Positions 1 to 64,000 of a DNA stretch of 64,000 nucleotides are shown here, piece by piece. The translations under genes and the position numbers were made by a program. Within the stretch, counting starts at the first letter, position 1. The number at the start of each line of letters is the position of its first letter. Under the pieces are notes generated by a model that saw only the letters and a program-made list of their open reading frames with translations, was not told where the DNA came from and searched no databases. Source of the DNA: Octadecabacter ascidiaceicola (GTDB lineage Bacteria; Pseudomonadota; Alphaproteobacteria; Rhodobacterales; Rhodobacteraceae); NCBI RefSeq assembly GCF_900185015.1, contig NZ_FXYD01000002.1:62001-126000 (forward strand), read 5' to 3'.

Positions 1-761
1 ATTTCATCAGGTGTTACATCGCCAATTGCGGAAACGGAAACCTCCCCCCAAGCAAGCGCGAATTCCTTGATGCTTACGGCTGACAGTTCAATCGGGCTGG
101 CGGTATTGCCGTTCAATTCGATGGGCGCGGTTAAATCAATGTCGCTATCAAAACGAAGGCTCTGAATGATTGGCGGCTGTAGATTTTGCGGATCAATAAG
201 GCGGCGTACGTCTTCGGGCAGCTCAATCGAACGCGCTTCAAGAAACAGATCGTAGGTTTGGACCGTTTCCGGTGTCAGGCGCATAGCGGCAAGGATGCTT
301 GCCATCGCCAGTTCCGCGCCTTCTTCAGTGCGGATGCGCGGGTAGTCCATTTCGATCGTGGCGGTCTGAAATGCCAGCGCCGCGCTCGCACGCACTTTGC
401 CTGATGCACGCATGTCATTGGTAAGTAGGGTGAAAACCTCCCCGGCCACGGTCAGGGTTTGCTCATGCGGGAAAACGGCGATGACCTCATTGGGGCGGTA
501 AGACAGGGCAAAAAGTTGAAAGATCGGCGCGGTCCAGCTGGTTGCGGACAGCGGGTCGCTGAACTCTAGATTGGTAATCGTCGTGTCAAACCGCGACGGG
601 AAACCCTTGGTGCTGAGCGTGTCATACGTCAGGTCGTAGTCGCCGGCGTTGATCTCAATCAAGGCTTCCGTGAGCTTTGATTGGATTTGCGAGCGTCCGA
701 CGAACCAGTAGCCACCGTAAAGAGTGGCTGAGATAACAACAAGGGCAATCAGTTTACGCAT
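1..761 (-). CDS. DUF2125 family protein, partial (C-terminus outside window)
   Basis: Reads leftward from ATG at 761 (MRKLIALVVIS) for 253 codons without a stop, so the C-terminus lies beyond the window. The N-terminus is a single hydrophobic signal anchor (about residues 4-16, ending GGYWFVG). The rest is a soluble, presumably periplasmic, beta-rich chain with the phrases GFPSRFDTTI and ALSYRPNEVIAVFPHEQ, which I associate from memory with Rhodobacteraceae DUF2125 proteins. Function unknown. It is divergent from the cyclotransferase gene at 828, leaving a 66-bp shared promoter gap. Family assignment is by recalled phrases only. Confidence 0.72.
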   Translation of the reverse strand, partial: MRKLIALVVISATLYGGYWFVGRSQIQSKLTEALIEINAGDYDLTYDTLSTKGFPSRFDTTITNLEFSDPLSATSWTAPIFQLFALSYRPNEVIAVFPHEQTLTVAGEVFTLLTNDMRASGKVRASAALAFQTATIEMDYPRIRTEEGAELAMASILAAMRLTPETVQTYDLFLEARSIELPEDVRRLIDPQNLQPPIIQSLRFDSDIDLTAPIELNGNTASPIELSAVSIKEFALAWGEVSVSAIGDVTPDE

Positions 762-827
762 GTTTTCGGTCTTTCAAGGACGTGTTTATTGGTGTTTAGA
801 GGAGCGCAAGCAGAAGGGCCATAAAAG

Positions 828-1349
828 ATGACAATGTGGGTGTTTGGATACGGATCATTGCTCTGGAACCCCGGTTTCGAGCCAGCGGAAGCCGTGACAG
901 CGACGCTTTCAGGCTATCACCGCAGCTTTTGCATGTTGTCGATCCATCACCGTGGAACGGTCGAAGAACCGGGATTGGTGCTGGCGCTGGATGAAGCTGA
1001 AAGTACCTGTGTTGGTGTCGCGTTCCGCGTGGCTAAAACAGACGAGGTTCGCGTGTTGGCTGAACTGCGCGAACGAGAGCTGATTTCATCCGCTTATGAG
1101 GAAGCTCACGTACCGCTTTCGTTAAAGGATGGGCGTGATGTTCAAGCCTTGGCCTACGTCATTAACCGCACCCATGAGCAATACTGCCAGTTTGACCTAG
1201 AACGCCAAGCACAGATGATTGCGCGCTCAGTTGGCGGGCGCGGGCCGAACCCTGAATATCTGTTCAATACGGCCGATCATCTGGTCGAAATGGGTATCGA
1301 TGACCCTGATATGGCATGGCTTGTACGGCGCGTGCGCGAACTCGCATAA
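828..1349 (+). CDS. ChaC-like gamma-glutamylcyclotransferase
   Basis: 173 residues. The N-terminus has the ChaC signature FGYGSLLWNPGF (residues 6-17), the loop that holds the gamma-glutamyl group. LRERELISSAY (about 85-95) matches the segment carrying the catalytic glutamate of the family. ChaC enzymes act in the cytosol and release 5-oxoproline and Cys-Gly from glutathione. A purine-rich ribosome site (AGAAGGG) sits 9 nt before ATG 828; ATG 834 is a possible alternative. It appears monocistronic. The fold is clear; glutathione as substrate is inferred from the family. Confidence 0.88.
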   Translation: MTMWVFGYGSLLWNPGFEPAEAVTATLSGYHRSFCMLSIHHRGTVEEPGLVLALDEAESTCVGVAFRVAKTDEVRVLAELRERELISSAYEEAHVPLSLKDGRDVQALAYVINRTHEQYCQFDLERQAQMIARSVGGRGPNPEYLFNTADHLVEMGIDDPDMAWLVRRVRELA

Positions 1350-1419
1350 ATTTGTTTGGGAAATGGCGCGCTAGCCCCTAAAGTGACGCCTAACAAACAA
1401 CAAAGAGGTGCCTGATCCC

Positions 1420-2598
1420 ATGGCAACAGGGGACCAAAAGGCCGAGCCGCAGTTTTCCCAACCTTGGCGCCAGATCATTTCGATGCTGGTCGTGATTGGC
1501 TTGGTCTGCGCCGGCGCCATCCTAGCATTTCCGCGCGTCGGGCCTGTGTTTATGGCAAACCCGTATCTGAACGGGTTCATCTTTTTCGTCTTTTTGATCG
1601 GGCTTTTATCCTGTTTCTGGCAGGTCTGGCAGTTGATCAAATCGGTCAGCTGGATCGAAGGTTTTGCAGGCGAACAACTTGGCGCGGATATCGTTAAGGC
1701 ACCGGGATTATTGGCACCGCTCGCAACCTTGTTGCGCTCACGCGGATCGCGGATGCAATTGTCTTCCAGTTCGTCCCGTTCCATTTTGGATTCCGTGTCC
1801 CAGCGGATTGATGAAGACCGTGAGATCACGCGATATATCGTCAACACGCTGATTTTCCTTGGCCTTTTGGGGACATTCTACGGCTTGGCAACGACAGTTC
1901 CCGCCCTTGTCGAAACCATCCAGTCCTTAACGCCGGACGAGGGCGAAAGCGGCGGGGATGTGTTTTCACGTCTGCAATCGGGCCTCGAAAGCCAACTTGG
2001 TGGTATGGGCGTGGCCTTTGCGTCGTCTCTGTTGGGCCTTGCCGGATCCTTGGTTGTGGGCTTGTTGGAGCTCTTCGCGAGCCACGGCCAGAACCGCTTT
2101 TACCGCGAGCTCGAAGAATGGATGTCCACGATCACCCGCGTTGGTTTAGCAGCGGGCGATGACGCCAGCGGAAGCGAAGTCGCAATGGCAGGTGTTGTGG
2201 ACCATATGGTTGAACAAATGGAGCGGATGCAATCCATGTTTGCCGCTTCAGAAGCCAGCAGAACCGAAGCTAACGAACGCATCGGCATGCTTGCTAGTGC
2301 AGTTGAAACACTGGCGCAGCAGACTTCAAATAACGAGGCAAATGCACAGCTGACCCGTGTCGCCGATGCCCAAGAAGGGCTGATTGCGGCGTTGAAAGAC
2401 ACAGGCATGGAAGGCATAGACGCAGAAAGCCGCATGCGATTGCGCTCGATTGATGTCGGGCTGTTGCGCATCCTTGAGGACATGGCGGCAGGCCGCCAAG
2501 AGGTCATCCAGGACCTACGCGCTGATATGGCTGGGCTGACCAAGGCCGTGCGCCAAGGCAACCGCGAAGCGCGTAAGTCAAATTCGGACGGATCCTAG
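1420..2598 (+). CDS. MotA/TolQ/ExbB-type proton channel protein
   Basis: 392 residues from ATG 1420, chosen because AGAGG lies about 10 nt upstream; an in-frame GTG at 1408 would add four residues. There are four membrane segments at about residues 22-40, 51-72, 143-163 and 196-221. The third (LIFLGLLGTFYGL) and fourth (GMGVAFASSLLGLAGS) carry the conserved pore helices of MotA/TolQ/ExbB proteins. About 170 cytoplasmic residues follow, long for ExbB, rich in Glu/Ala/Gln and probably helical. The next gene starts 3 nt after the stop and encodes a MotB/OmpA-like partner, so the two probably form one proton-driven membrane complex. What it drives is unknown. Confidence 0.82.
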   Translation: MATGDQKAEPQFSQPWRQIISMLVVIGLVCAGAILAFPRVGPVFMANPYLNGFIFFVFLIGLLSCFWQVWQLIKSVSWIEGFAGEQLGADIVKAPGLLAPLATLLRSRGSRMQLSSSSSRSILDSVSQRIDEDREITRYIVNTLIFLGLLGTFYGLATTVPALVETIQSLTPDEGESGGDVFSRLQSGLESQLGGMGVAFASSLLGLAGSLVVGLLELFASHGQNRFYRELEEWMSTITRVGLAAGDDASGSEVAMAGVVDHMVEQMERMQSMFAASEASRTEANERIGMLASAVETLAQQTSNNEANAQLTRVADAQEGLIAALKDTGMEGIDAESRMRLRSIDVGLLRILEDMAAGRQEVIQDLRADMAGLTKAVRQGNREARKSNSDGS

Positions 2599-2601
2599 GT
2601 C

Positions 2602-4203
2602 ATGGCGCTGAGCCGCAGAACAGGCGCACGTTTCCAAGCGTCCATCTGGCCCGGCTTTGTGGATGCAATGACGGGCCTGCTGTTGGTCCTTATGTTCGTC
2701 TTGACTATCTTTATGGTGCTGCAATTTGTGCTGCGCGAAACGATAACAGGCCAAGAAGCGCAACTTGATAGCCTTGAGGCGGATGTTTTGGCGCTGACCA
2801 ACGCACTTGGTATCCAACAAGATCAATCCGCGGCGCTTGGCGCACAGGTCGGTGTTTTGTCGGGCGAATTAGCTGGCTTACAGGCGGAATTGGCAGAAAG
2901 CGAAAGCCTAGTCGCACAGCAAAACGCAACCATTGCGCGGCTAACAGGGGAGCGCGACGCGCTGATCGCAGATGTTTCCAACGCCCAATCCCAAATCACC
3001 GGATTTGAAGCGCAGGTCGCTGGGTTGCTGGCGCAACGCCGTGACGCAGAAGGCGCGATTGCCAGTTTGGAGGCGCGAGAAGCGGAGCTTATGAGTTCGC
3101 AAGAAGCACTAAACCTCGCCCTCGCGCAGGCGCGCGACGAAATTGACGAAGGAGTTGAGGCCGCCCGACTTGCCGCAGCACGTGCTGATGCCCTTGATGC
3201 AATGATCGCTGAACTTGAGGCTGATAATACTGCATCTTCCACCCAAATCAGCGAGCTTGAGGCAGCCAAGTTAGCTGACGCCGCTGCCGCCGAAGCCCTG
3301 CGCGAACGTCTTGCCAATGCAGATACCGAACTGACTGCGATGACCCTTGCCCTCGAAGAACAACGCCAGCGGGCAGAGGATACGCTGACATTGCTTGCTG
3401 CTGCACAAGCGCAATCGGGTGCGGCTGAGGAAGTTGTTGATCGGCAAGAAGCGTTGCTCGCACTCGCCAATGAGGCGCTTGCGCAGGAAGAGGCGCTATC
3501 GGCTGAAAGCCAAAGACAGGTAACATTGTTAAATGAACAAGTGGCTGGTCTGCGAGGGGAACTGGAGCGGCTGCAGGGTCTTCTTAACTTGGCGAATGAA
3601 CAGGACGCTACCGCCAACGTACAAATCGAAACCCTCACCCAGGACCTGAACACAGCGATGGCACGCGCCTTGCTTGCCGAGCGTCGCGCACGGGTTCTGG
3701 AAGAAGCGGAGCTGGAACGTCTGGCAGCAGAAGCGATTGAGTTGGAGCGTTATCGTTCTGATTTCTTGGGGCTTTTGCGCGAAGTTCTTGAAGATGTCGA
3801 AGGTGTGAGAATCGAAGGGGACCGGTTCGTGTTCTCGTCCGAAGTCTTGTTTGAACAAGGTGCCGCAGCGCTTTCAGATGAAGGCCAGCGCGAGATCGCA
3901 AAGGTCGCGGGTATTTTGCGCGACGTGGCGGGGGACATACCTGAGGATATTGATTGGGTGATCCGTGTGGACGGGCATACGGACAACGTCCCGCTGTCAG
4001 GTGCTGGGCAGTTCGCCAACAACTGGGAACTTAGCCAGGCACGGGCGCTTTCTGTTGTGCTGTATATGGTCAATTTCCTGGGCATTCCGCCAGAGCGCTT
4101 GGCGGCGAATGGATTTGGTCAGTACCAACCAATTAACCCTGACAATTCAGATGTCGCCCGCGCCCAAAACCGCCGCATTGAGTTAAAGCTAACCGAGCGG
4201 TGA
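2602..4203 (+). CDS. MotB/OmpA-like protein with long periplasmic coiled coil
   Basis: 533 residues. A short cytoplasmic tail precedes a single membrane helix (WPGFVDAMTGLLLVLMFVL, about 16-34). Asp21 in FVDAMT sits where MotB and its relatives keep the proton-binding aspartate. Residues 45-380 are an almost continuous Ala/Glu/Leu/Gln coiled coil. The C-terminus (about 400-533) is an OmpA-like peptidoglycan-binding domain with DGHTDNVP, NWELSQARA and NRRIELK. Paired with the upstream MotA/TolQ-like gene (3-nt gap). The layout is stator-like: a proton channel anchored to the wall through a long rod. No flagellar, Tol or Ton genes are nearby. Confidence 0.85.
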   Translation: MALSRRTGARFQASIWPGFVDAMTGLLLVLMFVLTIFMVLQFVLRETITGQEAQLDSLEADVLALTNALGIQQDQSAALGAQVGVLSGELAGLQAELAESESLVAQQNATIARLTGERDALIADVSNAQSQITGFEAQVAGLLAQRRDAEGAIASLEAREAELMSSQEALNLALAQARDEIDEGVEAARLAAARADALDAMIAELEADNTASSTQISELEAAKLADAAAAEALRERLANADTELTAMTLALEEQRQRAEDTLTLLAAAQAQSGAAEEVVDRQEALLALANEALAQEEALSAESQRQVTLLNEQVAGLRGELERLQGLLNLANEQDATANVQIETLTQDLNTAMARALLAERRARVLEEAELERLAAEAIELERYRSDFLGLLREVLEDVEGVRIEGDRFVFSSEVLFEQGAAALSDEGQREIAKVAGILRDVAGDIPEDIDWVIRVDGHTDNVPLSGAGQFANNWELSQARALSVVLYMVNFLGIPPERLAANGFGQYQPINPDNSDVARAQNRRIELKLTER

Positions 4204-4329
4204 TCTGATTGAGCGGCTGCGCCGCGCAGGTTCCTTAGCTGTTTTGGACAAACTGAGCCAATCGCGGCGTCGTTTGTACGTCGTTGCGAAATGCGCCCCC
4301 GACCGGGAGCTTATGGCAAAGACAAATCG

Positions 4330-5286
4330 TCAGTGCAGGCTGATCGTCGTGGATTGGCGGTCTAGCACGACCCCGTCACGGGCATGAATGACAAGGCCAG
4401 TGTAAGTCCCGACCGACCAGCCCGCATCAGGAGGATTGAGGCCGCCAGCGCGCATAAACAACGCCTGTTGGCGATCGAGAACATCGTCGGTTTGGAACAG
4501 AGGGCCGTCTGGTCCGTCAAACGAGATGGTGACCGTATCGCCAACGCGGGCCCCAAATGCGAAAGCCCAAAGGACGATGGGTGCGTTATGGGTCAAGGTT
4601 TGTACTGATGCTGTTCCCGATTTGATAGTGGTGTATTCTGGGACGGAATTGGAGAAGCCGATGTCTAAAATGCCGCCTTCTGGTGTTGCGATTGGTTGTG
4701 CCCAAAGCGTTTCCGACGGAGGTTCACCGCAAGTGATTTGGCCGTTCGGTGCGAAGGGGTCGACAACAGCACCATTTCTACGGACAGAGATGTGTACATG
4801 AGGGAACTGTGTACGGCCGGACAGCCCGACCTCGCCTAGGACATCTCCGGCTTCAACGTGATCGCCACTTAGGACAGTTACGGAGCCTTCTTTCATGTGG
4901 CAGTATTGAGTTTCCCACCCGTCCTCATGTGCTATCACTACGCCATTTCCGCAATCGCGTCCGTTGATTTCCCCTGCAAGGTCGGATGTGTAAATCACGT
5001 CGCGCATGTCGCTACGCACGCCGCGTACTGTACCAGCCGCTGAGGCGAGGACGTCTACGCCACTTTCCATCGCCGCCAGCGAGGGCAGGCCGAAGTCAGT
5101 TCCCTTGTGAGTGTCATAGCTGAGGGAGCCACATTGGAAATCGGATGCCGCTTCGGACGGATCGCGGTCCACGTAATTTTGAATATAGCAGGTTTCACCC
5201 AAGACGCAGTCGATGGGGAGACCGATTTGGAAATCCTGCGCCGCTGCTGGGGCGGCGCAGGCTAAAAGCACTGCAAATGTGCGCAT
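4330..5286 (-). CDS. M23-family peptidase (LytM-like), secreted
   Basis: 318 residues with a short cleavable signal peptide (MRTFAVLLACAAPAAAQ). The peptidase domain (about 55-190) carries the LytM zinc motifs: His60 and Asp64 in HKGTDFG, and His163-x-His165 in FPHVHISV. Such enzymes cut peptidoglycan cross-links or other Gly-rich peptides in the periplasm. Four or more cysteines suggest disulfides. The C-terminal third is a beta-rich domain of unknown role. Its ATG overlaps the clpA stop by one base (TAATG), so it is probably made by translational coupling to clpA; a functional link to ClpA is not obvious. Confidence 0.85.
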   Translation of the reverse strand: MRTFAVLLACAAPAAAQDFQIGLPIDCVLGETCYIQNYVDRDPSEAASDFQCGSLSYDTHKGTDFGLPSLAAMESGVDVLASAAGTVRGVRSDMRDVIYTSDLAGEINGRDCGNGVVIAHEDGWETQYCHMKEGSVTVLSGDHVEAGDVLGEVGLSGRTQFPHVHISVRRNGAVVDPFAPNGQITCGEPPSETLWAQPIATPEGGILDIGFSNSVPEYTTIKSGTASVQTLTHNAPIVLWAFAFGARVGDTVTISFDGPDGPLFQTDDVLDRQQALFMRAGGLNPPDAGWSVGTYTGLVIHARDGVVLDRQSTTISLH

Positions 5287-7607
5287 TAGTCCGCTGCGAG
5301 AAGTGGCGGTTTATCTTTTGAGATACGCACCTTCTCAGGAGGCTCTATCTTGAGATCAAGTTCACCTTTCTTGACGCCAACGATGATATGCCCACCCTTG
5401 GCAAGCGAGCCAAACAGCAGTTCTTCCGCGAGCGGCTTCTTGATGTGTTCCTGAATGACGCGGCCAAGGGGGCGCGCGCCCATTTTGGAATCGTAGCCGC
5501 GGTCTGCCAGCCATTCGGCAGCAGGTTTTGTCAGTTCGATCGTTACGTTGCGATCCATCAGTTGCGCTTCGAGTTGCAGAACGAACTTTTCGACCACCTT
5601 CAGGATCACGTCTTTGCCAAGCGGTGCGAAGGAAACCACTGCATCCAGACGGTTGCGGAATTCCGGAGTGAACGTCTTTTCGATTGCAGCGGTGTCTTCA
5701 CCCGTGCGGCGTTCACGGCCAAAGCCGATCGCTTCTTTCGCCATTTCGGATGCGCCTGCGTTGGATGTCATGATGATGATAACATTGCGGAAATCTGTGG
5801 TGCGTCCGTTGTGGTCCGTCAGTTTACCGTGGTCCATCACCTGCAACAGAATGTTGTAGACGTCAGGGTGGGCTTTTTCCATCTCATCTAGCAGCAACAC
5901 GCAGTGCGGGTTCTGATCGACGCCGTCAGTCAGCATGCCGCCTTGGTCAAACCCGACATAGCCGGGAGGGGCACCGATAAGACGGGAAACCGCGTGTTTC
6001 TCCATGTATTCGGACATGTCAAAGCGGAGTAGTTCAACGCCAAGCGTGTCGGCCAGCTGTTTGGCGACTTCGGTTTTACCCACGCCTGTTGGCCCTGCGA
6101 ACAAGTAATTGCCGATGGGCTTTTCTGGTTCACGCAGGCCAGCACGGGCAAGTTTGATTGCGGAAGACAGCGCGACGATTGCGTCGTCTTGGCCAAACAC
6201 CACGCGTTTAAGGCTTGATTCCAGATCCTTAAGGACCTCGGCATCGTCCTTGGACACATTTTTCGGCGGGATGCGGGCAATCTTTGCCACGACAGCTTCG
6301 ATCTCTTTGGTGCCAACAGTCTTGCGACGTTTGGAGGCCGGGATCAGATGTTGGGCTGCACCCGCTTCGTCGATGACATCAATCGCGCTGTCAGGCAGTT
6401 TGCGATCGTTGATGTAACGGGACGCAAGCTCAACAGCGGATTTGACCGCATCGGCGGTGTATTTGATTTCGTGGTGATCCTCGAAATACGTTTTGATGCC
6501 TTTGAGGATTTTGACGGAATCTTCAACAGACGGTTCATTCACGTCGATTTTCTGGAAACGACGCGCCAATGCGCGATCCTTTTCGAAGTGCTGACGAAAT
6601 TCTTTGTAGGTCGTTGACCCCATGCACCGCAGTTTGCCACCGGCGAGGGCAGGTTTCAGCAGGTTGGAAGCATCCATCGCACCACCGGATGTCGCACCGG
6701 CACCGATAATGGTGTGGATTTCATCGATGAACAGCACGGCGTCATCGTGATCTTCCAGTTCGGTCATCACGGCCTTAAGGCGTTCCTCAAAGTCGCCGCG
6801 ATAGCGCGTGCCAGCCAGCAGAGCGCCCATATCGAGGGAGAAGATCGTGGTTTCGCCGAGCACTTCGGGAACGTTTCCTTCGGTGATCTTCTGGGCGAGG
6901 CCTTCAGCGATGGCCGTTTTACCAACACCCGGGTCACCCACCAGCAGCGGGTTGTTCTTACGGCGGCGGCACAGCACTTGGATTGCGCGTTCAACTTCGT
7001 GGTCGCGCCCGATCAGCACGTCTACGTCGCCTTTTTCGGCTTTCGCGTTTAGGTCGACGCAATACTTCGACAGCGCGCTTTCGTCCTTATCGGACTCGGC
7101 AGCTGTTTCAGCTTCTTCGTCCAGTGTTGGCGCGCCGGTGATTGGGCGGCTTTCACCGTATGCGGGGTCCTTAGCGACGCCGTGCGCGATGAAGTTCACC
7201 GCGTCATAGCGGGTCATGTCCTGATCTTGCAGGAAGTAGGCGGCATTGCTTTCGCGTTCAGCAAAGATGGCGACCAACACGTTTGCGCCTGTGACTTCGG
7301 TGCGGCCAGAAGATTGCACATGGATCGCGGCACGTTGGATCACGCGCTGGAAGGCGGCTGTTGGCACGGCTTCGGAGCCTTCAACGTCTGTTACCAGCGT
7401 CGACAGGTCGTCTTCGATGAAATCCTCAAGGGTCTTGCGAAGCTCGTTCAGGTCAACGGAGCAGGCCTTCATGACGCGTGCTGCATCGGGTTCGTCGACC
7501 AGCGCGAGCAACAGGTGCTCAAGCGTGGCGAGTTCATGTTTGCGTGCATTGGCCAAGGCCAAGGCAGAATGAATGGACTGCTCAAGCGTCGTGGAAAATG
7601 ATGGCAC
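5286..7607 (-). CDS. clpA: ATP-dependent Clp protease ATP-binding subunit ClpA
   Basis: 773 residues. It has an N-terminal Clp repeat domain (VPSFSTTLEQSIHSAL..., HLLLAL) and two AAA+ modules with Walker A motifs GDPGVGKT and GPTGVGKT and Walker B motifs VLFIDEIH and VLLLDEME. ClpA unfolds substrates and feeds them to ClpP. I chose GTG at 7607 because AAGGAG stands 8 nt upstream; the frame stays open to 7640 (ATG) but without a better ribosome site. clpS, a frequent neighbour of clpA, is not present in the 186-bp gap upstream or nearby. The gene ends in a TAATG overlap with the M23 peptidase. Confidence 0.95.
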   Translation of the reverse strand: MPSFSTTLEQSIHSALALANARKHELATLEHLLLALVDEPDAARVMKACSVDLNELRKTLEDFIEDDLSTLVTDVEGSEAVPTAAFQRVIQRAAIHVQSSGRTEVTGANVLVAIFAERESNAAYFLQDQDMTRYDAVNFIAHGVAKDPAYGESRPITGAPTLDEEAETAAESDKDESALSKYCVDLNAKAEKGDVDVLIGRDHEVERAIQVLCRRRKNNPLLVGDPGVGKTAIAEGLAQKITEGNVPEVLGETTIFSLDMGALLAGTRYRGDFEERLKAVMTELEDHDDAVLFIDEIHTIIGAGATSGGAMDASNLLKPALAGGKLRCMGSTTYKEFRQHFEKDRALARRFQKIDVNEPSVEDSVKILKGIKTYFEDHHEIKYTADAVKSAVELASRYINDRKLPDSAIDVIDEAGAAQHLIPASKRRKTVGTKEIEAVVAKIARIPPKNVSKDDAEVLKDLESSLKRVVFGQDDAIVALSSAIKLARAGLREPEKPIGNYLFAGPTGVGKTEVAKQLADTLGVELLRFDMSEYMEKHAVSRLIGAPPGYVGFDQGGMLTDGVDQNPHCVLLLDEMEKAHPDVYNILLQVMDHGKLTDHNGRTTDFRNVIIIMTSNAGASEMAKEAIGFGRERRTGEDTAAIEKTFTPEFRNRLDAVVSFAPLGKDVILKVVEKFVLQLEAQLMDRNVTIELTKPAAEWLADRGYDSKMGARPLGRVIQEHIKKPLAEELLFGSLAKGGHIIVGVKKGELDLKIEPPEKVRISKDKPPLLAAD

Positions 7608-7793
7608 GTTAGGTGCTCCTTTTAATCGAGGGTCTGTCAAGGCGAGTCCCGTCTAGACCGTGGCCGCTTATGGTTAAGTTTTGGCTTATTGAGGCCATCT
7701 TCAAGGGAAAAATTGTTACATTGCCGTTACTGGCGGTGAAATGTGCTGTCTAAGACTCTGTTTTGGCGGGATTTGCAGTGAAAATCGGCGGGT

Positions 7794-8567
7794 TTAGAAA
7801 GAATCCCGTGCTTTGCGGACTTTGGTAAAAACTTCGGCAGGATCAGCGTTTGTCATGTTTTGGGCAGCTTGCAGGGCAGAAACATCAGCCCGAAGGAAGG
7901 GATTGGTGCGTTTTTCGACGCCTAAATCTGATGGAACAGTTGCTTGCCCTTTGGCACGCGCCGCCGTGATTTGTTGAACACGAGAGATAAGGTCGGAATT
8001 CTCCGGTTCAATAGTGAGAGCGAAACGGGCGTTCGTTTCTGTATATTCATGACCGCTGCACACGCGGGTATCGTCGGGCAGGGCACGCAATTTCAACAGG
8101 CTGTCCCACATTTGCGCAGGCGTGCCTTCAAACAGGCGACCACACCCCAGCGCCATAAGGCTGTCTGCGGTGAACAGGACTGCTGATTTCGGGAAATGCA
8201 CGGCGATGTGGTTCAGCGTATGACCAGACACGTCAAACACGGCGGCTTCTTCGCCGCAAATCACCACTTTGTCTCCGTCAGACACCGCCAAATCCAGCGC
8301 AGGCAAACGGTGGGCGTCGGCGGTAGCCCCAATAATGCGCGGCGTCGCACCGCTTGATTTCAACAGCGGATCAAGGCCATCGACGTGGTCCCAATGGTGG
8401 TGCGTCAACAGAACATCCGTCAAAGTCCAATCCTGCGCATCAAGCACCGCTTGAATGGGTGGCGCATCGGGTACGTCCACCAACAAAGTCTCCTCAGTTT
8501 CGGCATTGTGCAGCAAGAAGGCGTAGTTATCTTCTAAGCAAGGAATGGTGATCAACTCGAGGGGCAT
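7794..8567 (-). CDS. gloB: Hydroxyacylglutathione hydrolase (glyoxalase II)
   Basis: 257 residues, the usual size. The metallo-beta-lactamase metal motif is T55-H-H-H-W-D-H61, followed by SGHTLNHIA (about 135) and the C-terminal HEYT (about 177) typical of glyoxalase II. It hydrolyses S-D-lactoylglutathione to glutathione and D-lactate in methylglyoxal detoxification. It is divergent from the methyltransferase gene at 8630 with a 62-bp gap, the usual gloB context in this family as far as I recall. No unusual residues seen. Confidence 0.94.
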   Translation of the reverse strand: MPLELITIPCLEDNYAFLLHNAETEETLLVDVPDAPPIQAVLDAQDWTLTDVLLTHHHWDHVDGLDPLLKSSGATPRIIGATADAHRLPALDLAVSDGDKVVICGEEAAVFDVSGHTLNHIAVHFPKSAVLFTADSLMALGCGRLFEGTPAQMWDSLLKLRALPDDTRVCSGHEYTETNARFALTIEPENSDLISRVQQITAARAKGQATVPSDLGVEKRTNPFLRADVSALQAAQNMTNADPAEVFTKVRKARDSF

Positions 8568-8629
8568 GGCGTTGTCCTGTTTGATTGCTATGGTCGGTCT
8601 AAGTTTTGCCTATTCGGAGTCGGGCTTCA

Positions 8630-9376
8630 ATGCATTTAGATGTGCATGATCTTCGCGAATTCTACTACCGCAGTCCGTTGGGGCGTGCGGCCCAAAAGGT
8701 TGTGCGCGATGAACTCGTGCGGTTGTGGCCTGAGGCAAAGGCGCAAACGGTAGCCGGCTACGGCTTTGCGGTGCCACTTTTACGCCCGTTTTTGGGGGAT
8801 GCGCGTCGCGTGATTGCGTTGATGCCGGGGCCGCAAGGGGTGATGCCGTGGCCTGCCGATGGCCCGAACGTCAGCGTGTTGTGTGAAGACACGCTTTGGC
8901 CGCTTGCGTCTGGAAGCGTGGATAAGCTGGTTTTGATGCACGGGTTGGAAACGTCGGATCACCCGATGACGCTGCTTGATGAATGTTGGCGCGTGTTGGG
9001 GCCGGGGGGCAGGGCGGTGTTTGTCGTGCCGAACCGGACGGGGCTTTGGTCACGCTCAGATGCTACGCCGTTTGGGTTTGGGCGACCGTATTCGCTAGGT
9101 CAGTTGGAAAAGCAATTACGGGATGTTGGCCTTATCCCGACCAAAACGCTTTCAACGCTTTATCAGCCCCCGTCTTCGCGCAAGATTTGGCGTCGATTTG
9201 CCAAGACGATGGAGGGCGCTGGGCGGCATATTCCGGTGTTCGCAGCAGGTGGCGTGTTGATGGTCGAAGTCACCAAACAAGTCCCCCAACCCAAACGCCC
9301 CGGACTGGCACAGGCCGTTAAACGGCCGTTACGCGTACTTGAAGGGATGGGCGGGCCGGTGGTGAAACCTGTCTAA
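8630..9376 (+). CDS. SAM-dependent class I methyltransferase
   Basis: 248 residues from ATG 8630 ([19 protein letters not shown]); a TTG at 8606 is in frame but lacks a ribosome site, whereas GGAG stands 11 nt before ATG 8630. The middle resembles a methyltransferase type 11 domain: [16 protein letters not shown] replaces the usual glycine-rich loop I, then ALMPGP and [13 protein letters not shown], then [23 protein letters not shown]. Substrate unknown. The start is divergent from gloB, a pairing I remember as common in Rhodobacteraceae. Confidence 0.82.
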
Positions 9377-9867
9377 TGCAGAGCGGTCTGAGGTTTATTC
9401 ACGAAAAGGCACATCCTGAAGCCGATGATTGGTTAGGACGCCGAGCGTCTAGCGTGTCAGAATCAGCAACACCTTCTAACGATTAGGTTAAGACGCGCGA
9501 TTGGCGGATTCTCGGTTCTTTCAATTGGATGCTCAGTTTGTGCCAAAACGCCGCACCTTATTGCGTTTTACCGAACGAAAACTAAGGGTGGCGACGCTAC
9601 GTTTTGCACCCATCTGGTTGCAAAGACTAGAGAATGCGCATTTGCGAGCGGTAACGGTGTCTGAAACCGCCGTAAATAAATTCGGTATGCAAAGGTGTAC
9701 TGAAACGCAAAGCCTTAACGTTTTGCGCTTCAAGGCGGTTGCCCCAACCGAAACCCTCTGCTACATCCGCCCAGAATTAACTGCCCCGCAAGTGTGTGGG
9801 GCTTTAATGTGACGCCCCATAGCCTTTTTGAAAGAAGGGTCGGGGCAAAGACATCGGAAGGGTGGAC
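9377..9867. other. 491-bp gap upstream of the ATP synthase operon
   Basis: No convincing gene. A 103-codon frame at 9501-9812 has no ribosome site and no recognisable protein character. The right half is probably the leader of the atp operon: it holds a GC-rich hairpin at 9783-9802 and alternative GGGGC/GCCCC pairings down to 9846. A weak 5-bp hairpin (GACGCcgaGCGTC) lies near 9438, shortly after the methyltransferase gene. I could not pick a convincing -35/-10 pair by eye. Confidence 0.6.
9783..9802 (+). promoter_or_regulatory. Leader hairpin before atpH, terminator-like
   Basis: GCCCCGCA, loop AGTG, TGTGGGGC form an 8-bp stem (one G-T pair) followed by TTTAATGT, a weak U tract. The 3' arm GGGGC can instead pair with GCCCC at 9814-9818, and that arm with GGGGC at 9842-9846, so the structures exclude one another. 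This could be an attenuator or simply the end of an upstream transcript. Confidence 0.4.
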
Positions 9868-10428
9868 GTGTCTGAATCAGCTTCGATTTCCTCCGGCATC
9901 GCATCTCGCTATGCCACAGCCGTCTTTGACCTGAGCAAAGACGCAAAAGGCCTTAAAGGTCTTGAAACAGATATTAACGCTTTGTCTGACGCCCTTGCCG
10001 GCAGCGACGACCTGAGCGATTTGATTTCGTCCCCACTATATAGCCGCGACCAACAGGGCGCTGCGATCGGGGCCGTTGCCAAGAAAATGAAACTCTCAAA
10101 AACCATGACAAACACTTTGGCGCTTATGGCGTCCAAGCGTCGTTTGTTCGCGGTACCGCAATTGGTCACGTCGCTGCGTGAAATGATTGCAAAGGAAAAG
10201 GGCGAAGTTACTGCTGATGTAGTGTCTGCCAAAGCCCTGACCAAAGCCCAATCCGACAAGCTGGCGAAAACGCTTAAGGCGTCCGTTGGCTCTGACGTGA
10301 TTATCAATGCGTCCGTTGATGAAACTCTCATCGGCGGTCTTGTCGTTAAAGTTGGCTCCAAGATGATCGACACGTCGGTCAAATCGAAGCTCAACGCTCT
10401 CCAGAACACCATGAAAGAGGCCCGGTAA
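9868..10428 (+). CDS. atpH: F1 ATP synthase subunit delta
   Basis: 186 residues from GTG 9868, preferred over GTG 9862 because GGAAGG ends 6 nt before it and because the protein then starts [20 protein letters not shown], the usual form. Delta caps the F1 alpha3beta3 head and links it to the b subunits of the peripheral stalk. The C-terminal half has [25 protein letters not shown], the conserved delta signature region. First gene of atpH-A-G-D-C; the stop overlaps the atpA start (TAATG). The Fo genes are not in the window, as expected for alphaproteobacteria. Confidence 0.95.
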
Positions 10429-11963
10429 TGGCGATCCAAGCTGCGGAAATCTCCGCGATCCTCAAGGACCAAATCAAAAACTTCGGCAAAGAAGCCGAAG
10501 TTGCAGAAGTCGGCCGTGTGCTGTCCGTCGGTGACGGTATTGCGCGCGTGTACGGCCTGGACAACATTCAAGCCGGCGAAATGGTCGAGTTCCCAGGTGG
10601 AATTCAGGGCATGGCGCTGAACCTTGAAGCCGACAACGTCGGTGTTGTTATCTTTGGTTCCGACCAAGACATTAAAGAAGGCGACACAGTTAAGCGTACA
10701 AACGCGATTGTGGACGTTCCTGTCGGTGACGGCCTGCTTGGCCGCGTTGTTGACGGCCTCGGTAATCCGCTGGACGGCAAAGGCCCGATCAAAACAAAGA
10801 CACGTGCGATTGCTGATGCTAAAGCGCCGGGCATTATCCCACGTAAGTCTGTTCACGAACCAATGGCGACTGGCCTGAAGTCCGTTGACGCGATGATCCC
10901 GATTGGCCGTGGCCAGCGAGAGCTGATCATTGGTGACCGTCAGACTGGTAAAACAGCGATCGCGCTCGACACGATCCTGAACCAAAAGTCTTACAACGAT
11001 GCTGCGAAAGACGAGAACGGCAAGCTGTACTGCGTTTACGTAGCGATCGGTCAGAAGCGTTCTACAGTTGCTCAGCTGGTTAAGAAGCTCGAAGAAGCTG
11101 GCGCGATGGAATACTCCATCGTTGTGGCTGCGACAGCGTCTGATCCTGCTCCTCTGCAGTTCCTTGCACCATACGCTGCGACTGCGATGGCGGAACACTT
11201 CCGCGACAACGGCCGCCACGCTTTGATCATCTACGATGATCTCTCCAAGCAAGCGGTTGCGTATCGTCAAATGTCCTTGCTTCTTCGTCGCCCACCAGGC
11301 CGTGAAGCTTACCCAGGTGACGTTTTCTACCTTCACTCCCGTCTGCTCGAGCGTTCTTCCAAGTTGAACGAAGACAACGGTTCCGGCTCTTTGACTGCTC
11401 TGCCAGTCATCGAAACACAAGGCGGTGACGTTTCTGCGTTTATTCCGACTAACGTGATTTCCATCACCGACGGTCAGATCTTCCTTGAAACTGAACTGTT
11501 CTACCAAGGTATCCGCCCTGCGGTTAACACTGGTCTGTCCGTTTCTCGTGTTGGCTCGTCCGCGCAAACCAAAGCTATGTCCTCTGTGGCTGGTCCGGTT
11601 AAGCTGTCGCTTGCTCAGTACCGTGAAATGGCTGCCTTCGCGCAGTTCGGTTCCGACCTCGACGCGGCAACACAGCAGTTGCTGGCCCGTGGTGCACGTC
11701 TGACAGAGCTGATGAAGCAAAAGCAGTACTCGCCACTGACCAACGCTGAAATCGTTGTCATCATCTTCGCCGGTACAAACGGTTACCTCGACAACGTCGA
11801 CGTGTCCCAAGTAGGCGAGTGGGAAGCTGCGCTTTTGAAGCACATGCACGCAAACCACGCGGATGTTCTTGAATGGATCACCAACGACGATCCGAAGATC
11901 AAGGGCGATGCAGCCGACAAACTTAAAGCAGCTCTCGATCCGTTCGCAGCTGATTTCGCTTAA
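10428..11963 (+). CDS. atpA: F1 ATP synthase subunit alpha
   Basis: 511 residues, the standard length. The Walker A loop is GDRQTGKT at residues 169-176. The C-terminal part carries [17 protein letters not shown], the F1 alpha/beta signature, with the arginine finger in SRVGS. Alpha subunits bind non-exchangeable nucleotide and complete the catalytic sites of beta. Translationally coupled to atpH by TAATG and followed after 17 nt by atpG with a GGAAGG ribosome site. Codon use is strongly biased, as in highly expressed genes. Confidence 0.98.
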
Positions 11964-11980
11964 GGGAAGGATGACGCCAA

Positions 11981-14297
<2,317 letters not shown>

Positions 14298-14322
14298 CCC
14301 TCGGACCTAAGGAGCCAATCAC

Positions 14323-14721
14323 ATGGCAGACTTCAAATTTGATCTCGTGTCTCCTGAGCGCCGTTTGGCGGAAATGGAAGCAACAGAAGTTCAGATCCCA
14401 GGTGCGGACGGGGACATGACGGCTATGGCCGACCATGCCCCAACCATCACCACGCTGCGCCCTGGCATTCTCGCCGTCACCCATTCAGGTGGCGTCGAAG
14501 AATACATCGTGTCCGGCGGGTTCGCCGAAATCACTGGCACGGGTGTTTCCGTGCTGGCTGAAAAAGCTATCCCAAAGTCCGAAGCCACGGCTGAGCAGAT
14601 GGAAAAGCTGGTTGCTGACGCAACGGCTGCTTTCGAAGCGGCCAAAGAGTCCGGCAACGGCGTGGACGAAGCGGACGCAGTTCGCAACACCATGACCGAA
14701 CTGGCAGCATCTGTCGCTTAA
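14323..14721 (+). CDS. atpC: F1 ATP synthase subunit epsilon
   Basis: 132 residues. The N-terminal beta sandwich ([30 protein letters not shown]...[11 protein letters not shown]) is standard epsilon. The C-terminal helical hairpin is short and Ala/Glu-rich. Epsilon sits at the foot of gamma and can inhibit ATP hydrolysis. Last gene of the operon; AAGGAG stands 9 nt before ATG 14323, and a strong terminator follows 25 nt after the stop. Confidence 0.95.
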
Positions 14722-14745
14722 GCGATCAGACAATTAGAATTGAAG

Positions 14746-14775
14746 AATGGCGTCCCAAACGGGGCGCCATTTTTC
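14746..14775 (+). terminator. Rho-independent terminator of the atp operon
   Basis: AATGGCGTCCC, loop AAAC, GGGGCGCCATT form an 11-bp stem (one G-T pair), followed by a run of T. It lies directly downstream of atpC. Confidence 0.9.
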
Positions 14776-14835
14776 GTTTGTACGAGCCGTTAGGTCCGCG
14801 CCATACTGCGGCATGGCCCCTCAGGAGGTATTCAT

Positions 14836-15243
14836 GTGAACTTGCTTCTCGATCCCTTCAAGATGATACGCGACATTAGGGCTCTTGGTGGTTTCATCGG
14901 CATTTGGGGCGGCCTTCTTAATATCCCGCAGGTGATCGGCGGGCTGTTGTTCATTCGCACCCCAGAGGGTTTGGTGATCCTTCTAACGGTGATGGTGGTG
15001 TTGATCGCCGCCGGACAAATCCACAAACATATGAAGTTTTCTCGTCTAATTGGTCTTTGTCATATTCCATGGCTTCTAATGCTGCCTTGGTTAGTCATAC
15101 GGATGGTCTCATATGAACATTCAATGGCGTTAACGATATGGCTCGCGTTTGTTGTGGTGACGGTTGGCATTAGCCTTGTCTTTGATGTCTTTGACATTTT
15201 CCGATTTAGCAAGGGCGACAAGACTTTCGCGTGGGCTAAATAG
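14836..15243 (+). CDS. Small multi-pass membrane protein of unknown function
   Basis: 135 residues. I chose GTG 14836 because a near-perfect AGGAGG stands 7 nt upstream; the ATG overlapping it (14834) runs straight into TGA. Four hydrophobic segments are visible at about 18-38, 43-63, 72-90 and 96-118. A basic patch HKHMKFSR lies between the second and third. The C-terminus is charged. No domain recognised. It stands alone between the atp terminator and the MFS pump. Confidence 0.72.
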   Translation: MNLLLDPFKMIRDIRALGGFIGIWGGLLNIPQVIGGLLFIRTPEGLVILLTVMVVLIAAGQIHKHMKFSRLIGLCHIPWLLMLPWLVIRMVSYEHSMALTIWLAFVVVTVGISLVFDVFDIFRFSKGDKTFAWAK

Positions 15244-15331
15244 TTAACCACTGACTGCGCGGCCTCATATCTAACATGACCGTGCACAATTAACGCTTGC
15301 CAGACACCATCCAATCGCGTCACGTAGCGCG

Positions 15332-16534
15332 ATGCAAAACCGCGCTTATATCTTCATCCTAGTCACCCTGATGATCGACGCTATCGGCATCGGTCTTGTC
15401 TTTCCGATCACGCCGGACCTCATGGATCGCGTCGGAGCAGGCAGCACGGGGGAGGGTGCTGTTTGGGGAGGCATCCTTATGGCATCCTATGCGGGTGCGC
15501 TATTCATCTTTGCCCCGATTATCGGAAGTATATCAGATGCTTACGGTCGAAAACCTGTTCTGATCGCGGCACTTTTGGTACTGGCGGTTGACTACGTGAT
15601 CATGGCGCTCGCGAGCGTGTTTTGGGTACTGCTTATCGGGCGCATTTTGGCAGGGATTGCTGGGGCAACCTATACAACCGCCACGGCCTACATCGCGGAC
15701 ATTTCAACGCCGCAAGAACGTTCTGCACGGTTTGGCATGATTGGCGCCGCGTTTGGGATAGGTTTCGTTCTTGGGCCTGCAATCGGGGGCATTGCCGCGG
15801 GTTGGCACATAACCGCCCCGTTCTGGATCGCTGCTGCGCTATCGGCTGGCAATGTGGCCTTTGGCCTGTTCGTCCTTCCAGAAAGCCTTGCACCGGAAAA
15901 ACGCCGCGCGTTCGGGGTGCGAAACCTCAATCCGTTTGGCGCAATTATTCAGGCGTTCAAGATTCCAAACTTAGCGGTTCCATTGATCTGCCTGTTTATT
16001 TTTGAGTTCGCCAATATGGTCTACCCGACTCTTTGGGCGTTCTTCACCCGAGAATTGTTTGATTGGTCAACGCTTCTCATCGGGGTCTCTCTTGCAGGAT
16101 ACGGCATACTGCTGGCGGGGGTGCAGGGAGGGTTGATGCCAATTATGATTAACCGATTGGGCGAGTTTCGTACGCTGCAAATCGGCATGATATCCGCGCT
16201 CATCGGCTTTGTCGGATTTGGCGTGATCTCAACCGTTACGGGTCTTGTTATTGTTCTGGTATTTGCAGCGCTGTCTGATCTTTCGCCGCCGATGATGACT
16301 GCCATGGCGTCCAACAACGCACGCGAAGACCAACAAGGCCTTGTACAGGGGGTAATCGCGTCCCTTGCCTCAATTGCCGCATTCTTGGCCCCGCTGTGTG
16401 CAACTTGGGTATTCGAAAGTTATGTCGACACTGAGGGTATTTATTTACCCGGTGCGCCGTTCCTAATGGGTGGGGCCCTTATTTTTTTGATGCTTCCATT
16501 GGTCATGCGGCTACGCAGCCAAGCCCAATCTTGA
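15332..16534 (+). CDS. MFS efflux transporter, TetA/TCR-like
   Basis: 400 residues with about 12 membrane helices. The N-terminus, ILVTLMIDAIGIGLVFPITPDLM, is typical of Tet-class drug/proton antiporters. The motif A loop between helices 2 and 3 is SDAYGRKPVLI (near residue 70), and GPAIGGIAAG resembles motif C of antiporters. It probably exports a small hydrophobic compound; tetracycline itself is not implied. Start ATG 15332 has no clear Shine-Dalgarno. Single gene with its own promoter region. Confidence 0.87.
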   Translation: MQNRAYIFILVTLMIDAIGIGLVFPITPDLMDRVGAGSTGEGAVWGGILMASYAGALFIFAPIIGSISDAYGRKPVLIAALLVLAVDYVIMALASVFWVLLIGRILAGIAGATYTTATAYIADISTPQERSARFGMIGAAFGIGFVLGPAIGGIAAGWHITAPFWIAAALSAGNVAFGLFVLPESLAPEKRRAFGVRNLNPFGAIIQAFKIPNLAVPLICLFIFEFANMVYPTLWAFFTRELFDWSTLLIGVSLAGYGILLAGVQGGLMPIMINRLGEFRTLQIGMISALIGFVGFGVISTVTGLVIVLVFAALSDLSPPMMTAMASNNAREDQQGLVQGVIASLASIAAFLAPLCATWVFESYVDTEGIYLPGAPFLMGGALIFLMLPLVMRLRSQAQS

Positions 16535-16631
16535 TCTCGTCAGAAAGTGAAACTTTGGCTTAAACTTGCCACCTTTTCCATCTAGGGTAGAAGACGGATA
16601 GGGAATGGTCTTCAAACGCCAACGGTAAGAC

Positions 16632-16982
16632 ATGAAACGACTTAGAAACCACCTCATCGGAGTGGATCACGGTGAAGTGGTACTATTCTCCGATTTTGAG
16701 CATGATGGTGTCATGTGGACGGGCGATGGCGCGCGCCAAACCCGTGCGCATGTTGAATTTTCCGAAAGCTTCCGTTCGTCCCCGACTGTGCAGGTGCATC
16801 TGTCCATGTGGGATATGGCGAGCGATACGAACGCCCGTGCGGATGTTCAAGCCGAAGACATTACCAACGAAGGCTTTGCCATCGTGTTTCGCACATGGGG
16901 CGACACCAAAATCGCCCGCGTCCGCGTTGCGTGGCAGGCGATTGGTGAGTTACGTCAAGCGGATGAATGGGACGTCTATTAG
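16632..16982 (+). CDS. H-type lectin domain protein
   Basis: 116 residues, essentially one domain. [20 protein letters not shown] at the start and the end strand [11 protein letters not shown] match the H-type lectin fold (discoidin I/snail agglutinin family, PF09458) as I remember it. Such domains bind N-acetylgalactosamine-type sugars. There is no signal peptide, so either it acts in the cytosol or it is released another way. The 3' end overlaps the prs stop by 4 bp on the opposite strand. Confidence 0.78.
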
Positions 16983-17998
16983 ACGCCAGTATACATGTTC
17001 TCGTAAATTGGCTGCAGCGTCTTGTGATCAAACAAGGACGATACGGATGTGCCGTTCCATGTGTTCAAGATCGCCTGCGCAAACATTGGCGCTGTTGGCA
17101 CGATACGGATTTGCTTACACCCTTTGACGGCCTCGGTTGGTTCAATCGTGTCGGTAATAACCAGATGCTTCATGACGGAACTGCCGATCCGCTCAATCGC
17201 GGGGCCGGAAAGCACGCCGTGTGTGATGTAGGAGTGCACTTCCTTTGCGCCGTGCTCCATTAGAACTTCGGCCGCCTTACAGAGCGTGCCAGCCGTATCA
17301 ACGATATCGTCAACGATCAGGCAGACACGGTCTTTGACATCACCAATGACAGTCATTTCAGCGACTTCACCAGGTTTGCCGCGGCGCTTGTCGACGATGG
17401 ATAGTGGTGCGCCAATACGCTGCGCGAGGTCGCGTGCGCGGGCCACGCCGCCAACGTCAGGCGATACCACCATGACTTCGTCCATCTGGCCGCTGAAATG
17501 GTGCATCGCATCAAGCGCAAAGACAGGGGACGCATAAAGGTTGTCCACTGGGATATCGAAGAAGCCCTGAATTTGCGTCGCGTGCAGATCAAGTGTCAGA
17601 ATGCGTTCTATGCCGGCTTCAACCAGCATGTTCGCAACCAGCTTTGCTGTGATCGGAGTACGCGCCTTTGATCGGCGATCTTGGCGGGCGTATCCAAAGT
17701 AAGGGATCACTGCAGTAATGCGATCTGCCGATGAACGACGTAGTGCATCAGAAATAACCAGCAATTCCATCAGGTTATCGTTGGCAGGGTTCGACGTGGG
17801 CTGGATGATGAACATATCCTCGCCGCGCACGTTTTCATAAACCTCTACGAAAATCTCACCGTCGTTGAACCGTTCTACACGCGCATCTACCAGCCCGACG
17901 TTGATGCCGCGATGCATAGACATGCGTTTGGCGACGGCTTCGGCCAATGGCATATTGGCGTTTCCGGAGATAAGTTTTGGTTCAATGAGGTTTGGCAT
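16979..17998 (-). CDS. prs: Ribose-phosphate pyrophosphokinase
   Basis: 339 residues from ATG 17998 ([15 protein letters not shown]); the frame is open to 18070 but the extra 24 codons are not conserved in character. It makes PRPP from ribose 5-phosphate and ATP for nucleotide, His and Trp synthesis. Motifs: [41 protein letters not shown] (flexible loop), and the PRPP-binding loop [19 protein letters not shown]. The gap upstream (17999-18095) is shared with the divergent HCCA isomerase gene. Confidence 0.97.
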
Positions 17999-18095
17999 TT
18001 GGCAGGGTCCCGATGTGGCAGATTCGCAGCGTTGACACGGGGTAGCACGTCCGTAGGGTCGCACCAACAAAGCAGCGCAATTTAAGGAGCCTCAA

Positions 18096-18692
18096 ATGCC
18101 GAATATTGACTATTATTTTGCGACCATCTCTCCATTTACCTATTTGGCAGGGCCAGAGTTTGAACGGATCGCGAAAAAACACGGCGCTACCGTCACCTAC
18201 AAACCGCTCGATATCATGGCCCTGTTCGGCCGTACGGGCGGATTGCCACCCAAGGACCGTCACCCGAACCGTCAGGAATACCGACTGCAAGACATGCGCC
18301 GCCGCGCGATTGTTTCTGGACTGCCATTCACGCAACAACCGGCATTCTGGCCAACCAATATGGCGCCGTCTTCTTACGCGATCATCGCGGCGCAAAACGC
18401 TGGCGGCGACGTCGGCAGCTTGGTTAACGCACTGACGCGCAGCGTATGGGCGGATGACAAGAACATCGCGGAAGACGACGTAATTCGCGCGTGCTTGGAA
18501 GAAACCGGGTTTGATCCGGCACTGGCGGACAGTGGCCTTTTGGAAGGCGCAGAAACCTACGCCCGCAATTTAGAAGAAGCCGTTGCGAAAGGTGTCTTCG
18601 GTGCACCGTTCTTTATCTCGGACAAGGACGAACGCTTCTGGGGCCAAGACCGTCTGGACGACCTTGATCGTCATCTGTCCGGCGAATTCTAA
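18096..18692 (+). CDS. 2-hydroxychromene-2-carboxylate isomerase family (DsbA-like fold)
   Basis: 198 residues with a thioredoxin-like fold lacking CXXC. The N-terminal YYFATISPFTYLAG holds the serine that binds glutathione in HCCA isomerases, and GVFGAPFFI near the C-terminus is the cis-proline loop. Family members isomerise 2-hydroxychromene-2-carboxylate in naphthalene breakdown, but many homologues in this lineage sit outside catabolic clusters, so the substrate is unknown. The alpha/beta hydrolase gene follows immediately, with its ATG abutting this stop. Confidence 0.86.
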   Translation: MPNIDYYFATISPFTYLAGPEFERIAKKHGATVTYKPLDIMALFGRTGGLPPKDRHPNRQEYRLQDMRRRAIVSGLPFTQQPAFWPTNMAPSSYAIIAAQNAGGDVGSLVNALTRSVWADDKNIAEDDVIRACLEETGFDPALADSGLLEGAETYARNLEEAVAKGVFGAPFFISDKDERFWGQDRLDDLDRHLSGEF

Positions 18693-19463
18693 ATGCTGCA
18701 ATCGCTCGCGGGCCAAGAGGTTTTTACCCTCGCGGAGGGCGAAGGCTCGTCCCGATTGTTCGTGCATTGCTCCCTTGCGCGCCACGAGAGCCTGATACCC
18801 CTTGCGCGGGCCTTGCCGCCTGCGCGCAACATCTACTTTGACATGCCGGGGCATGGGCGTAGTGCGGAGTGGAACGGGAGCGACTACCAAACGGATGTCG
18901 TTGATATTGCCGCTCAATTGCTTGACGGCCCTGCGCATCTGATCGGGCATTCCTTTGGCGCAACGGTCGCCCTGCGGTTGGCGGCGGAGCGTCCTGATTT
19001 GGTGTCACGTTTGACGCTGATCGAGCCTGTGATGTTCGCCGCCGCAACCGACCCAGAAGCCATTGAAACGCACCGCGCGGCCTTTGCGGCCTTTGTAAAA
19101 GCATGGACCGAAGGGGACCGTGAAACCGCTGCAAAGCTTTTTGTGGCGATGTGGGGCACGGGGCCAGCGTGGGATGATTTACCGGCCAAAATGCGTGCCA
19201 TGTTGGCGGCACAGATACATCTGATCCCAGCAGCCTCCGCCGCGATTGAGGACGACGTTCATGGTGTTCTAGGCAAGTTAGACAGGGTGACATGCCCAGT
19301 TGACTTGATCGAAGGATCAAACAGTCAGCCGATCATGTCAGCGATCTTGGATGGGTTGGCGGGCGCCTTACCACAGGCGCAGCGCAGCGTGATTGAAGGG
19401 GCAGGGCATATGGTGCCAATCACCCACATCGCGCAGGTCGCGTCAGTTTTGCAAGGCCGCTAG
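18693..19463 (+). CDS. Alpha/beta hydrolase
   Basis: 256 residues. The catalytic serine is in GHSFGA (about residues 87-92), after DMPGHGRS. The acid is probably in the CPVDLIEG segment, and the histidine in GAGHMVPITH near the end. The cap region (about 125-190) is helical. Substrate unknown. It is co-transcribed with the HCCA isomerase-like gene (no gap). The last 21 bp overlap the 3' end of the convergent threonine aldolase gene. Confidence 0.85.
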   Translation: MLQSLAGQEVFTLAEGEGSSRLFVHCSLARHESLIPLARALPPARNIYFDMPGHGRSAEWNGSDYQTDVVDIAAQLLDGPAHLIGHSFGATVALRLAAERPDLVSRLTLIEPVMFAAATDPEAIETHRAAFAAFVKAWTEGDRETAAKLFVAMWGTGPAWDDLPAKMRAMLAAQIHLIPAASAAIEDDVHGVLGKLDRVTCPVDLIEGSNSQPIMSAILDGLAGALPQAQRSVIEGAGHMVPITHIAQVASVLQGR

Positions 19464-20483
19464 GAAAGCGTCGACACCTTCTGACCCGATGGACCAATCA
19501 CAGACCAGACGACCCAAGACGTGTTCGTCGTCCGCGCCATCTAGTGATCCCATGACATAGTATTCAGCGCCCGCCACTTGCAGCTTTTTGTGCAGGCCGC
19601 GCGGTGCTTCAAAGAACATCAGATTCGCTTCGGGCTCATAAGGGAAAGTGACCACGTTGGACTTGCGCAATCCGTCTGCCAACCGTTGGCCCGCGTCGTT
19701 GGCTTTGCGCGCGAGGTCATGCCACAGGTTGTCGGTCAGGTACGCTTCCATCTGGGCGCTCAGGTAGCGGTGCTTGGACGACAAATGCGCCCCGCGTTTG
19801 CGGCGCAATTCAAACTCCCACGCGTGCTTTGGGTCAAAGAAAATTACGGCCTCAACACCCATCAACCCGTTCTTGGTTCCACCAAAACAAACGCAATCGA
19901 TGCCCGCCTTCCAAGTCATTTCGGCCGGTGTACAGCCTAGCGTGACGATGGCATTGGCGAGACGTGCACCGTCGAGGTGCGTATTAAGGCCGAATTTCTT
20001 GGCGACGGCGGTCAGCGCAGACAGTTCTTCCAGCGTATAAACTGTCCCCTTTTCAGTGATTTGCGTGATGGACACAGGCCCACGCTGCGGTCCGTGGACG
20101 CCACGTGTTTCTTCATCTTCAATCGCTGCCAACAGAGTTGCGGGGGTCATCTTGGCGTTCTCATCGCCCACCAATGTCAGCTTCGCACCGCTGTAGAATT
20201 CAGGCGCGTTGCATTCGTCTTCGTTGATGTGGGACAGCTTAGTGCAAAAAATCGTCTCCCAAGGCTGCGCCAAAGTCGCCAGCGCGATCGAGTTCGCCGC
20301 CGTCCCCGTGGACACCAGATAGACCGCGGCTTCAGGGGCCTCGAACAGGTCGCGTATCATGTCGCGCACGCGGTCCATTTCTGGATCCGCCCCATAGCCA
20401 AAACGAAACCCTTCGTTGGCCCGCATCAATGCATCCAGCACTTTTGGATGGGCAGGGCCGGAGTTGTCAGAGGCGAAAAACAT
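19443..20483 (-). CDS. Low-specificity L-threonine aldolase
   Basis: 346 residues of the PLP-dependent beta-eliminating lyase class. It splits L-threonine/allo-threonine into glycine and acetaldehyde. The PLP lysine is Lys204 in FGGTKNG; FASDNSGPAHPKV at the start and HLDGARLANA (about 169-178) are family hallmarks. It starts at ATG 20483, overlapping the YcgN stop (TAATG), so it belongs to the ribF-ycgN transcript. Its 3' end overlaps the alpha/beta hydrolase gene by 21 bp. Confidence 0.93.
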   Translation of the reverse strand: MFFASDNSGPAHPKVLDALMRANEGFRFGYGADPEMDRVRDMIRDLFEAPEAAVYLVSTGTAANSIALATLAQPWETIFCTKLSHINEDECNAPEFYSGAKLTLVGDENAKMTPATLLAAIEDEETRGVHGPQRGPVSITQITEKGTVYTLEELSALTAVAKKFGLNTHLDGARLANAIVTLGCTPAEMTWKAGIDCVCFGGTKNGLMGVEAVIFFDPKHAWEFELRRKRGAHLSSKHRYLSAQMEAYLTDNLWHDLARKANDAGQRLADGLRKSNVVTFPYEPEANLMFFEAPRGLHKKLQVAGAEYYVMGSLDGADDEHVLGRLVCDWSIGSEGVDAFLAALQN

Positions 20484-20953
20484 TAGAGTGGCTCCTCAAT
20501 TATATGGTCTTCCCAGTCGTCTTCGGGGGTGTTGGCCTCCGATACCGTGAGGCCCTGAACCGACGCGCCAGCATCATGCACGGATGTGGCCGAACCCGAT
20601 ACGAGCGGATGCCAGTGGAACAGGTTTTTGCCTTCATAGACAAGTCGATACGCACAGGTTTTGGGCAGCCAGTACATGTTGTCTTCGATGGTCTTCGGGC
20701 TGAGAACGATGCACTCAGGGACATATTGGTGGCGTTTGGGATATAGCGAACAATAGCAGGTGCTATCGTCGAGCAGCTTACACGCAACACGCGTCAAAAC
20801 GACCTCGCCGCTGTCTTCGTCTTCTAGCTTGTTCAGGCAGCACTTTCCGCAGCCATCGCACAGCGCTTCCCATTCGGTTTGGGTCATCTTTTCGAGCGGG
20901 ACGTTGGACCAGAATTCAGGGCGAATGTCAGTGCGATCAATCGGGTCAGACAT
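20483..20953 (-). CDS. YcgN-family cysteine cluster protein
   Basis: 156 residues from ATG 20953 (MSDPIDRTD), which overlaps the ribF stop by 8 bp; the frame stays open to 21058 within ribF. Eight cysteines, including CDGCGKCC, CKLL, CYC and CAY, suggest a metal or Fe-S cluster site as in UPF0260/YcgN proteins. KRHQYVPECIVLSP and LPKTCAYRLV are typical. The molecular role is not established. Middle gene of ribF-ycgN-threonine aldolase. Confidence 0.88.
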   Translation of the reverse strand: MSDPIDRTDIRPEFWSNVPLEKMTQTEWEALCDGCGKCCLNKLEDEDSGEVVLTRVACKLLDDSTCYCSLYPKRHQYVPECIVLSPKTIEDNMYWLPKTCAYRLVYEGKNLFHWHPLVSGSATSVHDAGASVQGLTVSEANTPEDDWEDHIIEEPL

Positions 20954-21878
20954 CTGCAAGGATCTCGCGGGCGCGGGCGCAATCGGCATCCATTTGCGTG
21001 ACCAATGCATCAAGACTGTCGAATTTCTCTTCGCCGCGCAGGTATTCAACCAAGGCAACGCTTAACCGTGCGCCGTAAAGATCACCCGAAAAATCAAAGA
21101 GATAGCTTTCGCAATTCGGCACGTCCCCATCAAACATTGGGCGGATACCGATAGACGCGGCGCCGTTGTACGTGCCTTCGTGTGGTCCTTCTAGGACGTC
21201 GACCTTAACCGCATAAACGCCAAACTTTGGCGGGTGCAGCCCGTCGATAGACATGTTGGCCGTTGGAAACCCAAGGTCACGGCCACGCTGTTCGCCGGTG
21301 ACGACAGGGCCGACGATCCGGTGCCAATGGCCCAACATTTCAGCGGCGATGCGCGGGGTTCCATCAGCGAGCGCTTGGCGGATCGCGGTGGATGATACGT
21401 CGCCAGCCGCCGTGGACAGCATCGGGGCAATCGTTACGCCAAAACCCATCTCCTCGCCGAAGGCGATCAAGTCTTGTGTCGTTCCTGCGCGGCCTTTGCC
21501 GAAACAGAAGTCTTCACCAACGACCACATGGGTCAACCCGAGGCGATCCGTGATGATCGATTGCGCGAACTCTTCGGGTGAAAGGGCGGCGAGCGCGTCG
21601 TTAAACGGTACTTGGTACAGCCGCTCAACCCCCAATTTTTCAAGGCGATTTGCCTTGGAGTCGGCATTCATCAATCGGAATGGCGGAGCGTCCGGTGCGA
21701 AGTAGTCGCGCGGGTGGGGTTCAAACGTCAGGATGCCAAGGGGTGCACCATTTGCGACGCTGCGGGTCAGGTCGATGACCGCTTGGTGGCCAAGGTGAAC
21801 GCCGTCAAAGTTGCCAATGGCCGCAGCGGCGCCGCGATCTTCAGGGGCAATGAAATATGGGTCTCGTATGATGCGCAT
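20946..21878 (-). CDS. ribF: Bifunctional riboflavin kinase/FAD synthetase
   Basis: 310 residues. The N-terminal nucleotidyltransferase module has GNFDGVHLGHQAV (22-34) and TFEPHPRDYF. The C-terminal flavokinase module has GRDLGFPTANM, YNGAASIGIRPMF and CESYLFDFSGDLYG. It converts riboflavin to FMN and then FAD in the cytosol. It heads the run with ycgN and the threonine aldolase gene; the ycgN start lies inside its last codons. Confidence 0.95.
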   Translation of the reverse strand: MRIIRDPYFIAPEDRGAAAAIGNFDGVHLGHQAVIDLTRSVANGAPLGILTFEPHPRDYFAPDAPPFRLMNADSKANRLEKLGVERLYQVPFNDALAALSPEEFAQSIITDRLGLTHVVVGEDFCFGKGRAGTTQDLIAFGEEMGFGVTIAPMLSTAAGDVSSTAIRQALADGTPRIAAEMLGHWHRIVGPVVTGEQRGRDLGFPTANMSIDGLHPPKFGVYAVKVDVLEGPHEGTYNGAASIGIRPMFDGDVPNCESYLFDFSGDLYGARLSVALVEYLRGEEKFDSLDALVTQMDADCARAREILADV

Positions 21879-21913
21879 GAGGTTGCGTAGCCCGCCCGCG
21901 CGTCAGGATCAAG

Positions 21914-22369
21914 TCAGTCGAATTTCCGCGATGGCGCTAGAACCACAGCTTCGCCTTTCAGGACCTTCTTGCCATCGATTTCGCAGTGGGTATCCATCGT
22001 CACGCGGCGTTTGCCGATGTCCATGTCTGTGACCGTAACAACGGCATCCACCATGTCGCCTGGGCGCACGGGGGCCATGAATTTAAGGGACTGACCGAGA
22101 TAAACCGTGCCGTGGCCCGGGAGCTGTTCACCGATAACCGCAGAAATCAGGCCCGCCGTCAGCATGCCGTGAGCGATGCGGCCTTCAAAGATAGTTTCGT
22201 TGGCATAGTCATCGTCGAGGTGCACAGGATTATGGTCCGTCGAAATTTCGGCGAACATTTCGATATCGCGGTCGGTGATCATCTTGCGCAAGGAGCGCGA
22301 CATACCGATTTCGATATCTTCAATACAGATGGTTCCGCGGTAATCATTGTCGAGCATGTTGTCATCCAT
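21914..22369 (-). CDS. MaoC-like (R)-specific enoyl-CoA hydratase family protein
   Basis: 151 residues with a single hotdog fold. FAEISTDHNPVHLDDDYA (about 40-57) contains the Asp-His hydratase motif, followed by RIAHGMLTAGLIS. Family members hydrate trans-2-enoyl-CoA to (R)-3-hydroxyacyl-CoA. ATG 22369 and ATG 22357 are both possible; neither has a strong ribosome site. It stands alone between ribF and the HAD gene. Confidence 0.87.
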   Translation of the reverse strand: MDDNMLDNDYRGTICIEDIEIGMSRSLRKMITDRDIEMFAEISTDHNPVHLDDDYANETIFEGRIAHGMLTAGLISAVIGEQLPGHGTVYLGQSLKFMAPVRPGDMVDAVVTVTDMDIGKRRVTMDTHCEIDGKKVLKGEAVVLAPSRKFD

Positions 22370-22451
22370 CGAGTAACAAAAATTCTTCTATACCAGTTAG
22401 GTTGAAATATTGTTACTTTGCAAGTGCAGCATTTGTCAAGGCATTCTTAAC

Positions 22452-23324
22452 TTATCGAAGAAATCCAATCGCATAGGTTGGTGTGACTTTTTCGCTTTGA
22501 ATATAAGCATTTAGCAACGCTTGGTCCGGTTGATCGGCCGTTTTGGTTTCCGTTGCGGCAAGGCCGCCGGTGATGAAAAGGCTGTCGATGTCTTCTTGTT
22601 GGGCCCCCAAAATGTCTGTGCGAATCCCGTCACCGATGGCGATTATACGTGGATCTGTTAACGAACCGTCTAAGGCTGCGTACCGACGACGGGCGAGGTC
22701 ATAGATCGGGGGATGAGGTTTGCCGAAGTAGAGGCTTTCACCCCCCATTTCCGTATACAAAGCCGCCAGCGCGCCCGCGCACCATTCGCGGGTTTCGCCA
22801 CGATCAACGATGATATCGGGATTGGCGCACAGCAGCTTTAGCCCCTTGGTTTTCGCATAAAGGAAATCGGTGCGGTTCACATCCACGTCCGCTTGGGTGT
22901 CAAAAGGGCCGCAGCAAACGATGCCCTCGGCCTGATCAAGCGGAACCTTTTGAATATCAACAGGATTTTTGATGAGCTTTAGGGGTTTGAAGAAGTCGTC
23001 ATCGCGGGGTGTTTCGCCCATGAAGTAGACCTTTTCGCCAACAATACCGCGGAACATAGCTGCGCGTGCAGAATCGCCGGAGGTCGCGATTGCGTCCCAG
23101 CATTGCGCCATGCCCATGTCCAAAAGCTGCTGCGCAACGCTGTCCCAAGGGCGCGGGGAATTGGTGACCAGCACGACTTTGCCACCGCGCTCACGGTAAG
23201 ACGCCATCGCGGAAATCGCGTCCTGAAACGGGGTAATTCCGTTGTGCATACAGCCCCAAAGGTCAACGAAAGCTACGTCATATTGATCGGAAATTTCGGT
23301 GAAGGTGTTAACGATTTGGGACAT
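22452..23324 (-). CDS. Class IIA HAD-type hydrolase, TIGR01459-like
   Basis: 290 residues from ATG 23324 (MSQIVNTFTEIS) with AAAGG 9 nt upstream; the frame is open to 23393 only because it runs through an 11-bp repeat array. The HAD nucleophile region reads FVDLWGCMHNG: Asp21 is present but the usual second Asp of DxD is Trp23, a form I recall for this family. LVTNSPRP is motif II; GKPHPPIY and IGDGIRTDILGA are motifs III and IV of NagD-like proteins. Sugar-phosphate-like substrate is a guess. Its upstream DNA is the unusual repeat described separately. Confidence 0.85.
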   Translation of the reverse strand: MSQIVNTFTEISDQYDVAFVDLWGCMHNGITPFQDAISAMASYRERGGKVVLVTNSPRPWDSVAQQLLDMGMAQCWDAIATSGDSARAAMFRGIVGEKVYFMGETPRDDDFFKPLKLIKNPVDIQKVPLDQAEGIVCCGPFDTQADVDVNRTDFLYAKTKGLKLLCANPDIIVDRGETREWCAGALAALYTEMGGESLYFGKPHPPIYDLARRRYAALDGSLTDPRIIAIGDGIRTDILGAQQEDIDSLFITGGLAATETKTADQPDQALLNAYIQSEKVTPTYAIGFLR

Positions 23325-23343
23325 GGATTTACCTTTTGTTAGC

Positions 23344-23398
23344 GGGCACAACCCGTGCACAACGCGTACACAAGCTGTACACACCCTGTACATACCGC
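23344..23398. repeat. Five tandem 11-bp repeats upstream of the HAD gene
   Basis: Units on the + strand begin at 23344, 23355, 23366, 23377 and 23388 (gggcacaaccc, gtgcacaacgc, gtacacaagct, gtacacaccct, gtacataccgc). Spacing is exactly 11 bp. The array lies between the pyrophosphatase terminator and the HAD start codon, about 20-75 bp before the ATG, so it occupies the promoter or 5' leader. It could bind a protein repeatedly on one DNA face. Confidence 0.75.
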
Positions 23399-23406
23399 GC
23401 GTGCAG

Positions 23407-23443
23407 AAAAAAAGGGCGCCGAACCGAATGGTCGACGCCCTTT
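23407..23443 (-). terminator. Terminator of the pyrophosphatase gene
   Basis: Read on the minus strand: AAAGGGCGTCGA, a 9-nt loop, TCGGCGCCCTTT (one mismatch) followed by more T, a typical intrinsic terminator. It lies 19 bp after the pyrophosphatase stop and isolates the HAD gene downstream. Confidence 0.85.
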
Positions 23444-23462
23444 ATTCATCGATTGTTAAGAA

Positions 23463-24380
23463 TCAGACCTTCAGGGAAGGGATGATCTGCTTTTTGCGGC
23501 TCATGATGCCAGGCAGGACAACGTTGTCGCCGGACACGGTGGCGCCGAATGATTTTTCTGCGACGGATTTGACCATATCGTTTGGCACCAGCAATGTGGC
23601 TTCTTCGTTGAGGATATCGACGACGAAGAGCAAAACTTGGTCAACGCCATCTTCGGTTGCAACGTCTGTCATGGAGTTCATGATGGACGCTTTGCGGTCC
23701 AGCACGATGGCCGGCGCTGTGGTTTCCAGAACGGAGACGCGGAATTTGGTGCCATCGACGGTGAATTCTTTGGAATCCATACGCAGCAGTTCCGCGTCAG
23801 TGAAGGCTGAGACATCAGATTTCGCCGCGAACATTTCGGATGCGTAATCAGTCACGTTCAGGTTCAATTCACCAGCCAGTGCTAGGGCGAGGTCTTTGTC
23901 TGTGTCGGTTGTTGTCGGGGAGCGGAATTCCAGCGTGTCAGACAGGATACAGCTAAGCATCACGCCTTTGATGTTGTCTGGCATGTGTGCTGCGTGTTCG
24001 CCCATCAGGTCGTGCATGATGGTCGCGGTGCAGGCCAGCGGGCGCACTGTGATGTCGATCGGGCCTTTGGTTTCCAGACCGCCGACCAGTTTGTGGTGGT
24101 CGATGATCGCGGTGATGTTCGCGCCGTTGATGTTGGCTGGCAGCTCAGCTGGGTTGTTTGTGTCAACGATGACGCAGTCCTGATCGTCGGCAACGTCGTC
24201 GATGATGTCAGGTTGTGCGAAGCCCCATTTTTCAGCAACAAACGCCGCTTCGGTGTTTGGTGTGCCAAGCAAAACGGCTTTTGCAGGTGTACCTGTGTGG
24301 TTCAGGAACCAGTCCCAGATAAGCGCGGAACCTAAGGAGTCTGTGTCGGGGGCCTTGTGGCCGAAAACGAGAGTGGTCAT
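23463..24380 (-). CDS. ppaC: Manganese-dependent inorganic pyrophosphatase (family II)
   Basis: 305 residues from ATG 24380 (MTTLVFGHKAPDTD), with AAAGG 11 nt upstream; a GTG at 24392 is in frame but too close to that site. DHH-family motifs: HKAPDTDSLGSA (8-19), DTNNP and IDHHKLVGG (about 93-101), and the C-terminal DHHA2 end ...SRKKQIIPSL. It hydrolyses pyrophosphate released by biosynthesis, using Mn2+. Single gene closed by a strong terminator. Confidence 0.95.
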   Translation of the reverse strand: MTTLVFGHKAPDTDSLGSALIWDWFLNHTGTPAKAVLLGTPNTEAAFVAEKWGFAQPDIIDDVADDQDCVIVDTNNPAELPANINGANITAIIDHHKLVGGLETKGPIDITVRPLACTATIMHDLMGEHAAHMPDNIKGVMLSCILSDTLEFRSPTTTDTDKDLALALAGELNLNVTDYASEMFAAKSDVSAFTDAELLRMDSKEFTVDGTKFRVSVLETTAPAIVLDRKASIMNSMTDVATEDGVDQVLLFVVDILNEEATLLVPNDMVKSVAEKSFGATVSGDNVVLPGIMSRKKQIIPSLKV

Positions 24381-24485
24381 GGGGTGATACACCTTTCAAA
24401 GCGTCGATTTGGCCGCGTTATAGGCGGGGTATTTCGCGTTGTCACCCACCGCAAACGCAACGCGCCTATGTGTCGCGCGAAGGTC

Positions 24486-24839
24486 TCACAACCCCAGTTC
24501 GGCACGCTTTTTCTTGGTGAGGGCGGCGATGGCCATCTCGTAGGAATAGGCGATGTGGTTTTGCAGTTCTGTGTCTGACAATCCGGGTGAACGGGTGTCT
24601 TGCAGCCACTTCATCCCGCGCGAGGCGAGGTAGGGCGCAGGGCGGATGCCGGGCGTTTCTGGCAAGACTTCGAAGGCGATGGGGGTGACCTTGAACGTTA
24701 CCGCTGTTTCGCCGTCGTTCCAGCCCAAAACAGCGAACAATTTGCCACCGACTTTCCAGACGTCGGAATTGCCCCATTGGACGACGTGGGTCGATTGGGG
24801 CAGGGAGGCGCAGAAGGCCATGATGTCATCGCGGGTCAT
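24486..24839 (-). CDS. MmcQ/YjbR-family DNA-binding-like protein
   Basis: 117 residues, a full-length YjbR fold. It has VVQWGNSDVWKVGGKLFAVLGW and a C-terminal YEMAIAALTKKKR. Structures of this family are CyaY-like, and DNA binding is only inferred. It is divergent from the DUF2161 gene at 24894 with a 54-bp gap. Confidence 0.85.
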   Translation of the reverse strand: MTRDDIMAFCASLPQSTHVVQWGNSDVWKVGGKLFAVLGWNDGETAVTFKVTPIAFEVLPETPGIRPAPYLASRGMKWLQDTRSPGLSDTELQNHIAYSYEMAIAALTKKKRAELGL

Positions 24840-24893
24840 AGCCGTAGTTTGGTGGCTTGGTTCATGGGTGTAAATGTTGTTAATCTGGCGGAC

Positions 24894-25550
24894 ATGAGTA
24901 AATCCCGCGAAGCAGACCTATACGCCCCCGTGAAAGCCTATCTTCAGCGGCAAGGGTATGACGTGAAAGGCGAAGTCGGGGCGGCGGATGTTGTTGGGCG
25001 GCGGAGCGATGAACTGGTGGTGGTTGAGCTAAAGCTCGGGTTTTCGCTGGCGCTGTTTCATCAGGGAATTGATCGGCTGGCGGTGACGGATGAGGTTTAC
25101 GTGGCCGTGCCTGCAGGTGGGAAAACCAAGGCGCTTCGGTCCAACGTGAAATTGGCGCGGCGGCTGGGGCTTGGTGTTTTGACAGTGCGGCTGCGCGATG
25201 GGTTTGTTGAGGCCTTGGCCGACCCGGGGCCTTATGCCGCGCGCAAGATCAAGAAAAAGAAAACCAAGATGCTGCGCGAGTTTGACCGTTTGGATGGTGA
25301 TCCGAACGAAGGGGGCGCTACGCGCCATGGGATCGTGACGGGCTATCGCCAAGACGCTTTAAAATGCGCGTTGTATCTGGTGAATGCAGGGGCCGAAAAG
25401 GGCGCGATTGTCGCTAAGGCCACTGGCGTGAAGACCGCGACCTCGATCATGCGGGACAACCATTACGGCTGGTTTGAAAAGATCGAAAAGGGTGTCTACG
25501 GGCTGACGGTGCAGGGCCAGCAAGGGATCAAAGATTGGGGTGAGGTTTAG
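24894..25550 (+). CDS. DUF2161 protein, putative PD-(D/E)XK-type enzyme
   Basis: 218 residues from ATG 24894 (MSKSREADLYAPVKAYL); the frame is open back to 24600 on the wrong side of the divergent YjbR-like gene. The fold hint is the N-terminal part: AADVVGRR and VVVELKLGFSLALFHQG, where D and ExK could form a nuclease-like metal site. The C-terminal third looks like a winged helix (GAEKGAIVAKATGVKTATSIMRDNHYGWFEK). Known in databases as a putative phosphodiesterase; activity is unproven. Confidence 0.82.
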   Translation: MSKSREADLYAPVKAYLQRQGYDVKGEVGAADVVGRRSDELVVVELKLGFSLALFHQGIDRLAVTDEVYVAVPAGGKTKALRSNVKLARRLGLGVLTVRLRDGFVEALADPGPYAARKIKKKKTKMLREFDRLDGDPNEGGATRHGIVTGYRQDALKCALYLVNAGAEKGAIVAKATGVKTATSIMRDNHYGWFEKIEKGVYGLTVQGQQGIKDWGEV

Positions 25551-25791
25551 GCCAAAGGGTGTCCGTACATTCGCGGCAAATGTCGGCATTGAGCCCATAT
25601 TGCTTGATGCTGCAGGAATCGTAAATGGCAGCTTTTCCCAAATCGCGAGTACGCTTTTAAAGGCGACAAATCGCCAAATGGTCACAACCTGGCCAACAAA
25701 TCGCCATATCATTCAAACATTTTGGTCAGCGTCGAGTTAGCGGCTTTTTGCACGGGAAATTGGGCAGTAGCCGGTTAGAGGAAAGTGAATT

Positions 25792-26898
25792 ATGCCTACA
25801 GAGCTTATCGTTGGTGGTGATTTTGAAGATCCTGGTGCAGGCGGAAGCTATGTCGTCACAAACAGCTTTGGTGCCTGGAGCGGCATCGAAATTGAGGCCG
25901 GCGCCCATAATTTCTACCATTCTGGAGCGTCTACGACGAATACTATAGTTGAGCTTGACGGGTACAGCGGTGCAACCTCAGTCTTGGAACAGAGCTTTGT
26001 TGTCGACATTGCTGGCAGAAATGCGGAACTGAGTTTTGATGCTGGCGGACGCAATACGACCGCTAACGGCAATGATCCGTTTCTAGTCGAAGTCCTCGAT
26101 TCCAGTGGGACGGTTGTTTTCACACAAAGTGTTACGCCGACCTCGTCTGGCAGTTTCGACACATTCACCTTCAACTTCCAGTTTCCCACGGCAGACACCT
26201 ATACGCTCCGCTTCACGGAGCAAGGCAGCGACAACTCAGAAGGAACGATCCTCGACAATATCTCATTGGTGGTTTGTTTTGCTGATGGCACGCGCATCGC
26301 GACACCTGACGGAGACGTAAAGGTCGAGAACCTCAGAACCGGGGATCTGGTTTTGACCAGCGATGGAAATGCAAAACCGATCAAATGGATTGGGTCGCGA
26401 AAGCTGACAGCGAAGGAATTGACTGCTCATCCGGAAAATAAGCCCATCGTTTTTCGTAAGAATTCTTTGGGCAATGCCATGCCGCAAGATGACCTAATGG
26501 TTTCGCCACAACATCGCATACTTGTGCGCTCTAAAGTTGCGATGCGCGTGTTTGGCACGCCGGAATCCCTTGTTCCCGCCAAGAAATTGACCATCCTAGA
26601 TGGAGTTGAAGTTCAAGAGCACTGCAAAGAGGTCACGTATTTCCATTTCGCGTTAGAAGAACACAGCATCGTTCTGGCTCACGGCGCATTTGCAGAAACC
26701 CTCTTTCTTGGACCGCAAGCATTGAAGACGCTTGGGCCAGATGCTGTCAAAGAGCTGAACTATCTGTTTCCTGACCTCGCCAAGCCCCATTTTGTACCAA
26801 AACCTGCCCGCGCGTTTCGTTCCAACAACAAGGATATCGAAATGCTGTGCAAGAGGTTGATGAAAAACGGAAAACCAGTGGTGGAGCTCCAGTTATGA
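25792..26898 (+). CDS. Hint-domain protein with N-terminal beta-sandwich
   Basis: 368 residues, no obvious signal peptide. Residues 1-158 form a Gly/Thr/Ser-rich beta domain (GGDFEDPG, VELDGYSG, LRFTEQGSDNSEGTILDNISL) resembling carbohydrate-binding or DUF642-like jelly rolls. The Hint domain begins at Cys162 (VCFADGTRIATPDG), with VENLRTGDLVLT, a histidine block MVSPQHRILV, and ALEEHSIVLAHGAFAETL. Hint_2 domains are seen in secreted repeat-toxin-like proteins of Rhodobacteraceae, and Cys at position 1 implies self-cleavage could occur. GAGGAAAG stands before ATG 25792. The stop overlaps the start of the next gene (ATGA). Confidence 0.85.
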   Translation: MPTELIVGGDFEDPGAGGSYVVTNSFGAWSGIEIEAGAHNFYHSGASTTNTIVELDGYSGATSVLEQSFVVDIAGRNAELSFDAGGRNTTANGNDPFLVEVLDSSGTVVFTQSVTPTSSGSFDTFTFNFQFPTADTYTLRFTEQGSDNSEGTILDNISLVVCFADGTRIATPDGDVKVENLRTGDLVLTSDGNAKPIKWIGSRKLTAKELTAHPENKPIVFRKNSLGNAMPQDDLMVSPQHRILVRSKVAMRVFGTPESLVPAKKLTILDGVEVQEHCKEVTYFHFALEEHSIVLAHGAFAETLFLGPQALKTLGPDAVKELNYLFPDLAKPHFVPKPARAFRSNNKDIEMLCKRLMKNGKPVVELQL

Positions 26899-27224
26899 TA
26901 GCACCGACGAATTTGGAGTGGAGTTGCTCAGGGAATTCCGCAGTCATCACTGATGCATATGTTGAGGCCGCGAAGCAGAAACACGGGTCAGAATTTACTT
27001 TCTGGGCTCGAGTGGACGACTCTGGCTGCATTGAAGTTGCCCAAGTCTTGAAAATTGTTGAAACCGTTGCCGATGAGCGCCGTGAAGTAAATCTCGCTAA
27101 TGTGAGACAGCGTGATTCAAAGGCAAAACTGGGTGGTTATATCGTGAACATTATTGACCCTGTTGTGCCGGATGATGGCAAAAGTCTCCCCATCATAAAG
27201 AACTTACGAATTTCCCTAAATTGA
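26895..27224 (+). CDS. Hypothetical protein coupled to the Hint gene
   Basis: 109 residues from ATG 26895, which overlaps the Hint stop as ATGA; the frame is open back to 26847 inside the Hint gene. The predicted protein (MIAPTNLEWSC...) is soluble and mixed alpha/beta, with no signal peptide, membrane helix or domain I recognise. Coupled translation suggests it works with, or holds in check, the Hint protein. Its G+C looks lower than that of the flanking housekeeping genes. Confidence 0.65.
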   Translation: MIAPTNLEWSCSGNSAVITDAYVEAAKQKHGSEFTFWARVDDSGCIEVAQVLKIVETVADERREVNLANVRQRDSKAKLGGYIVNIIDPVVPDDGKSLPIIKNLRISLN

Positions 27225-27435
27225 CGGTCCAGGCCAAGGGCCCTCTCCGTCCCGGCGCACGATGCACACTTGCAAGAAACCGAGTTTCCTTCCAAGTGAT
27301 TTTTCTGGAAAGCGGACATATACGATTTAGAATTCAGCGGCGGCTTTGTCCCGCATAGCGGACAATTCAGGCTTGGAGACCAGTCTCTGGAAACATGCGT
27401 TTTTCGAAGCCTCACCAGAATCTCAAAACGCGCTG

Positions 27436-27464
27436 TTGACTCGTATCTGGGGTTTGCATACCAA
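27436..27464 (+). promoter_or_regulatory. Candidate promoter of groESL
   Basis: TTGACT at 27436-27441 and TACCAA at 27459-27464 are separated by 17 bp, directly upstream of the CIRCE element, the usual arrangement. The -10 is a poor match to consensus. Confidence 0.45.
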
Positions 27465-27471
27465 TCCGCTG

Positions 27472-27498
27472 CTAGCACTCGCATGGTGTGAGTGCTAA
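27472..27498 (+). promoter_or_regulatory. CIRCE element (HrcA operator)
   Basis: CTAGCACTC, nine bases, GAGTGCTAA: 17 of the 18 arm bases of the CIRCE consensus (TTAGCACTC-N9-GAGTGCTAA) match. HrcA binding here represses groESL until heat shock. hrcA itself is not in the window. Confidence 0.95.
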
Positions 27499-27551
27499 TG
27501 GCCTCAAACTGAGGCTAATGAATTGAAATTGCAAAGCAAGGAGCCTCAAAC

Positions 27552-27839
27552 ATGGCTTTTACTCCGCTTCACGATCGCGTTCTTGTGCGTCGCACAGAAG
27601 GTGAAGAAAAGACCGCTGGCGGCCTGATCATCCCAGACGCAGCAAAAGAAAAACCAGCTGAAGGTGAAATTATCGCTGTAGGCGAAGGCGCACGTAAAGA
27701 CAGCGGCGAGCTTGTCCCAATGGCTGTTAAAGCTGGCGACAAAGTGCTGTTCGGCAAATGGTCCGGCACAGAAATCACTATCGACGGCGAAGAGCTGTTG
27801 ATGATGAAAGAATCCGACATCATGGGTATCCTGTCCTAA
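27552..27839 (+). CDS. groES: Co-chaperonin GroES
   Basis: 95 residues, standard length. [12 protein letters not shown] at the start, the mobile loop around [12 protein letters not shown], and the end strand [10 protein letters not shown] are diagnostic. It forms the heptameric lid of the GroEL chamber in the cytosol. GCAAGGAGC precedes ATG 27552. First gene of groESL under CIRCE control, 42 bp before groEL. Confidence 0.98.
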
Positions 27840-27878
27840 TCGGACCTGACCCTTATTCGAAATATTCAAAGGAGCTAA

Positions 27879-29531
<1,653 letters not shown>

Positions 29532-29533
29532 TT

Positions 29534-29601
29534 ACAAACCCCTTGGGTTTGTGATCAGACTGCAAAGCGGGAGTTGTCTCAACGAGACAATGAGAGCTTT
29601 G
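29534..29601 (+). other. Structured 3' region of groEL (two hairpins)
   Basis: Hairpin 1: ACAAACCC-CTT-GGGTTTGT (29534-29552), 8 bp, perfect. Hairpin 2: outer stem CAAAGC/GCTTTG enclosing TTGTCTC-AAC-GAGACAA (29563-29601). Neither has a T tract, so they may protect the 3' end of the mRNA or be processing sites, with the real terminator further on at 29630. Confidence 0.6.
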
Positions 29602-29629
29602 AAGTCTAACCGCTTATACGAAAAAGAAG

Positions 29630-29659
29630 GGCGTCCCAATTGGGGCGCCTTTTGCCTTT
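29630..29659 (+). terminator. Rho-independent terminator of groESL
   Basis: GGCGTCCC-AATT-GGGGCGCC (one G-T pair) followed by TTTTGCCTTTT. The stem is almost identical to that of the atp operon terminator. Confidence 0.88.
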
Positions 29660-29669
29660 TCAAGTGGCG

Positions 29670-29713
29670 CAAAAATTCTAAGAATTTTTGAACAGATTTT
29701 CGGTGAAAATCTG
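29670..29713. repeat. Double-hairpin element, copy 1
   Basis: CAAAAATTC-TAA-GAATTTTTG followed after AA by CAGATTTTC-GGT-GAAAATCTG; both 9-bp stems are perfect. It lies 5 bp beyond the Nudix stop, between convergent genes. A second copy with changed but paired bases is at 54869-54915. Probably a bidirectional transcript end or a small mobile repeat. Confidence 0.7.
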
Positions 29714-29717
29714 GCGG

Positions 29718-30176
29718 CTAGCGTAAAATTGCTTCGAGGTGATCATAGACCACCGCACCCTCGTCGCCCCATGCGACCGCCGCCATAGATTTCGGTCGCA
29801 CTGTTAGGGTCGATAGCTCATCGCGGGTCACCCAGCGGCGGAACGATACCACTTTTTCAGGGTCTTGCCACGTGGGGTCGAGCGCACCCGCGACCAGCGT
29901 GCAGCGAAAAAAGATTTCGACCTGATGGAAAGTTCCATGCGGGTCGTGAAATTCGTTGATCAGGCAAGGGGCACCGACGCTAACCGTCAGCCCCGTTTCC
30001 TCCATCACCTCACGGGCGAGGTTTTCAGGGAGGCTTTGATGGGGCTCAGCGCCACCACCGGGGGCGCACCACAAATCGCCGCGGTTTTTGTAGGCGTTCA
30101 CCAGCAGGAGCTTATCTTCATACAGCAAAATCGCGCGGGCGGCGATGCGGACAGGGCGGGTTTGGGACTGTGTCAT
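29718..30176 (-). CDS. Nudix hydrolase
   Basis: 152 residues. The Nudix box is present as GGAEPHQSLPENLAREVMEETG (about 42-63). The catalytic REVMEE helix is intact, but the earlier Glu of the box is Gln. Such enzymes cleave nucleoside diphosphates linked to another group (for example ADP-ribose, NDP-sugars, oxidised nucleotides). Substrate cannot be told from the sequence. It is divergent from the lipase-like gene at 30254. Confidence 0.88.
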   Translation of the reverse strand: MTQSQTRPVRIAARAILLYEDKLLLVNAYKNRGDLWCAPGGGAEPHQSLPENLAREVMEETGLTVSVGAPCLINEFHDPHGTFHQVEIFFRCTLVAGALDPTWQDPEKVVSFRRWVTRDELSTLTVRPKSMAAVAWGDEGAVVYDHLEAILR

Positions 30177-30253
30177 AAGAGTAGCTTGGCCTGCGGCGAA
30201 AAGTCAGGCAAGCCAGACCTTATTAATCCGGCCAGACAGTCTATGTTGGGGAT

Positions 30254-30973
30254 ATGAAAAGACTATTTATAGCGTTTTGGTTTGTTCTTGCCCCGCTTGC
30301 AGCGGCGGCTGAGGACTGTGTTGTGTTGTTGCACGGGTTGGCGCGTACGGAGACGTCGTTTTTAGCGCTTGAGGAATTGTTGGAGCTTGAGGGGTATGTG
30401 GTCGTCAACAACGGCTATCCCTCCACCAGCGCAGACATTCAGACTTTGGTTGCCGAAAATGTCCCGCAAGCGGTGGCGGCCTGCGGCAATCGACGGGTGC
30501 ATTTCGTGACCCATTCGATGGGCGGCATTCTAGTGCGTGTCTACCTTGCAGATGCGAGGCCAGTGATGATGGGGCGCGTTGTTATGTTAGGGCCTCCGAA
30601 TGACGGATCGCAATTGGTTGACGTTCTTGGAAGATTGGAGCCGTTTGAGTGGATAAATGGACCTGCCGGGATGGAGCTTGCTACGGACGGAGAGCCGCTG
30701 AGTCTTGTTTGGCCAGGATATGAGTTGGGTATTATCGCCGGAGATCGATCATTGAACGCTTATTATTCCAGCCTGATTGACGGGGCGGATGACGGGAAGG
30801 TTTCGGTGGCGTCAACGCGGCTGGAGGGGATGGCTGACCACCTGACATTGCCGGTGACCCATACGTTTATGATGAACAATCCGCTTGTGATGCGCCAAGC
30901 GATGGAATTCTTGAGCGAGGGTCAGTTTGACCGGAGCCTGACCCTGAGTGGCGTGATGTTCGGGTTGCAATAA
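30254..30973 (+). CDS. Exported alpha/beta hydrolase (lipase-like)
   Basis: 239 residues with a signal peptide ([20 protein letters not shown]). [15 protein letters not shown] carries the HG oxyanion motif, and the nucleophile is in VTHSMGG (about 87-93). [12 protein letters not shown] and the late LPVTHTFMM hold the likely His. Resembles small bacterial acyl hydrolases related to triacylglycerol lipases. Periplasmic or secreted. Monocistronic; the GC-rich dispersed repeat begins right after the stop. Confidence 0.85.
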
Positions 30974-30975
30974 GA

Positions 30976-31030
30976 GGGGCGCTGCCCCGCGCTGCGCGCT
31001 CCCCGGGATATTTTTGAAACAAAGGCAAAG
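30976..31030 (+). repeat. Dispersed GC-rich/GATATTT repeat, copy A
   Basis: GGGGC-GCT-GCCCC hairpin, then CTCCCCGGGATATTTTTGAAACAAAGGCAA-like sequence. Related copies lie at 43187-43230 and, inverted, at 51132-51186. This copy sits between the convergent lipase-like and purK genes and may act as a terminator. Confidence 0.65.
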
Positions 31031-31041
31031 GCGGCGCGGGT

Positions 31042-32115
31042 TTAGCTGGCGGGGCCTGTGATTGTATTGATGTGGCCCATTTTGCGGCCCTTCTTGGCGT
31101 CGGCTTTGCCGTAGAGATGGATTTCGGTGTTGGTTTTCGCGATCCCAGGGATGCGGTCCACGTCGTCGCCGATCAGGTTTTCCATCACCACGTTTGAATG
31201 GCGGCTGCCATCGCCCAAGGGCCAGCCTGCAATCGCGCGGATGTGCTGTTCGAACTGATCCACCGTGCAGGCGGCCTGCGTCCAGTGGCCGGAGTTGTGA
31301 ACGCGTGGGGCGATTTCGTTGACGATGAAACCGTTCGGCGTGACGAAAAGTTCAACACCCATGGTGCCGACGTAGTCTAGAGCGTTCAGGATGTTGGCCG
31401 TAAGTAGAACCGCATCTGTGCGCTGCGAAGGCGTCAGTGCGGCGGGCAGGGTGGTGGTGTGCAAGATGCCGTCTTTGTGGACGTTTTCACCGGGATCAAA
31501 GCAGGAGATCGCACCGTCGCTGCTGCGTGTTCCGATGACGGAAACCTCTATCGAGAAGTCGATGAAGCCTTCATAGACGGCGGGCGCGCCGGCCATGTCT
31601 GCGATGGCTTGGTCTGCGTCATCTGGTGACATCAGGCGCGACTGGCCTTTGCCATCATAGCCCAAACGACGGGTTTTCAGGATCGCGGGTGTGCCGATCT
31701 GGTCGATCGCTTGCTCAAGCGCTTCGGCGGTGTCGACGGCGGCGAAAGGCGCGGTTGTCAGGCCGATGCGGGTGAGGAAGTTCTTTTCCAAGAAACGGTC
31801 TTGGGAGGTCGCGAGCGCATTGCGGTTGGGGTGGATCGGGGTGAGGGCCTCGATCAGATCAAGCGCTTCGGTTGGGATGTTTTCGAATTCATAGGTTACG
31901 ACATCACAGGCGTTGGCGAATTTGGTCAGCGCGACGGTGTCGGAATAGTCTGCCATGATGTGCGTATGGGCCACGTGGGCGGCTGGGCAGTCTGCGTTCG
32001 GTTCAAAGATGCAGGTTTTGAAGCCAAGACGGGACGCTGCAACAGACAGCATGCGACCCAACTGGCCACCACCAAGGATCCCAATGGTCGCGCCGGTTTT
32101 GAGGGGATTAGTCAT
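31042..32115 (-). CDS. purK: N5-carboxyaminoimidazole ribonucleotide synthase
   Basis: 357 residues from ATG 32115 ([23 protein letters not shown]), overlapping the purE stop by 8 bp; the frame is open to 32163 within purE. An ATP-grasp enzyme: GGGQLGRM at the N-terminus, [13 protein letters not shown] (the ATP-binding lysine region), [16 protein letters not shown]-like end (here [15 protein letters not shown]). It carboxylates AIR with bicarbonate and ATP for PurE. Coupled to purE. Confidence 0.96.
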
Positions 32116-32593
32116 CGGTCGGTTCATCCGCAATTGAGGCTGAGAGGGCATCGCGCCAAGCATCTAGGCGCTGGGCGAGATCTGGATCTTGCAGCGCGAC
32201 AATGCCAGCCGCCATGAGGCCCGCGTTGGCAGCGCCAGCAGCGCCGATGGCCATTGTCGCGACGGGGAAACCTTTGGGCATTTGCACAATGGAATAGAGG
32301 CTATCGACGCCAGAAAGCGCTTTGGTCTGGATTGGAACGCCGACCACGGGGATGCGGGTTTTAGACGCCATCATACCGGGCAGGTGCGCGGCACCGCCTG
32401 CGCCTGCGATGATCACTTGAAGGCCACGGCCAGCGGCCTCTTTGCCATAGGTCCAAAGACGATCCGGTGTGCGGTGGGCCGAGACGATTTTGGCCTCATA
32501 GGAAATGCCGAACTCATCCAGAAGCGTCGCTGCTTCGCGCATAGTGGGCCAGTCGGACTGGCTGCCCATGATAATGCCAACGGTAGGGGTCAT
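32108..32593 (-). CDS. purE: N5-carboxyaminoimidazole ribonucleotide mutase
   Basis: 161 residues. [14 protein letters not shown] at the N-terminus contains the phosphate- and carboxylate-binding SDW motif; SAHRTPDR holds the catalytic histidine; [14 protein letters not shown] follows. It converts N5-CAIR to CAIR in purine synthesis. First gene of purEK, with translational overlap. Confidence 0.97.
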
Positions 32594-32648
32594 GATTGTT
32601 GCCTTATATCTACAAGGGCCGTTATAGCGCCCGCACGTCAGGGTGCAA

Positions 32649-32867
32649 TCAGGCGATAATATCTGGGGTAATGCGGTCTTCTAGAACGGCGATTTTGTCC
32701 TTAAGGCCCAGCTTTTGCTTTTTGAGGCGCTTGATTGTCAGCATGTCGGCCTTGCCGGTGTCTTGAAGTGCGTGAATGGCGTCATCAAGATCGCGGTGCT
32801 CTTGGCGCAGAACCCCGAGCTGTACGCGCAAAACCTCAAGCTGTTCCATACGCGCGCTGCTGTTCAT
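32649..32867 (-). CDS. YdcH/DUF465-like small protein
   Basis: 72 residues from ATG 32867 ([20 protein letters not shown]). The pattern of two helices, [12 protein letters not shown]...[32 protein letters not shown], fits the YdcH family of small helical hairpin proteins, whose role is unknown. The longer open frame to 33170 is not credible. It stands upstream of purEK with a 55-bp gap. Confidence 0.85.
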
Positions 32868-33050
32868 TATCTGTCCGATCAATTTGGTCTGCGGTGGCTT
32901 GCACCGAGAATGTAAGCGCGAAACGTGATTTATCAAAGGAAAACCGTGCCTCGTGACCTTGCATCGCGCCGCATTGGCCCCCATATTTTTGAAGTAGTCG
33001 CCATAATGGGGCTGCACGATTGACGGTCGCTTAAGATAAGGACGTGTCGC

Positions 33051-33464
33051 ATGACAAAATTGACGTTGGGAACGCATCCGTTCCTTCTCGGGTTTGAAGA
33101 GCTGGAGCGGCTGGTGGAACGCACCGCCAAGTCGGGAAATGACAGCTACCCCCCTTATAATATTGAACAAACTTCGCAGACCTCATACCGCATTACGTTG
33201 GCCGTGGCGGGGTTTGGCGATGACGAATTGGCGATCACTGTTGAGGACAATCAGCTGGTGATCCGTGGACGCCAGCGCGACGACAGCGAGGGCCGCGTGT
33301 TCTTGCATCGCGGAATCGCCGCACGGCAATTCCAACGATCGTTTGTGTTGGCCGAAGGGGTCGATGTGGGCGAGGCGGTTACGGAAAACGGGCTACTTCA
33401 CGTCGATCTGACACGCGCTGTGCCGGATTCGGTGGTTCAGAAAATCAACATCAGGAAGGGGTAA
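33051..33464 (+). CDS. Small heat-shock protein, Hsp20/alpha-crystallin family
   Basis: 137 residues. The alpha-crystallin domain (about 35-135) has PPYNIEQTSQTSYRITLAVAGF, then LVIRGRQ, FLHRGIAARQFQRSFVLAEGV and the G-L-L segment ENGLLHVDL. IbpA-like holdase. AAGGA stands 9 nt before the ATG. The DUF1150 gene follows after 3 bp, a pairing I recall as conserved in Rhodobacteraceae. Confidence 0.93.
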   Translation: MTKLTLGTHPFLLGFEELERLVERTAKSGNDSYPPYNIEQTSQTSYRITLAVAGFGDDELAITVEDNQLVIRGRQRDDSEGRVFLHRGIAARQFQRSFVLAEGVDVGEAVTENGLLHVDLTRAVPDSVVQKINIRKG

Positions 33465-33467
33465 GGT

Positions 33468-33692
33468 ATGGATGCGAAATACAATTTTGCCGATATGGGG
33501 GATCGCGTGGTTTACGTGAAATCCGTTGATGTTGCAGGGCTGCCCGATGAGGTGCGCGAAGCGGCAGGGGACCGTGAACAGTTGTTTGCAGTGCATGACA
33601 GCGAAGGGCAGCAATTGGCTTTGGTTGCTGATCGCGACATGGCATTTATTCTGGCGCGTCAGAACGACATGCAGCCGGTAACGGTGCATTAA
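33468..33692 (+). CDS. DUF1150 family protein
   Basis: 74 residues: MDAKYNFADMGDRVVYVKSVDVAGLP... ending LVADRDMAFILARQNDMQPV, the recalled DUF1150 pattern. Function unknown. Read from the same mRNA as the Hsp20 gene (ribosome site GGTAAGGT at the end of that gene), so possibly heat-related. A strong terminator follows. Confidence 0.88.
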   Translation: MDAKYNFADMGDRVVYVKSVDVAGLPDEVREAAGDREQLFAVHDSEGQQLALVADRDMAFILARQNDMQPVTVH

Positions 33693-33738
33693 GAGTTAGA
33701 ATTGGCGTTGGTGTTTTAAACACGGGCCACTTCACTAA

Positions 33739-33775
33739 AAAGGGCGCCCCGTAGAAATGGGGCGCCCTTTCTTTT
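33739..33775. terminator. Bidirectional terminator
   Basis: AAAGGGCGCCCC, an 8-nt loop, GGGGCGCCCTTT: a perfect 12-bp stem flanked by A-rich and T-rich tracts. It can end both the Hsp20/DUF1150 transcript (+) and the sulfate-activation transcript (-). Confidence 0.9.
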
Positions 33776-33808
33776 GAGCTTTGAGGTCTGAGTGGCAGGC
33801 AAACGCTG

Positions 33809-35887
33809 TTACTCAGCCGCGATCAAGCCCATTGATTCTAGCTTAAGGATCACTTGGTGAGCACAGTTGTCGACTTCAACGTTTTCGGTTTCAACAGACA
33901 ATTCAGGGTTCGCTGGAACATCGTAAGGGTCTGAAATACCTGTGAACTCTTTGATCTTTCCTTCGCGCGCAAGCTTATAGAGGCCCTTGCGGTCACGGCG
34001 TTCGCATTCCTCAATCGACGTTGCAACGTGGACTTCAACGAATGCGCCGAACGCTTCGACGTCTTCACGCACCGCGCGGCGGGTGGTTGCGTATGGTGCG
34101 ATTGGCGCACAGATCGCGATACCACCGTTTTTGGTGATCTCGGATGCAACGTAGCCGATGCGGCGAATGTTCAGATCACGGTGCTCTTTTGAGAAACCCA
34201 GCTCGGAAGACAGGTTTTTACGAACGATGTCACCATCCAGAAGCGTCACAGGGCGGCCGCCCATTTCCATCAGTTTCACCATCAAGGCGTTGGCGATTGT
34301 GGATTTGCCGGAACCGGAGAAGCCCGTGAAGAAGACTGTGAAGCCTTGCTTTGAACGCGGCGGCTTCGTTTTGCGCAGTTCTTTGACGACCTCAGGGAAG
34401 GAGAACCATTCAGGGATTTCCAGACCTTCGGCCAGACGGCGGCGCAATTCGGTGCCTGAGATATTGAGGATCGTGACCTTATCTTTGTCCTCGATCTCGT
34501 CGATCGCTTCGTATTGCGCACGCTCATCAACCCAAACCATGTGTTTGAAGTCGACCATTTCGATGCCCATTTCTTCTTGGTGGGCGCGGAACAAGTCTTG
34601 TGCGTCATACGGGCCGTAGAAATCTTCACCAGCAGAGTTGGAACCTGGGCCTGCGTGGTCACGACCAACGATGAAGTGCGTGCAGCCGTGGTTTTTGCGG
34701 ATCAAACCGTGCCAAACGGCTTCGCGTGGACCAGCCATACGCATTGCAAGGTTTAGCAGGGACATTGCTGTAGTTGACTGTGGGTACTTGTCCAGAACTG
34801 CCTCGTAGCAGCGAACACGTGTGAAGTGGTCAACATCGCCCGGCTTGGTCAGGCCTACAACAGGGTGGATCAGCAGGTTGGCCTGCGCTTCGCGTGCGGC
34901 GCGGAATGTCAGTTCCTGGTGCGCGCGGTGCAGCGGGTTACGTGTTTGGAACGCAACCACTTTGCGCCAGCCCATTTTGCGGAAGTAAGCACGCAATTCG
35001 TTCGGTGTGTCGCGGCGTGCGCGGAAATCGTAGTGAACCGGCTGTTGGATGCCAGTGACTGGGCCACCAAGGTAAACTTTGCCCGCTTGGTTGTGCAGGT
35101 AGTTCACAGCAGGGTGGGCGTCATCGTCAGCGCCGAAAACTTTTTCAGCTTCCTTGGCTTTGTTCGGCACCCAGTTGTCTGTGACAGTCATTGTTGCCAG
35201 AATAACGCCTTCTTGGTCGCGCAGGGCGATGTCTTGGCCAGCCTCAAGGGAAGCTGCGAAATCCTCGGACACGTCCAGAGTGATCGGCATTGGCCAAAGT
35301 TCGCCCGTTGTCAGTCGCATGTTGTCGACGACGCCATCGTAGTCAGCCTCGGTCAGGAAGCCCTTAAGCGGGTTGAAGCCGCCGTTCATCAGCAGTTCCA
35401 GATCGCAGATCTGACGCGGTGTCAGGTCGTGGCTAACGAGGTCTGCGGCTTCGACTTTCAGCTTCTGAGCGGACTCGTAAGAGACAAACAGCTCAGGGAT
35501 GGGGGCGAGGTTGTTTTCCATAAGGGTGTTCCTGTTACTAATAGGCGTGAGACTAGATGCGCTGCCGGTCAATTCGGCGTGCAGCGCGTTATATTCAGCG
35601 AGTTTTCGGTTGAGAAATTGGGTTGTGAGGCGGTTCTTTTCGCCAGCACCACGAGCGGTAATCGCATAGGTGTGGCGTGCGCGTTTGTCGGGGCCGTTGC
35701 GATCTTCGATATTCACGAGACCTGCATCGGTGGCTTGTTTTAACAACGCGTTAAGGCGGCCCAAAGACACACCAATCGCCTGCGCCAACGCGCGCTGGGA
35801 CGCATCCGGTGCGATATCCAGCTGCCGCAGCAGGCGGAACATTTGATCCTCCTGTTCGGAGGTGATTTTGGCGGGCGACATAGCCAT
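33809..35887 (-). CDS. MarR-like winged helix fused to ATP sulfurylase/APS kinase
   Basis: 692 codons without interruption. Residues 1-118 read as a MarR family (EPS-associated type) regulator: ITSEQEDQMFRLLRQL, ASQRALAQAIGVSLGRLNALLKQ, RHTYAITARGAGEKNRLT. From Met123 (ATG 35521, MENNLAPIPELFVSYESAQ) follows a complete 570-residue sulfate-activating enzyme. The sulfurylase part has the HxxH motif RNPLHRAHQE and GRDHAGPGS; the APS kinase part has the P-loop GFSGSGKST and DGDIVRK. Together these make APS and then PAPS from sulfate. A weak ribosome site (AGGA) precedes ATG 35521, so the enzyme may also be made alone. The annotated fusion is what the DNA shows; in-vivo products are unknown. Confidence 0.85.
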   Translation of the reverse strand: MAMSPAKITSEQEDQMFRLLRQLDIAPDASQRALAQAIGVSLGRLNALLKQATDAGLVNIEDRNGPDKRARHTYAITARGAGEKNRLTTQFLNRKLAEYNALHAELTGSASSLTPISNRNTLMENNLAPIPELFVSYESAQKLKVEAADLVSHDLTPRQICDLELLMNGGFNPLKGFLTEADYDGVVDNMRLTTGELWPMPITLDVSEDFAASLEAGQDIALRDQEGVILATMTVTDNWVPNKAKEAEKVFGADDDAHPAVNYLHNQAGKVYLGGPVTGIQQPVHYDFRARRDTPNELRAYFRKMGWRKVVAFQTRNPLHRAHQELTFRAAREAQANLLIHPVVGLTKPGDVDHFTRVRCYEAVLDKYPQSTTAMSLLNLAMRMAGPREAVWHGLIRKNHGCTHFIVGRDHAGPGSNSAGEDFYGPYDAQDLFRAHQEEMGIEMVDFKHMVWVDERAQYEAIDEIEDKDKVTILNISGTELRRRLAEGLEIPEWFSFPEVVKELRKTKPPRSKQGFTVFFTGFSGSGKSTIANALMVKLMEMGGRPVTLLDGDIVRKNLSSELGFSKEHRDLNIRRIGYVASEITKNGGIAICAPIAPYATTRRAVREDVEAFGAFVEVHVATSIEECERRDRKGLYKLAREGKIKEFTGISDPYDVPANPELSVETENVEVDNCAHQVILKLESMGLIAAE

Positions 35888-35905
35888 TGCGGGCGACTCA
35901 TTGTT

Positions 35906-35921
35906 TGTTCAGGTGTGAACA
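35906..35921. promoter_or_regulatory. Palindrome 1, TGTTC-N6-GAACA, candidate operator
   Basis: TGTTCA-GGTG-TGAACA, a perfect 6-bp inverted repeat, 19 bp upstream of the winged-helix fusion start. It shares half-sites and total length (16 bp) with the palindrome at 35935-35950. Confidence 0.55.
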
Positions 35922-35931
35922 TAGAAAGAAA

Positions 35932-35953
35932 GTTTGTTCACGCAAGAACAAAC
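35932..35953. promoter_or_regulatory. Palindrome 2, TGTTC-N6-GAACA core, candidate operator
   Basis: GTTTGTTC-ACGCAA-GAACAAAC, a perfect 8-bp inverted repeat whose core is again TGTTC-N6-GAACA. The two centres are 29 bp apart. Likely bound by a MarR-type dimer, plausibly the one encoded just downstream. Confidence 0.55.
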
Positions 35954-36075
35954 CAAGCGCACGTATGGAAACTAATTGTTACTGTGATGGAAATGTCTGC
36001 TAAGCGGGACGAAGCAACCCGCTCTGGTTTGGGAGTCAGTGTCTGCTTCGAAAAACCATTTCGCGTATTTCGATA

Positions 36076-36696
36076 CTAGCGAGTTGCAGCCATGAACGCA
36101 CTTCCCCCAATCAAGAAGCCTCCGCCAGTGTATCCAAAACGGCGACGGGCTTTGGCGCTCTGGAAAGTCTTTCGAGCTTGTGCGGCAAGTATTGCATACC
36201 CGCCTAGAACAGCCCCGACAATCACGGTGGAAGTCGCAACGACTATCGCGAATTGAGAATAGATATTAGCATTTGGATCAAGAAATTGAGAGAGGAATGC
36301 TACGTAGAATATGATGGCCTTGGGGTTCAGAACCGCCGTGAAAAAGCCTGCTCGTGCGCTCGACATCCCACCCTGTTCACTTTGTTCCTGTGGGGAATCT
36401 ACGCCGTTCTGACGGGCGTCGATGATCTGACGGTAGCCAAGATATGCCATATAGAAAACGCCAGCCCATTTGACAATTTGAAACAACTCGGATGATGCGG
36501 CCAAAATTGCACCAACTCCGAACAGAGATAGGCCGACAAGGACAACACCACCGGTCAATTCACCTAAAATGCACAGAAACGCCGCCTTGCCTCCGCGCGA
36601 CAACGCTTGTCCTGTAACCATTAAAACACTGGGGCCGGGAACGATGGAAATTACGGTATATGTGGCGACGAAAGCCAGCCAAAGTTCGAGTTCCAA
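36076..36696 (-). CDS. LysE/RhtB-family amino-acid exporter
   Basis: About 206 residues. I prefer TTG 36696 (MELELWLAFVATYTVISIVPGPS) because GGAAGG lies 9 nt upstream; TTG 36714 would add six residues. The LysE hallmark ISIVPGPSVLMV is near residue 15, and six membrane segments are visible. A charged loop (DARQNGVDSPQEQSEQGG) lies after helix 3. NPKAIIFYVAFLSQF is the second conserved block. Substrate unknown. Confidence 0.86.
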   Translation of the reverse strand: MELELWLAFVATYTVISIVPGPSVLMVTGQALSRGGKAAFLCILGELTGGVVLVGLSLFGVGAILAASSELFQIVKWAGVFYMAYLGYRQIIDARQNGVDSPQEQSEQGGMSSARAGFFTAVLNPKAIIFYVAFLSQFLDPNANIYSQFAIVVATSTVIVGAVLGGYAILAAQARKTFQSAKARRRFGYTGGGFLIGGSAFMAATR

Positions 36697-36869
36697 ATTT
36701 TTCAACCTTCCCAATCAACTTAGTTGGAGCGGACATTAGCTGCACTGCGGAAGGATGTCATCAATGGGCTCAAAGCAGACATTCGTTGCGAGCACTTGGC
36801 TTCGCCTTGTCCAACGCAGAAATCTCCACTTCTCACCCTAAACTCAAAAACGTGTCTTTGTCGCCGATC

Positions 36870-37811
36870 TTATTCCTGCTCCGCCAACCAACGTTCGACT
36901 TCCAACGCGGCCATGCAGCCCATGCCCGCGGAAGTCACGGCTTGGCGGTATTTGTGGTCGGTCAGATCGCCCGCAGCGAAGATTCCCGGGATGGAGGTTT
37001 CAGTGCTGTCCGGTTTGGTGACAACATAGCCGCCCATGTGGGTTTCTAAGTGGTCTTTGACCAGCTCGTTCGCAGGTGCGTGGCCGATGGCGATGAAGAC
37101 GCCTTTGGCTGGGATGTCGGTGATTTCGCCAGTCTTCACGTTTTTGGTTTTGATCCCTTCAACGCCAAGCGGGTTTTCACCACCGTAGACTTCCTCAAGC
37201 TGGTTATCCCAGAGCGGCTCGATCTTCGGATTTTTCATCAGGCGGTCAATCAGGATCGCTTCTGCGCGCAACTCATCGCGGCGGTGTACCAGTGTGACTT
37301 TGGATGCGAAATTGGTGAGGAACAGTGCCTCTTCAACGGCGGTGTTGCCGCCGCCAACGACAACGATTTCCTGACCGCGATAGAAGAAGCCATCACACGT
37401 GGCGCAGGCCGATACGCCGAAGCCTTTGAATTTTTCTTCGGTATCAAGACCCAACCATTTGGCGCGGGCACCCGTCGCGAGGATAATCGCGTCGGCTTCG
37501 TAGACGGTGCCGCTGTCAGACTGACACACGAAGGGGCGCTTAGAAAAATCGATGGAGGAAATAATATCGCCGATGATTTCGGTACCCATCGCGCGGGCGT
37601 GGGCTTCCATGCGCAGCATAAGGTCGGGGCCTTGGACCTCTGAATCACCAGGCCAGTTCTCAACTTCGGTTGTTGTGGTCAGCTGGCCGCCGGGTTCGAT
37701 GCCCTGAACGAGGATTGGTTCCAGCATGGCGCGGCTGGCATAGACGCCCGCCGTGTAGCCGGTTGGGCCGGAGCCGATGATAAGAACTTTGGTTTTGCGT
37801 GTATCGGCCAT
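36870..37811 (-). CDS. trxB: Thioredoxin-disulfide reductase
   Basis: 313 residues. It has FAD-binding GSGPTG (13-18), the redox centre C136-A-T-C139 in SACATCDGFFY, NADPH-binding GGGNTAVEEA, and C-terminal GIFAAGDLTDHKYRQAVTSAGMG. It passes electrons from NADPH to thioredoxin. Divergent from the Lrp gene at 37979 (167-bp gap), so the regulator could act on trxB, but this is not shown. Confidence 0.96.
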   Translation of the reverse strand: MADTRKTKVLIIGSGPTGYTAGVYASRAMLEPILVQGIEPGGQLTTTTEVENWPGDSEVQGPDLMLRMEAHARAMGTEIIGDIISSIDFSKRPFVCQSDSGTVYEADAIILATGARAKWLGLDTEEKFKGFGVSACATCDGFFYRGQEIVVVGGGNTAVEEALFLTNFASKVTLVHRRDELRAEAILIDRLMKNPKIEPLWDNQLEEVYGGENPLGVEGIKTKNVKTGEITDIPAKGVFIAIGHAPANELVKDHLETHMGGYVVTKPDSTETSIPGIFAAGDLTDHKYRQAVTSAGMGCMAALEVERWLAEQE

Positions 37812-37978
37812 GAGGGTCCCCTTTGTTGCTGTTCATATAAGCAGCGATGCAAGCAGGGAAAAGGGGGATCGCGTTGGATCGTTGGTACGCAGGAAAATTG
37901 CGGAGTGGCGAAATATTGTTGCGTCTGGATGGGCGCGAGCGTATGAATCGCGCCAAACACTAAGGGACGCGCGCAACC

Positions 37979-38479
37979 ATGCCAGGACAGAAGCTAGACG
38001 AGATCGACCGGATGATTCTTGCAGAGCTGCAAGCGGACGGTCGAATGACCAACGTAGAATTGGCGAAACGGGTCGGCATTTCAGCGCCGCCATGTCTGCG
38101 CCGTGTGCGGACCTTGGAAGAGCAGGGTTTCATTCGCGGCTACCATGCGGATGTAAACGCACGTGAGCTTGGCTTTGAAGTGCAAGTTTTCGCGATGGTC
38201 GGGCTGGTGAGCCAAGCCGAGATCGACCTCAGTGCGTTCGAGAATAAATGCGCTGGCTGGCCGCTTGTGCGTGAATGTCACATGCTGAACGGGGAAGTTG
38301 ATTTTGTGTTGAAATGCGTGGCACCTGATCTGCGCACATTCCAGAACTTCCTAACAGAAGAACTGACCAGTGCCGACAACGTGGCGAGCGTGAAGACTTC
38401 ATTGGTTATTCGCGGCGCAAAGGACGAACCGGGTGTGCCGTTTGATGTTCTCGAGGAACGCCTGAAACGCGACGCTTAA
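37979..38479 (+). CDS. Lrp/AsnC-family transcriptional regulator
   Basis: 166 residues. The N-terminal helix-turn-helix (LDEIDRMILAELQADGRMTNVELAKRVGISAPPCLRRVRTLEEQG) is classical Lrp. The C-terminal RAM domain (about 65-150) is ligand-binding, with FVLKCVAPDLRTFQNFL. Effector unknown. Divergent from trxB and convergent with the second Hint gene (3-bp gap). Confidence 0.92.
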   Translation: MPGQKLDEIDRMILAELQADGRMTNVELAKRVGISAPPCLRRVRTLEEQGFIRGYHADVNARELGFEVQVFAMVGLVSQAEIDLSAFENKCAGWPLVRECHMLNGEVDFVLKCVAPDLRTFQNFLTEELTSADNVASVKTSLVIRGAKDEPGVPFDVLEERLKRDA

Positions 38480-38482
38480 ACC

Positions 38483-39286
38483 TTAGGCGACCACGCCGAA
38501 ATCCAGGTCATGTAAAGACAGGCGCGGATGCATCAGCATTCCGAAGTCTTCAATACGCGCCATGTGCGGAAACAGCCCCATATAGAGTTCAAGCATATCA
38601 CCGCGTAGACCGAATTCATGGCGTGCGCCGGGATTGTGGCTGTCTACTTCAACACCGTTCACCGCGATCCGTTCGTGGGCGTTGAAGCCCAGTTGGAATA
38701 CTTGAACAGGTGCTTGTGGTTGAATTTCGACAATGTTCACGCCATCGATAAAATCGGTTGCCGGAACGAAAGCCGCAGTGTGCCCCGTAACGCGTTGAAG
38801 TGTTGGTGATTTTTGGTAAAGTCGTGCGGAAGGGCCGAGCAGTAGATCAGGCATCGGACGGCCAGCACCCAGCGCGTCAGCCGCAACACGCACGAGCTTG
38901 CTCATACGCTGGTCTTGCTGCGGTGCATTCGGAACCAACGTAATCGCGCCGCGCCAATAAACCGTTTGGAAGCCGTTTGTTACGGTCTTTACTTTGTCAC
39001 CGGGAAGGATGTCTTCGACGGCAACCTCACCACGATCAGTTTTCAAAAGAGCGCCGCGAGCGAGCGAGCCAAAGCTGTCTTCGAAAGCGCGATGGGCCGG
39101 TGCGATGCGGGTGAAATCGTCAATGTCGCCATTGGGAAGCAGATGGACGACCTCGTAGCGGCGCATGAGTTGCTGTGCGCGCTGAGGTCGTCCGTCTTGC
39201 TGAGTAAACCGGGCTGAGGAGGCCACCGGAACTTTGCGTTTTACCTGCGCGAGGGCCGCGCGGGCTGTGGGGGTCGTGTTCATCAT
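38483..39286 (-). CDS. Hint-domain protein, Ser at the Cys1 position
   Basis: 267 residues from ATG 39286 (MMNTTPTARAALAQVKRKV); the frame is open to a TTG at 39391 but without support. An N-terminal basic stretch is followed by MRRYEVVHLLPNGDIDDFTRIAPAH. The Hint domain starts near GSLARGALLKTDRGEVAVEDILPGDKV, where other Hint_2 proteins have Cys. It continues with LLLGPSARLY and VDSHNPGARHEFG. Known in this lineage as a Hint domain protein of unknown function. Self-cleavage by Ser is possible in principle but not shown. Confidence 0.82.
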   Translation of the reverse strand: MMNTTPTARAALAQVKRKVPVASSARFTQQDGRPQRAQQLMRRYEVVHLLPNGDIDDFTRIAPAHRAFEDSFGSLARGALLKTDRGEVAVEDILPGDKVKTVTNGFQTVYWRGAITLVPNAPQQDQRMSKLVRVAADALGAGRPMPDLLLGPSARLYQKSPTLQRVTGHTAAFVPATDFIDGVNIVEIQPQAPVQVFQLGFNAHERIAVNGVEVDSHNPGARHEFGLRGDMLELYMGLFPHMARIEDFGMLMHPRLSLHDLDFGVVA

Positions 39287-39594
39287 GCGATCACCGATCA
39301 GGTTGGTCACATCATCTGTTGGCCCCCGCCAACAACATCTGAGGAGCGTTTCGTTGATTGGAATGTGTCCTAAAATGCCGAGATGGGTCAAACATTTCGA
39401 CTTTTCGGGCAGAAATCGGGGTCAATCAACGCAAATACCTGCGGATTGTTGAGCGGGTGAAAACGCAGCCGCCATATTTCGCGATTCTGACAGAGGTGTG
39501 CAAAGCCTCCAAAACGAGAATCGCCGCCCCGCAGAATGCGACGGGACGGCGATTGTCAGGCCAGCGAGGGAGGGCGCCGGCGATGTAGCTTGGA
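39287..39594. other. 308-bp gap with a minus-strand terminator
   Basis: No gene seen; overlapping frames here are short and unsupported. The promoter of the Hint gene should lie near 39290-39400. The hairpin at 39519-39554 ends the small gene coming from the right. Confidence 0.6.
39512..39554 (-). terminator. Likely terminator of the small 55-residue gene
   Basis: AATCGCCG and CGGCGATT at 39519-39526/39547-39554 form an 8-bp stem with an inner CCCG/CGGG pairing. On the minus strand CTCGTTTTGG follows. Confidence 0.6.
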
Positions 39595-39762
39595 TTATGC
39601 GGCTGGGCGAACCGTGCGCATTTCCATTTCAGCAAGTGCCGCAACCGCGCGGCGGCTGGCGATAAACGCTTCGCGGCGCAGGCCACGTTCCCAAGGCATC
39701 TTGGTGTTGCATTTTTTGGCTTCTGCAATTGTGGATTGCATCCAACGTGGTGTCTTTGTCAT
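39595..39762 (-). CDS. Small basic protein of unknown function
   Basis: 55 residues from ATG 39762 (MTKTPRWMQSTIAEAKK); GAGGA stands 9 nt upstream. The composition is basic (KMPWERGLRREAFIASRRAVAAL). The pattern TPRWM...MPWxRGxRR resembles short proteins I remember from other Roseobacters. A hairpin that looks like its terminator follows 40 bp downstream, which supports expression on this strand. No domain known. Confidence 0.65.
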   Translation of the reverse strand: MTKTPRWMQSTIAEAKKCNTKMPWERGLRREAFIASRRAVAALAEMEMRTVRPAA

Positions 39763-40023
39763 GGGCTTTTTCCTCATGTTTGTCTTCTTGCTCGATAGGA
39801 TCAAGATGACGTGGCAAAGCGGCATGAGTTTGGCTGGTTGGTGGAAATTTCAAAAAATTTGGGGGATAGGGCGCGATGAATGTGGCGTTACCCATCGCGG
39901 CCTTGAAGGCGCGTTAAATAAGGGAAATGCGTAGGTTTGTGGACAGTCCGCCTCTGAAGGGTGGGATTGTTTCCGGTTGAGTTTGGCAGAGACATGGCAC
40001 CGCCTGCCGCATTTCAGTCCAGA

Positions 40024-40791
40024 TCAGACTGCTGGCCCAAGGGTGATTGCCGCGATCAGCCGGCCGTAGTCGGCCTCTTTATTATGGGTCGTGCGGCGGT
40101 AGCTATAGAAGCGGTCCGGATCCGCGTAGGTGCAGTGGCGCGTCCATTCGGCTTGACCAACGCCTGCTTCGCGTAAGCGGTGCAAACCTAGCGCGGGAAG
40201 GTCGAACTGGTACTTGCCGTTTTCGCCATTCGCAAAGAATCGCGCAAAGGCGGGGTCTTTTGTGATGAAGTCTTCAAAGAACTCTGGTCCGACTTCATAG
40301 GCGGTTTGGCTGATGCACGGGCCGATGACGGCTGAGATGTTTTCACGCGTTGCGCCGAGGGCTTCCATCGCGTCGAGGGTGGACTCCAGCACGCCATCAA
40401 GCGCCCCTTTCCAACCGGCATGGGCCGCGCCGATGACGCCAGCGGTTGCATCGGCAAACAGGACGGGTTGGCAATCAGCAGACAAGACCGACAGCGCTAT
40501 CCCCGGCGTTGCCGTGACCAGCGCGTCCGCCTTGGGGTGGTCGGTACTGGGGCTGGTGACGGTAATAACGTCCGGTGAATGGACCTGATACACGCCCATC
40601 AATGCGTCCGGCACCACGCCCATTGCATCAGCAACGCGCGTGCGATTGATGGTGACCGCTTCGTGCTGGTCGGAACTGCCGGTGCCGCAGTTCAGGCCTT
40701 CGAACACGCCGGAAGACGCGCCGCCGCGACGGGTAAAGAAGCCGTGGCGAAACGGGGACAGGCTGTCAGCGGTGATGATTTCTAGGGTCAT
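40024..40791 (-). CDS. pgeF: Laccase-domain protein PgeF/YfiH family
   Basis: 255 residues. FTRRGGASSGVFEGLNCG at the start; LSADCQPVLFAD and GAAHAGWKGALDGVL carry the His/Cys metal-binding residues, and IGPCISQTAYEVGPEF follows. Formerly annotated as polyphenol oxidase; E. coli PgeF (YfiH) removes wrong amino acids from peptidoglycan precursors. Its ATG overlaps the midA stop (ATGA). Third gene of lgt-midA-pgeF. Confidence 0.92.
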   Translation of the reverse strand: MTLEIITADSLSPFRHGFFTRRGGASSGVFEGLNCGTGSSDQHEAVTINRTRVADAMGVVPDALMGVYQVHSPDVITVTSPSTDHPKADALVTATPGIALSVLSADCQPVLFADATAGVIGAAHAGWKGALDGVLESTLDAMEALGATRENISAVIGPCISQTAYEVGPEFFEDFITKDPAFARFFANGENGKYQFDLPALGLHRLREAGVGQAEWTRHCTYADPDRFYSYRRTTHNKEADYGRLIAAITLGPAV

Positions 40792-41846
40792 GGTTCCAGT
40801 CCCGCAGGTGGCAGGGCCCCGTCAGGGTAGAGCCCCAGTACTTTGAACAGCGAACCCATTTCTGACGGGTGCGTCAAGCGGCGGTGTGCGGCAATGTGCT
40901 GATCAAGGGCATCATCGCGCAGATTTTTGGCAAGTGTCTGGGCGCGCTGGGTGATGCCGAGGCGCTCCAGAAACACCCCTTGCGGTGTGAGGCGGGTGTG
41001 TTTGGCGGGGCTTGCGTTGGTGGCGATGGTTTCGAAGTCAACATGCGCAGTGATGTCGGCCGTGCCAACGTTTGCAAATGGATCAACGGGTGCGTGGTTT
41101 TGCAAGGCTTGCAGGGTGTCGCCAAGGGAATGCCAATCACCATAGTCAATGATCAGCGCCGCGCCCCCGTGGTCCGCGATGCGGGTGGCGATGTTTTGGG
41201 TGATGGCGGGCAAGGCGGGACAGTGTTCAACAATGTCGCCGACCTTGGTGTCGGTGAGGCGGTGATCCATGAGTGCGATGTTTGCAGGGGCAGACAGCCC
41301 GGGACCCAAGACGTTGTCTTGAACCCCGACCTGTACTTCGCGCCAGCCGTTGTCGTCGCGGTGGAATTGGCGGATCGGCAGGGCGTCGAAGAATTCATTG
41401 GCCACAAGGAACAGGGGCATGTCGGGCAGGGTTGTGATGTTGTCGTGCCATGTGGCGCTCGGAACCCGCGTGGCTTGTTCGCGGCGCAAGGTCGGGGAGG
41501 TTTCAACGAAGTGCACCTGTGCTGCGTCATTGAACCCCGCAACGCGGGCCGTTACACGCAGGATGTCGGCCATCAATGTGCCGCGGCCGGGGCCAAGTTC
41601 AGCGAGGGCAAATTCGCTCGGCTGGCCTTGATCAAGCCATGCCTGCGCCAGCGACAAGCCGATCAATTCGCCAAACATCTGGGAAATTTCCGGGGCGGTG
41701 GTGAAATCCCCCGCAGCGCCAAGCGGATCACGGGTGGCGTAATAGCCAAGCGTGGGGTGCATTAGCGCATCGGCCATATAGTCGGCCAATGTGATCGGGC
41801 CAGACGTCGCGATCCGCGCGGCTATGAGGTCGTGCAGTTTGTTCAT
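40788..41846 (-). CDS. MidA/NDUFAF7-like SAM-dependent methyltransferase
   Basis: 352 residues from ATG 41846 (MNKLHDLIAARI), overlapping the lgt stop (ATGA); the frame is open to 41930. Family hallmarks: TLADYMADALMHPTLGYYATRDPLGAAGDFTTAPEIS and ELGPGRGTLMADILR (SAM site), then LVANEFFDALPIRQF. The mitochondrial homologue methylates an arginine of complex I during assembly; a similar job here is inferred. Coupled to lgt and pgeF. Confidence 0.93.
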   Translation of the reverse strand: MNKLHDLIAARIATSGPITLADYMADALMHPTLGYYATRDPLGAAGDFTTAPEISQMFGELIGLSLAQAWLDQGQPSEFALAELGPGRGTLMADILRVTARVAGFNDAAQVHFVETSPTLRREQATRVPSATWHDNITTLPDMPLFLVANEFFDALPIRQFHRDDNGWREVQVGVQDNVLGPGLSAPANIALMDHRLTDTKVGDIVEHCPALPAITQNIATRIADHGGAALIIDYGDWHSLGDTLQALQNHAPVDPFANVGTADITAHVDFETIATNASPAKHTRLTPQGVFLERLGITQRAQTLAKNLRDDALDQHIAAHRRLTHPSEMGSLFKVLGLYPDGALPPAGLEP

Positions 41847-42757
41847 GCTTTGCGACGGGTGAGGAGGATGACGATCAAGCCGCCGAGGATCATCGGGATG
41901 GAAAGTGCTTGTCCTTGGGTCAGGCCCCATGCGCCAAAGTCATAGGCCCAGCCGATGGGGTTATCCGGAGACGTGAATTGCGCGTCTGGTTGGCGCACGA
42001 ATTCCACCAAGAACCGCGACAGCCCGTAACCCATAAGGAACACCGCCACGAGGGACCATTGGCGCTTTAACCAGCCACGTTTGAACGCGAGGTACATGAT
42101 GATGGACCCGACCAGCAGCCCTTCGAGGCCGGCTTCATAGAGCTGGCTGGGGTGGCGGGCAGGTTCATCGCCATAATAGAACCACTCGCCCACGGTCGTG
42201 CAAAGCTGACGCGCAGGGTCGACGCACATGGATGGGAATTTCACCCCCCAAGGCAGGTCCGTCGCGCGGCCCCAGAGTTCGGCGTTGATAAAGTTGGCGA
42301 TCCGCACGAGGAAAATTGCAGGTGTCGCCGTGAGGGCAAGGACATTTGCGACATCGCCCAAAGCGGCGCCATAACGGCGTGCGCTGATGATGACTGCGAC
42401 ACAGACACCGATAAAGCCGCCATGGAACGACATGCCGCCGTCCCAAACGCGAAAGACCGATAGCGGGTCTTTTGCGAACTGGCCGTCGCCGTAAAACAGC
42501 ACGTAGCCAATGCGCCCGCCAGCGATGACGCCGATGATGACCCATGTTAGAAGGTCTTCGATTTGATCGCGGGTGAGGGCGGAGGTGTCGTCGCGCCAGA
42601 GGGTCAGGCGTTTGCTGGCCTGCACAGCGATCCACCAACCGATGATGATACCGACGATATAGCCCAGCGCATACCAACGCAGCGCGAAAGAGAACCCGAA
42701 AAGGGTAATGCTGAAAATCTCGGGCGAGATATTGGGGAAGGGAATGGCTGCTAACAT
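41843..42757 (-). CDS. lgt: Prolipoprotein diacylglyceryl transferase
   Basis: 304 residues with seven membrane segments. FSFALRWYALGYIVGI, GRIGYVLFYGDG, MSFHGGFIGV and IANFINAELWGRATDLPWG are the conserved Lgt blocks; the HGGFIGV motif lies at the active site. It attaches diacylglycerol to the lipobox cysteine of lipoproteins in the inner membrane. First gene of a three-gene coupled operon, divergent from ubiK. Confidence 0.96.
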   Translation of the reverse strand: MLAAIPFPNISPEIFSITLFGFSFALRWYALGYIVGIIIGWWIAVQASKRLTLWRDDTSALTRDQIEDLLTWVIIGVIAGGRIGYVLFYGDGQFAKDPLSVFRVWDGGMSFHGGFIGVCVAVIISARRYGAALGDVANVLALTATPAIFLVRIANFINAELWGRATDLPWGVKFPSMCVDPARQLCTTVGEWFYYGDEPARHPSQLYEAGLEGLLVGSIIMYLAFKRGWLKRQWSLVAVFLMGYGLSRFLVEFVRQPDAQFTSPDNPIGWAYDFGAWGLTQGQALSIPMILGGLIVILLTRRKA

Positions 42758-42858
42758 GCGCCCTGTTGTGACGCAGGGTGCGACGATGTCAACTGGTCAG
42801 CGGGGTTGTTTTGCGGCCAAAGCGTGCCCATATAGCGGATAACAGAATGGAGAACGCC

Positions 42859-43098
42859 ATGCAGACCCGTAACAAAGTCTTTGACGACATTTCACAATTG
42901 ATGACCAACGCGATGGGCGTGGCCCAAGGTGCCAAGGATGAAGCGCAGACCGCTATGTCGTCTATGGTGGACCGCTGGTTGGCGGACCGTGATTTTGTGA
43001 CCCGCGAAGAATTCGAAGCCGTGCGCACAATGGCGCAGAAGGCGCGTGAAGAGAATGCCAGCCTATTGGCCCGCATCGAAGCGCTTGAAGGTAAGTAA
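42859..43098 (+). CDS. ubiK: UbiK/BMFP-family accessory protein
   Basis: 79 residues from ATG 42859 (MQTRNKVFDDISQLMTNAMGVAQGAKDE), with GGAGA upstream; ATG 42847 would add four residues. The C-terminal coiled coil VTREEFEAVRTMAQKAREENASLLARIEALEG is typical. UbiK (DUF526) supports aerobic ubiquinone synthesis in proteobacteria and has membrane-fusogenic activity in BMFP. Divergent from lgt. Confidence 0.88.
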   Translation: MQTRNKVFDDISQLMTNAMGVAQGAKDEAQTAMSSMVDRWLADRDFVTREEFEAVRTMAQKAREENASLLARIEALEGK

Positions 43099-43186
43099 GC
43101 GGAGCGGCGTTGCCGCGCAGTATTATTGATAGATTGGGGCTGCCGTTAGGTGGCCCTTTTTTGTTGTGATACGGGTTTTGATATCG

Positions 43187-43230
43187 GAGGGGGCCAGCCC
43201 CCGCTACGCTCCCCCGGGATATTTATGAAA
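43187..43230 (+). repeat. Dispersed GC-rich/GATATTT repeat, copy B
   Basis: GGGGGCCAGCCCCCGC, then CTCCCCCGGGATATTTATGAAACAAAAGCAA. Located between the convergent ubiK and FAD monooxygenase genes, about 20 bp from the latter's stop. Confidence 0.7.
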
Positions 43231-43247
43231 CAAAAGCAAGGTGGGGG

Positions 43248-44423
43248 TTAGAGCCGCCCGATTGGCGAGACCATTGTGCCGCACACAAGGCTGGTGAGGA
43301 TGCGCGGCGTTGGTGGAATTTGGCTGATCGGGAATAGGGCGCGGTCGCGGATGAGCGGGAGAAGCGCGCTGTCGGATTGATACATTGGGGTGAAGGCCCA
43401 TGACATCGCTTGGTAGATTTTCGTGTGCAGGCGGCGGGCACGGGCATAGGCGGGGAGTGCTTGTTTTATAGGCCGTGTGTTCAGGGTACGTGACAAGGCG
43501 AGCGCGTCAAGCAGCGCCATGTTGGCCCCTTGCCCGAGTTGCGGTGAGGCGCGGTGGGCGGCGTCGCCGATGTGGACGAGGCGGTTGTTGTAGGGGCGGT
43601 TAAGGGTGCCGTGGCTGTAGCGGGCCATTGTCATTTGGCCTGCGTCGGTGATTTGATCCACGAAGGGCGCAAGGGCGGGCCAGAGGGCTGTGGCCTCATT
43701 CTTCCATGCATCAAGACCCGCGTCTTGCCATGCTTTGAAACCGTTTCTGGGGAGGGACCAGAAAACGGCCGCCTTGAAGGTGTTGTCGTTCGGAAATGTG
43801 CCGATGGGCAGCGCGCCGATCATATGGGAGGCTTTGACGTAGCGCTGGGAGAGGTGGTGTTTGGGGATATCGGTCTCAGGCCAATCGACCGTTCCCCAGA
43901 TGGCGCCATAGCTTAGCGGCTTGGCCTTTATCGGGGAGAGAGGCGAGCCTGCGCCGGAGCTGTCGATGCACAGATCGAAGGGGCCGTGGCTGTCATTCGT
44001 GGCTGTGAAGACCTCAATGCTATCATCGTCTTGACGCACGGAAGTGACGTTGGATGCGGTTGTTAGCGTGATGCCTGATCGGGTTTGCATCGCCTGCCAG
44101 AGGGCATCAAATAGGGCTGCGCGGTGGATGGCGAGGCCGTAGGCATTGGGATCAACGAGGTCGTACTTGACGTCGAGCACGCGTCTGCCGTTTTGCGCTT
44201 CGATCCCGAGCATATGGGTGACGCGATTGCCATAAGACAGGGCCGTTTCGAGCGCGCCGATTTCTGCCAAGACCTGTTGGCCAACGGGCTGGATGACGAG
44301 GCCCGAGCCGACAGGTTTGGGGGTGTCGAATTGATCAAAGATCGTGATGTCGTGGCCTTGATCCGCCAGTAAACTTGCGGCGGTTAAGCCGCCCATTCCG
44401 GCCCCGATGATGGCGATACGCAT
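43248..44423 (-). CDS. FAD-dependent aromatic-ring-type monooxygenase
   Basis: 391 residues from ATG 44423 (MRIAIIGAGMGGLTAASLLADQG), GGAG upstream; the frame is open to 44516 only through an 11-bp repeat array. FAD motifs: GAGMGG (8-13), the middle DLCIDSSGAGSPL, and HIGDAAHRASPQLGQGANMAL (GD motif). Related to p-hydroxybenzoate hydroxylase-type enzymes (UbiH, salicylate hydroxylase). Substrate unknown; the gene is alone. Confidence 0.9.
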   Translation of the reverse strand: MRIAIIGAGMGGLTAASLLADQGHDITIFDQFDTPKPVGSGLVIQPVGQQVLAEIGALETALSYGNRVTHMLGIEAQNGRRVLDVKYDLVDPNAYGLAIHRAALFDALWQAMQTRSGITLTTASNVTSVRQDDDSIEVFTATNDSHGPFDLCIDSSGAGSPLSPIKAKPLSYGAIWGTVDWPETDIPKHHLSQRYVKASHMIGALPIGTFPNDNTFKAAVFWSLPRNGFKAWQDAGLDAWKNEATALWPALAPFVDQITDAGQMTMARYSHGTLNRPYNNRLVHIGDAAHRASPQLGQGANMALLDALALSRTLNTRPIKQALPAYARARRLHTKIYQAMSWAFTPMYQSDSALLPLIRDRALFPISQIPPTPRILTSLVCGTMVSPIGRL

Positions 44424-44435
44424 ACTCAAAAACTC

Positions 44436-44490
44436 CGTACGGATGGCGTATGGAATCCGTATGGGTTCCATATGGGTATCGTATGGGAAA
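44436..44490. repeat. Five tandem 11-bp repeats upstream of the FAD monooxygenase gene
   Basis: Units on the + strand start at 44436, 44447, 44458, 44469 and 44480: cgtacggatgg, cgtatggaatc, cgtatgggttc, catatgggtat, cgtatgggaaa. The first unit ends 13 bp before the start codon and overlaps the ribosome site. Same period, copy number and position as the array before the HAD gene, but another sequence. Confidence 0.78.
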
Positions 44491-44705
44491 TCTTGCACGG
44501 CCATGCAAGTTGGCACATGGGCAAACGGCGCACTTTACCGCAGGGGCGGGCGGGCCTATAAGCCCGTTATGACCATTCGCGCGATCCAGATTATTCGAAT
44601 TATATCCCCGACGTTGTGACCCCCACACGTCGGACCAAGGTGTCTGTTATGATCCGCACCGCCATTTGCAAATTCCCGAAATAACCTATCCGAAGGACGC
44701 TCCAC

Positions 44706-47696
44706 ATGTGCGCCGACAAAGTTGAATACAAAACCACGCTGAACCTGCCAAAGACCGACTTCCCGATGCGGGCTGGTCTGCCAAAGCGCGAACCCGATTG
44801 GTTGGGGCGCTGGGCTGAGATGAATGTGTACGAAAAGCTGCGCGAAAAGGCGAAGACCGAGACGCGCCAGCCGTTCACGCTGCATGATGGCCCGCCCTAT
44901 GCGAACGGGCATTTGCACATTGGCCACGCGCTGAACAAGATCCTGAAAGATATGGTTGTGCGGTCCCAGCAGATGATGGGGCGCGATGCACGTTATATCC
45001 CCGGTTGGGATTGTCATGGTCTGCCGATCGAATGGAAGATCGAAGAAAAGTACCGCGAGAAGGGCCTCGATAAGGATGCTGTGGACGTTGTGGAGTTCCG
45101 TCAGGAATGCCGCGATTTTGCGTCTGGTTGGGTCGATATTCAGCGCGAGGAATTCAAGCGTTTGGGCGTTCAGGGCAACTGGGACGAACCCTATCTGACG
45201 ATGAACTTCCATGCCGAAAAGGTTATCGCAGAGGAGTTCCAGAAGTTCCTGATGACGGGCACGCTTTATCAAGGCTCCAAGCCTGTGATGTGGTCGCCGG
45301 TCGAAGAAACCGCGCTGGCCGAGGCCGAGGTCGAGTACCACGACAAAGAGAGCTTTGCGATTTGGGTGAAGTTTCCAGTGAGCTTAGTCTCGACAGAAAC
45401 TCTACCTGGAACTGGTCGCGGTGAAGTGACTTCCTCCGATGCTAGTGTGACCGAATTTGCAAATACGAGCGTGGTGATCTGGACGACGACGCCATGGACA
45501 ATTCCGTCCAATAAAGCAGTCGTTTTTGGCGCGCAGTATTCCTACGGTCTGTATGAAGTTGTTTCGACTCCGGATGAATGTTGGGCAGAGGTCGGCGAAC
45601 GCTTTATCATAGCAGACAAATTGGCTGCTGATGTTTTCGCCAAAGCCCGTTTGGATGAAAACAATTGGAAGCGAGTGCGCGAAGTTTCAGCGTATGACTT
45701 GGATGGTCTAGAGCTTCAACACCCGTTGAGTGGCGTTGAAGGCAGCAACGGCGAGTGGGACGATCTGCGTGATTTCCGTGCCGCTGATTTTGTGACCGAC
45801 GACGAAGGCACGGGTTTTGTGCATTGTGCCCCAAGCCACGGGATGGAGGAATTTGAGCTTTACCGTGATCTGGGCATGCTGGCGCAAGTCATCACATACA
45901 ACGTCATGGATGATGGGTCTTTCCGCGAGGACCTGCCGTTCTTTGGCGGCAAGCGTATCCTGCGGGCCAAGGCCAAGAAGGGCAATTGGGAAGGCGATGC
46001 GAACGGCGCAGTAATGTCCAAGCTGGCTGAGGTCGGCGGGCTGTTGGCGCGTGGCAAGATCAAGCACTCCTATCCGCATTCTTGGCGCTCTAAGGCGCCG
46101 ATCATCTTCCGCAACACACCGCAGTGGTTTGCGGCGATTGATAAGGCGGTTGGCGACGGGCAGGACACCTATGGCACGAGCATTCGTGAGCGTGCGTTGC
46201 GCAGCATTGATGAGCTGGTGACGTGGACTCCGCAAAAGGGGCGTAACCGTTTGCACGCGATGATCGAAGCGCGCCCGGATTGGGTGCTGTCGCGTCAGCG
46301 CGCATGGGGCGTTCCGTTGACTTGTTTCACGCGCGTTGGGGCAAAGCCGACGGATGAGGATTTCTTGTTGCGCGATCCGGCTGTGAACGCGCGTATTCTG
46401 GAAGCGTTTGAGGCTGAGGGCGCGGACGCGTGGTATAAGGATGGCGCGAAGGCGCGGTTCTTGGGTTCTGATCACAACCATGATGATTATGATCAGGTCA
46501 TGGATATTCTGGATGTGTGGTTTGATTCCGGATCGACACACGCGTTCACATTGCGCGACCGTGAAGACGGGTCCGAGGATGGTTTGGCCGATCTGTATCT
46601 TGAGGGCACGGATCAGCACCGTGGGTGGTTCCATTCATCCATGTTGCAGGGCTGTGGCACGATGGGCCGCGCGCCATATCGCGGGGTTTTGACCCACGGG
46701 TTCACGCTTGATGAGAAGGGCATGAAGATGTCCAAATCCATCGGCAACACCATCGTTCCTGAAAAGATCGTGCAGCAATACGGCGCGGATATTCTGCGCC
46801 TGTGGGTGGCGCAGGTTGATTTCACCAATGACCAACGCATTGGCGATGAAATCCTGAAAGGCGTGGCGGACAGCTATCGCCGTTTGCGCAACACGCTGCG
46901 CTATATGCTCGGATCATTGGGTGACTTTGATCCTGCCAAGGCTGTGGCGCGCGATGACATGCCCGAGCTTGAGCAGCTGATCCTGCACAAGCTGGCGGTG
47001 CTGGATGGCGTGGTGCGCGAGGGTTATGCCAAGTACGACTTCCAAGGCGTGTTCCGCGCGATCTTTGAATTTGCGACGCTGGACCTGTCCTCGTTCTACT
47101 TCGATATCCGCAAGGATGCGTTGTATTGTGATGGGGATACGGACCGCCGTTTGGCTGCACTGACAGTTCTAGATGCATTGTATGCGCGCCTGACAACGTG
47201 GCTGGCCCCGATCCTGACGTTCACGATGGAAGAGGTTTGGTTGGAGCGCAATGGCGATGACACGTCTGTGCATTTGGTTGACTTCCCTGACACGCCGTCC
47301 GAGTGGCGCGACGATGAATTGGCTGCGCGTTCTGAAGTGGTGCGTACTGTGCGTCGTGTCGTGACGGGTGCGCTGGAAGAGCAACGCACAGCAAAGGTTA
47401 TTGGGTCCTCGCTTGAGGCGGCCCCGACGGTGTATCTGAGCGCTGAATTGGCGAAAGTTATCACCAACCCGGACACCTTCGCGGATCTGTGCATCACCAG
47501 TCAAATCACGATCACACAAGGTGCGGCCCCTGACGGAGCGTTCACCTTGGACGATGTCGAAGGCGTGGGCGTTGTGTTCGGCATGTCTGACGGCGAAAAG
47601 TGCGAACGCTGCTGGAAAATTCTGCCGGACGTTGGCAAGCACAGCCATGAAGGTGTCTGTGGCCGCTGCGACGGAGCGCTGAATGGAGCCGCGTAA
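44706..47696 (+). CDS. ileS: Isoleucine-tRNA ligase
   Basis: 996 residues. The class I signature is GHLHIGHA (near 68-75) and KMSKS is in GMKMSKSIGNT. VIWTTTPWTIPSN is in the CP1 editing domain. The C-terminal zinc cluster has CERCWKIL and CGRCDGAL. Residues 222-254 contain an apparent insertion before the editing motif (SLVSTETLPG...EFANTS) with different base composition. AAGGA stands before ATG 44706. The last 14 bp overlap the thioesterase gene. Confidence 0.97.
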   Translation: MCADKVEYKTTLNLPKTDFPMRAGLPKREPDWLGRWAEMNVYEKLREKAKTETRQPFTLHDGPPYANGHLHIGHALNKILKDMVVRSQQMMGRDARYIPGWDCHGLPIEWKIEEKYREKGLDKDAVDVVEFRQECRDFASGWVDIQREEFKRLGVQGNWDEPYLTMNFHAEKVIAEEFQKFLMTGTLYQGSKPVMWSPVEETALAEAEVEYHDKESFAIWVKFPVSLVSTETLPGTGRGEVTSSDASVTEFANTSVVIWTTTPWTIPSNKAVVFGAQYSYGLYEVVSTPDECWAEVGERFIIADKLAADVFAKARLDENNWKRVREVSAYDLDGLELQHPLSGVEGSNGEWDDLRDFRAADFVTDDEGTGFVHCAPSHGMEEFELYRDLGMLAQVITYNVMDDGSFREDLPFFGGKRILRAKAKKGNWEGDANGAVMSKLAEVGGLLARGKIKHSYPHSWRSKAPIIFRNTPQWFAAIDKAVGDGQDTYGTSIRERALRSIDELVTWTPQKGRNRLHAMIEARPDWVLSRQRAWGVPLTCFTRVGAKPTDEDFLLRDPAVNARILEAFEAEGADAWYKDGAKARFLGSDHNHDDYDQVMDILDVWFDSGSTHAFTLRDREDGSEDGLADLYLEGTDQHRGWFHSSMLQGCGTMGRAPYRGVLTHGFTLDEKGMKMSKSIGNTIVPEKIVQQYGADILRLWVAQVDFTNDQRIGDEILKGVADSYRRLRNTLRYMLGSLGDFDPAKAVARDDMPELEQLILHKLAVLDGVVREGYAKYDFQGVFRAIFEFATLDLSSFYFDIRKDALYCDGDTDRRLAALTVLDALYARLTTWLAPILTFTMEEVWLERNGDDTSVHLVDFPDTPSEWRDDELAARSEVVRTVRRVVTGALEEQRTAKVIGSSLEAAPTVYLSAELAKVITNPDTFADLCITSQITITQGAAPDGAFTLDDVEGVGVVFGMSDGEKCERCWKILPDVGKHSHEGVCGRCDGALNGAA

Positions 47697-48099
47697 CGAA
47701 AACTGGAAAGCCCGCTGTGAAGCGGGCTTTTTTACGCAAGACGTCATGGGCACGCTTGGCGTGTCGATTGCCGAACTCGTGCCGGGGCGCATTGTGTTGG
47801 AAATGCCGTTCAACGCAGCGTTCACCCAACATCACGGATTTCTACACGCGGGCACTGTGACCACGGTCCTTGATAGCGCGTGCGGATTTGCAGCATTTAC
47901 GTTGATGCCCGAAGACCGCGAAGTGCTGACGGTTGAGTTCAAGTCCAACTTTCTAAGCCCAGCCAAAGGCAGTGTGTTTCGTTTCGAAGGCGAGGTTGTG
48001 AAATCTGGCCGCACATTGAGCGTGACACGCGGGACAGCATTCGCGGATGGCGTCGCGATTTCTACGATGCAAGCCACGATGATGGCGGTCGCGCTCTAG
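47683..48099 (+). CDS. PaaI-family hotdog thioesterase
   Basis: 138 residues. The hotdog motif is HHGFLHAGTVTTVLDSACGFAAFTL (about 47-71), where HGG/HxGxxxxxxDxxxG-type residues bind acyl-CoA. It probably hydrolyses a phenylacetyl- or other acyl-CoA. Start ATG 47683 lies inside ileS. An intrinsic-terminator-shaped sequence sits at codons 9-17, so expression from the ileS transcript could be limited; ATG 47746 is a possible second start that avoids it, but the N-terminal NWKARCEAGF resembles other family members. Confidence 0.85.
   Translation: MEPRNENWKARCEAGFFTQDVMGTLGVSIAELVPGRIVLEMPFNAAFTQHHGFLHAGTVTTVLDSACGFAAFTLMPEDREVLTVEFKSNFLSPAKGSVFRFEGEVVKSGRTLSVTRGTAFADGVAISTMQATMMAVAL
47707..47733 (+). 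terminator. Terminator-like hairpin inside the thioesterase start
   Basis: AAAGCCCGC-TGTGAA-GCGGGCTTT followed by TTT: a perfect 9-bp stem with six consecutive T (47728-47733). It would end the ileS transcript, yet it lies within the coding sequence of the next gene. Confidence 0.75.
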
Positions 48100-48147
48100 G
48101 AGCAGGAATCGGATTGCCGCGACGCGACGTTCGCGCAACAGTAGTTT

Positions 48148-48600
48148 ATGCCCAGTATAACGATCCCAACTCAGTTCGGCCCACTCACCCTTTGGGAGGA
48201 GGACGGCGCGATTGTGCGTTTGGATTGGGACGGTAACGGTACGGACGAAACCGAACTGCTGGTTGAGGCCGCGCGCCAGCTGAGAGCGTACGATGCCGGC
48301 GAATTGAAAGCCTTTGACTTGCCATTGCAGGTCGCGGGTTCTGATTTTCAACGCGCGGTGTGCGAGCAAATGTCAGCGATCCCGTTTGGGGAAACTGTAA
48401 CTTACGGAGATATCGCGAAGGCACTGGGTGCACCTGCGCAGGCGATTGGGTCCGCTTGTGGCGGCAATCCGATCCCTGTGATTATCCCGTGCCACCGCGT
48501 GATGGGGGCCAAGGGGCTGACTGGGTTTTCTGGTAAGGGTGGCGTTGAAACCAAGGTCGCGTTGCTGCGTCATGAAGGGGCGGGCGGGTTTCTTATCTAG
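48148..48600 (+). CDS. ogt: Methylated-DNA-[protein]-cysteine S-methyltransferase
   Basis: 150 residues, Ogt-sized without the Ada regulatory part. The acceptor is Cys115 in IIPCHRVMG, with the helix-turn-helix FGETVTYGDIAKALGAPAQAIGSA before it. It removes methyl groups from O6-methylguanine in a single-use reaction. The start ATG 48148 has a poor ribosome site. Convergent with pcs. Confidence 0.92.
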   Translation: MPSITIPTQFGPLTLWEEDGAIVRLDWDGNGTDETELLVEAARQLRAYDAGELKAFDLPLQVAGSDFQRAVCEQMSAIPFGETVTYGDIAKALGAPAQAIGSACGGNPIPVIIPCHRVMGAKGLTGFSGKGGVETKVALLRHEGAGGFLI

Positions 48601-48607
48601 CTCCAAA

Positions 48608-48638
48608 AGATGAGTATTTAAGAGCCAAAGAAAGCAGG
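48608..48638 (+). repeat. AT-rich relative of the GATATTT repeat (copy D)
   Basis: AAGATGAGTATTTAAGAGCCAAAG-AAAGCA resembles the 3' half of copies A-C (GATATTTATGAAACAAAAGCA) but lacks the GC hairpin. Located between convergent ogt and pcs. Confidence 0.4.
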
Positions 48639-48643
48639 GCAAG

Positions 48644-49339
48644 TTACCCGTCGGGGCCGTGCAAGACTTGTTGAACGGCGCCTGCGGCGAGCAAGTAGGC
48701 AGACGTGACCATCAAGCCCCAGAACACTCCAGTTGCAGGTTCGAAGTTTTCCCAAGCGGCGAAGCCTGCAAACACTGTCCACGCTAAGGCCATCGGCAGC
48801 GAGACCGCGCGCCAGCGGTCAGTGCGCACGGGGTGGATGAATTTGATCGGCAGGAACATAGCAACAGAAAGGACCGCAACGAGGACCAAACAGGCCCACC
48901 ATGGTGGGGACAGGGCGAACAGCACGAGGATCAGCATGTTCCAGCAACCGGGAAATCCGGAAAAGGAATTGTCTTTTGTTTTCATGCGTGTGTCGCAGAA
49001 GTAGAGGGCTGACCCGAAAGTTATTACAATGATTGCGACCCAGCCGGACCATCCGTCCATCAGGCCGGACGCGTAAAGCGCATAGGCTGGAATGAAGACA
49101 TAGGTGAGGTAGTCGATGATCAGATCAAGCAATACGCCGTCAAACTGCGGCGCATATTTTTTGACGTTGTAGTGGCGGGCCAACGGCCCATCGATTCCGT
49201 CTACCGCAAAGGCCACAATGAGCCAGACGAACATCATCGCCCAGTCTTTCTGGATAGCTTCAAGCATGGCGAGCATGGCGAAAACGGCACCCGTGGCGGT
49301 CAGAAAATGGACGGTGAGGGCTTTGATTTGATTGTTCAT
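48644..49339 (-). CDS. pcs: Phosphatidylcholine synthase
   Basis: 231 residues from ATG 49339 (MNNQIKALTVHFLTATGAV). The CDP-alcohol phosphotransferase motif is D47-G..D50-G51..A54-R55...G68..D72..D76. Eight hydrophobic segments; FPGCWNML and YFCDTRMKT are typical of Pcs. It joins choline with CDP-diacylglycerol to form phosphatidylcholine, a common lipid in Rhodobacteraceae. Choline must come from outside. Confidence 0.92.
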   Translation of the reverse strand: MNNQIKALTVHFLTATGAVFAMLAMLEAIQKDWAMMFVWLIVAFAVDGIDGPLARHYNVKKYAPQFDGVLLDLIIDYLTYVFIPAYALYASGLMDGWSGWVAIIVITFGSALYFCDTRMKTKDNSFSGFPGCWNMLILVLFALSPPWWACLVLVAVLSVAMFLPIKFIHPVRTDRWRAVSLPMALAWTVFAGFAAWENFEPATGVFWGLMVTSAYLLAAGAVQQVLHGPDG

Positions 49340-49381
49340 CGGGACGTCATGGCGCAACTTGCGCGTTAGGGCAAGTGAGGT

Positions 49382-50302
49382 TTATCCGTCCGCTCTTGGA
49401 TGGGCCGCGTCATAGACCTCCATCAAGCGTGCAGTGTCGACGGCGGTGTAAGCCTGAGTTGTCGACAGGGAGGCGTGGCCGAGGAGTTCCTGAATGGAGC
49501 GCAAATCGCCACCAGCGTTCAACAGATGCGTCGCAAAGCTGTGGCGTAGTGCGTGCGGTGTGGCCGTGGCGGGTAGGCCCAATTGCATGCGCGATTGCGC
49601 CATAACCGACTGGATGGCCTTGGGGTAAAGGGGGCCGCCGCGTGCGCCGCGAAAGATTGGGGCGTCAGGTTCCATCGGGTGTGGGCAAGCGTCGAGATAG
49701 GCGTTCACAGCGGCGCGGGCTGCTGGGATCACCGGAACGAGGCGTTCTTTGCCGCCCTTACCCAGGATGCGCAGGGTTGCGGGAAGGGGAACATCCTTTG
49801 CGGTCAGGCCAAGGGCCTCGGATATCCGCAGGCCGCAGCCATATAGAAGGGTGACCACCGCCACATCACGCGCCGCGATCCAAGGCTCGCGGGCTTGCAC
49901 CTCAACCGTGTCGATCATCGCGCGGGCAGCATCAACGGCCAGTGGGCGAGGGAGTTTTTTCTGGAACTTGGGGGACCGCGTGGACAAAACCGCCGTCGGT
50001 TCAAACCCTTCGCGGTCGGCAAGCCAACGGTAAAAGGATTTCACAGCAGACAGGCTGCGCGCCAAGGATCGCGCCGCTACGCCGCGAGCCCGTTCTGACG
50101 CCATCCATGCCCGCATATCGCTAACGGTTATGCGTGAAATCGGGCCAAGCCCCTGCGCTTCACCGTGGTGCAGTGTCATGAAATTCAGAAATCCCAACAG
50201 GTCTGTCTGGTAGGCAGCAATTGTGTTTTCCGCCGCGCCTTTCAGGGCGCGTTGATGGGCCAACCAGCTGTCCAAGGCGGCGGACATGGCGGGCGAAATC
50301 AT
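49382..50302 (-). CDS. xerC: Tyrosine recombinase XerC
   Basis: 306 residues. Catalytic residues: Arg159 (GLRISEAL), Lys182 (GKGGKER), His250 and Arg253 (TPHALRHSFATHLL), His276 (LLGHASLSTTQAYT) and Tyr285. The N-terminal SAM-like domain (about 8-95) has NTIAAYQTDL. Works at dif with XerD to resolve chromosome dimers. The start ATG overlaps the DUF484 stop by one base (TGATG), the usual order DUF484-xerC. Confidence 0.93.
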   Translation of the reverse strand: MISPAMSAALDSWLAHQRALKGAAENTIAAYQTDLLGFLNFMTLHHGEAQGLGPISRITVSDMRAWMASERARGVAARSLARSLSAVKSFYRWLADREGFEPTAVLSTRSPKFQKKLPRPLAVDAARAMIDTVEVQAREPWIAARDVAVVTLLYGCGLRISEALGLTAKDVPLPATLRILGKGGKERLVPVIPAARAAVNAYLDACPHPMEPDAPIFRGARGGPLYPKAIQSVMAQSRMQLGLPATATPHALRHSFATHLLNAGGDLRSIQELLGHASLSTTQAYTAVDTARLMEVYDAAHPRADG

Positions 50303-51009
50303 CAGCTTAACCAGCGTCGTAAAGAGCGTTCAAACACACCGGCAAAGAAGGTTAACAGATCAGTACCTTGTTGTGGCGTGAACTGGTGCGGGTCTTCTGC
50401 ACCAAAAATCAGCATACCGGGCAAACGCCCTTCGCCGAGATCAAGCTGCAAACAGGCCTCGGAGCGAATGTAGTCAGTCTTGTCCCCGAATATGGCGGTG
50501 TCATCGGATTTCACTTGGCGCAGTGTCACCTGACGCGCGGTAATCTGGCGTCCATGTGTGATGTAATCTCGCACAAAGCCAGGTTCTACGACGGACAAAA
50601 CATCGCTCAACTTGGAAACTGCGGGGTCTGCCTCAGGCGTGACGGACTCAAGCACCAAACGCACTGCATCCACGCGCAAAATGTCGGCGACATCGCCGCG
50701 CAACTCTTTCAGAAAGGGTTCAAACTTCGTCGCATCCATCATCCGCAAAATCGCGCGGTGGATCTGGTTTGTTCCAGCGAGGTTTTCATATGCGGCCGCA
50801 ATCACATTGCGATGCGTATCCTCAAGACGATCTAGCCGCGCCTCAAGGCGCTCCATGGCAATACCGCGTAGATCGACAATATTGCTGCCTTGCGCACTTT
50901 CGTTTGCGGCGACGAGCGCACGCATAACATCTTGATCTTCCAAAAGAACCGAAGGATCGGACATGATTTTAGACCGAACGTCATCGGTCAAAAGGGGATC
51001 GCTGCTCAT
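50302..51009 (-). CDS. DUF484 family protein (GAF-like)
   Basis: 235 residues. The N-terminal third has a long coiled coil (GIAMERLEARLDRLEDTHRNVIAAAYENLAGTNQIHRAIL), then a GAF-like fold (LRVDAVRLVLES...LDLGEGRLPGMLIFGAEDPHQF). DUF484 genes commonly precede xerC in proteobacteria; function unknown. Overlaps xerC by one base. Confidence 0.9.
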   Translation of the reverse strand: MSSDPLLTDDVRSKIMSDPSVLLEDQDVMRALVAANESAQGSNIVDLRGIAMERLEARLDRLEDTHRNVIAAAYENLAGTNQIHRAILRMMDATKFEPFLKELRGDVADILRVDAVRLVLESVTPEADPAVSKLSDVLSVVEPGFVRDYITHGRQITARQVTLRQVKSDDTAIFGDKTDYIRSEACLQLDLGEGRLPGMLIFGAEDPHQFTPQQGTDLLTFFAGVFERSLRRWLS

Positions 51010-51131
51010 ACTCGTCTCATTTTATTGTTGGGGATGTATGTAGCAGAAAGATTGGTCGAGCGGATAGGTTTATTTACGACGAATCCAAAGTGTTGCAGGG
51101 CGACACTCATGTAGAATGCCGCCCCGCTGTT

Positions 51132-51186
51132 TGCCTTTGTTTCATAAATATCCCGGGGGAGTCCGAAGGACGGGGGCTGGCCCCCT
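51132..51186 (-). repeat. Dispersed GC-rich/GATATTT repeat, copy C (inverted)
   Basis: Read on the minus strand: GGGGGCCAGCCCCCGTCC, TTCGGACTCCCCCGGGATATTTATGAAACAAAGGCAA. Same element as copies A and B. A separate hairpin, GCGCACC-TTT-GGTGCGC, lies at 51198-51214 next to it, between transaldolase and DUF484. Confidence 0.7.
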
Positions 51187-51237
51187 CTTTCTTTCTTGCG
51201 CACCTTTGGTGCGCCCCCGCCCGCCGCAGGCGAAATC

Positions 51238-51891
51238 TTAGACGATTTTGATATTCGCTTTTTCGATGTCCTTCATGAACGCGGCCAAACCGTTGTCGGT
51301 CAGCACGTGGTTCGCCATCGCCTTGATCACGGCTGGCGGCGCAGTTGCAACGTCGGCACCAATTTTCGCACATTCAGACATGTGGTTGGCGTTGCGTATC
51401 GATGCCGCGAGGATCTGTGTCTCAAACCCGTAGTTGTCATAAATGGTGCGGATGTCTTCGATCAGCTCAAGCCCATCAAGGTTGATATCGTCCAAACGGC
51501 CGATAAACGGGGAAATGAATGTTGCACCAGCTTTGGCGGCCAGCAACGCTTGGTTTGCGCTAAAGCACAGCGTCACGTTAACCATGGTGCCTTCGCTGGA
51601 CAGGACCTTACAGGCTTTCAGGCCGTCCCATGTCAGCGGCACTTTCACTGTGATGTTATCGGCGATCTTCGCGAGCTTGCGGCCTTCGGCGATCATATCA
51701 TCCGCCTTAAGTGATACGACCTCGGCAGAGACCGGACCGTCGACGAGATCACAGATTTCTTTAGTCACTTCCAGAATGTCACGGCCGGATTTGGCAATGA
51801 TGGACGGGTTTGTTGTAACGCCGTCAACCATGCCAAGGTCGTTCAGTTCTGCAATGGCGGCGACGTCTGCGGTATCTACGAAGAATTTCAT
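51238..51891 (-). CDS. tal: Transaldolase (small, FSA/TalC-like type)
   Basis: 217 residues from ATG 51891 ([18 protein letters not shown]). The Schiff-base lysine is Lys83 in [10 protein letters not shown], with [13 protein letters not shown] at 24-36 and [23 protein letters not shown]. Swaps dihydroxyacetone units in the pentose phosphate pathway; enzymes of this short class can instead act as fructose-6-phosphate aldolase. Single gene; the dispersed repeat lies 50 bp after the upstream DUF484 start. Confidence 0.94.
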
Positions 51892-52029
51892 GGGGCTGCG
51901 CTCCGGCTGATGTTGGGTGATAGGAATCTGCCCTCCCAATAGCGCAAACCACTTCGTTCGGGAAGGGGCGGTTGAATGCCAGTTGCGGCAGGTGTCTAAT
52001 GCCATTTCGGACGACTGCAGGGGATTCTC

Positions 52030-52662
52030 ATGGACCTATCAATCTGGATGACATTTGTGGCGGCAACCGTGGTGTTGTTGATCATCCCCGGTCCGACGAT
52101 TGTGCTGGTGCTGACCTATGCATTAACGCAAGGGCGACGCGTGGCGATTGCGTCTGCTGCGGGCGTGGCACTGGGGGATTTTATCGCCATGACCACATCC
52201 CTAGTTGGTCTTGGCGCGATTGTTTTGGCGTCGGTGACGGCGTTTACGGCGCTTAAATGGGTCGGGGCGATCTATTTGGTGTGGATGGGGATCGGCATGA
52301 TCCGCAGTGCTGGCGGCGCGACCTTGGGCAAAATCGATGAGGCACCTCAGTTGAGCGCGGGCGCAGTGTTTCGCAACGCTTGTGTCGTGACGGCGTTGAA
52401 CCCCAAAGGCATTGTATTTTTCATCGCCTTTGTGCCGCAGTTCGTCCGCCAAGACGCGGCATTGGCTCCACAGTTTGCAATTTTGATCGCGACCTTCGTT
52501 GGTCTCGCTGCGGTGAATGTCATGATCTATGCGCTGTTGGCGGATCGGCTGCGCACAGCCATCCGCAAGCCCGCCGTGCTGGGCTGGATGACCCGACTGG
52601 GCGGTGGTGTGTTGATTGGCATGGGCGTGTTGACGGCCACGATGCGCAAAGCCGCCGCATGA
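52030..52662 (+). CDS. LysE/RhtB-family amino-acid exporter
   Basis: 210 residues with about six membrane helices. [18 protein letters not shown] is the conserved N-terminal block; [18 protein letters not shown] the second. Typically exports homoserine, threonine or similar amino acids. Its TGA overlaps the priA ATG (ATGA), so the two are on one mRNA although unrelated in function. Confidence 0.9.
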
Positions 52663-54851
52663 GTCAGGAGTTCTTCCATGAAGGTGAGTTGGTCGGCGTT
52701 TTAACCACGCAACCGCTGGACCGTGTGTTGGACTATAAAGCACCAGAAGGCGGGTGCCATTTGGGCGCCTTCGTTGAGGTCCCTCTTGGCCCGCGCAAGG
52801 TTTTGGGTGTGGTCTGGGGCAGCGGCAAGGGGGACTGGGACATCAAGAAGGTGCGCTCGGTTATTCGGGTGCTGGATGTGGCGCCGATGGCCGATGAGAT
52901 GCGCCAGTTTCTGAAACGGGCCGCTGATTACACACTGACCCCGATGAACGCGATGCTGCGCCTTGCGACCCGCGCGCCGGGGCTTGGGGATGCGCCGTCG
53001 ATGCGCAAGGTTTATCGTTTGGGCAGCGTTGAGCCGGACCGGATGACCGAGGCCCGCACTAAAGTTTTGGATGTGCTGCGCGAATACGGCGGGCTGGCGT
53101 TCACATTAAAAGAAGTCGCGGACACGGCGGGGGTGACGTCATCCGTGGTGAAGGGGTTGGTCAAACTGGGCGCGGTGTCCGAAGAGGACAGCCCACGCGA
53201 TCTGCCCTATCCGCGGTTGGACCCTGATTATGGCAGCAAAGACCTGACCGAAGACCAAACCGCAGGCGCGAAGGTTCTGCGCGAGGCTGTGCGGTCAGGT
53301 GCCTATGGCACGACTTTGCTGAAAGGGGTGACGGGGTCGGGTAAGACCGAGGTGTACCTTGAAGCCGTGGCGGAATGTTTGCGTGTGGGGCGGCAGGCCT
53401 TGGTGTTGTTGCCTGAAATTGCGTTGACGTCTGAATTCATCACGAGGGTTGAGGCGCGGTTCGGGATGAAGCCTGCAGAATGGCATTCCGGTGTCACGAT
53501 GACCGAACGTCGCCGCTGCTGGCGCATGGTTGGGCAGGGGGAAGCACAACTGATTGTGGGTGCGCGGTCTGCGTTGTTTTTGCCCTATCGCGATTTGGGA
53601 TTGATCGTGGTCGATGAAGAACACGACACGTCCTATAAACAGGAAGACGGGGTGCTGTATAATGCCCGCGATATGACGGTGCTTCGGGCGTCCTTGAATT
53701 CCGCACAGGTGGTGTTGGCGAGCGCGACGCCAAGCTTGGAAAGCTGGGCCAATGTCGAGGCGGGCAAATATGCGCGGGTGACGTTGGCATCGCGGTATGG
53801 CGACGCGGTGCTGCCGGACATGTCCGCGATTGATATGCGCATCGAGGATTTGCCAGGTGGTCGTTGGGTGTCGCCGAGTTTGCAAAAGAAGGTGCAGTCG
53901 CGATTAGAAAAGGGCGAGCAGTCGTTGCTGTTCCTGAACCGGCGCGGCTATGCGCCTGTCACGATTTGTCGGGCCTGTGGGCACCAGATTGGCTGTGATG
54001 ATTGTGATGCAACGATGGTCGAGCACCGCTTTCTGAAACGTCTGATGTGCCATCAATGCGGTGAGACGAAACCGATGCCAACCGTCTGCCCAAGCTGTGA
54101 AGCAGAGGACCGTTTGGCCCCCGTTGGCCCCGGAGTGGAACGCATGGCAGAGGAAGCACAGGCGTTGTTTCCGGATGCCAAGATCGCGGTGCTATCGTCG
54201 GACCTTTATGGGTCAGCGCGGGCGTTGAAAGAACATATTGAGAGCATCGCGCGCGGTGAAGCGGATGTGATTGTCGGCACCCAGTTGGTTGCCAAGGGGC
54301 ACAATTTTCCGAAACTAACGCTGGTCGGGGTGATTGATGCGGACCTTGGATTGCAGGGGTCAGATTTGCGCGCCGCTGAGCGCACGTTTCAACTGATGCG
54401 TCAGGTGGCTGGGCGTGCGGGGCGGGCTGAGATTGCTGGCGAGGCGGTGTTGCAGACGTTTCAGCCAGAACATCCCGTTATTCGCGCGATTTTGGGTGGC
54501 GACGAGGAGGCGTTTTGGGCAGCGGAAGCAGGCGAGCGCCGCGCGGCGGGTGTGCCGCCCTATGGGCGCATGGCGGGGATCGTGTTGAGTTCGACCAACG
54601 TGCAAGAGGTGTTTGACCTCGGCACTGAAATGGCACGGATGGATGGGCCGTTGCGTAAAATTGGTGCGCAAGTTTTCGGACCCGCGCCTGCGCCGATTGC
54701 GCGGATACGCGGACGGCACAGAGTGCGTCTGCTGGTGAAGGCCGAAAAGTCAGCGCCCTTGCAACAGGCGCTTGCCGCATGGGCTGGGCAGTTCAAACTG
54801 CGTGGCGAGTTGCGCATGGCGATCGATATTGATCCGCAAAGTTTCTACTAA
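52659..54851 (+). CDS. priA: Primosomal protein N' (replication restart helicase PriA)
   Basis: 730 residues from ATG 52659, inside the exporter stop; the frame is open to 52380 but in a shadow of that gene. Helicase motifs: GVTGSGKTEVY (Walker A), VVDEEHDTSYKQ (DEEH box), VLASATPSLES. The zinc region has CRACGHQIGCDDCD, CHQCG and CPSC. GTQLVAKGHNFPKLTLVGVIDAD is the PriA motif V. Restarts stalled replication forks. Followed by the double-hairpin element. Confidence 0.96.
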   Translation: MSQEFFHEGELVGVLTTQPLDRVLDYKAPEGGCHLGAFVEVPLGPRKVLGVVWGSGKGDWDIKKVRSVIRVLDVAPMADEMRQFLKRAADYTLTPMNAMLRLATRAPGLGDAPSMRKVYRLGSVEPDRMTEARTKVLDVLREYGGLAFTLKEVADTAGVTSSVVKGLVKLGAVSEEDSPRDLPYPRLDPDYGSKDLTEDQTAGAKVLREAVRSGAYGTTLLKGVTGSGKTEVYLEAVAECLRVGRQALVLLPEIALTSEFITRVEARFGMKPAEWHSGVTMTERRRCWRMVGQGEAQLIVGARSALFLPYRDLGLIVVDEEHDTSYKQEDGVLYNARDMTVLRASLNSAQVVLASATPSLESWANVEAGKYARVTLASRYGDAVLPDMSAIDMRIEDLPGGRWVSPSLQKKVQSRLEKGEQSLLFLNRRGYAPVTICRACGHQIGCDDCDATMVEHRFLKRLMCHQCGETKPMPTVCPSCEAEDRLAPVGPGVERMAEEAQALFPDAKIAVLSSDLYGSARALKEHIESIARGEADVIVGTQLVAKGHNFPKLTLVGVIDADLGLQGSDLRAAERTFQLMRQVAGRAGRAEIAGEAVLQTFQPEHPVIRAILGGDEEAFWAAEAGERRAAGVPPYGRMAGIVLSSTNVQEVFDLGTEMARMDGPLRKIGAQVFGPAPAPIARIRGRHRVRLLVKAEKSAPLQQALAAWAGQFKLRGELRMAIDIDPQSFY

Positions 54852-54868
54852 GACGTTTCTAACGAGCG

Positions 54869-54915
54869 CCCAAATTCTCTGAGAGAATTTGGGACAGACT
54901 TTCGAGGAAAGTCTG
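54869..54915. repeat. Double-hairpin element, copy 2
   Basis: CCCAAATTCTC-TGA-GAGAATTTGGG (11 bp) then CAGACTTTC-GAG-GAAAGTCTG (9 bp), separated by one A. Compared with copy 1, the fifth pair of the second stem is C-G instead of T-A, so pairing is kept. Between the convergent priA gene and the small minus-strand gene. Confidence 0.75.
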
Positions 54916-54917
54916 GA

Positions 54918-55127
54918 TCAGGTCAGGTGGAAACGCAGTGGTTTTGTATCAGCGCATTTTATCATGCCTTTGGCTTCAAGGTCGAGCTGCACAGTTTTTT
55001 GCCACCGTCCTGAGGTGGCACCCGCCGGAAACAGGTCTTCGGGAAGGTGGACTTTGGTGGCGTTTTTGGTGTCATTCGCGGTGTCGCCGGGGGTATTGAT
55101 GTTTGCGATCTCGATCTTCTCAGCCAT
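54918..55127 (-). CDS. DUF6958-like small protein, apparently shortened
   Basis: 69 residues from ATG 55127; CAGGAGA stands 7 nt upstream, a good ribosome site. MAEKIEIANINTPGDT and the C-terminal VHLPEDLFPAGATSGRWQKTVQLDLEAKGMI...KPLRFH resemble both ends of a roughly 100-residue family I recall as DUF6958. The usual middle helix (xDAxKYxAMRxALL) seems missing, about 30 residues. May be functional or a decaying gene. Divergent from the MFS gene at 55201. Confidence 0.6.
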   Translation of the reverse strand: MAEKIEIANINTPGDTANDTKNATKVHLPEDLFPAGATSGRWQKTVQLDLEAKGMIKCADTKPLRFHLT

Positions 55128-55200
55128 CGGAGTCTCCTGCCACAAGTGTACATTGAAATGCGGGTTCGACAAATGCCGTGGGCAGGCGTAGAGCCGATGT

Positions 55201-56430
55201 ATGAAATCCGTCACCCTCTCTGATGCGCAAAATCTGCCTCTTTGGCGCCGGCCAGTCACGCTTTTGTTCTTGCTGGCAGCGATGATGCCGATTGCATTTT
55301 CGACCTGGTCGGCTCTGCTGAATAACTTTGTCATTGAAGTGGCGGGTTTTGATGGGGCTGATATTGGATGGTTGCATTCCATACGTGAAATTCCCGGGTT
55401 CCTTGCCATTGGCGTGATTGTTTTGTTGATGCTGTTTCGCGAGCAGGTGCTTGGGGTGGTGTCGCTTGTTTTGCTGGGGGTCGCGACGGCATTGACGGCG
55501 CAGTTCCCATCAATGGGCGGCATTTTGGTGATCACGATGCTAAGTTCCATCGGGTTCCACTACTATGAAACGGTGAACCAGAGCCTGCAATTGCAATGGA
55601 TCGACAAGGCGCGTGCGCCCCAAACGCTGGGTTGGATTATTGCGACGGGGTCAGGGGCGACGTTTCTGGCCTATGTGCTGATTGTGTTGACATGGGAAAG
55701 GTACGACCTGTCGTATTCGCTGGTTTACTGGATTTCCGGTGGGATTACCGCCGCAGCCGCGCTGTTTTGCATGTTCGCGTATCCGCAGTTTGAAAGCCCC
55801 AATCCGCAGCACATGCGGTTTATTCTGCGGAAACGGTATTGGTTGTATTATGCGCTGCAATTCATGTCCGGCGCGCGGCGGCAGATCTTCTTTGTGTTTG
55901 CAGGTTTCATGATGGTCGAAAAGTTCGGCTATAAAGTGAGCGAAATAACATCGTTGCTGTTAATCACGCTTGTGACCACGATGGTGACTGCGCCTTTGAT
56001 TGGGCGCGTGGTGCAAGTGCTTGGGGAGCGCTTTGCCCTGGTTGTTGAATATATCGGTTTGGCTGTGATTTTCCTGCTTTACGCGGGCCTGTATTACCTT
56101 GATTGGGGCGAAACACTTGCGGCGGCATTGTATGTAACCAATGCGATTTTCTTCAGCCTTGCGCTGGCGTTGAAAACCTATTTCCAAAAAATTGCCGACC
56201 CAAAAGATATTGCGCCGACAGCGGCGGTGGCCTTTACGATCAACCATATTGGGGCCGTGTTCTTGCCTGCAATTTTGGGGTACTTGTGGCTGACATCTCC
56301 GGGTTTGGTGTTTTTGTGCGCTGCAGGGATGGCGATTGTATCATTGATCCTGTCTTTATTGATTCCCCGCCATCCGGTTGAGGGAAATGAAACGATATTT
56401 GTACGCCTGCGGGCGCAACTTGCGGAGTAG
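55201..56430 (+). CDS. MFS transporter of unknown substrate
   Basis: 409 residues, about 11-12 membrane helices. PIAFSTWSALLNNFVIE at the first helix and GWLHSIREIPGFLAIGVI are unlike drug pumps. FMSGARRQIFFVFAGFMMVEKFGYKVSEI is another distinctive stretch. A family of such MFS proteins occurs in Rhodobacteraceae next to prmA. The prmA start lies 3 bp after the stop, so they share a transcript. Confidence 0.87.
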   Translation: MKSVTLSDAQNLPLWRRPVTLLFLLAAMMPIAFSTWSALLNNFVIEVAGFDGADIGWLHSIREIPGFLAIGVIVLLMLFREQVLGVVSLVLLGVATALTAQFPSMGGILVITMLSSIGFHYYETVNQSLQLQWIDKARAPQTLGWIIATGSGATFLAYVLIVLTWERYDLSYSLVYWISGGITAAAALFCMFAYPQFESPNPQHMRFILRKRYWLYYALQFMSGARRQIFFVFAGFMMVEKFGYKVSEITSLLLITLVTTMVTAPLIGRVVQVLGERFALVVEYIGLAVIFLLYAGLYYLDWGETLAAALYVTNAIFFSLALALKTYFQKIADPKDIAPTAAVAFTINHIGAVFLPAILGYLWLTSPGLVFLCAAGMAIVSLILSLLIPRHPVEGNETIFVRLRAQLAE

Positions 56431-56433
56431 AAA

Positions 56434-57306
56434 ATGACGACGTTCACAGCACTGACCACGATGATGGGCAAACCAGCCGCAGAAGCGATGAGCAACGCGA
56501 TGGAGAATATGGACCCAGCACCAACGGGCGTGGGTGTCTTTGAAGTGGAAGACGACAGCGGCCTTTGGGAAGTTGGCGGGTACTTTGAAGATGCGCCGGA
56601 TGAAGCCTCGCTGGCGTTATTGGCGGCGACGTTTGGGGCAAAGCCCTTCGTGGTGTCTGAGGTGCCGGAAACCGACTGGGTCGCCCATGTGAAGCGCGAA
56701 CTGCCCCCCGTCGAGGCAGGGCGGTTCTTTGTTTACGGATCGCATGACGCAGCCGAGCTACCAGAGGGCCGCGTTGGGTTGTTGATTGATGCGGCGATGG
56801 CATTTGGCACAGGGCACCACGGGACGACGTTGGGGTGCCTGCGGGCGTTTGATCGGTTGCTAAACGATGGCGAAGTGTTTGAAGACGTGGCCGATGTGGG
56901 CTGCGGGACGGCGGTATTGGCGATTGCGGCGGCGCGGACTACAGATGCGAAGGTGATCGCCAGCGATATTGACCCTGTGGCGGTGGACGTGGCTGAGGCG
57001 AATATGGCGGCCAATGGCATGGCTGGCGCTGTGACGTGTGTGACTGCGGCCGGGTTTGAAGATGGTGCATTGGCTGAAGCCGCACCATTTGACTTGATTT
57101 TCGCCAACATCCTTAAGGGGCCGCTGATTATGCTCGCGCCGGATATGGCGACGAACGCAAAGCCGGGGGGATTCGCGATTCTGTCGGGGCTTTTGAACGA
57201 ACAGGCAGATGAAATCATTGGTGTTTATGCACGCAATGGATACAATTTGGTGCACCACGATCAGATTGGTGACTGGTCGACATTAACCCTACGTAAAGAA
57301 ACATAG
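56434..57306 (+). CDS. prmA: Ribosomal protein L11 methyltransferase
   Basis: 290 residues. The C-terminal SAM domain has MAFGTGHHGTTLGCLRAF, DVGCGTAVLAIAAA and FDLIFANILKGPL (NILxxPL motif of N-methylation). PrmA trimethylates L11 on the ribosome. It starts 3 bp after the MFS gene. The N-terminus is typical of the alphaproteobacterial, shorter form. Confidence 0.92.
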   Translation: MTTFTALTTMMGKPAAEAMSNAMENMDPAPTGVGVFEVEDDSGLWEVGGYFEDAPDEASLALLAATFGAKPFVVSEVPETDWVAHVKRELPPVEAGRFFVYGSHDAAELPEGRVGLLIDAAMAFGTGHHGTTLGCLRAFDRLLNDGEVFEDVADVGCGTAVLAIAAARTTDAKVIASDIDPVAVDVAEANMAANGMAGAVTCVTAAGFEDGALAEAAPFDLIFANILKGPLIMLAPDMATNAKPGGFAILSGLLNEQADEIIGVYARNGYNLVHHDQIGDWSTLTLRKET

Positions 57307-57423
57307 TAAAACCGCATTTGAAGCTGTTTTTCCCTTAAATTGAGGGGGTTGCCACATTTTCGCCGCAATTGAAGCGGAAATTGGTCGCGTTCGGTGGGGG
57401 CCGAGTAATAAGTAGGCTGCCAA

Positions 57424-57774
57424 ATGACGATCGATGCTTCTTTAGACAAACGCTTGAACCGAGTTGTTCGCAACCACGAACGCATGCGCCGCAATGGTGT
57501 CGTTCACCGTGTTGGCAAGGACGGTTTGATCCGATCCCGCCCACGTTTGGTACGTCCGCGCGTACCACTGAAAGGCGTGTTGCTCATTGCTGCCCTGTTC
57601 ATTGCATTTAAGTCGTTGCTGTTTGCACAGCTTGGCGCAGGTAACTACGCAGAAAAGGTCGAAGCACTGCGGTCCGGTTCCGCGATTGAACGGGCTGGCG
57701 CTGTTTTGATGCAAGAAGAGCCGGTGACTGTCGCAGTTGGTGGATATCTCAAGCAGTTTTTCTTTCAGCGCTAG
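57424..57774 (+). CDS. Hypothetical single-pass membrane protein
   Basis: 116 residues. A very basic N-terminus (RLNRVVRNHERMRRNGVVHRVGKDGLIRSRPRLVRPR), then one hydrophobic segment (LKGVLLIAALFIAFKSLLFAQ, about 49-69). The rest is short and probably periplasmic. I remember similar proteins annotated as hypothetical in Rhodobacteraceae. No function is visible. Monocistronic, followed by a bidirectional terminator. Confidence 0.72.
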   Translation: MTIDASLDKRLNRVVRNHERMRRNGVVHRVGKDGLIRSRPRLVRPRVPLKGVLLIAALFIAFKSLLFAQLGAGNYAEKVEALRSGSAIERAGAVLMQEEPVTVAVGGYLKQFFFQR

Positions 57775-57819
57775 GGCGCGATTTTTAGTAACGAGTTCGT
57801 TTCTTCCTCAGGAACACGA

Positions 57820-57860
57820 AAAGGCCGCGCCCATGGAAATGGACGCGGCCTTTGTATTTT
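57820..57860. terminator. Bidirectional terminator
   Basis: AAAGGCCGCG-C-CCAT, loop GGAA, ATGG-A-CGCGGCCTTT (14 paired bases, one mismatch) followed by GTATTTTT. Serves the 116-residue gene and, on the other strand, the DUF1127 gene. Confidence 0.85.
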
Positions 57861-57894
57861 TCGCGCTGTCGATGGGCTGAAAGCCGCGTCGCGA

Positions 57895-58092
57895 TTAGCG
57901 GATAAGGTTGCCCTTAGCGATGTCTTCGATGTCGCCGCGAACCAGGCCGATATCGTCCAGTTCACGGTTGGTCAATTTGTTTAGGGAATTGCGTGTCATG
58001 CGACGGTCATTCCAGGAAACAAGGTTGCCAATCAAAGCAACAAGGGAAAAACCGGATTTTGCGTTTGCAGTGCGGAAAGCGATGGCTGCCAT
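57895..58092 (-). CDS. DUF1127 domain small protein
   Basis: 65 residues: LIGNLVSWNDRRMTRNSLNKLTNRELDDIGLVRGDIEDIAKG is the DUF1127 (YjiS-like) pattern, an Arg-rich C-terminal segment. In other alphaproteobacteria such proteins take part in RNA turnover and small-RNA or phosphate/stress responses. GGAG stands 8 nt before the ATG. Divergent from ruvC across 329 bp. Confidence 0.9.
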   Translation of the reverse strand: MAAIAFRTANAKSGFSLVALIGNLVSWNDRRMTRNSLNKLTNRELDDIGLVRGDIEDIAKGNLIR

Positions 58093-58421
58093 GGTGAAGT
58101 CTCCTGAAAATGTGGGCTGGCGCCGTTAAAGATTGATCGTCGTTCTAAAGCGCAATTAGGATCTCTTTTCGCGGCAAACCAGTGTCATTTAAACATAGGC
58201 GTTATGCAGTTTCTGCATGTCTTGAGAATTGGGCAAAGCCTTTAAAATAAGGCGCGAATTGACCCTAGGAAACGTCGGTTTCAGAATGGGCGGTGACGTT
58301 TTTGAACTCCGAATGTGGCGAAGGTGGTTAATGCGCCTGTGGCGAAAATGTCAAAAGGGCTAGGCGGGTGTTCGCGTTTTGTGCTAACGAGTAATTAACG
58401 AATAAGAAAACGAGGGCGAGC
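58093..58421. other. 329-bp divergent gap between the DUF1127 gene and ruvC
   Basis: No gene seen. It contains the palindrome ATGCAG-TTT-CTGCAT near 58204-58218 of unknown role, and the LexA-like box at 58370-58384 close to ruvC. Both promoters must lie here. Confidence 0.6.
58370..58384 (+). promoter_or_regulatory. LexA-like SOS box upstream of ruvCAB
   Basis: GTTC-GCGTTTT-GTGC: 7 of 8 bases of the alphaproteobacterial LexA motif GTTC-N7-GTTC, 37 bp before ruvC. ruvCAB belongs to the SOS regulon in several alphaproteobacteria. Confidence 0.5.
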
Positions 58422-58916
58422 ATGCGGGTTTTGGGCATTGATCCAGGGTTGGTGAACATGGGTTGGGGGGTGATTCACATAGATGGTTCGCGCTTAAGCC
58501 ACGTCGCAAATGGTGTTTGCAAGTCAGGCAAGGGTGATTTGGCGGTGCGGTTGCTGGCGCTTCATGATCAGCTCGGCGCGGTGATTGCAGCGCATAAGCC
58601 AGAGGAGGCCGCCGTGGAGCAGACATTTGTGAACTCAAACGGGGCCGCGACACTCAAGCTCGGCCAAGCGCGCGGCATCGCGATGCTGGTGCCCGCACGC
58701 GCTGGGCTGGCGGTGGGGGAATATGCGCCGAATGCGATTAAGAAGGCTGTTGTCGGTGTCGGGCATGCGGATAAGGCGCAGATCGCGCATATGGTGAAAC
58801 TGCAATTGCCCGGCGTTGATTTGGCAGGGCCGGATGCGGCGGACGCTTTGGCGATCGCGATTTGTCATGCCCATCATCTTCAATCGGCGCGCGCGGCAGC
58901 GAGAGTAGTGGCATGA
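58422..58916 (+). CDS. ruvC: Crossover junction endodeoxyribonuclease RuvC
   Basis: 164 residues. The four catalytic acids are Asp7 (GIDPGL), Glu66, Asp138 and Asp141, at the same numbers as in E. coli RuvC. It cuts Holliday junctions as a dimer. The stop overlaps the ruvA start (ATGA). First gene of ruvC-A-B. Confidence 0.97.
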
Positions 58917-59596
58917 TCGGCCGGATCGCGGGGCGACTGGAATACCGCGCAGCCGACCATGTTCTGATCGACGTCAAGGGTGTCGGCTACATTGTCTATG
59001 TTAGTGACCGCGTGATGGCGTCATTGCCGAGTGTTGGCGAAGCGGTCGCGTTGTATACTGATTTGCTGGTCCGTGAAGACTTGTTGCAGCTGTTCGGGTT
59101 CACGACGCTGGTGGAAAAGGAATGGCACAGGTTGCTGATGTCCGTCCAAGGCATTGGGGCGAAAGCTTCGATGGCGATTATGGGGGCATTGGGCGCAGAT
59201 GGCGTAAGCCGAGCGATTGCCTTGGGCGACTGGGCGGCTGTGGCGACGGCTAAGGGTGTCGGGCCGAAGACCGCAAAGAAGGCCATTCTGGAATTAAAAG
59301 ACAAAGCCCACAGCGTGATGGCCATGGCTGGTACGGTGGCCGGAGCTGCGCCTGCGGCGGGCGGGGGGGCGTCGCCCGCCGCTGACGCGGCGGACGACGC
59401 CGTCCTTGAACCCGTTAGCGCTCCGATTGAGGCCAGCGGCGCGGCGCAATCAGATGCACTGTCTGCGCTTGGCAACCTTGGGTATGGGCCGTCTGATGCA
59501 GCCAGTGCGGTGGCGCAAGCGGCCGGTGAGAATGGGGGTGCAGATGCGCCAACGCTGATCCGCGCGGCGTTGAAATTGTTGGCACCGAAAGGGTAG
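58913..59596 (+). CDS. ruvA: Holliday junction branch migration protein RuvA
   Basis: 227 residues from ATG 58913 ([11 protein letters not shown]), overlapping the ruvC stop. Domain I (1-65) is the OB fold with [12 protein letters not shown]; domain II has two helix-hairpin-helix motifs ([25 protein letters not shown]). An Ala/Gly/Pro-rich linker (about 144-185) precedes domain III, which binds RuvB. The linker is longer than in E. coli RuvA (203 residues). Confidence 0.96.
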
Positions 59597-59681
59597 GGCG
59601 AAGTGCGCCCTGTTAAGCTAGATAAATGGGTTTCCTTGCGCACCGCTGGTCGAGTGCGCAGCAGTAAGGCATAAGATAGAT

Positions 59682-60704
59682 ATGAATGAACCGGACCCAT
59701 CCTTGCAGCCTCAACGCCAGTCCGAGGACAATGATCGTGCATTGCGCCCGCAGGCGTTGGATGAGTTTATTGGCCAAGCTGAAGCGCGGGCGAACCTGAA
59801 GGTTTTCATAGAGTCCGCTAAGCGGCGTGGTGAGGCGATGGATCACACCTTGTTCCACGGCCCACCCGGTTTGGGGAAAACCACGCTGGCGCAAATCATG
59901 GCGCGGGAACTGGGCGTCGGATTTCGCATGACGTCTGGGCCTGTGTTGGCCAAGGCGGGGGATTTAGCCGCGATCCTGACGAACCTTGAAGCGCGGGATG
60001 TGTTATTTATTGACGAAATTCATCGGCTGAATCCGGCGGTGGAGGAAGTGCTCTACCCCGCGCTTGAGGATTTCGAACTGGATCTAGTGATCGGGGAAGG
60101 GCCAGCGGCGCGTACGGTGCGCATTGAACTGCAGCCGTTCACACTGATCGGTGCCACGACCCGTATGGGATTATTGACGACGCCATTGCGCGACCGCTTT
60201 GGCATTCCGACGCGGTTACAGTTCTATACAACTGACGAGTTGCACCAGATTGTCACCCGTGGAGCGCGTTTGATGGGCGCCCCTGCGACGCCTGATGGCG
60301 CGCAAGAGATTGCCAAACGCGCGCGGGGCACGCCGCGTATTGCGGGGCGCTTGCTGCGCCGCGTTGTGGATTTCGCAATCGTTGAAGGGGATGGAACTGT
60401 CACGCAGGAGATTGCGGACAGCGCGTTGACGCGTTTGGGTGTGGATCATCTGGGGCTGGACGGTGCGGATCGGCGCTATTTGCGCTTGATCGCGGAGAAC
60501 TATCAGGGGGGCCCTGTGGGGATCGAGACCCTCTCAGCGGCACTGTCTGAGGCGCGGGATGCGCTTGAGGAAGTGATTGAACCTTATTTGCTGCAACAAG
60601 GCCTGATCCAACGCACCCCGCGCGGCCGGATGTTGGCGCAAAAGGCGTGGGCCCATTTGGGGATGGCGGCGCCTAAAGGTCAGGGTGATATGTTTGGGGG
60701 GTAG
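59682..60704 (+). CDS. ruvB: Holliday junction branch migration ATPase RuvB
   Basis: 340 residues. AAA+ motor with Walker A GPPGLGKT (60-67), Walker [11 protein letters not shown] and sensor [11 protein letters not shown]-terminal winged helix ends the protein. Drives branch migration with RuvA. An 85-bp gap separates it from ruvA. Confidence 0.97.
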
Positions 60705-60846
60705 TGGGGCGTGGCTTGGGCGGTTGTGTTGGGGTGCGGCGAACTGCTGGAATGATGCCCTCCTTTACACAATGCTGCATTCTGGTCGAACGGCAGCTAA
60801 CCAAACATTGCGGCGAAGGTGCGGCTAGGATAACGGGCAACGTCCT

Positions 60847-61620
60847 TCATCGATCACGTGGGTCAACTGAACGAAGTTTGGCCACCTGGCTGTCCACTTC
60901 TCCGCAGGTCCAGCGCGTGTGTTTGCGTTCGGTTGTTGCTGGATCGTTTTGCAAGCCAAGCCCGAGCAGGATGAGCGATGCGTAAAACTGCCCGACCGCT
61001 AGACCGCTTGTGCCTGTGATCGCCGCGAGGGCCAGAAAGAACAGGCCAATCGATACAATCGGTCTGGTGCCAAAGCGTTTGATCAGAAACCCCGTGATAA
61101 AGCTGGGTGCAAACATGGCTATGAAATGCCAGCGGATGACATCGCCTGCCACAGCTTCGCTAAATCCGCACCCGATCATCGCCAGTGTGGTAGGCACCAT
61201 CATGAAAATCATCACACCTTGGGATATTGCCCCGATCAATACCGCCTTGAGCACAGGTATTTGACGAAGCACTGCCAATGATGCGAACCGTGATGTGGTT
61301 TCCAACGCTGGTCTTTGCGCAGGGATCGGAATTCGCAAGAACAGAAGTGGGATCGCTCCAACAAGTGAAAGCACTGCAATCGCGCCATAGCCCCCCCCCC
61401 GCAAGCGGTATGACGGAAGCGAAGCCGCGAGAGCACTCGCGGCGACCATTACTGATGACTTCAACCGAAGAAAATCTCTGGTTTCGTCTGGGGCCCTGTA
61501 GATGTATCGCCCGCCTTCTCCGCTCGCTTCGTCTGATAGGATCAGCGGCTCGAAGCGCAATCAACCCCAAAGAGGTAAATCAGCCCATAGGCCCAAATGC
61601 TGCGATTTGAACGCATGCTC
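60847..61620 (-). pseudogene. Degenerate MFS transporter, truncated and frameshifted
   Basis: A 237-codon open frame ends the decayed gene (60847-61560): VVGAIPLLFLRIPIP-like, MMVPTTLAMIGCGFSEAVAGDVIRWHFIAMFAPSFITGFLIKRFG and FYASLILLGLGL are MFS helices. Just upstream (61545-61620) the preceding part, SIWAYGLIYLFGVDCASSR, is in another frame. A single lost base after SSR would restore SSRLILSDE, so a frameshift is likely. The N-terminal half of the transporter is missing. The C-terminus runs into unrelated sequence (QNDPATTERKH...). Probably non-functional. Confidence 0.65.
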
Positions 61621-61679
61621 GCAATAGCATGTATCTGCAGACCAAGCCCTGCTCATGATCACGCGGGCATTGATCCACC

Positions 61680-62642
61680 CTATTCGATCGGAATGCTTGC
61701 CAATGTTTCGAACAATGCATCATCCAGTGAAAGCCCACTATTCGGGGCGGTCAGCAGGATGTCGCCATAAAAGATCGAGTTTGCCCCAGCAAGGAAGCAC
61801 AGGACCTGATCACTGACAGAAAACCCGTCGCGTCCCGCAGAAAGGCGCACGCGTGTGTTTGGCATCAAGATGCGGGCGGTTGCGACCATGCGGATCATTT
61901 CGGGTGGGCGGACTCTCGAAAGGTGGCCTAATGGCGTGCCGGGTACTGGGATCAACGCATTGATTGGAACGCTTTCAGGGTGTGGATCAAAGCTTGCTAG
62001 AACCGCGAGCATATCAGCGCGGTCGCGCAGGCTTTCACCCATCCCGATGATACCGCCACAACAAATCGTGATCCCTGCGGCACGTACATGATCAAGAGTT
62101 TCAAGCCGGTCACGATACGTCCGTGTTCCAATGATTTCAGCGTAATAATCCGGCCCGGTATCAAGATTATGATTGTAAGCGGTCAGCCCGGCATCAGCGA
62201 GTGCCTGCGCCTGGTGTGGCTGAAGCATTCCAAGGGTAACGCAGGCCTCCATCCCGAGATCACGAACGCCGCGCACCATGTCTAAGACGGCGTCGAATTC
62301 TGCCCCATCGCGGACTTTGCGCCAAGCGGCTCCCATGCAGAACCTTTCAGCCCCGGCTGATTGGGCTTGTTTGGCTATGTCGATGACGGCCTGGGGATCC
62401 ATGAAGTGTTCTTTTTGCAGCCCAACTTCTTTATGGTGTGCGGATTGCGGGCAATATGCGCAGTCTTCAGGGCAGCCGCCTGTCTTTATGCTGAGAAGGC
62501 TCGCCTTTTGGATATCTTCCACGTCATGGTGTGCCCGGTGCACCGCAGCGGCTTCATGTACAAGCGTCAGCAAGGGCGCACGGAGCAGCGCCTCTGCTTT
62601 GTTAGCCAACTGACTATCGACTGTATTCATCCTATCCAGCAT
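61680..62642 (-). CDS. bioB: Biotin synthase
   Basis: 320 residues from ATG 62642 ([11 protein letters not shown]), overlapping the bioY stop (TGATG); the frame is open to 62720 within bioY. The radical-SAM cluster is Cys57-x3-Cys61-x2-Cys64 in [26 protein letters not shown] and the later CGGIIGMGE are family motifs. Inserts sulfur into dethiobiotin. Last gene of bioYB, under BioR boxes. No bioA, D or F in the window. Confidence 0.97.
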
Positions 62643-63205
62643 CAGTCGCGACCTCGTACCCAGCGGGTAAGAGTCGCAGGAGCCGCTATGACCAAAAATG
62701 CAGCCAAGGCAACTTTGCATAGGTCACCAAAGAGGAAGGGCGCTATACCAAATGCGAATAACTTATCGTTTGGTACAAATTGCGCCAACCAAGCTACGCC
62801 CAAAGCATAGATCAGGGCAAGGCCAAGGGGCATTGAAAGCGATCCTAGGCGGCGACCAAATCGATCAGTTGCCCAACCAACCAAAATTGCTGCAACCAGG
62901 AAGCCAAATAGATACCCACCTGTTGGGCCAAACATATAGACTAATCCGACGCCTTTTTCTGGCGTGCCAGCAAAAACCGGCAGCCCAGCAGCACCTGCAG
63001 CTAGATACGCGCCGACACTTGCAACTCCAAAGCGTAGCCCACCCAACCCCGCGACAAGCAAGATAGTCGCGACCTGCATCGTCATCGGAACGGGCCAAAA
63101 AGGAATAGAAATCTTTGCAGATAAGGTGATGAACCCAACGGCGAGCGCAACTGTGGCAACATTTCCAATGGCGCTCTGTTGCGGATTAGCGATTGCTTGA
63201 GACAT
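62642..63205 (-). CDS. bioY: Biotin transporter BioY
   Basis: 187 residues from ATG 63205 ([12 protein letters not shown]), AAGGG 6 nt upstream; the frame is open to 63253. Six membrane segments. [13 protein letters not shown] and [11 protein letters not shown] are conserved in BioY, the biotin-binding S component of ECF transporters. Biotin uptake and bioB together suggest both salvage and the last synthesis step. Two BioR boxes lie just upstream. Confidence 0.96.
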
Positions 63206-63215
63206 ATTTGGCCCT

Positions 63216-63225
63216 TTATAGATAA
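63216..63225 (-). promoter_or_regulatory. BioR box 1 upstream of bioY
   Basis: TTATAGATAA, an exact match to the alphaproteobacterial BioR motif (TTATMKATAA), 10 bp before the bioY start codon. Represses bioYB when biotin is plentiful, as known for BioR. Confidence 0.88.
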
Positions 63226-63255
63226 TTTTTGATTCGACGCATAATTTCATCAAAA

Positions 63256-63265
63256 TTATCTATAG
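63256..63265 (-). promoter_or_regulatory. BioR box 2 upstream of bioY
   Basis: TTATCTATAG, nine of ten bases of the inverse BioR motif (TTATCTATAA), 40 bp from box 1, in the gap between bioR and bioY. Confidence 0.7.
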
Positions 63266-63286
63266 TAAAGTCGCTATCCCTCTTTA

Positions 63287-63889
63287 CTAGGCCCGCTTCA
63301 GATGCCGTTCCAAGACCGCACATGCCGCATCAGCGTCCCCAGCCCGCATTGCACGGACAATATTCGCATGGTCGCGATCAGAAGACTGAGCCCATTTTTG
63401 TTGCCACTTGGTATGAAACCGATTTGCAGATAAGCGTTGGAGTTCTTCGATCTGTTTGAGCAGCCGATGACGGCCACATGGCCTCAGAATGGCCATATGA
63501 AAAGCACGATTGGCTCTTTCCCATGAAATTGCATCCTTTGCGTCATCACATAACAGCCGATAATCTTCTATTTCTCTCAGGGTCTTACCCTGAACTTGAA
63601 TTACAGCTCGACGAAGCGCGAGTGGTTCAAGTGCCAATCGCATCTCCTGAATTTCGACATGATCGGATGAAGCGAGGGCGACAACTCTAACCCCCTTGCG
63701 TGGTTCCGATGTTGCAAGTTCCATCTGAACCAGTCGCTGCAGAGCTTCCCGAACGGGTACATGGCTACACTGAAAACGAGATGCGATTGCATCCTGGGCC
63801 AATCGCACGCCAGGCGGCTGCACTCCTCGGATGATTTCCTCAGCGATGGTGTCTGCAATCACTTCAGATATTATAGATAAATTTGTCAT
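63287..63889 (-). CDS. bioR: GntR-family regulator, BioR
   Basis: 200 residues. The N-terminal winged helix (PPGVRLAQDAIASRFQCSHVPVREALQRLVQMELATSEPRKGVRV) is GntR-type; the C-terminal FCD-like helical domain (about 75-195) has FHMAILRPCGRHRL. Position beside bioYB and the TTATAGATAA boxes identify it as BioR, the biotin repressor of alphaproteobacteria. Start ATG 63889 is followed at codons 4-7 by another BioR box. Confidence 0.9.
   Translation of the reverse strand: MTNLSIISEVIADTIAEEIIRGVQPPGVRLAQDAIASRFQCSHVPVREALQRLVQMELATSEPRKGVRVVALASSDHVEIQEMRLALEPLALRRAVIQVQGKTLREIEDYRLLCDDAKDAISWERANRAFHMAILRPCGRHRLLKQIEELQRLSANRFHTKWQQKWAQSSDRDHANIVRAMRAGDADAACAVLERHLKRA
63871..63880 (-). promoter_or_regulatory. 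BioR box inside the bioR coding start
   Basis: TTATAGATAA on the + strand, exact motif, overlapping codons 4-7 of bioR (Leu-Ser-Ile-Ile). Suggests autoregulation from within the gene. Confidence 0.75.
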
Positions 63890-64000
63890 CGGTTCGGATT
63901 ACCTCACTTCGGTTTTTATGCGAAGTGAAAATTCACTCGCCTTGCGATTCAGGCAGTTCAGTTACGCGGAAAGATAGAAGCAGACATAGCGAAAGAAATG
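63890..64000. other. Right end of window, upstream of bioR
   Basis: No gene. TCACTTCG (63904-63911) and CGAAGTGA (63921-63928) form an 8-bp inverted repeat with a 9-bp spacer, possibly a hairpin or operator in the bioR promoter. Beyond it I see nothing. Confidence 0.5.

Follow-up and report, generated by a model that had tools for sequence, protein, structure and literature searches.

Clusters of five 11-bp direct repeats make up parC, the centromere of plasmid R1, a single plasmid locus that is paired with the ribbon-helix-helix (RHH) protein ParR and has the ParM motor adjacent to it. RHH dimers contact the major groove of DNA with one strand pair. Other short sites, among them the AIMS and KOPS, are oriented with replication, KOPS being single 8-mers that are read by the conserved gamma domain of FtsK, and the antitoxin BrnA is the partner of BrnT in Brucella. 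In Myxococcus xanthus, the RHH nucleoid-associated protein CdbA bends DNA and is not a classical transcription regulator; its direct-repeat sites, in which the two regions bound lie a helical turn from each other, number in the hundreds and lie in both intergenic and genic DNA (PMC7156744).

Here we describe arrays of 11-bp direct repeats in Octadecabacter ascidiaceicola, beginning from a window, by which we mean the whole stretch of 64,000 nucleotides analysed, in which a first-pass annotation had noted two such arrays before unrelated genes. Neither the arrays nor the reader proposed below turned up in searches of open-access literature. The arrays and their candidate reader resemble ParR and parC in combining an RHH protein with 11-bp direct repeats at about five units per cluster, if the reader binds them as predicted; they differ in forming at least 23 dispersed chromosomal arrays instead of one plasmid locus, and no ParM-type ATPase was found among the open reading frames (ORFs) scanned beside the two reader genes of the genome under study. 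They share with KOPS an orientation that follows replication (94 of 100 arrays, with GC skew as the proxy), but they are multi-unit, and their class changes while the FtsK gamma domain hardly does. The likeness to CdbA lies in the RHH fold and in dispersed chromosomal direct repeats spaced about one helical turn apart, which are found here too; the available part of the CdbA account does not describe its sites as arrays of 3-6 units, as oriented or as variable between species (PMC7156744), and c-di-GMP binding, essentiality and an effect on the nucleoid are further attributes of CdbA. We give a probability of roughly 0.74 to the reading that the arrays are cooperative RHH sites, with one dimer per 11-bp turn, that would together form a dispersed and oriented chromosome-wide set.

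The arrays in the window and the features adjoining them are as follows:

44436-44490, minus strand: class A 11-bp array of five units (44436-44446, 44447-44457, 44458-44468, 44469-44479 and 44480-44490), minus-strand reading CCCATACGNAN, from self-match and letters
44428-44432, minus strand: T5 tract on the 3' side of the class A array in the minus-strand reading, from letters
43248-44423, minus strand: FAD-binding monooxygenase gene adjoining the class A array (Pfam FAD_binding_3, E 4e-19)
23342-23396, minus strand: class B 11-bp array of five units, minus-strand reading TGTGTACAGNT, from self-match and letters
22452-23324, minus strand: HAD-superfamily hydrolase gene adjoining the class B array (Pfam Hydrolase_6, E 6e-11)

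The letters bear out the earlier description of five exact 11-bp units at 44436-44490 that begin 13 bp upstream of the monooxygenase ATG (44423). In a lag-11 self-match this array scores 25/33 and the one at 23342-23396 scores 26/33, whereas the top lag-11 score in 200 Markov-1 random windows was 23, so the presence of a second array is real. When 26 lags (5 to 30) were scanned across the window, blocks scoring 23/33 or more numbered two at lag 11 and never more than one at any other lag (lags 9, 18, 21 and 22, with one each, that at lag 22 being the 44436-44490 array itself). The statement that the two arrays have different units holds for the flanking letters and not for a TAC core that class A and class B units have in common. 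The monooxygenase and HAD genes are neighbours of the arrays, and any control of them by the arrays is putative.

Elsewhere in the window, a 9/18-bp tandem repeat (GGCGGCATGCCAGACATG) at 29481-29525 lies within a long ORF and is unrelated to the 11-bp arrays, as is the sequence of a perfect 11-bp tandem repeat of about five identical copies (AGTCGGCGTAT) on contig C10 of the same genome (L146:1479-1530). In the gap between ileS and the monooxygenase gene, a stretch at 44560-44680 (GGGGATATAATTCGAATAATCTGGATC...GGGCTTATAGGCC) has similar counterparts in several other genera, in which the monooxygenase side is dissimilar; it is perhaps the ileS promoter or leader. Orthologues of the monooxygenase in named Octadecabacter contigs have 77-92% identity. 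In other genera, nothing at 36 monooxygenase loci reached a lag-11 score of 22/33 apart from a poly-G run, nor at 17 further such loci apart from an AT-rich block in L013.

Arrays were searched for in 19 genomes of the genus (G000 is the genome under study, other G numbers the compared genomes) as three CCCATAC units (class A) or three TGTGTAC units (class B, up to 3 mismatches). At least 23 were found in G000, 16 of class A and 7 of class B, after overlapping matches had been merged by hand. Both classes were matched in G000, G010, G013 and G015, class A only in G016, G011, G018 and G004, and class B only in G005, G014, G017, G003 and G001; counts were lopsided in G009 (15 B and 2 A), G008 (10 A and 1 B) and G002 (5 B and 0 A), G006 had a single class B match, and neither pattern was matched in G007 and G012. 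Reversed-pattern controls gave 0-1 matches per genome for class B and up to 52 in array-rich genomes for class A, the latter probably being the same arrays in a shifted register; with the stricter pattern CCATACG (2 mismatches), controls were 0 in 295 genomes except G148 (3) and G182 (1). Across the family the classes are sporadic, and the class B pattern occurred in 9 of the 295 genomes, three of them with at most 3 matches. A scan for periodicity, run free of any pattern over 0.45 Mb around known arrays, showed an excess at lag 11, which is not an unbiased density because the stretches were picked around arrays. The spacing of arrays is more even than random in G016 (CV 0.49, P 1e-4) and not in G005 or G000, so that even spacing was discarded as a general rule.

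The orientation of the arrays was scored as the strand reading CCCATAC or TGTGTAC, relative to the 20-kb surroundings of 60 arrays. The unit-reading strand is the G-poor strand in 18/20 arrays of G000, 17/20 of G005 and 20/20 of G016, and in further arrays, taken from G011 and from three genera besides Octadecabacter, the counts were 11/11 in G273, 9/9 in G216, 12/13 in G011 and 7/7 in G177. Over the seven genomes, 94 of 100 arrays are thus oriented in accord with the local GC skew (sign test 2e-21), and both arrays of the window agree with it. The sample comprised 20 of the 23 arrays in G000 (the window's being two more), 20 of the 22 in G005, 20 of some 35 in G016 and a part of those listed elsewhere; the eleven of G273 share a single strand of their contigs. 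GC skew serves here as a proxy for replication direction, on the general understanding that the leading strand is the G-rich one, and in G216 it flips locally over short distances. Genes do not explain the orientation, because in 46 of the 100 arrays most coding bases within 20 kb are on the opposite strand and because third-codon-position skew, taken in the orientation of the array, is negative for same-strand genes in 7/7 genomes and for opposite-strand genes in 6/7 (the exception being G216, +0.018).

The array element is itself asymmetric, because a phased A/T tail stands on its 3' side. Over 100 arrays of seven genomes, A+T after the core of the last unit reaches 0.81 at +7 and 0.73 at +18, against a background of 0.41, with G+C-rich troughs between the peaks. 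Runs of at least four A/T occur in +1 to +20 at 77/100 arrays, compared with 38/100 just upstream and 38/100 in +40 to +60; the T5 at 44428-44432 in the window illustrates this tendency of phased A/T-rich tracts to come after arrays. Single units outside arrays had low counts and no consistent strand bias, and a strand-biased single-unit motif was accordingly rejected.

These data bear on an alternative that we consider unlikely, namely that each array is the operator of the following gene and is read by paralogous RHH repressors. Both arrays of the window do lie just ahead of a start codon, and each of 16 reader genes in the genus is preceded by its own array, as would be expected of autoregulators; because of this arrangement, autoregulation of the reader is plausible. 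The context of 62 arrays (20 each from G000, G005 and G016, and the two of the window, with genes from an ad hoc caller) was most often one in which both flanking genes point with the array (22), followed by both genes against it (12), divergent genes (11) and convergent gene ends (7), with 10 arrays inside called ORFs (7 sense, 3 antisense), several of which are miscalled starts, the monooxygenase array of the window itself having been called inside. Set against background intergenic counts of 181, 185, 163 and 91 for genes with, genes against, divergent and convergent, the 22 of 62 amount to some excess of the first arrangement only, above its background share. Against the operator reading stand the 7 arrays between convergent gene ends, the 12 with both genes pointing against them, and the array that sits in-frame within the coding part of valS (14 of the 17 genomes parsed); the neighbours are moreover mostly unrelated housekeeping genes, as judged by eye, and the strand of an array follows GC skew and not gene direction. 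Position and orientation are therefore not fixed relative to a gene, contrary to a class of transcriptional operators, and the promoter-operator reading was abandoned for the arrays as a class, together with the earlier suggestion that they are regulatory sites before genes.

Comparison of orthologous places showed that the class of an array may change where its position does not. Of the 17 genomes parsed upstream of the HAD gene, G000 and eight others (G002, G010, G001, G003, G005, G017, G014 and G015) have a class B array there, G016, G013 and G004 one of class A, G011 one of class A' and G008 a remnant; G012, G006, G007 and G009 have none. Before the monooxygenase, G000 and G010 have class A, G013 and G015 a CCCATACC variant, G002 class C, G003, G017 and G014 class B and G001 a partial class B array; the array is degenerate in G004 and G008 and absent in G012 and G016; the monooxygenase of G005 is a gene fragment and was left out of the comparison. 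In valS, which was found in 18 genomes and parsed in 17 (G009 was left out), the array is of class A in G000, G008, G004, G016 and G010, of class B in G003, G015, G013, G014 and G017, and in another frame in G005 and G006, of class A' (GCCATACG) in G011 and of class C (TMTATACG) in G002, and valS lacks an array in G001, G007 and G012. The constraint there looks to be on DNA rather than on protein, because the peptide of the ValS loop varies with array class; loop lengths overlap, with 18-21 residues in three counted with an array and 12, 18 and 20 in those without.

Among G000, G005, G016 and G011, 25 of 32 orthologous array pairs are of differing class. The 11-bp register is kept in 16 of these 25 (A against A' in 9/9, B against A or A' in 7/16, pairs from one locus not being independent). 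Whether or not the register is kept, the class has changed at the same place. No orthologous arrays of opposite orientation were found among the pairs compared. Loss of position between relatives had been named beforehand as a finding that would refute such a class of sites; places were kept even where the class had changed, and some relatives have no array at a given conserved place.

Two genomes are of particular note in this respect. In G002 the array ahead of the HAD gene is of class B, and the only reader found, the valS array and the monooxygenase array are of class C; this single case has the look of a switch from B to C that is under way. G006 resembles the B-only genomes in its HAD start, valS loop and FtsK gamma, and it has one class B match compared with 34, 38 and 40 in G005, G014 and G017; this near-absence is what would be expected if the reader maintains the arrays, because no reader was found in G006 (88% complete). 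G017 (89% complete) is a counter-case, in which likewise no reader was found and arrays are nonetheless present.

The arrays could also be functionless repeats, selfish or mutational in origin, that arose by slippage or from an element preferring the lagging-strand template. Lagging-strand orientation is typical of some mobile elements, and this origin would suit the sporadic distribution in the family and the loss of register in 9 of the 16 pairs in which a class B array has an orthologue of class A or A'. It is improbable in view of the 25 pairs in which class differs at the same place and in the same orientation, the lack of opposite-orientation orthologues among the arrays compared, the rewriting of the ValS loop at lengths that overlap with and without an array, and the tracking by the unit letters of strand residues encoded in a separate gene, which we describe below.

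Two genes of G000 encode candidate readers for the reading that we prefer, in which the arrays are cooperative RHH sites:

G000 C2:1010951-1011430 (L139:9449-9934): candidate class B reader of 161 aa, beside a class B array
G000 C5:298453-298923 (L149:10145-10654): candidate class A reader of 169 aa, beside a class A array

Both match Pfam PF14384 BrnA_antitoxin (E 5e-15 and 2e-13) at 56.2 and 51.0 bits, above the gathering score of 26.1, which places them in an RHH family. No NCBIfam model was matched by either paralogue, and the reader profile had no match among PDB chains at E<=1. The reader of the arrays is likely a stand-alone BrnA-fold RHH protein that is encoded beside an array of its own class, and the array at 44436-44490 would be read by the class A paralogue. 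Next to the gene for the class B reader is one for ACP synthase III, and next to that for the class A reader is rpoB; the ORFs scanned beside the two also include a carboxymuconolactone decarboxylase. One neighbouring ORF cluster, which by eye looks like the carbamoyl-phosphate synthase large chain, is common to 15 of 36 reader loci, and the reader would for this reason hold an old chromosomal place in many genera. The C-terminal half of both paralogues has a weak match to PADLOC JetB (E 0.001 and 0.002), possibly by chance; JetB belongs to an SMC-like system.

The match to PF14384 and to a PHROG antitoxin family would be consistent with a toxin-antitoxin remnant, that is, a BrnA-type antitoxin with titration sites, an origin that we regard as very improbable. 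The readers differ from BrnA in being stand-alone and longer, with extra conserved N- and C-terminal regions, and in having dispersed arrays; no BrnT domain was found at E<=0.01 in eight ORFs, four beside each of the two readers of G000, the one genome scanned for this purpose, and no adjacent BrnT of a BrnTA system was thus seen there. The shared neighbour cluster at 15 of 36 loci, with a chromosomal place kept in many genera, also argues against such a remnant, as does the lack of any relative of the reader in the plasmid collection.

Reader copies within the genus were counted at E below 1e-20, with weaker matches in G008, G011 and G010 set aside as other proteins. Two copies are present in the two-class genomes G000, G013 and G015, and one in G016, G008 and G004 (A), G011 (A'), G005, G003 and G009 (B) and G002 (C); G010 (79% complete) has two array classes and one reader found. 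No reader was found in G007, G012 and G006, nor in the array-bearing G001 (79% complete), G017 (89%) and G018 (61%). The single class B reader copy of G014 (L264/L268, C1:3590075-3590556) has its frame broken inside the RHH region, a recent loss or a sequencing error, and the class B arrays of that genome look intact. To the question of whether class tracks with a regulator, the answer is that reader number equals class number in 10 of the 11 genus genomes that are at least 99% complete, the lone exception being G002, which has one class C reader and has kept a class B array.

Within the genus, 16/16 reader genes are preceded by an array that, as judged by eye, belongs to the class expected from their strand sequence (class B, TRVTIRL; class A, [VKR]KVT[IM]SL; A', RKVTMRL; C, TAISIRL), some of these own-gene arrays being irregular, with lag-11 scores below 21 in G005, G009, G014 and the C2 gene of G015. 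The strand residues b, c and d of the two G000 paralogues are R,T,R and K,T,S. With a profile built from 14 readers, relatives turned up in 35 of the 295 genomes of the family (E<=1e-20). When 30 such loci were examined, 28 of them outside the genus, 19 reached a lag-11 score of 21 or more in the roughly 320 bp preceding the gene, and six control lags together reached 21 at 1/30; units at these loci are very diverse (GATGCACATCC, CGTATGGAAA, CTTCCTTCCGT, CGTCTGGCATC and TTCATGCAGCG, among others).

An automatic rule applied to 45 reader gene loci found a lag-11 score of at least 21 ahead of the gene in 30. In these, R at position b goes with TGY in 13, K at position b with CCA in 11 and N at position c with AAGA in 2; one locus falls in no rule class (A,S,R with CTATAC), two are unclear (G182 and G232), and one is contrary (G116, whose unit TGCCATACG contains both motifs). 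G186, which at a lag-11 score of 17 falls short of the cut, looks contrary, with CATACC-like repeats and R,S,S in its strand. A tally by eye gave 14 K and 22 R with no exception, without G186, G249, the N cases, G002 and loci lacking a readable array, and we prefer the rule-based count because the tally by eye left out contrary or unreadable loci. Across genera, the strand residues of the reader and the letters of the unit change together, K accompanying CCA, R accompanying TGY and N accompanying AAGA. The proposal in the first-pass annotation of a common geometry with several specificities, read by paralogous binding proteins, is on this evidence well supported by comparison of genomes: two RHH paralogues are encoded in G000, and their strands differ in step with the unit.

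The own-gene arrays also allowed predictions to be made beforehand. GATGCAC arrays were predicted for G074, G273 and G126, which gave 52, 71 and 21 matches, and in brackets for G133, which gave 15, and G249, which gave 0 and was the only failure; the pattern was also matched in G105 (8), G302 (7) and four others (1-2). Predictions of CCATACG were all borne out (G011, 76; G091, 31; G109, 164; G147, 19), and further matches were found in G000 (15), nine others (8 to 32) and six with one each. The class B pattern was not chosen from reader genes, and 5 of 6 genomes with at least 5 matches to it have a reader at E<=1e-20 (not G290), compared with 30/289 others. With the three patterns pooled, a reader is present in 17/25 array genomes and in 18/270 others (Fisher p 1.7e-12, a value inflated because two of the patterns came from reader genes). 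The eight array genomes without a reader at this threshold are G116, G290, G302, G177, G137, G172, G158 and G326. A divergent homologue lies beside one of nine arrays examined in G116, and no homologue was found in 28 array neighbourhoods of G290, G302 and G177, in one of G137, or in two of G181, which is outside the 25.

Because the arrays are polar, FtsK gamma was tested first, and KOPS-like polar sequences for the FtsK translocase, which would fit the strict orientation of the arrays relative to GC skew, are hardly credible, since the gamma helix region is identical in 15 of the 16 genomes with a gene found, whichever array class they carry (A, A', B, C or no array; the class A genome G008 alone differs, by two substitutions), by which FtsK was rejected as a class-specific reader, and lone units outside arrays have no consistent strand bias.

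If the arrays are cooperative RHH sites, the class A and class B paralogues would read two separate sets of arrays in G000, with 3-6 dimers lining up as a filament on one helix face and the phased A/T side of the array being wrapped or contacted. The polarity of the arrays would serve a process moving with or against replication, and their role would be in the replication-linked organisation or segregation of the chromosome and not in the transcription of neighbours, a single role being presumed for all arrays. As the specificity of the reader drifts, arrays would be rewritten at the same places, and where the reader is lost they would decay. By analogy, we infer a polar chromosome-organising system that resembles CdbA of Myxococcus, with drifting specificity. 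A more specific version, which we offer tentatively and at somewhat less than even odds, is a lineage-specific marking of direction, in which RHH filaments extended by phased A/T would gate or anchor a moving machine (an SMC complex, the replisome or a segregation motor), with code and sites being rewritten together between sister species in a manner that may be likened to PRDM9 hotspots or fast-evolving centromeres.

If this is true, the sites would form a system that spans a bacterial chromosome, its polarity fixed and its positions conserved while its code drifts, and would offer a rare natural record of a protein and dozens of its sites, coding sequence included, switching specificity jointly. 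The RHH strand triplet (b, c and d) set against the 11-bp unit would then be a natural protein-DNA code drawn from many switches within the family, an RHH recognition code would be obtainable from sequence alone, and the use of oriented sites by chromosome machines in Rhodobacteraceae would become testable.
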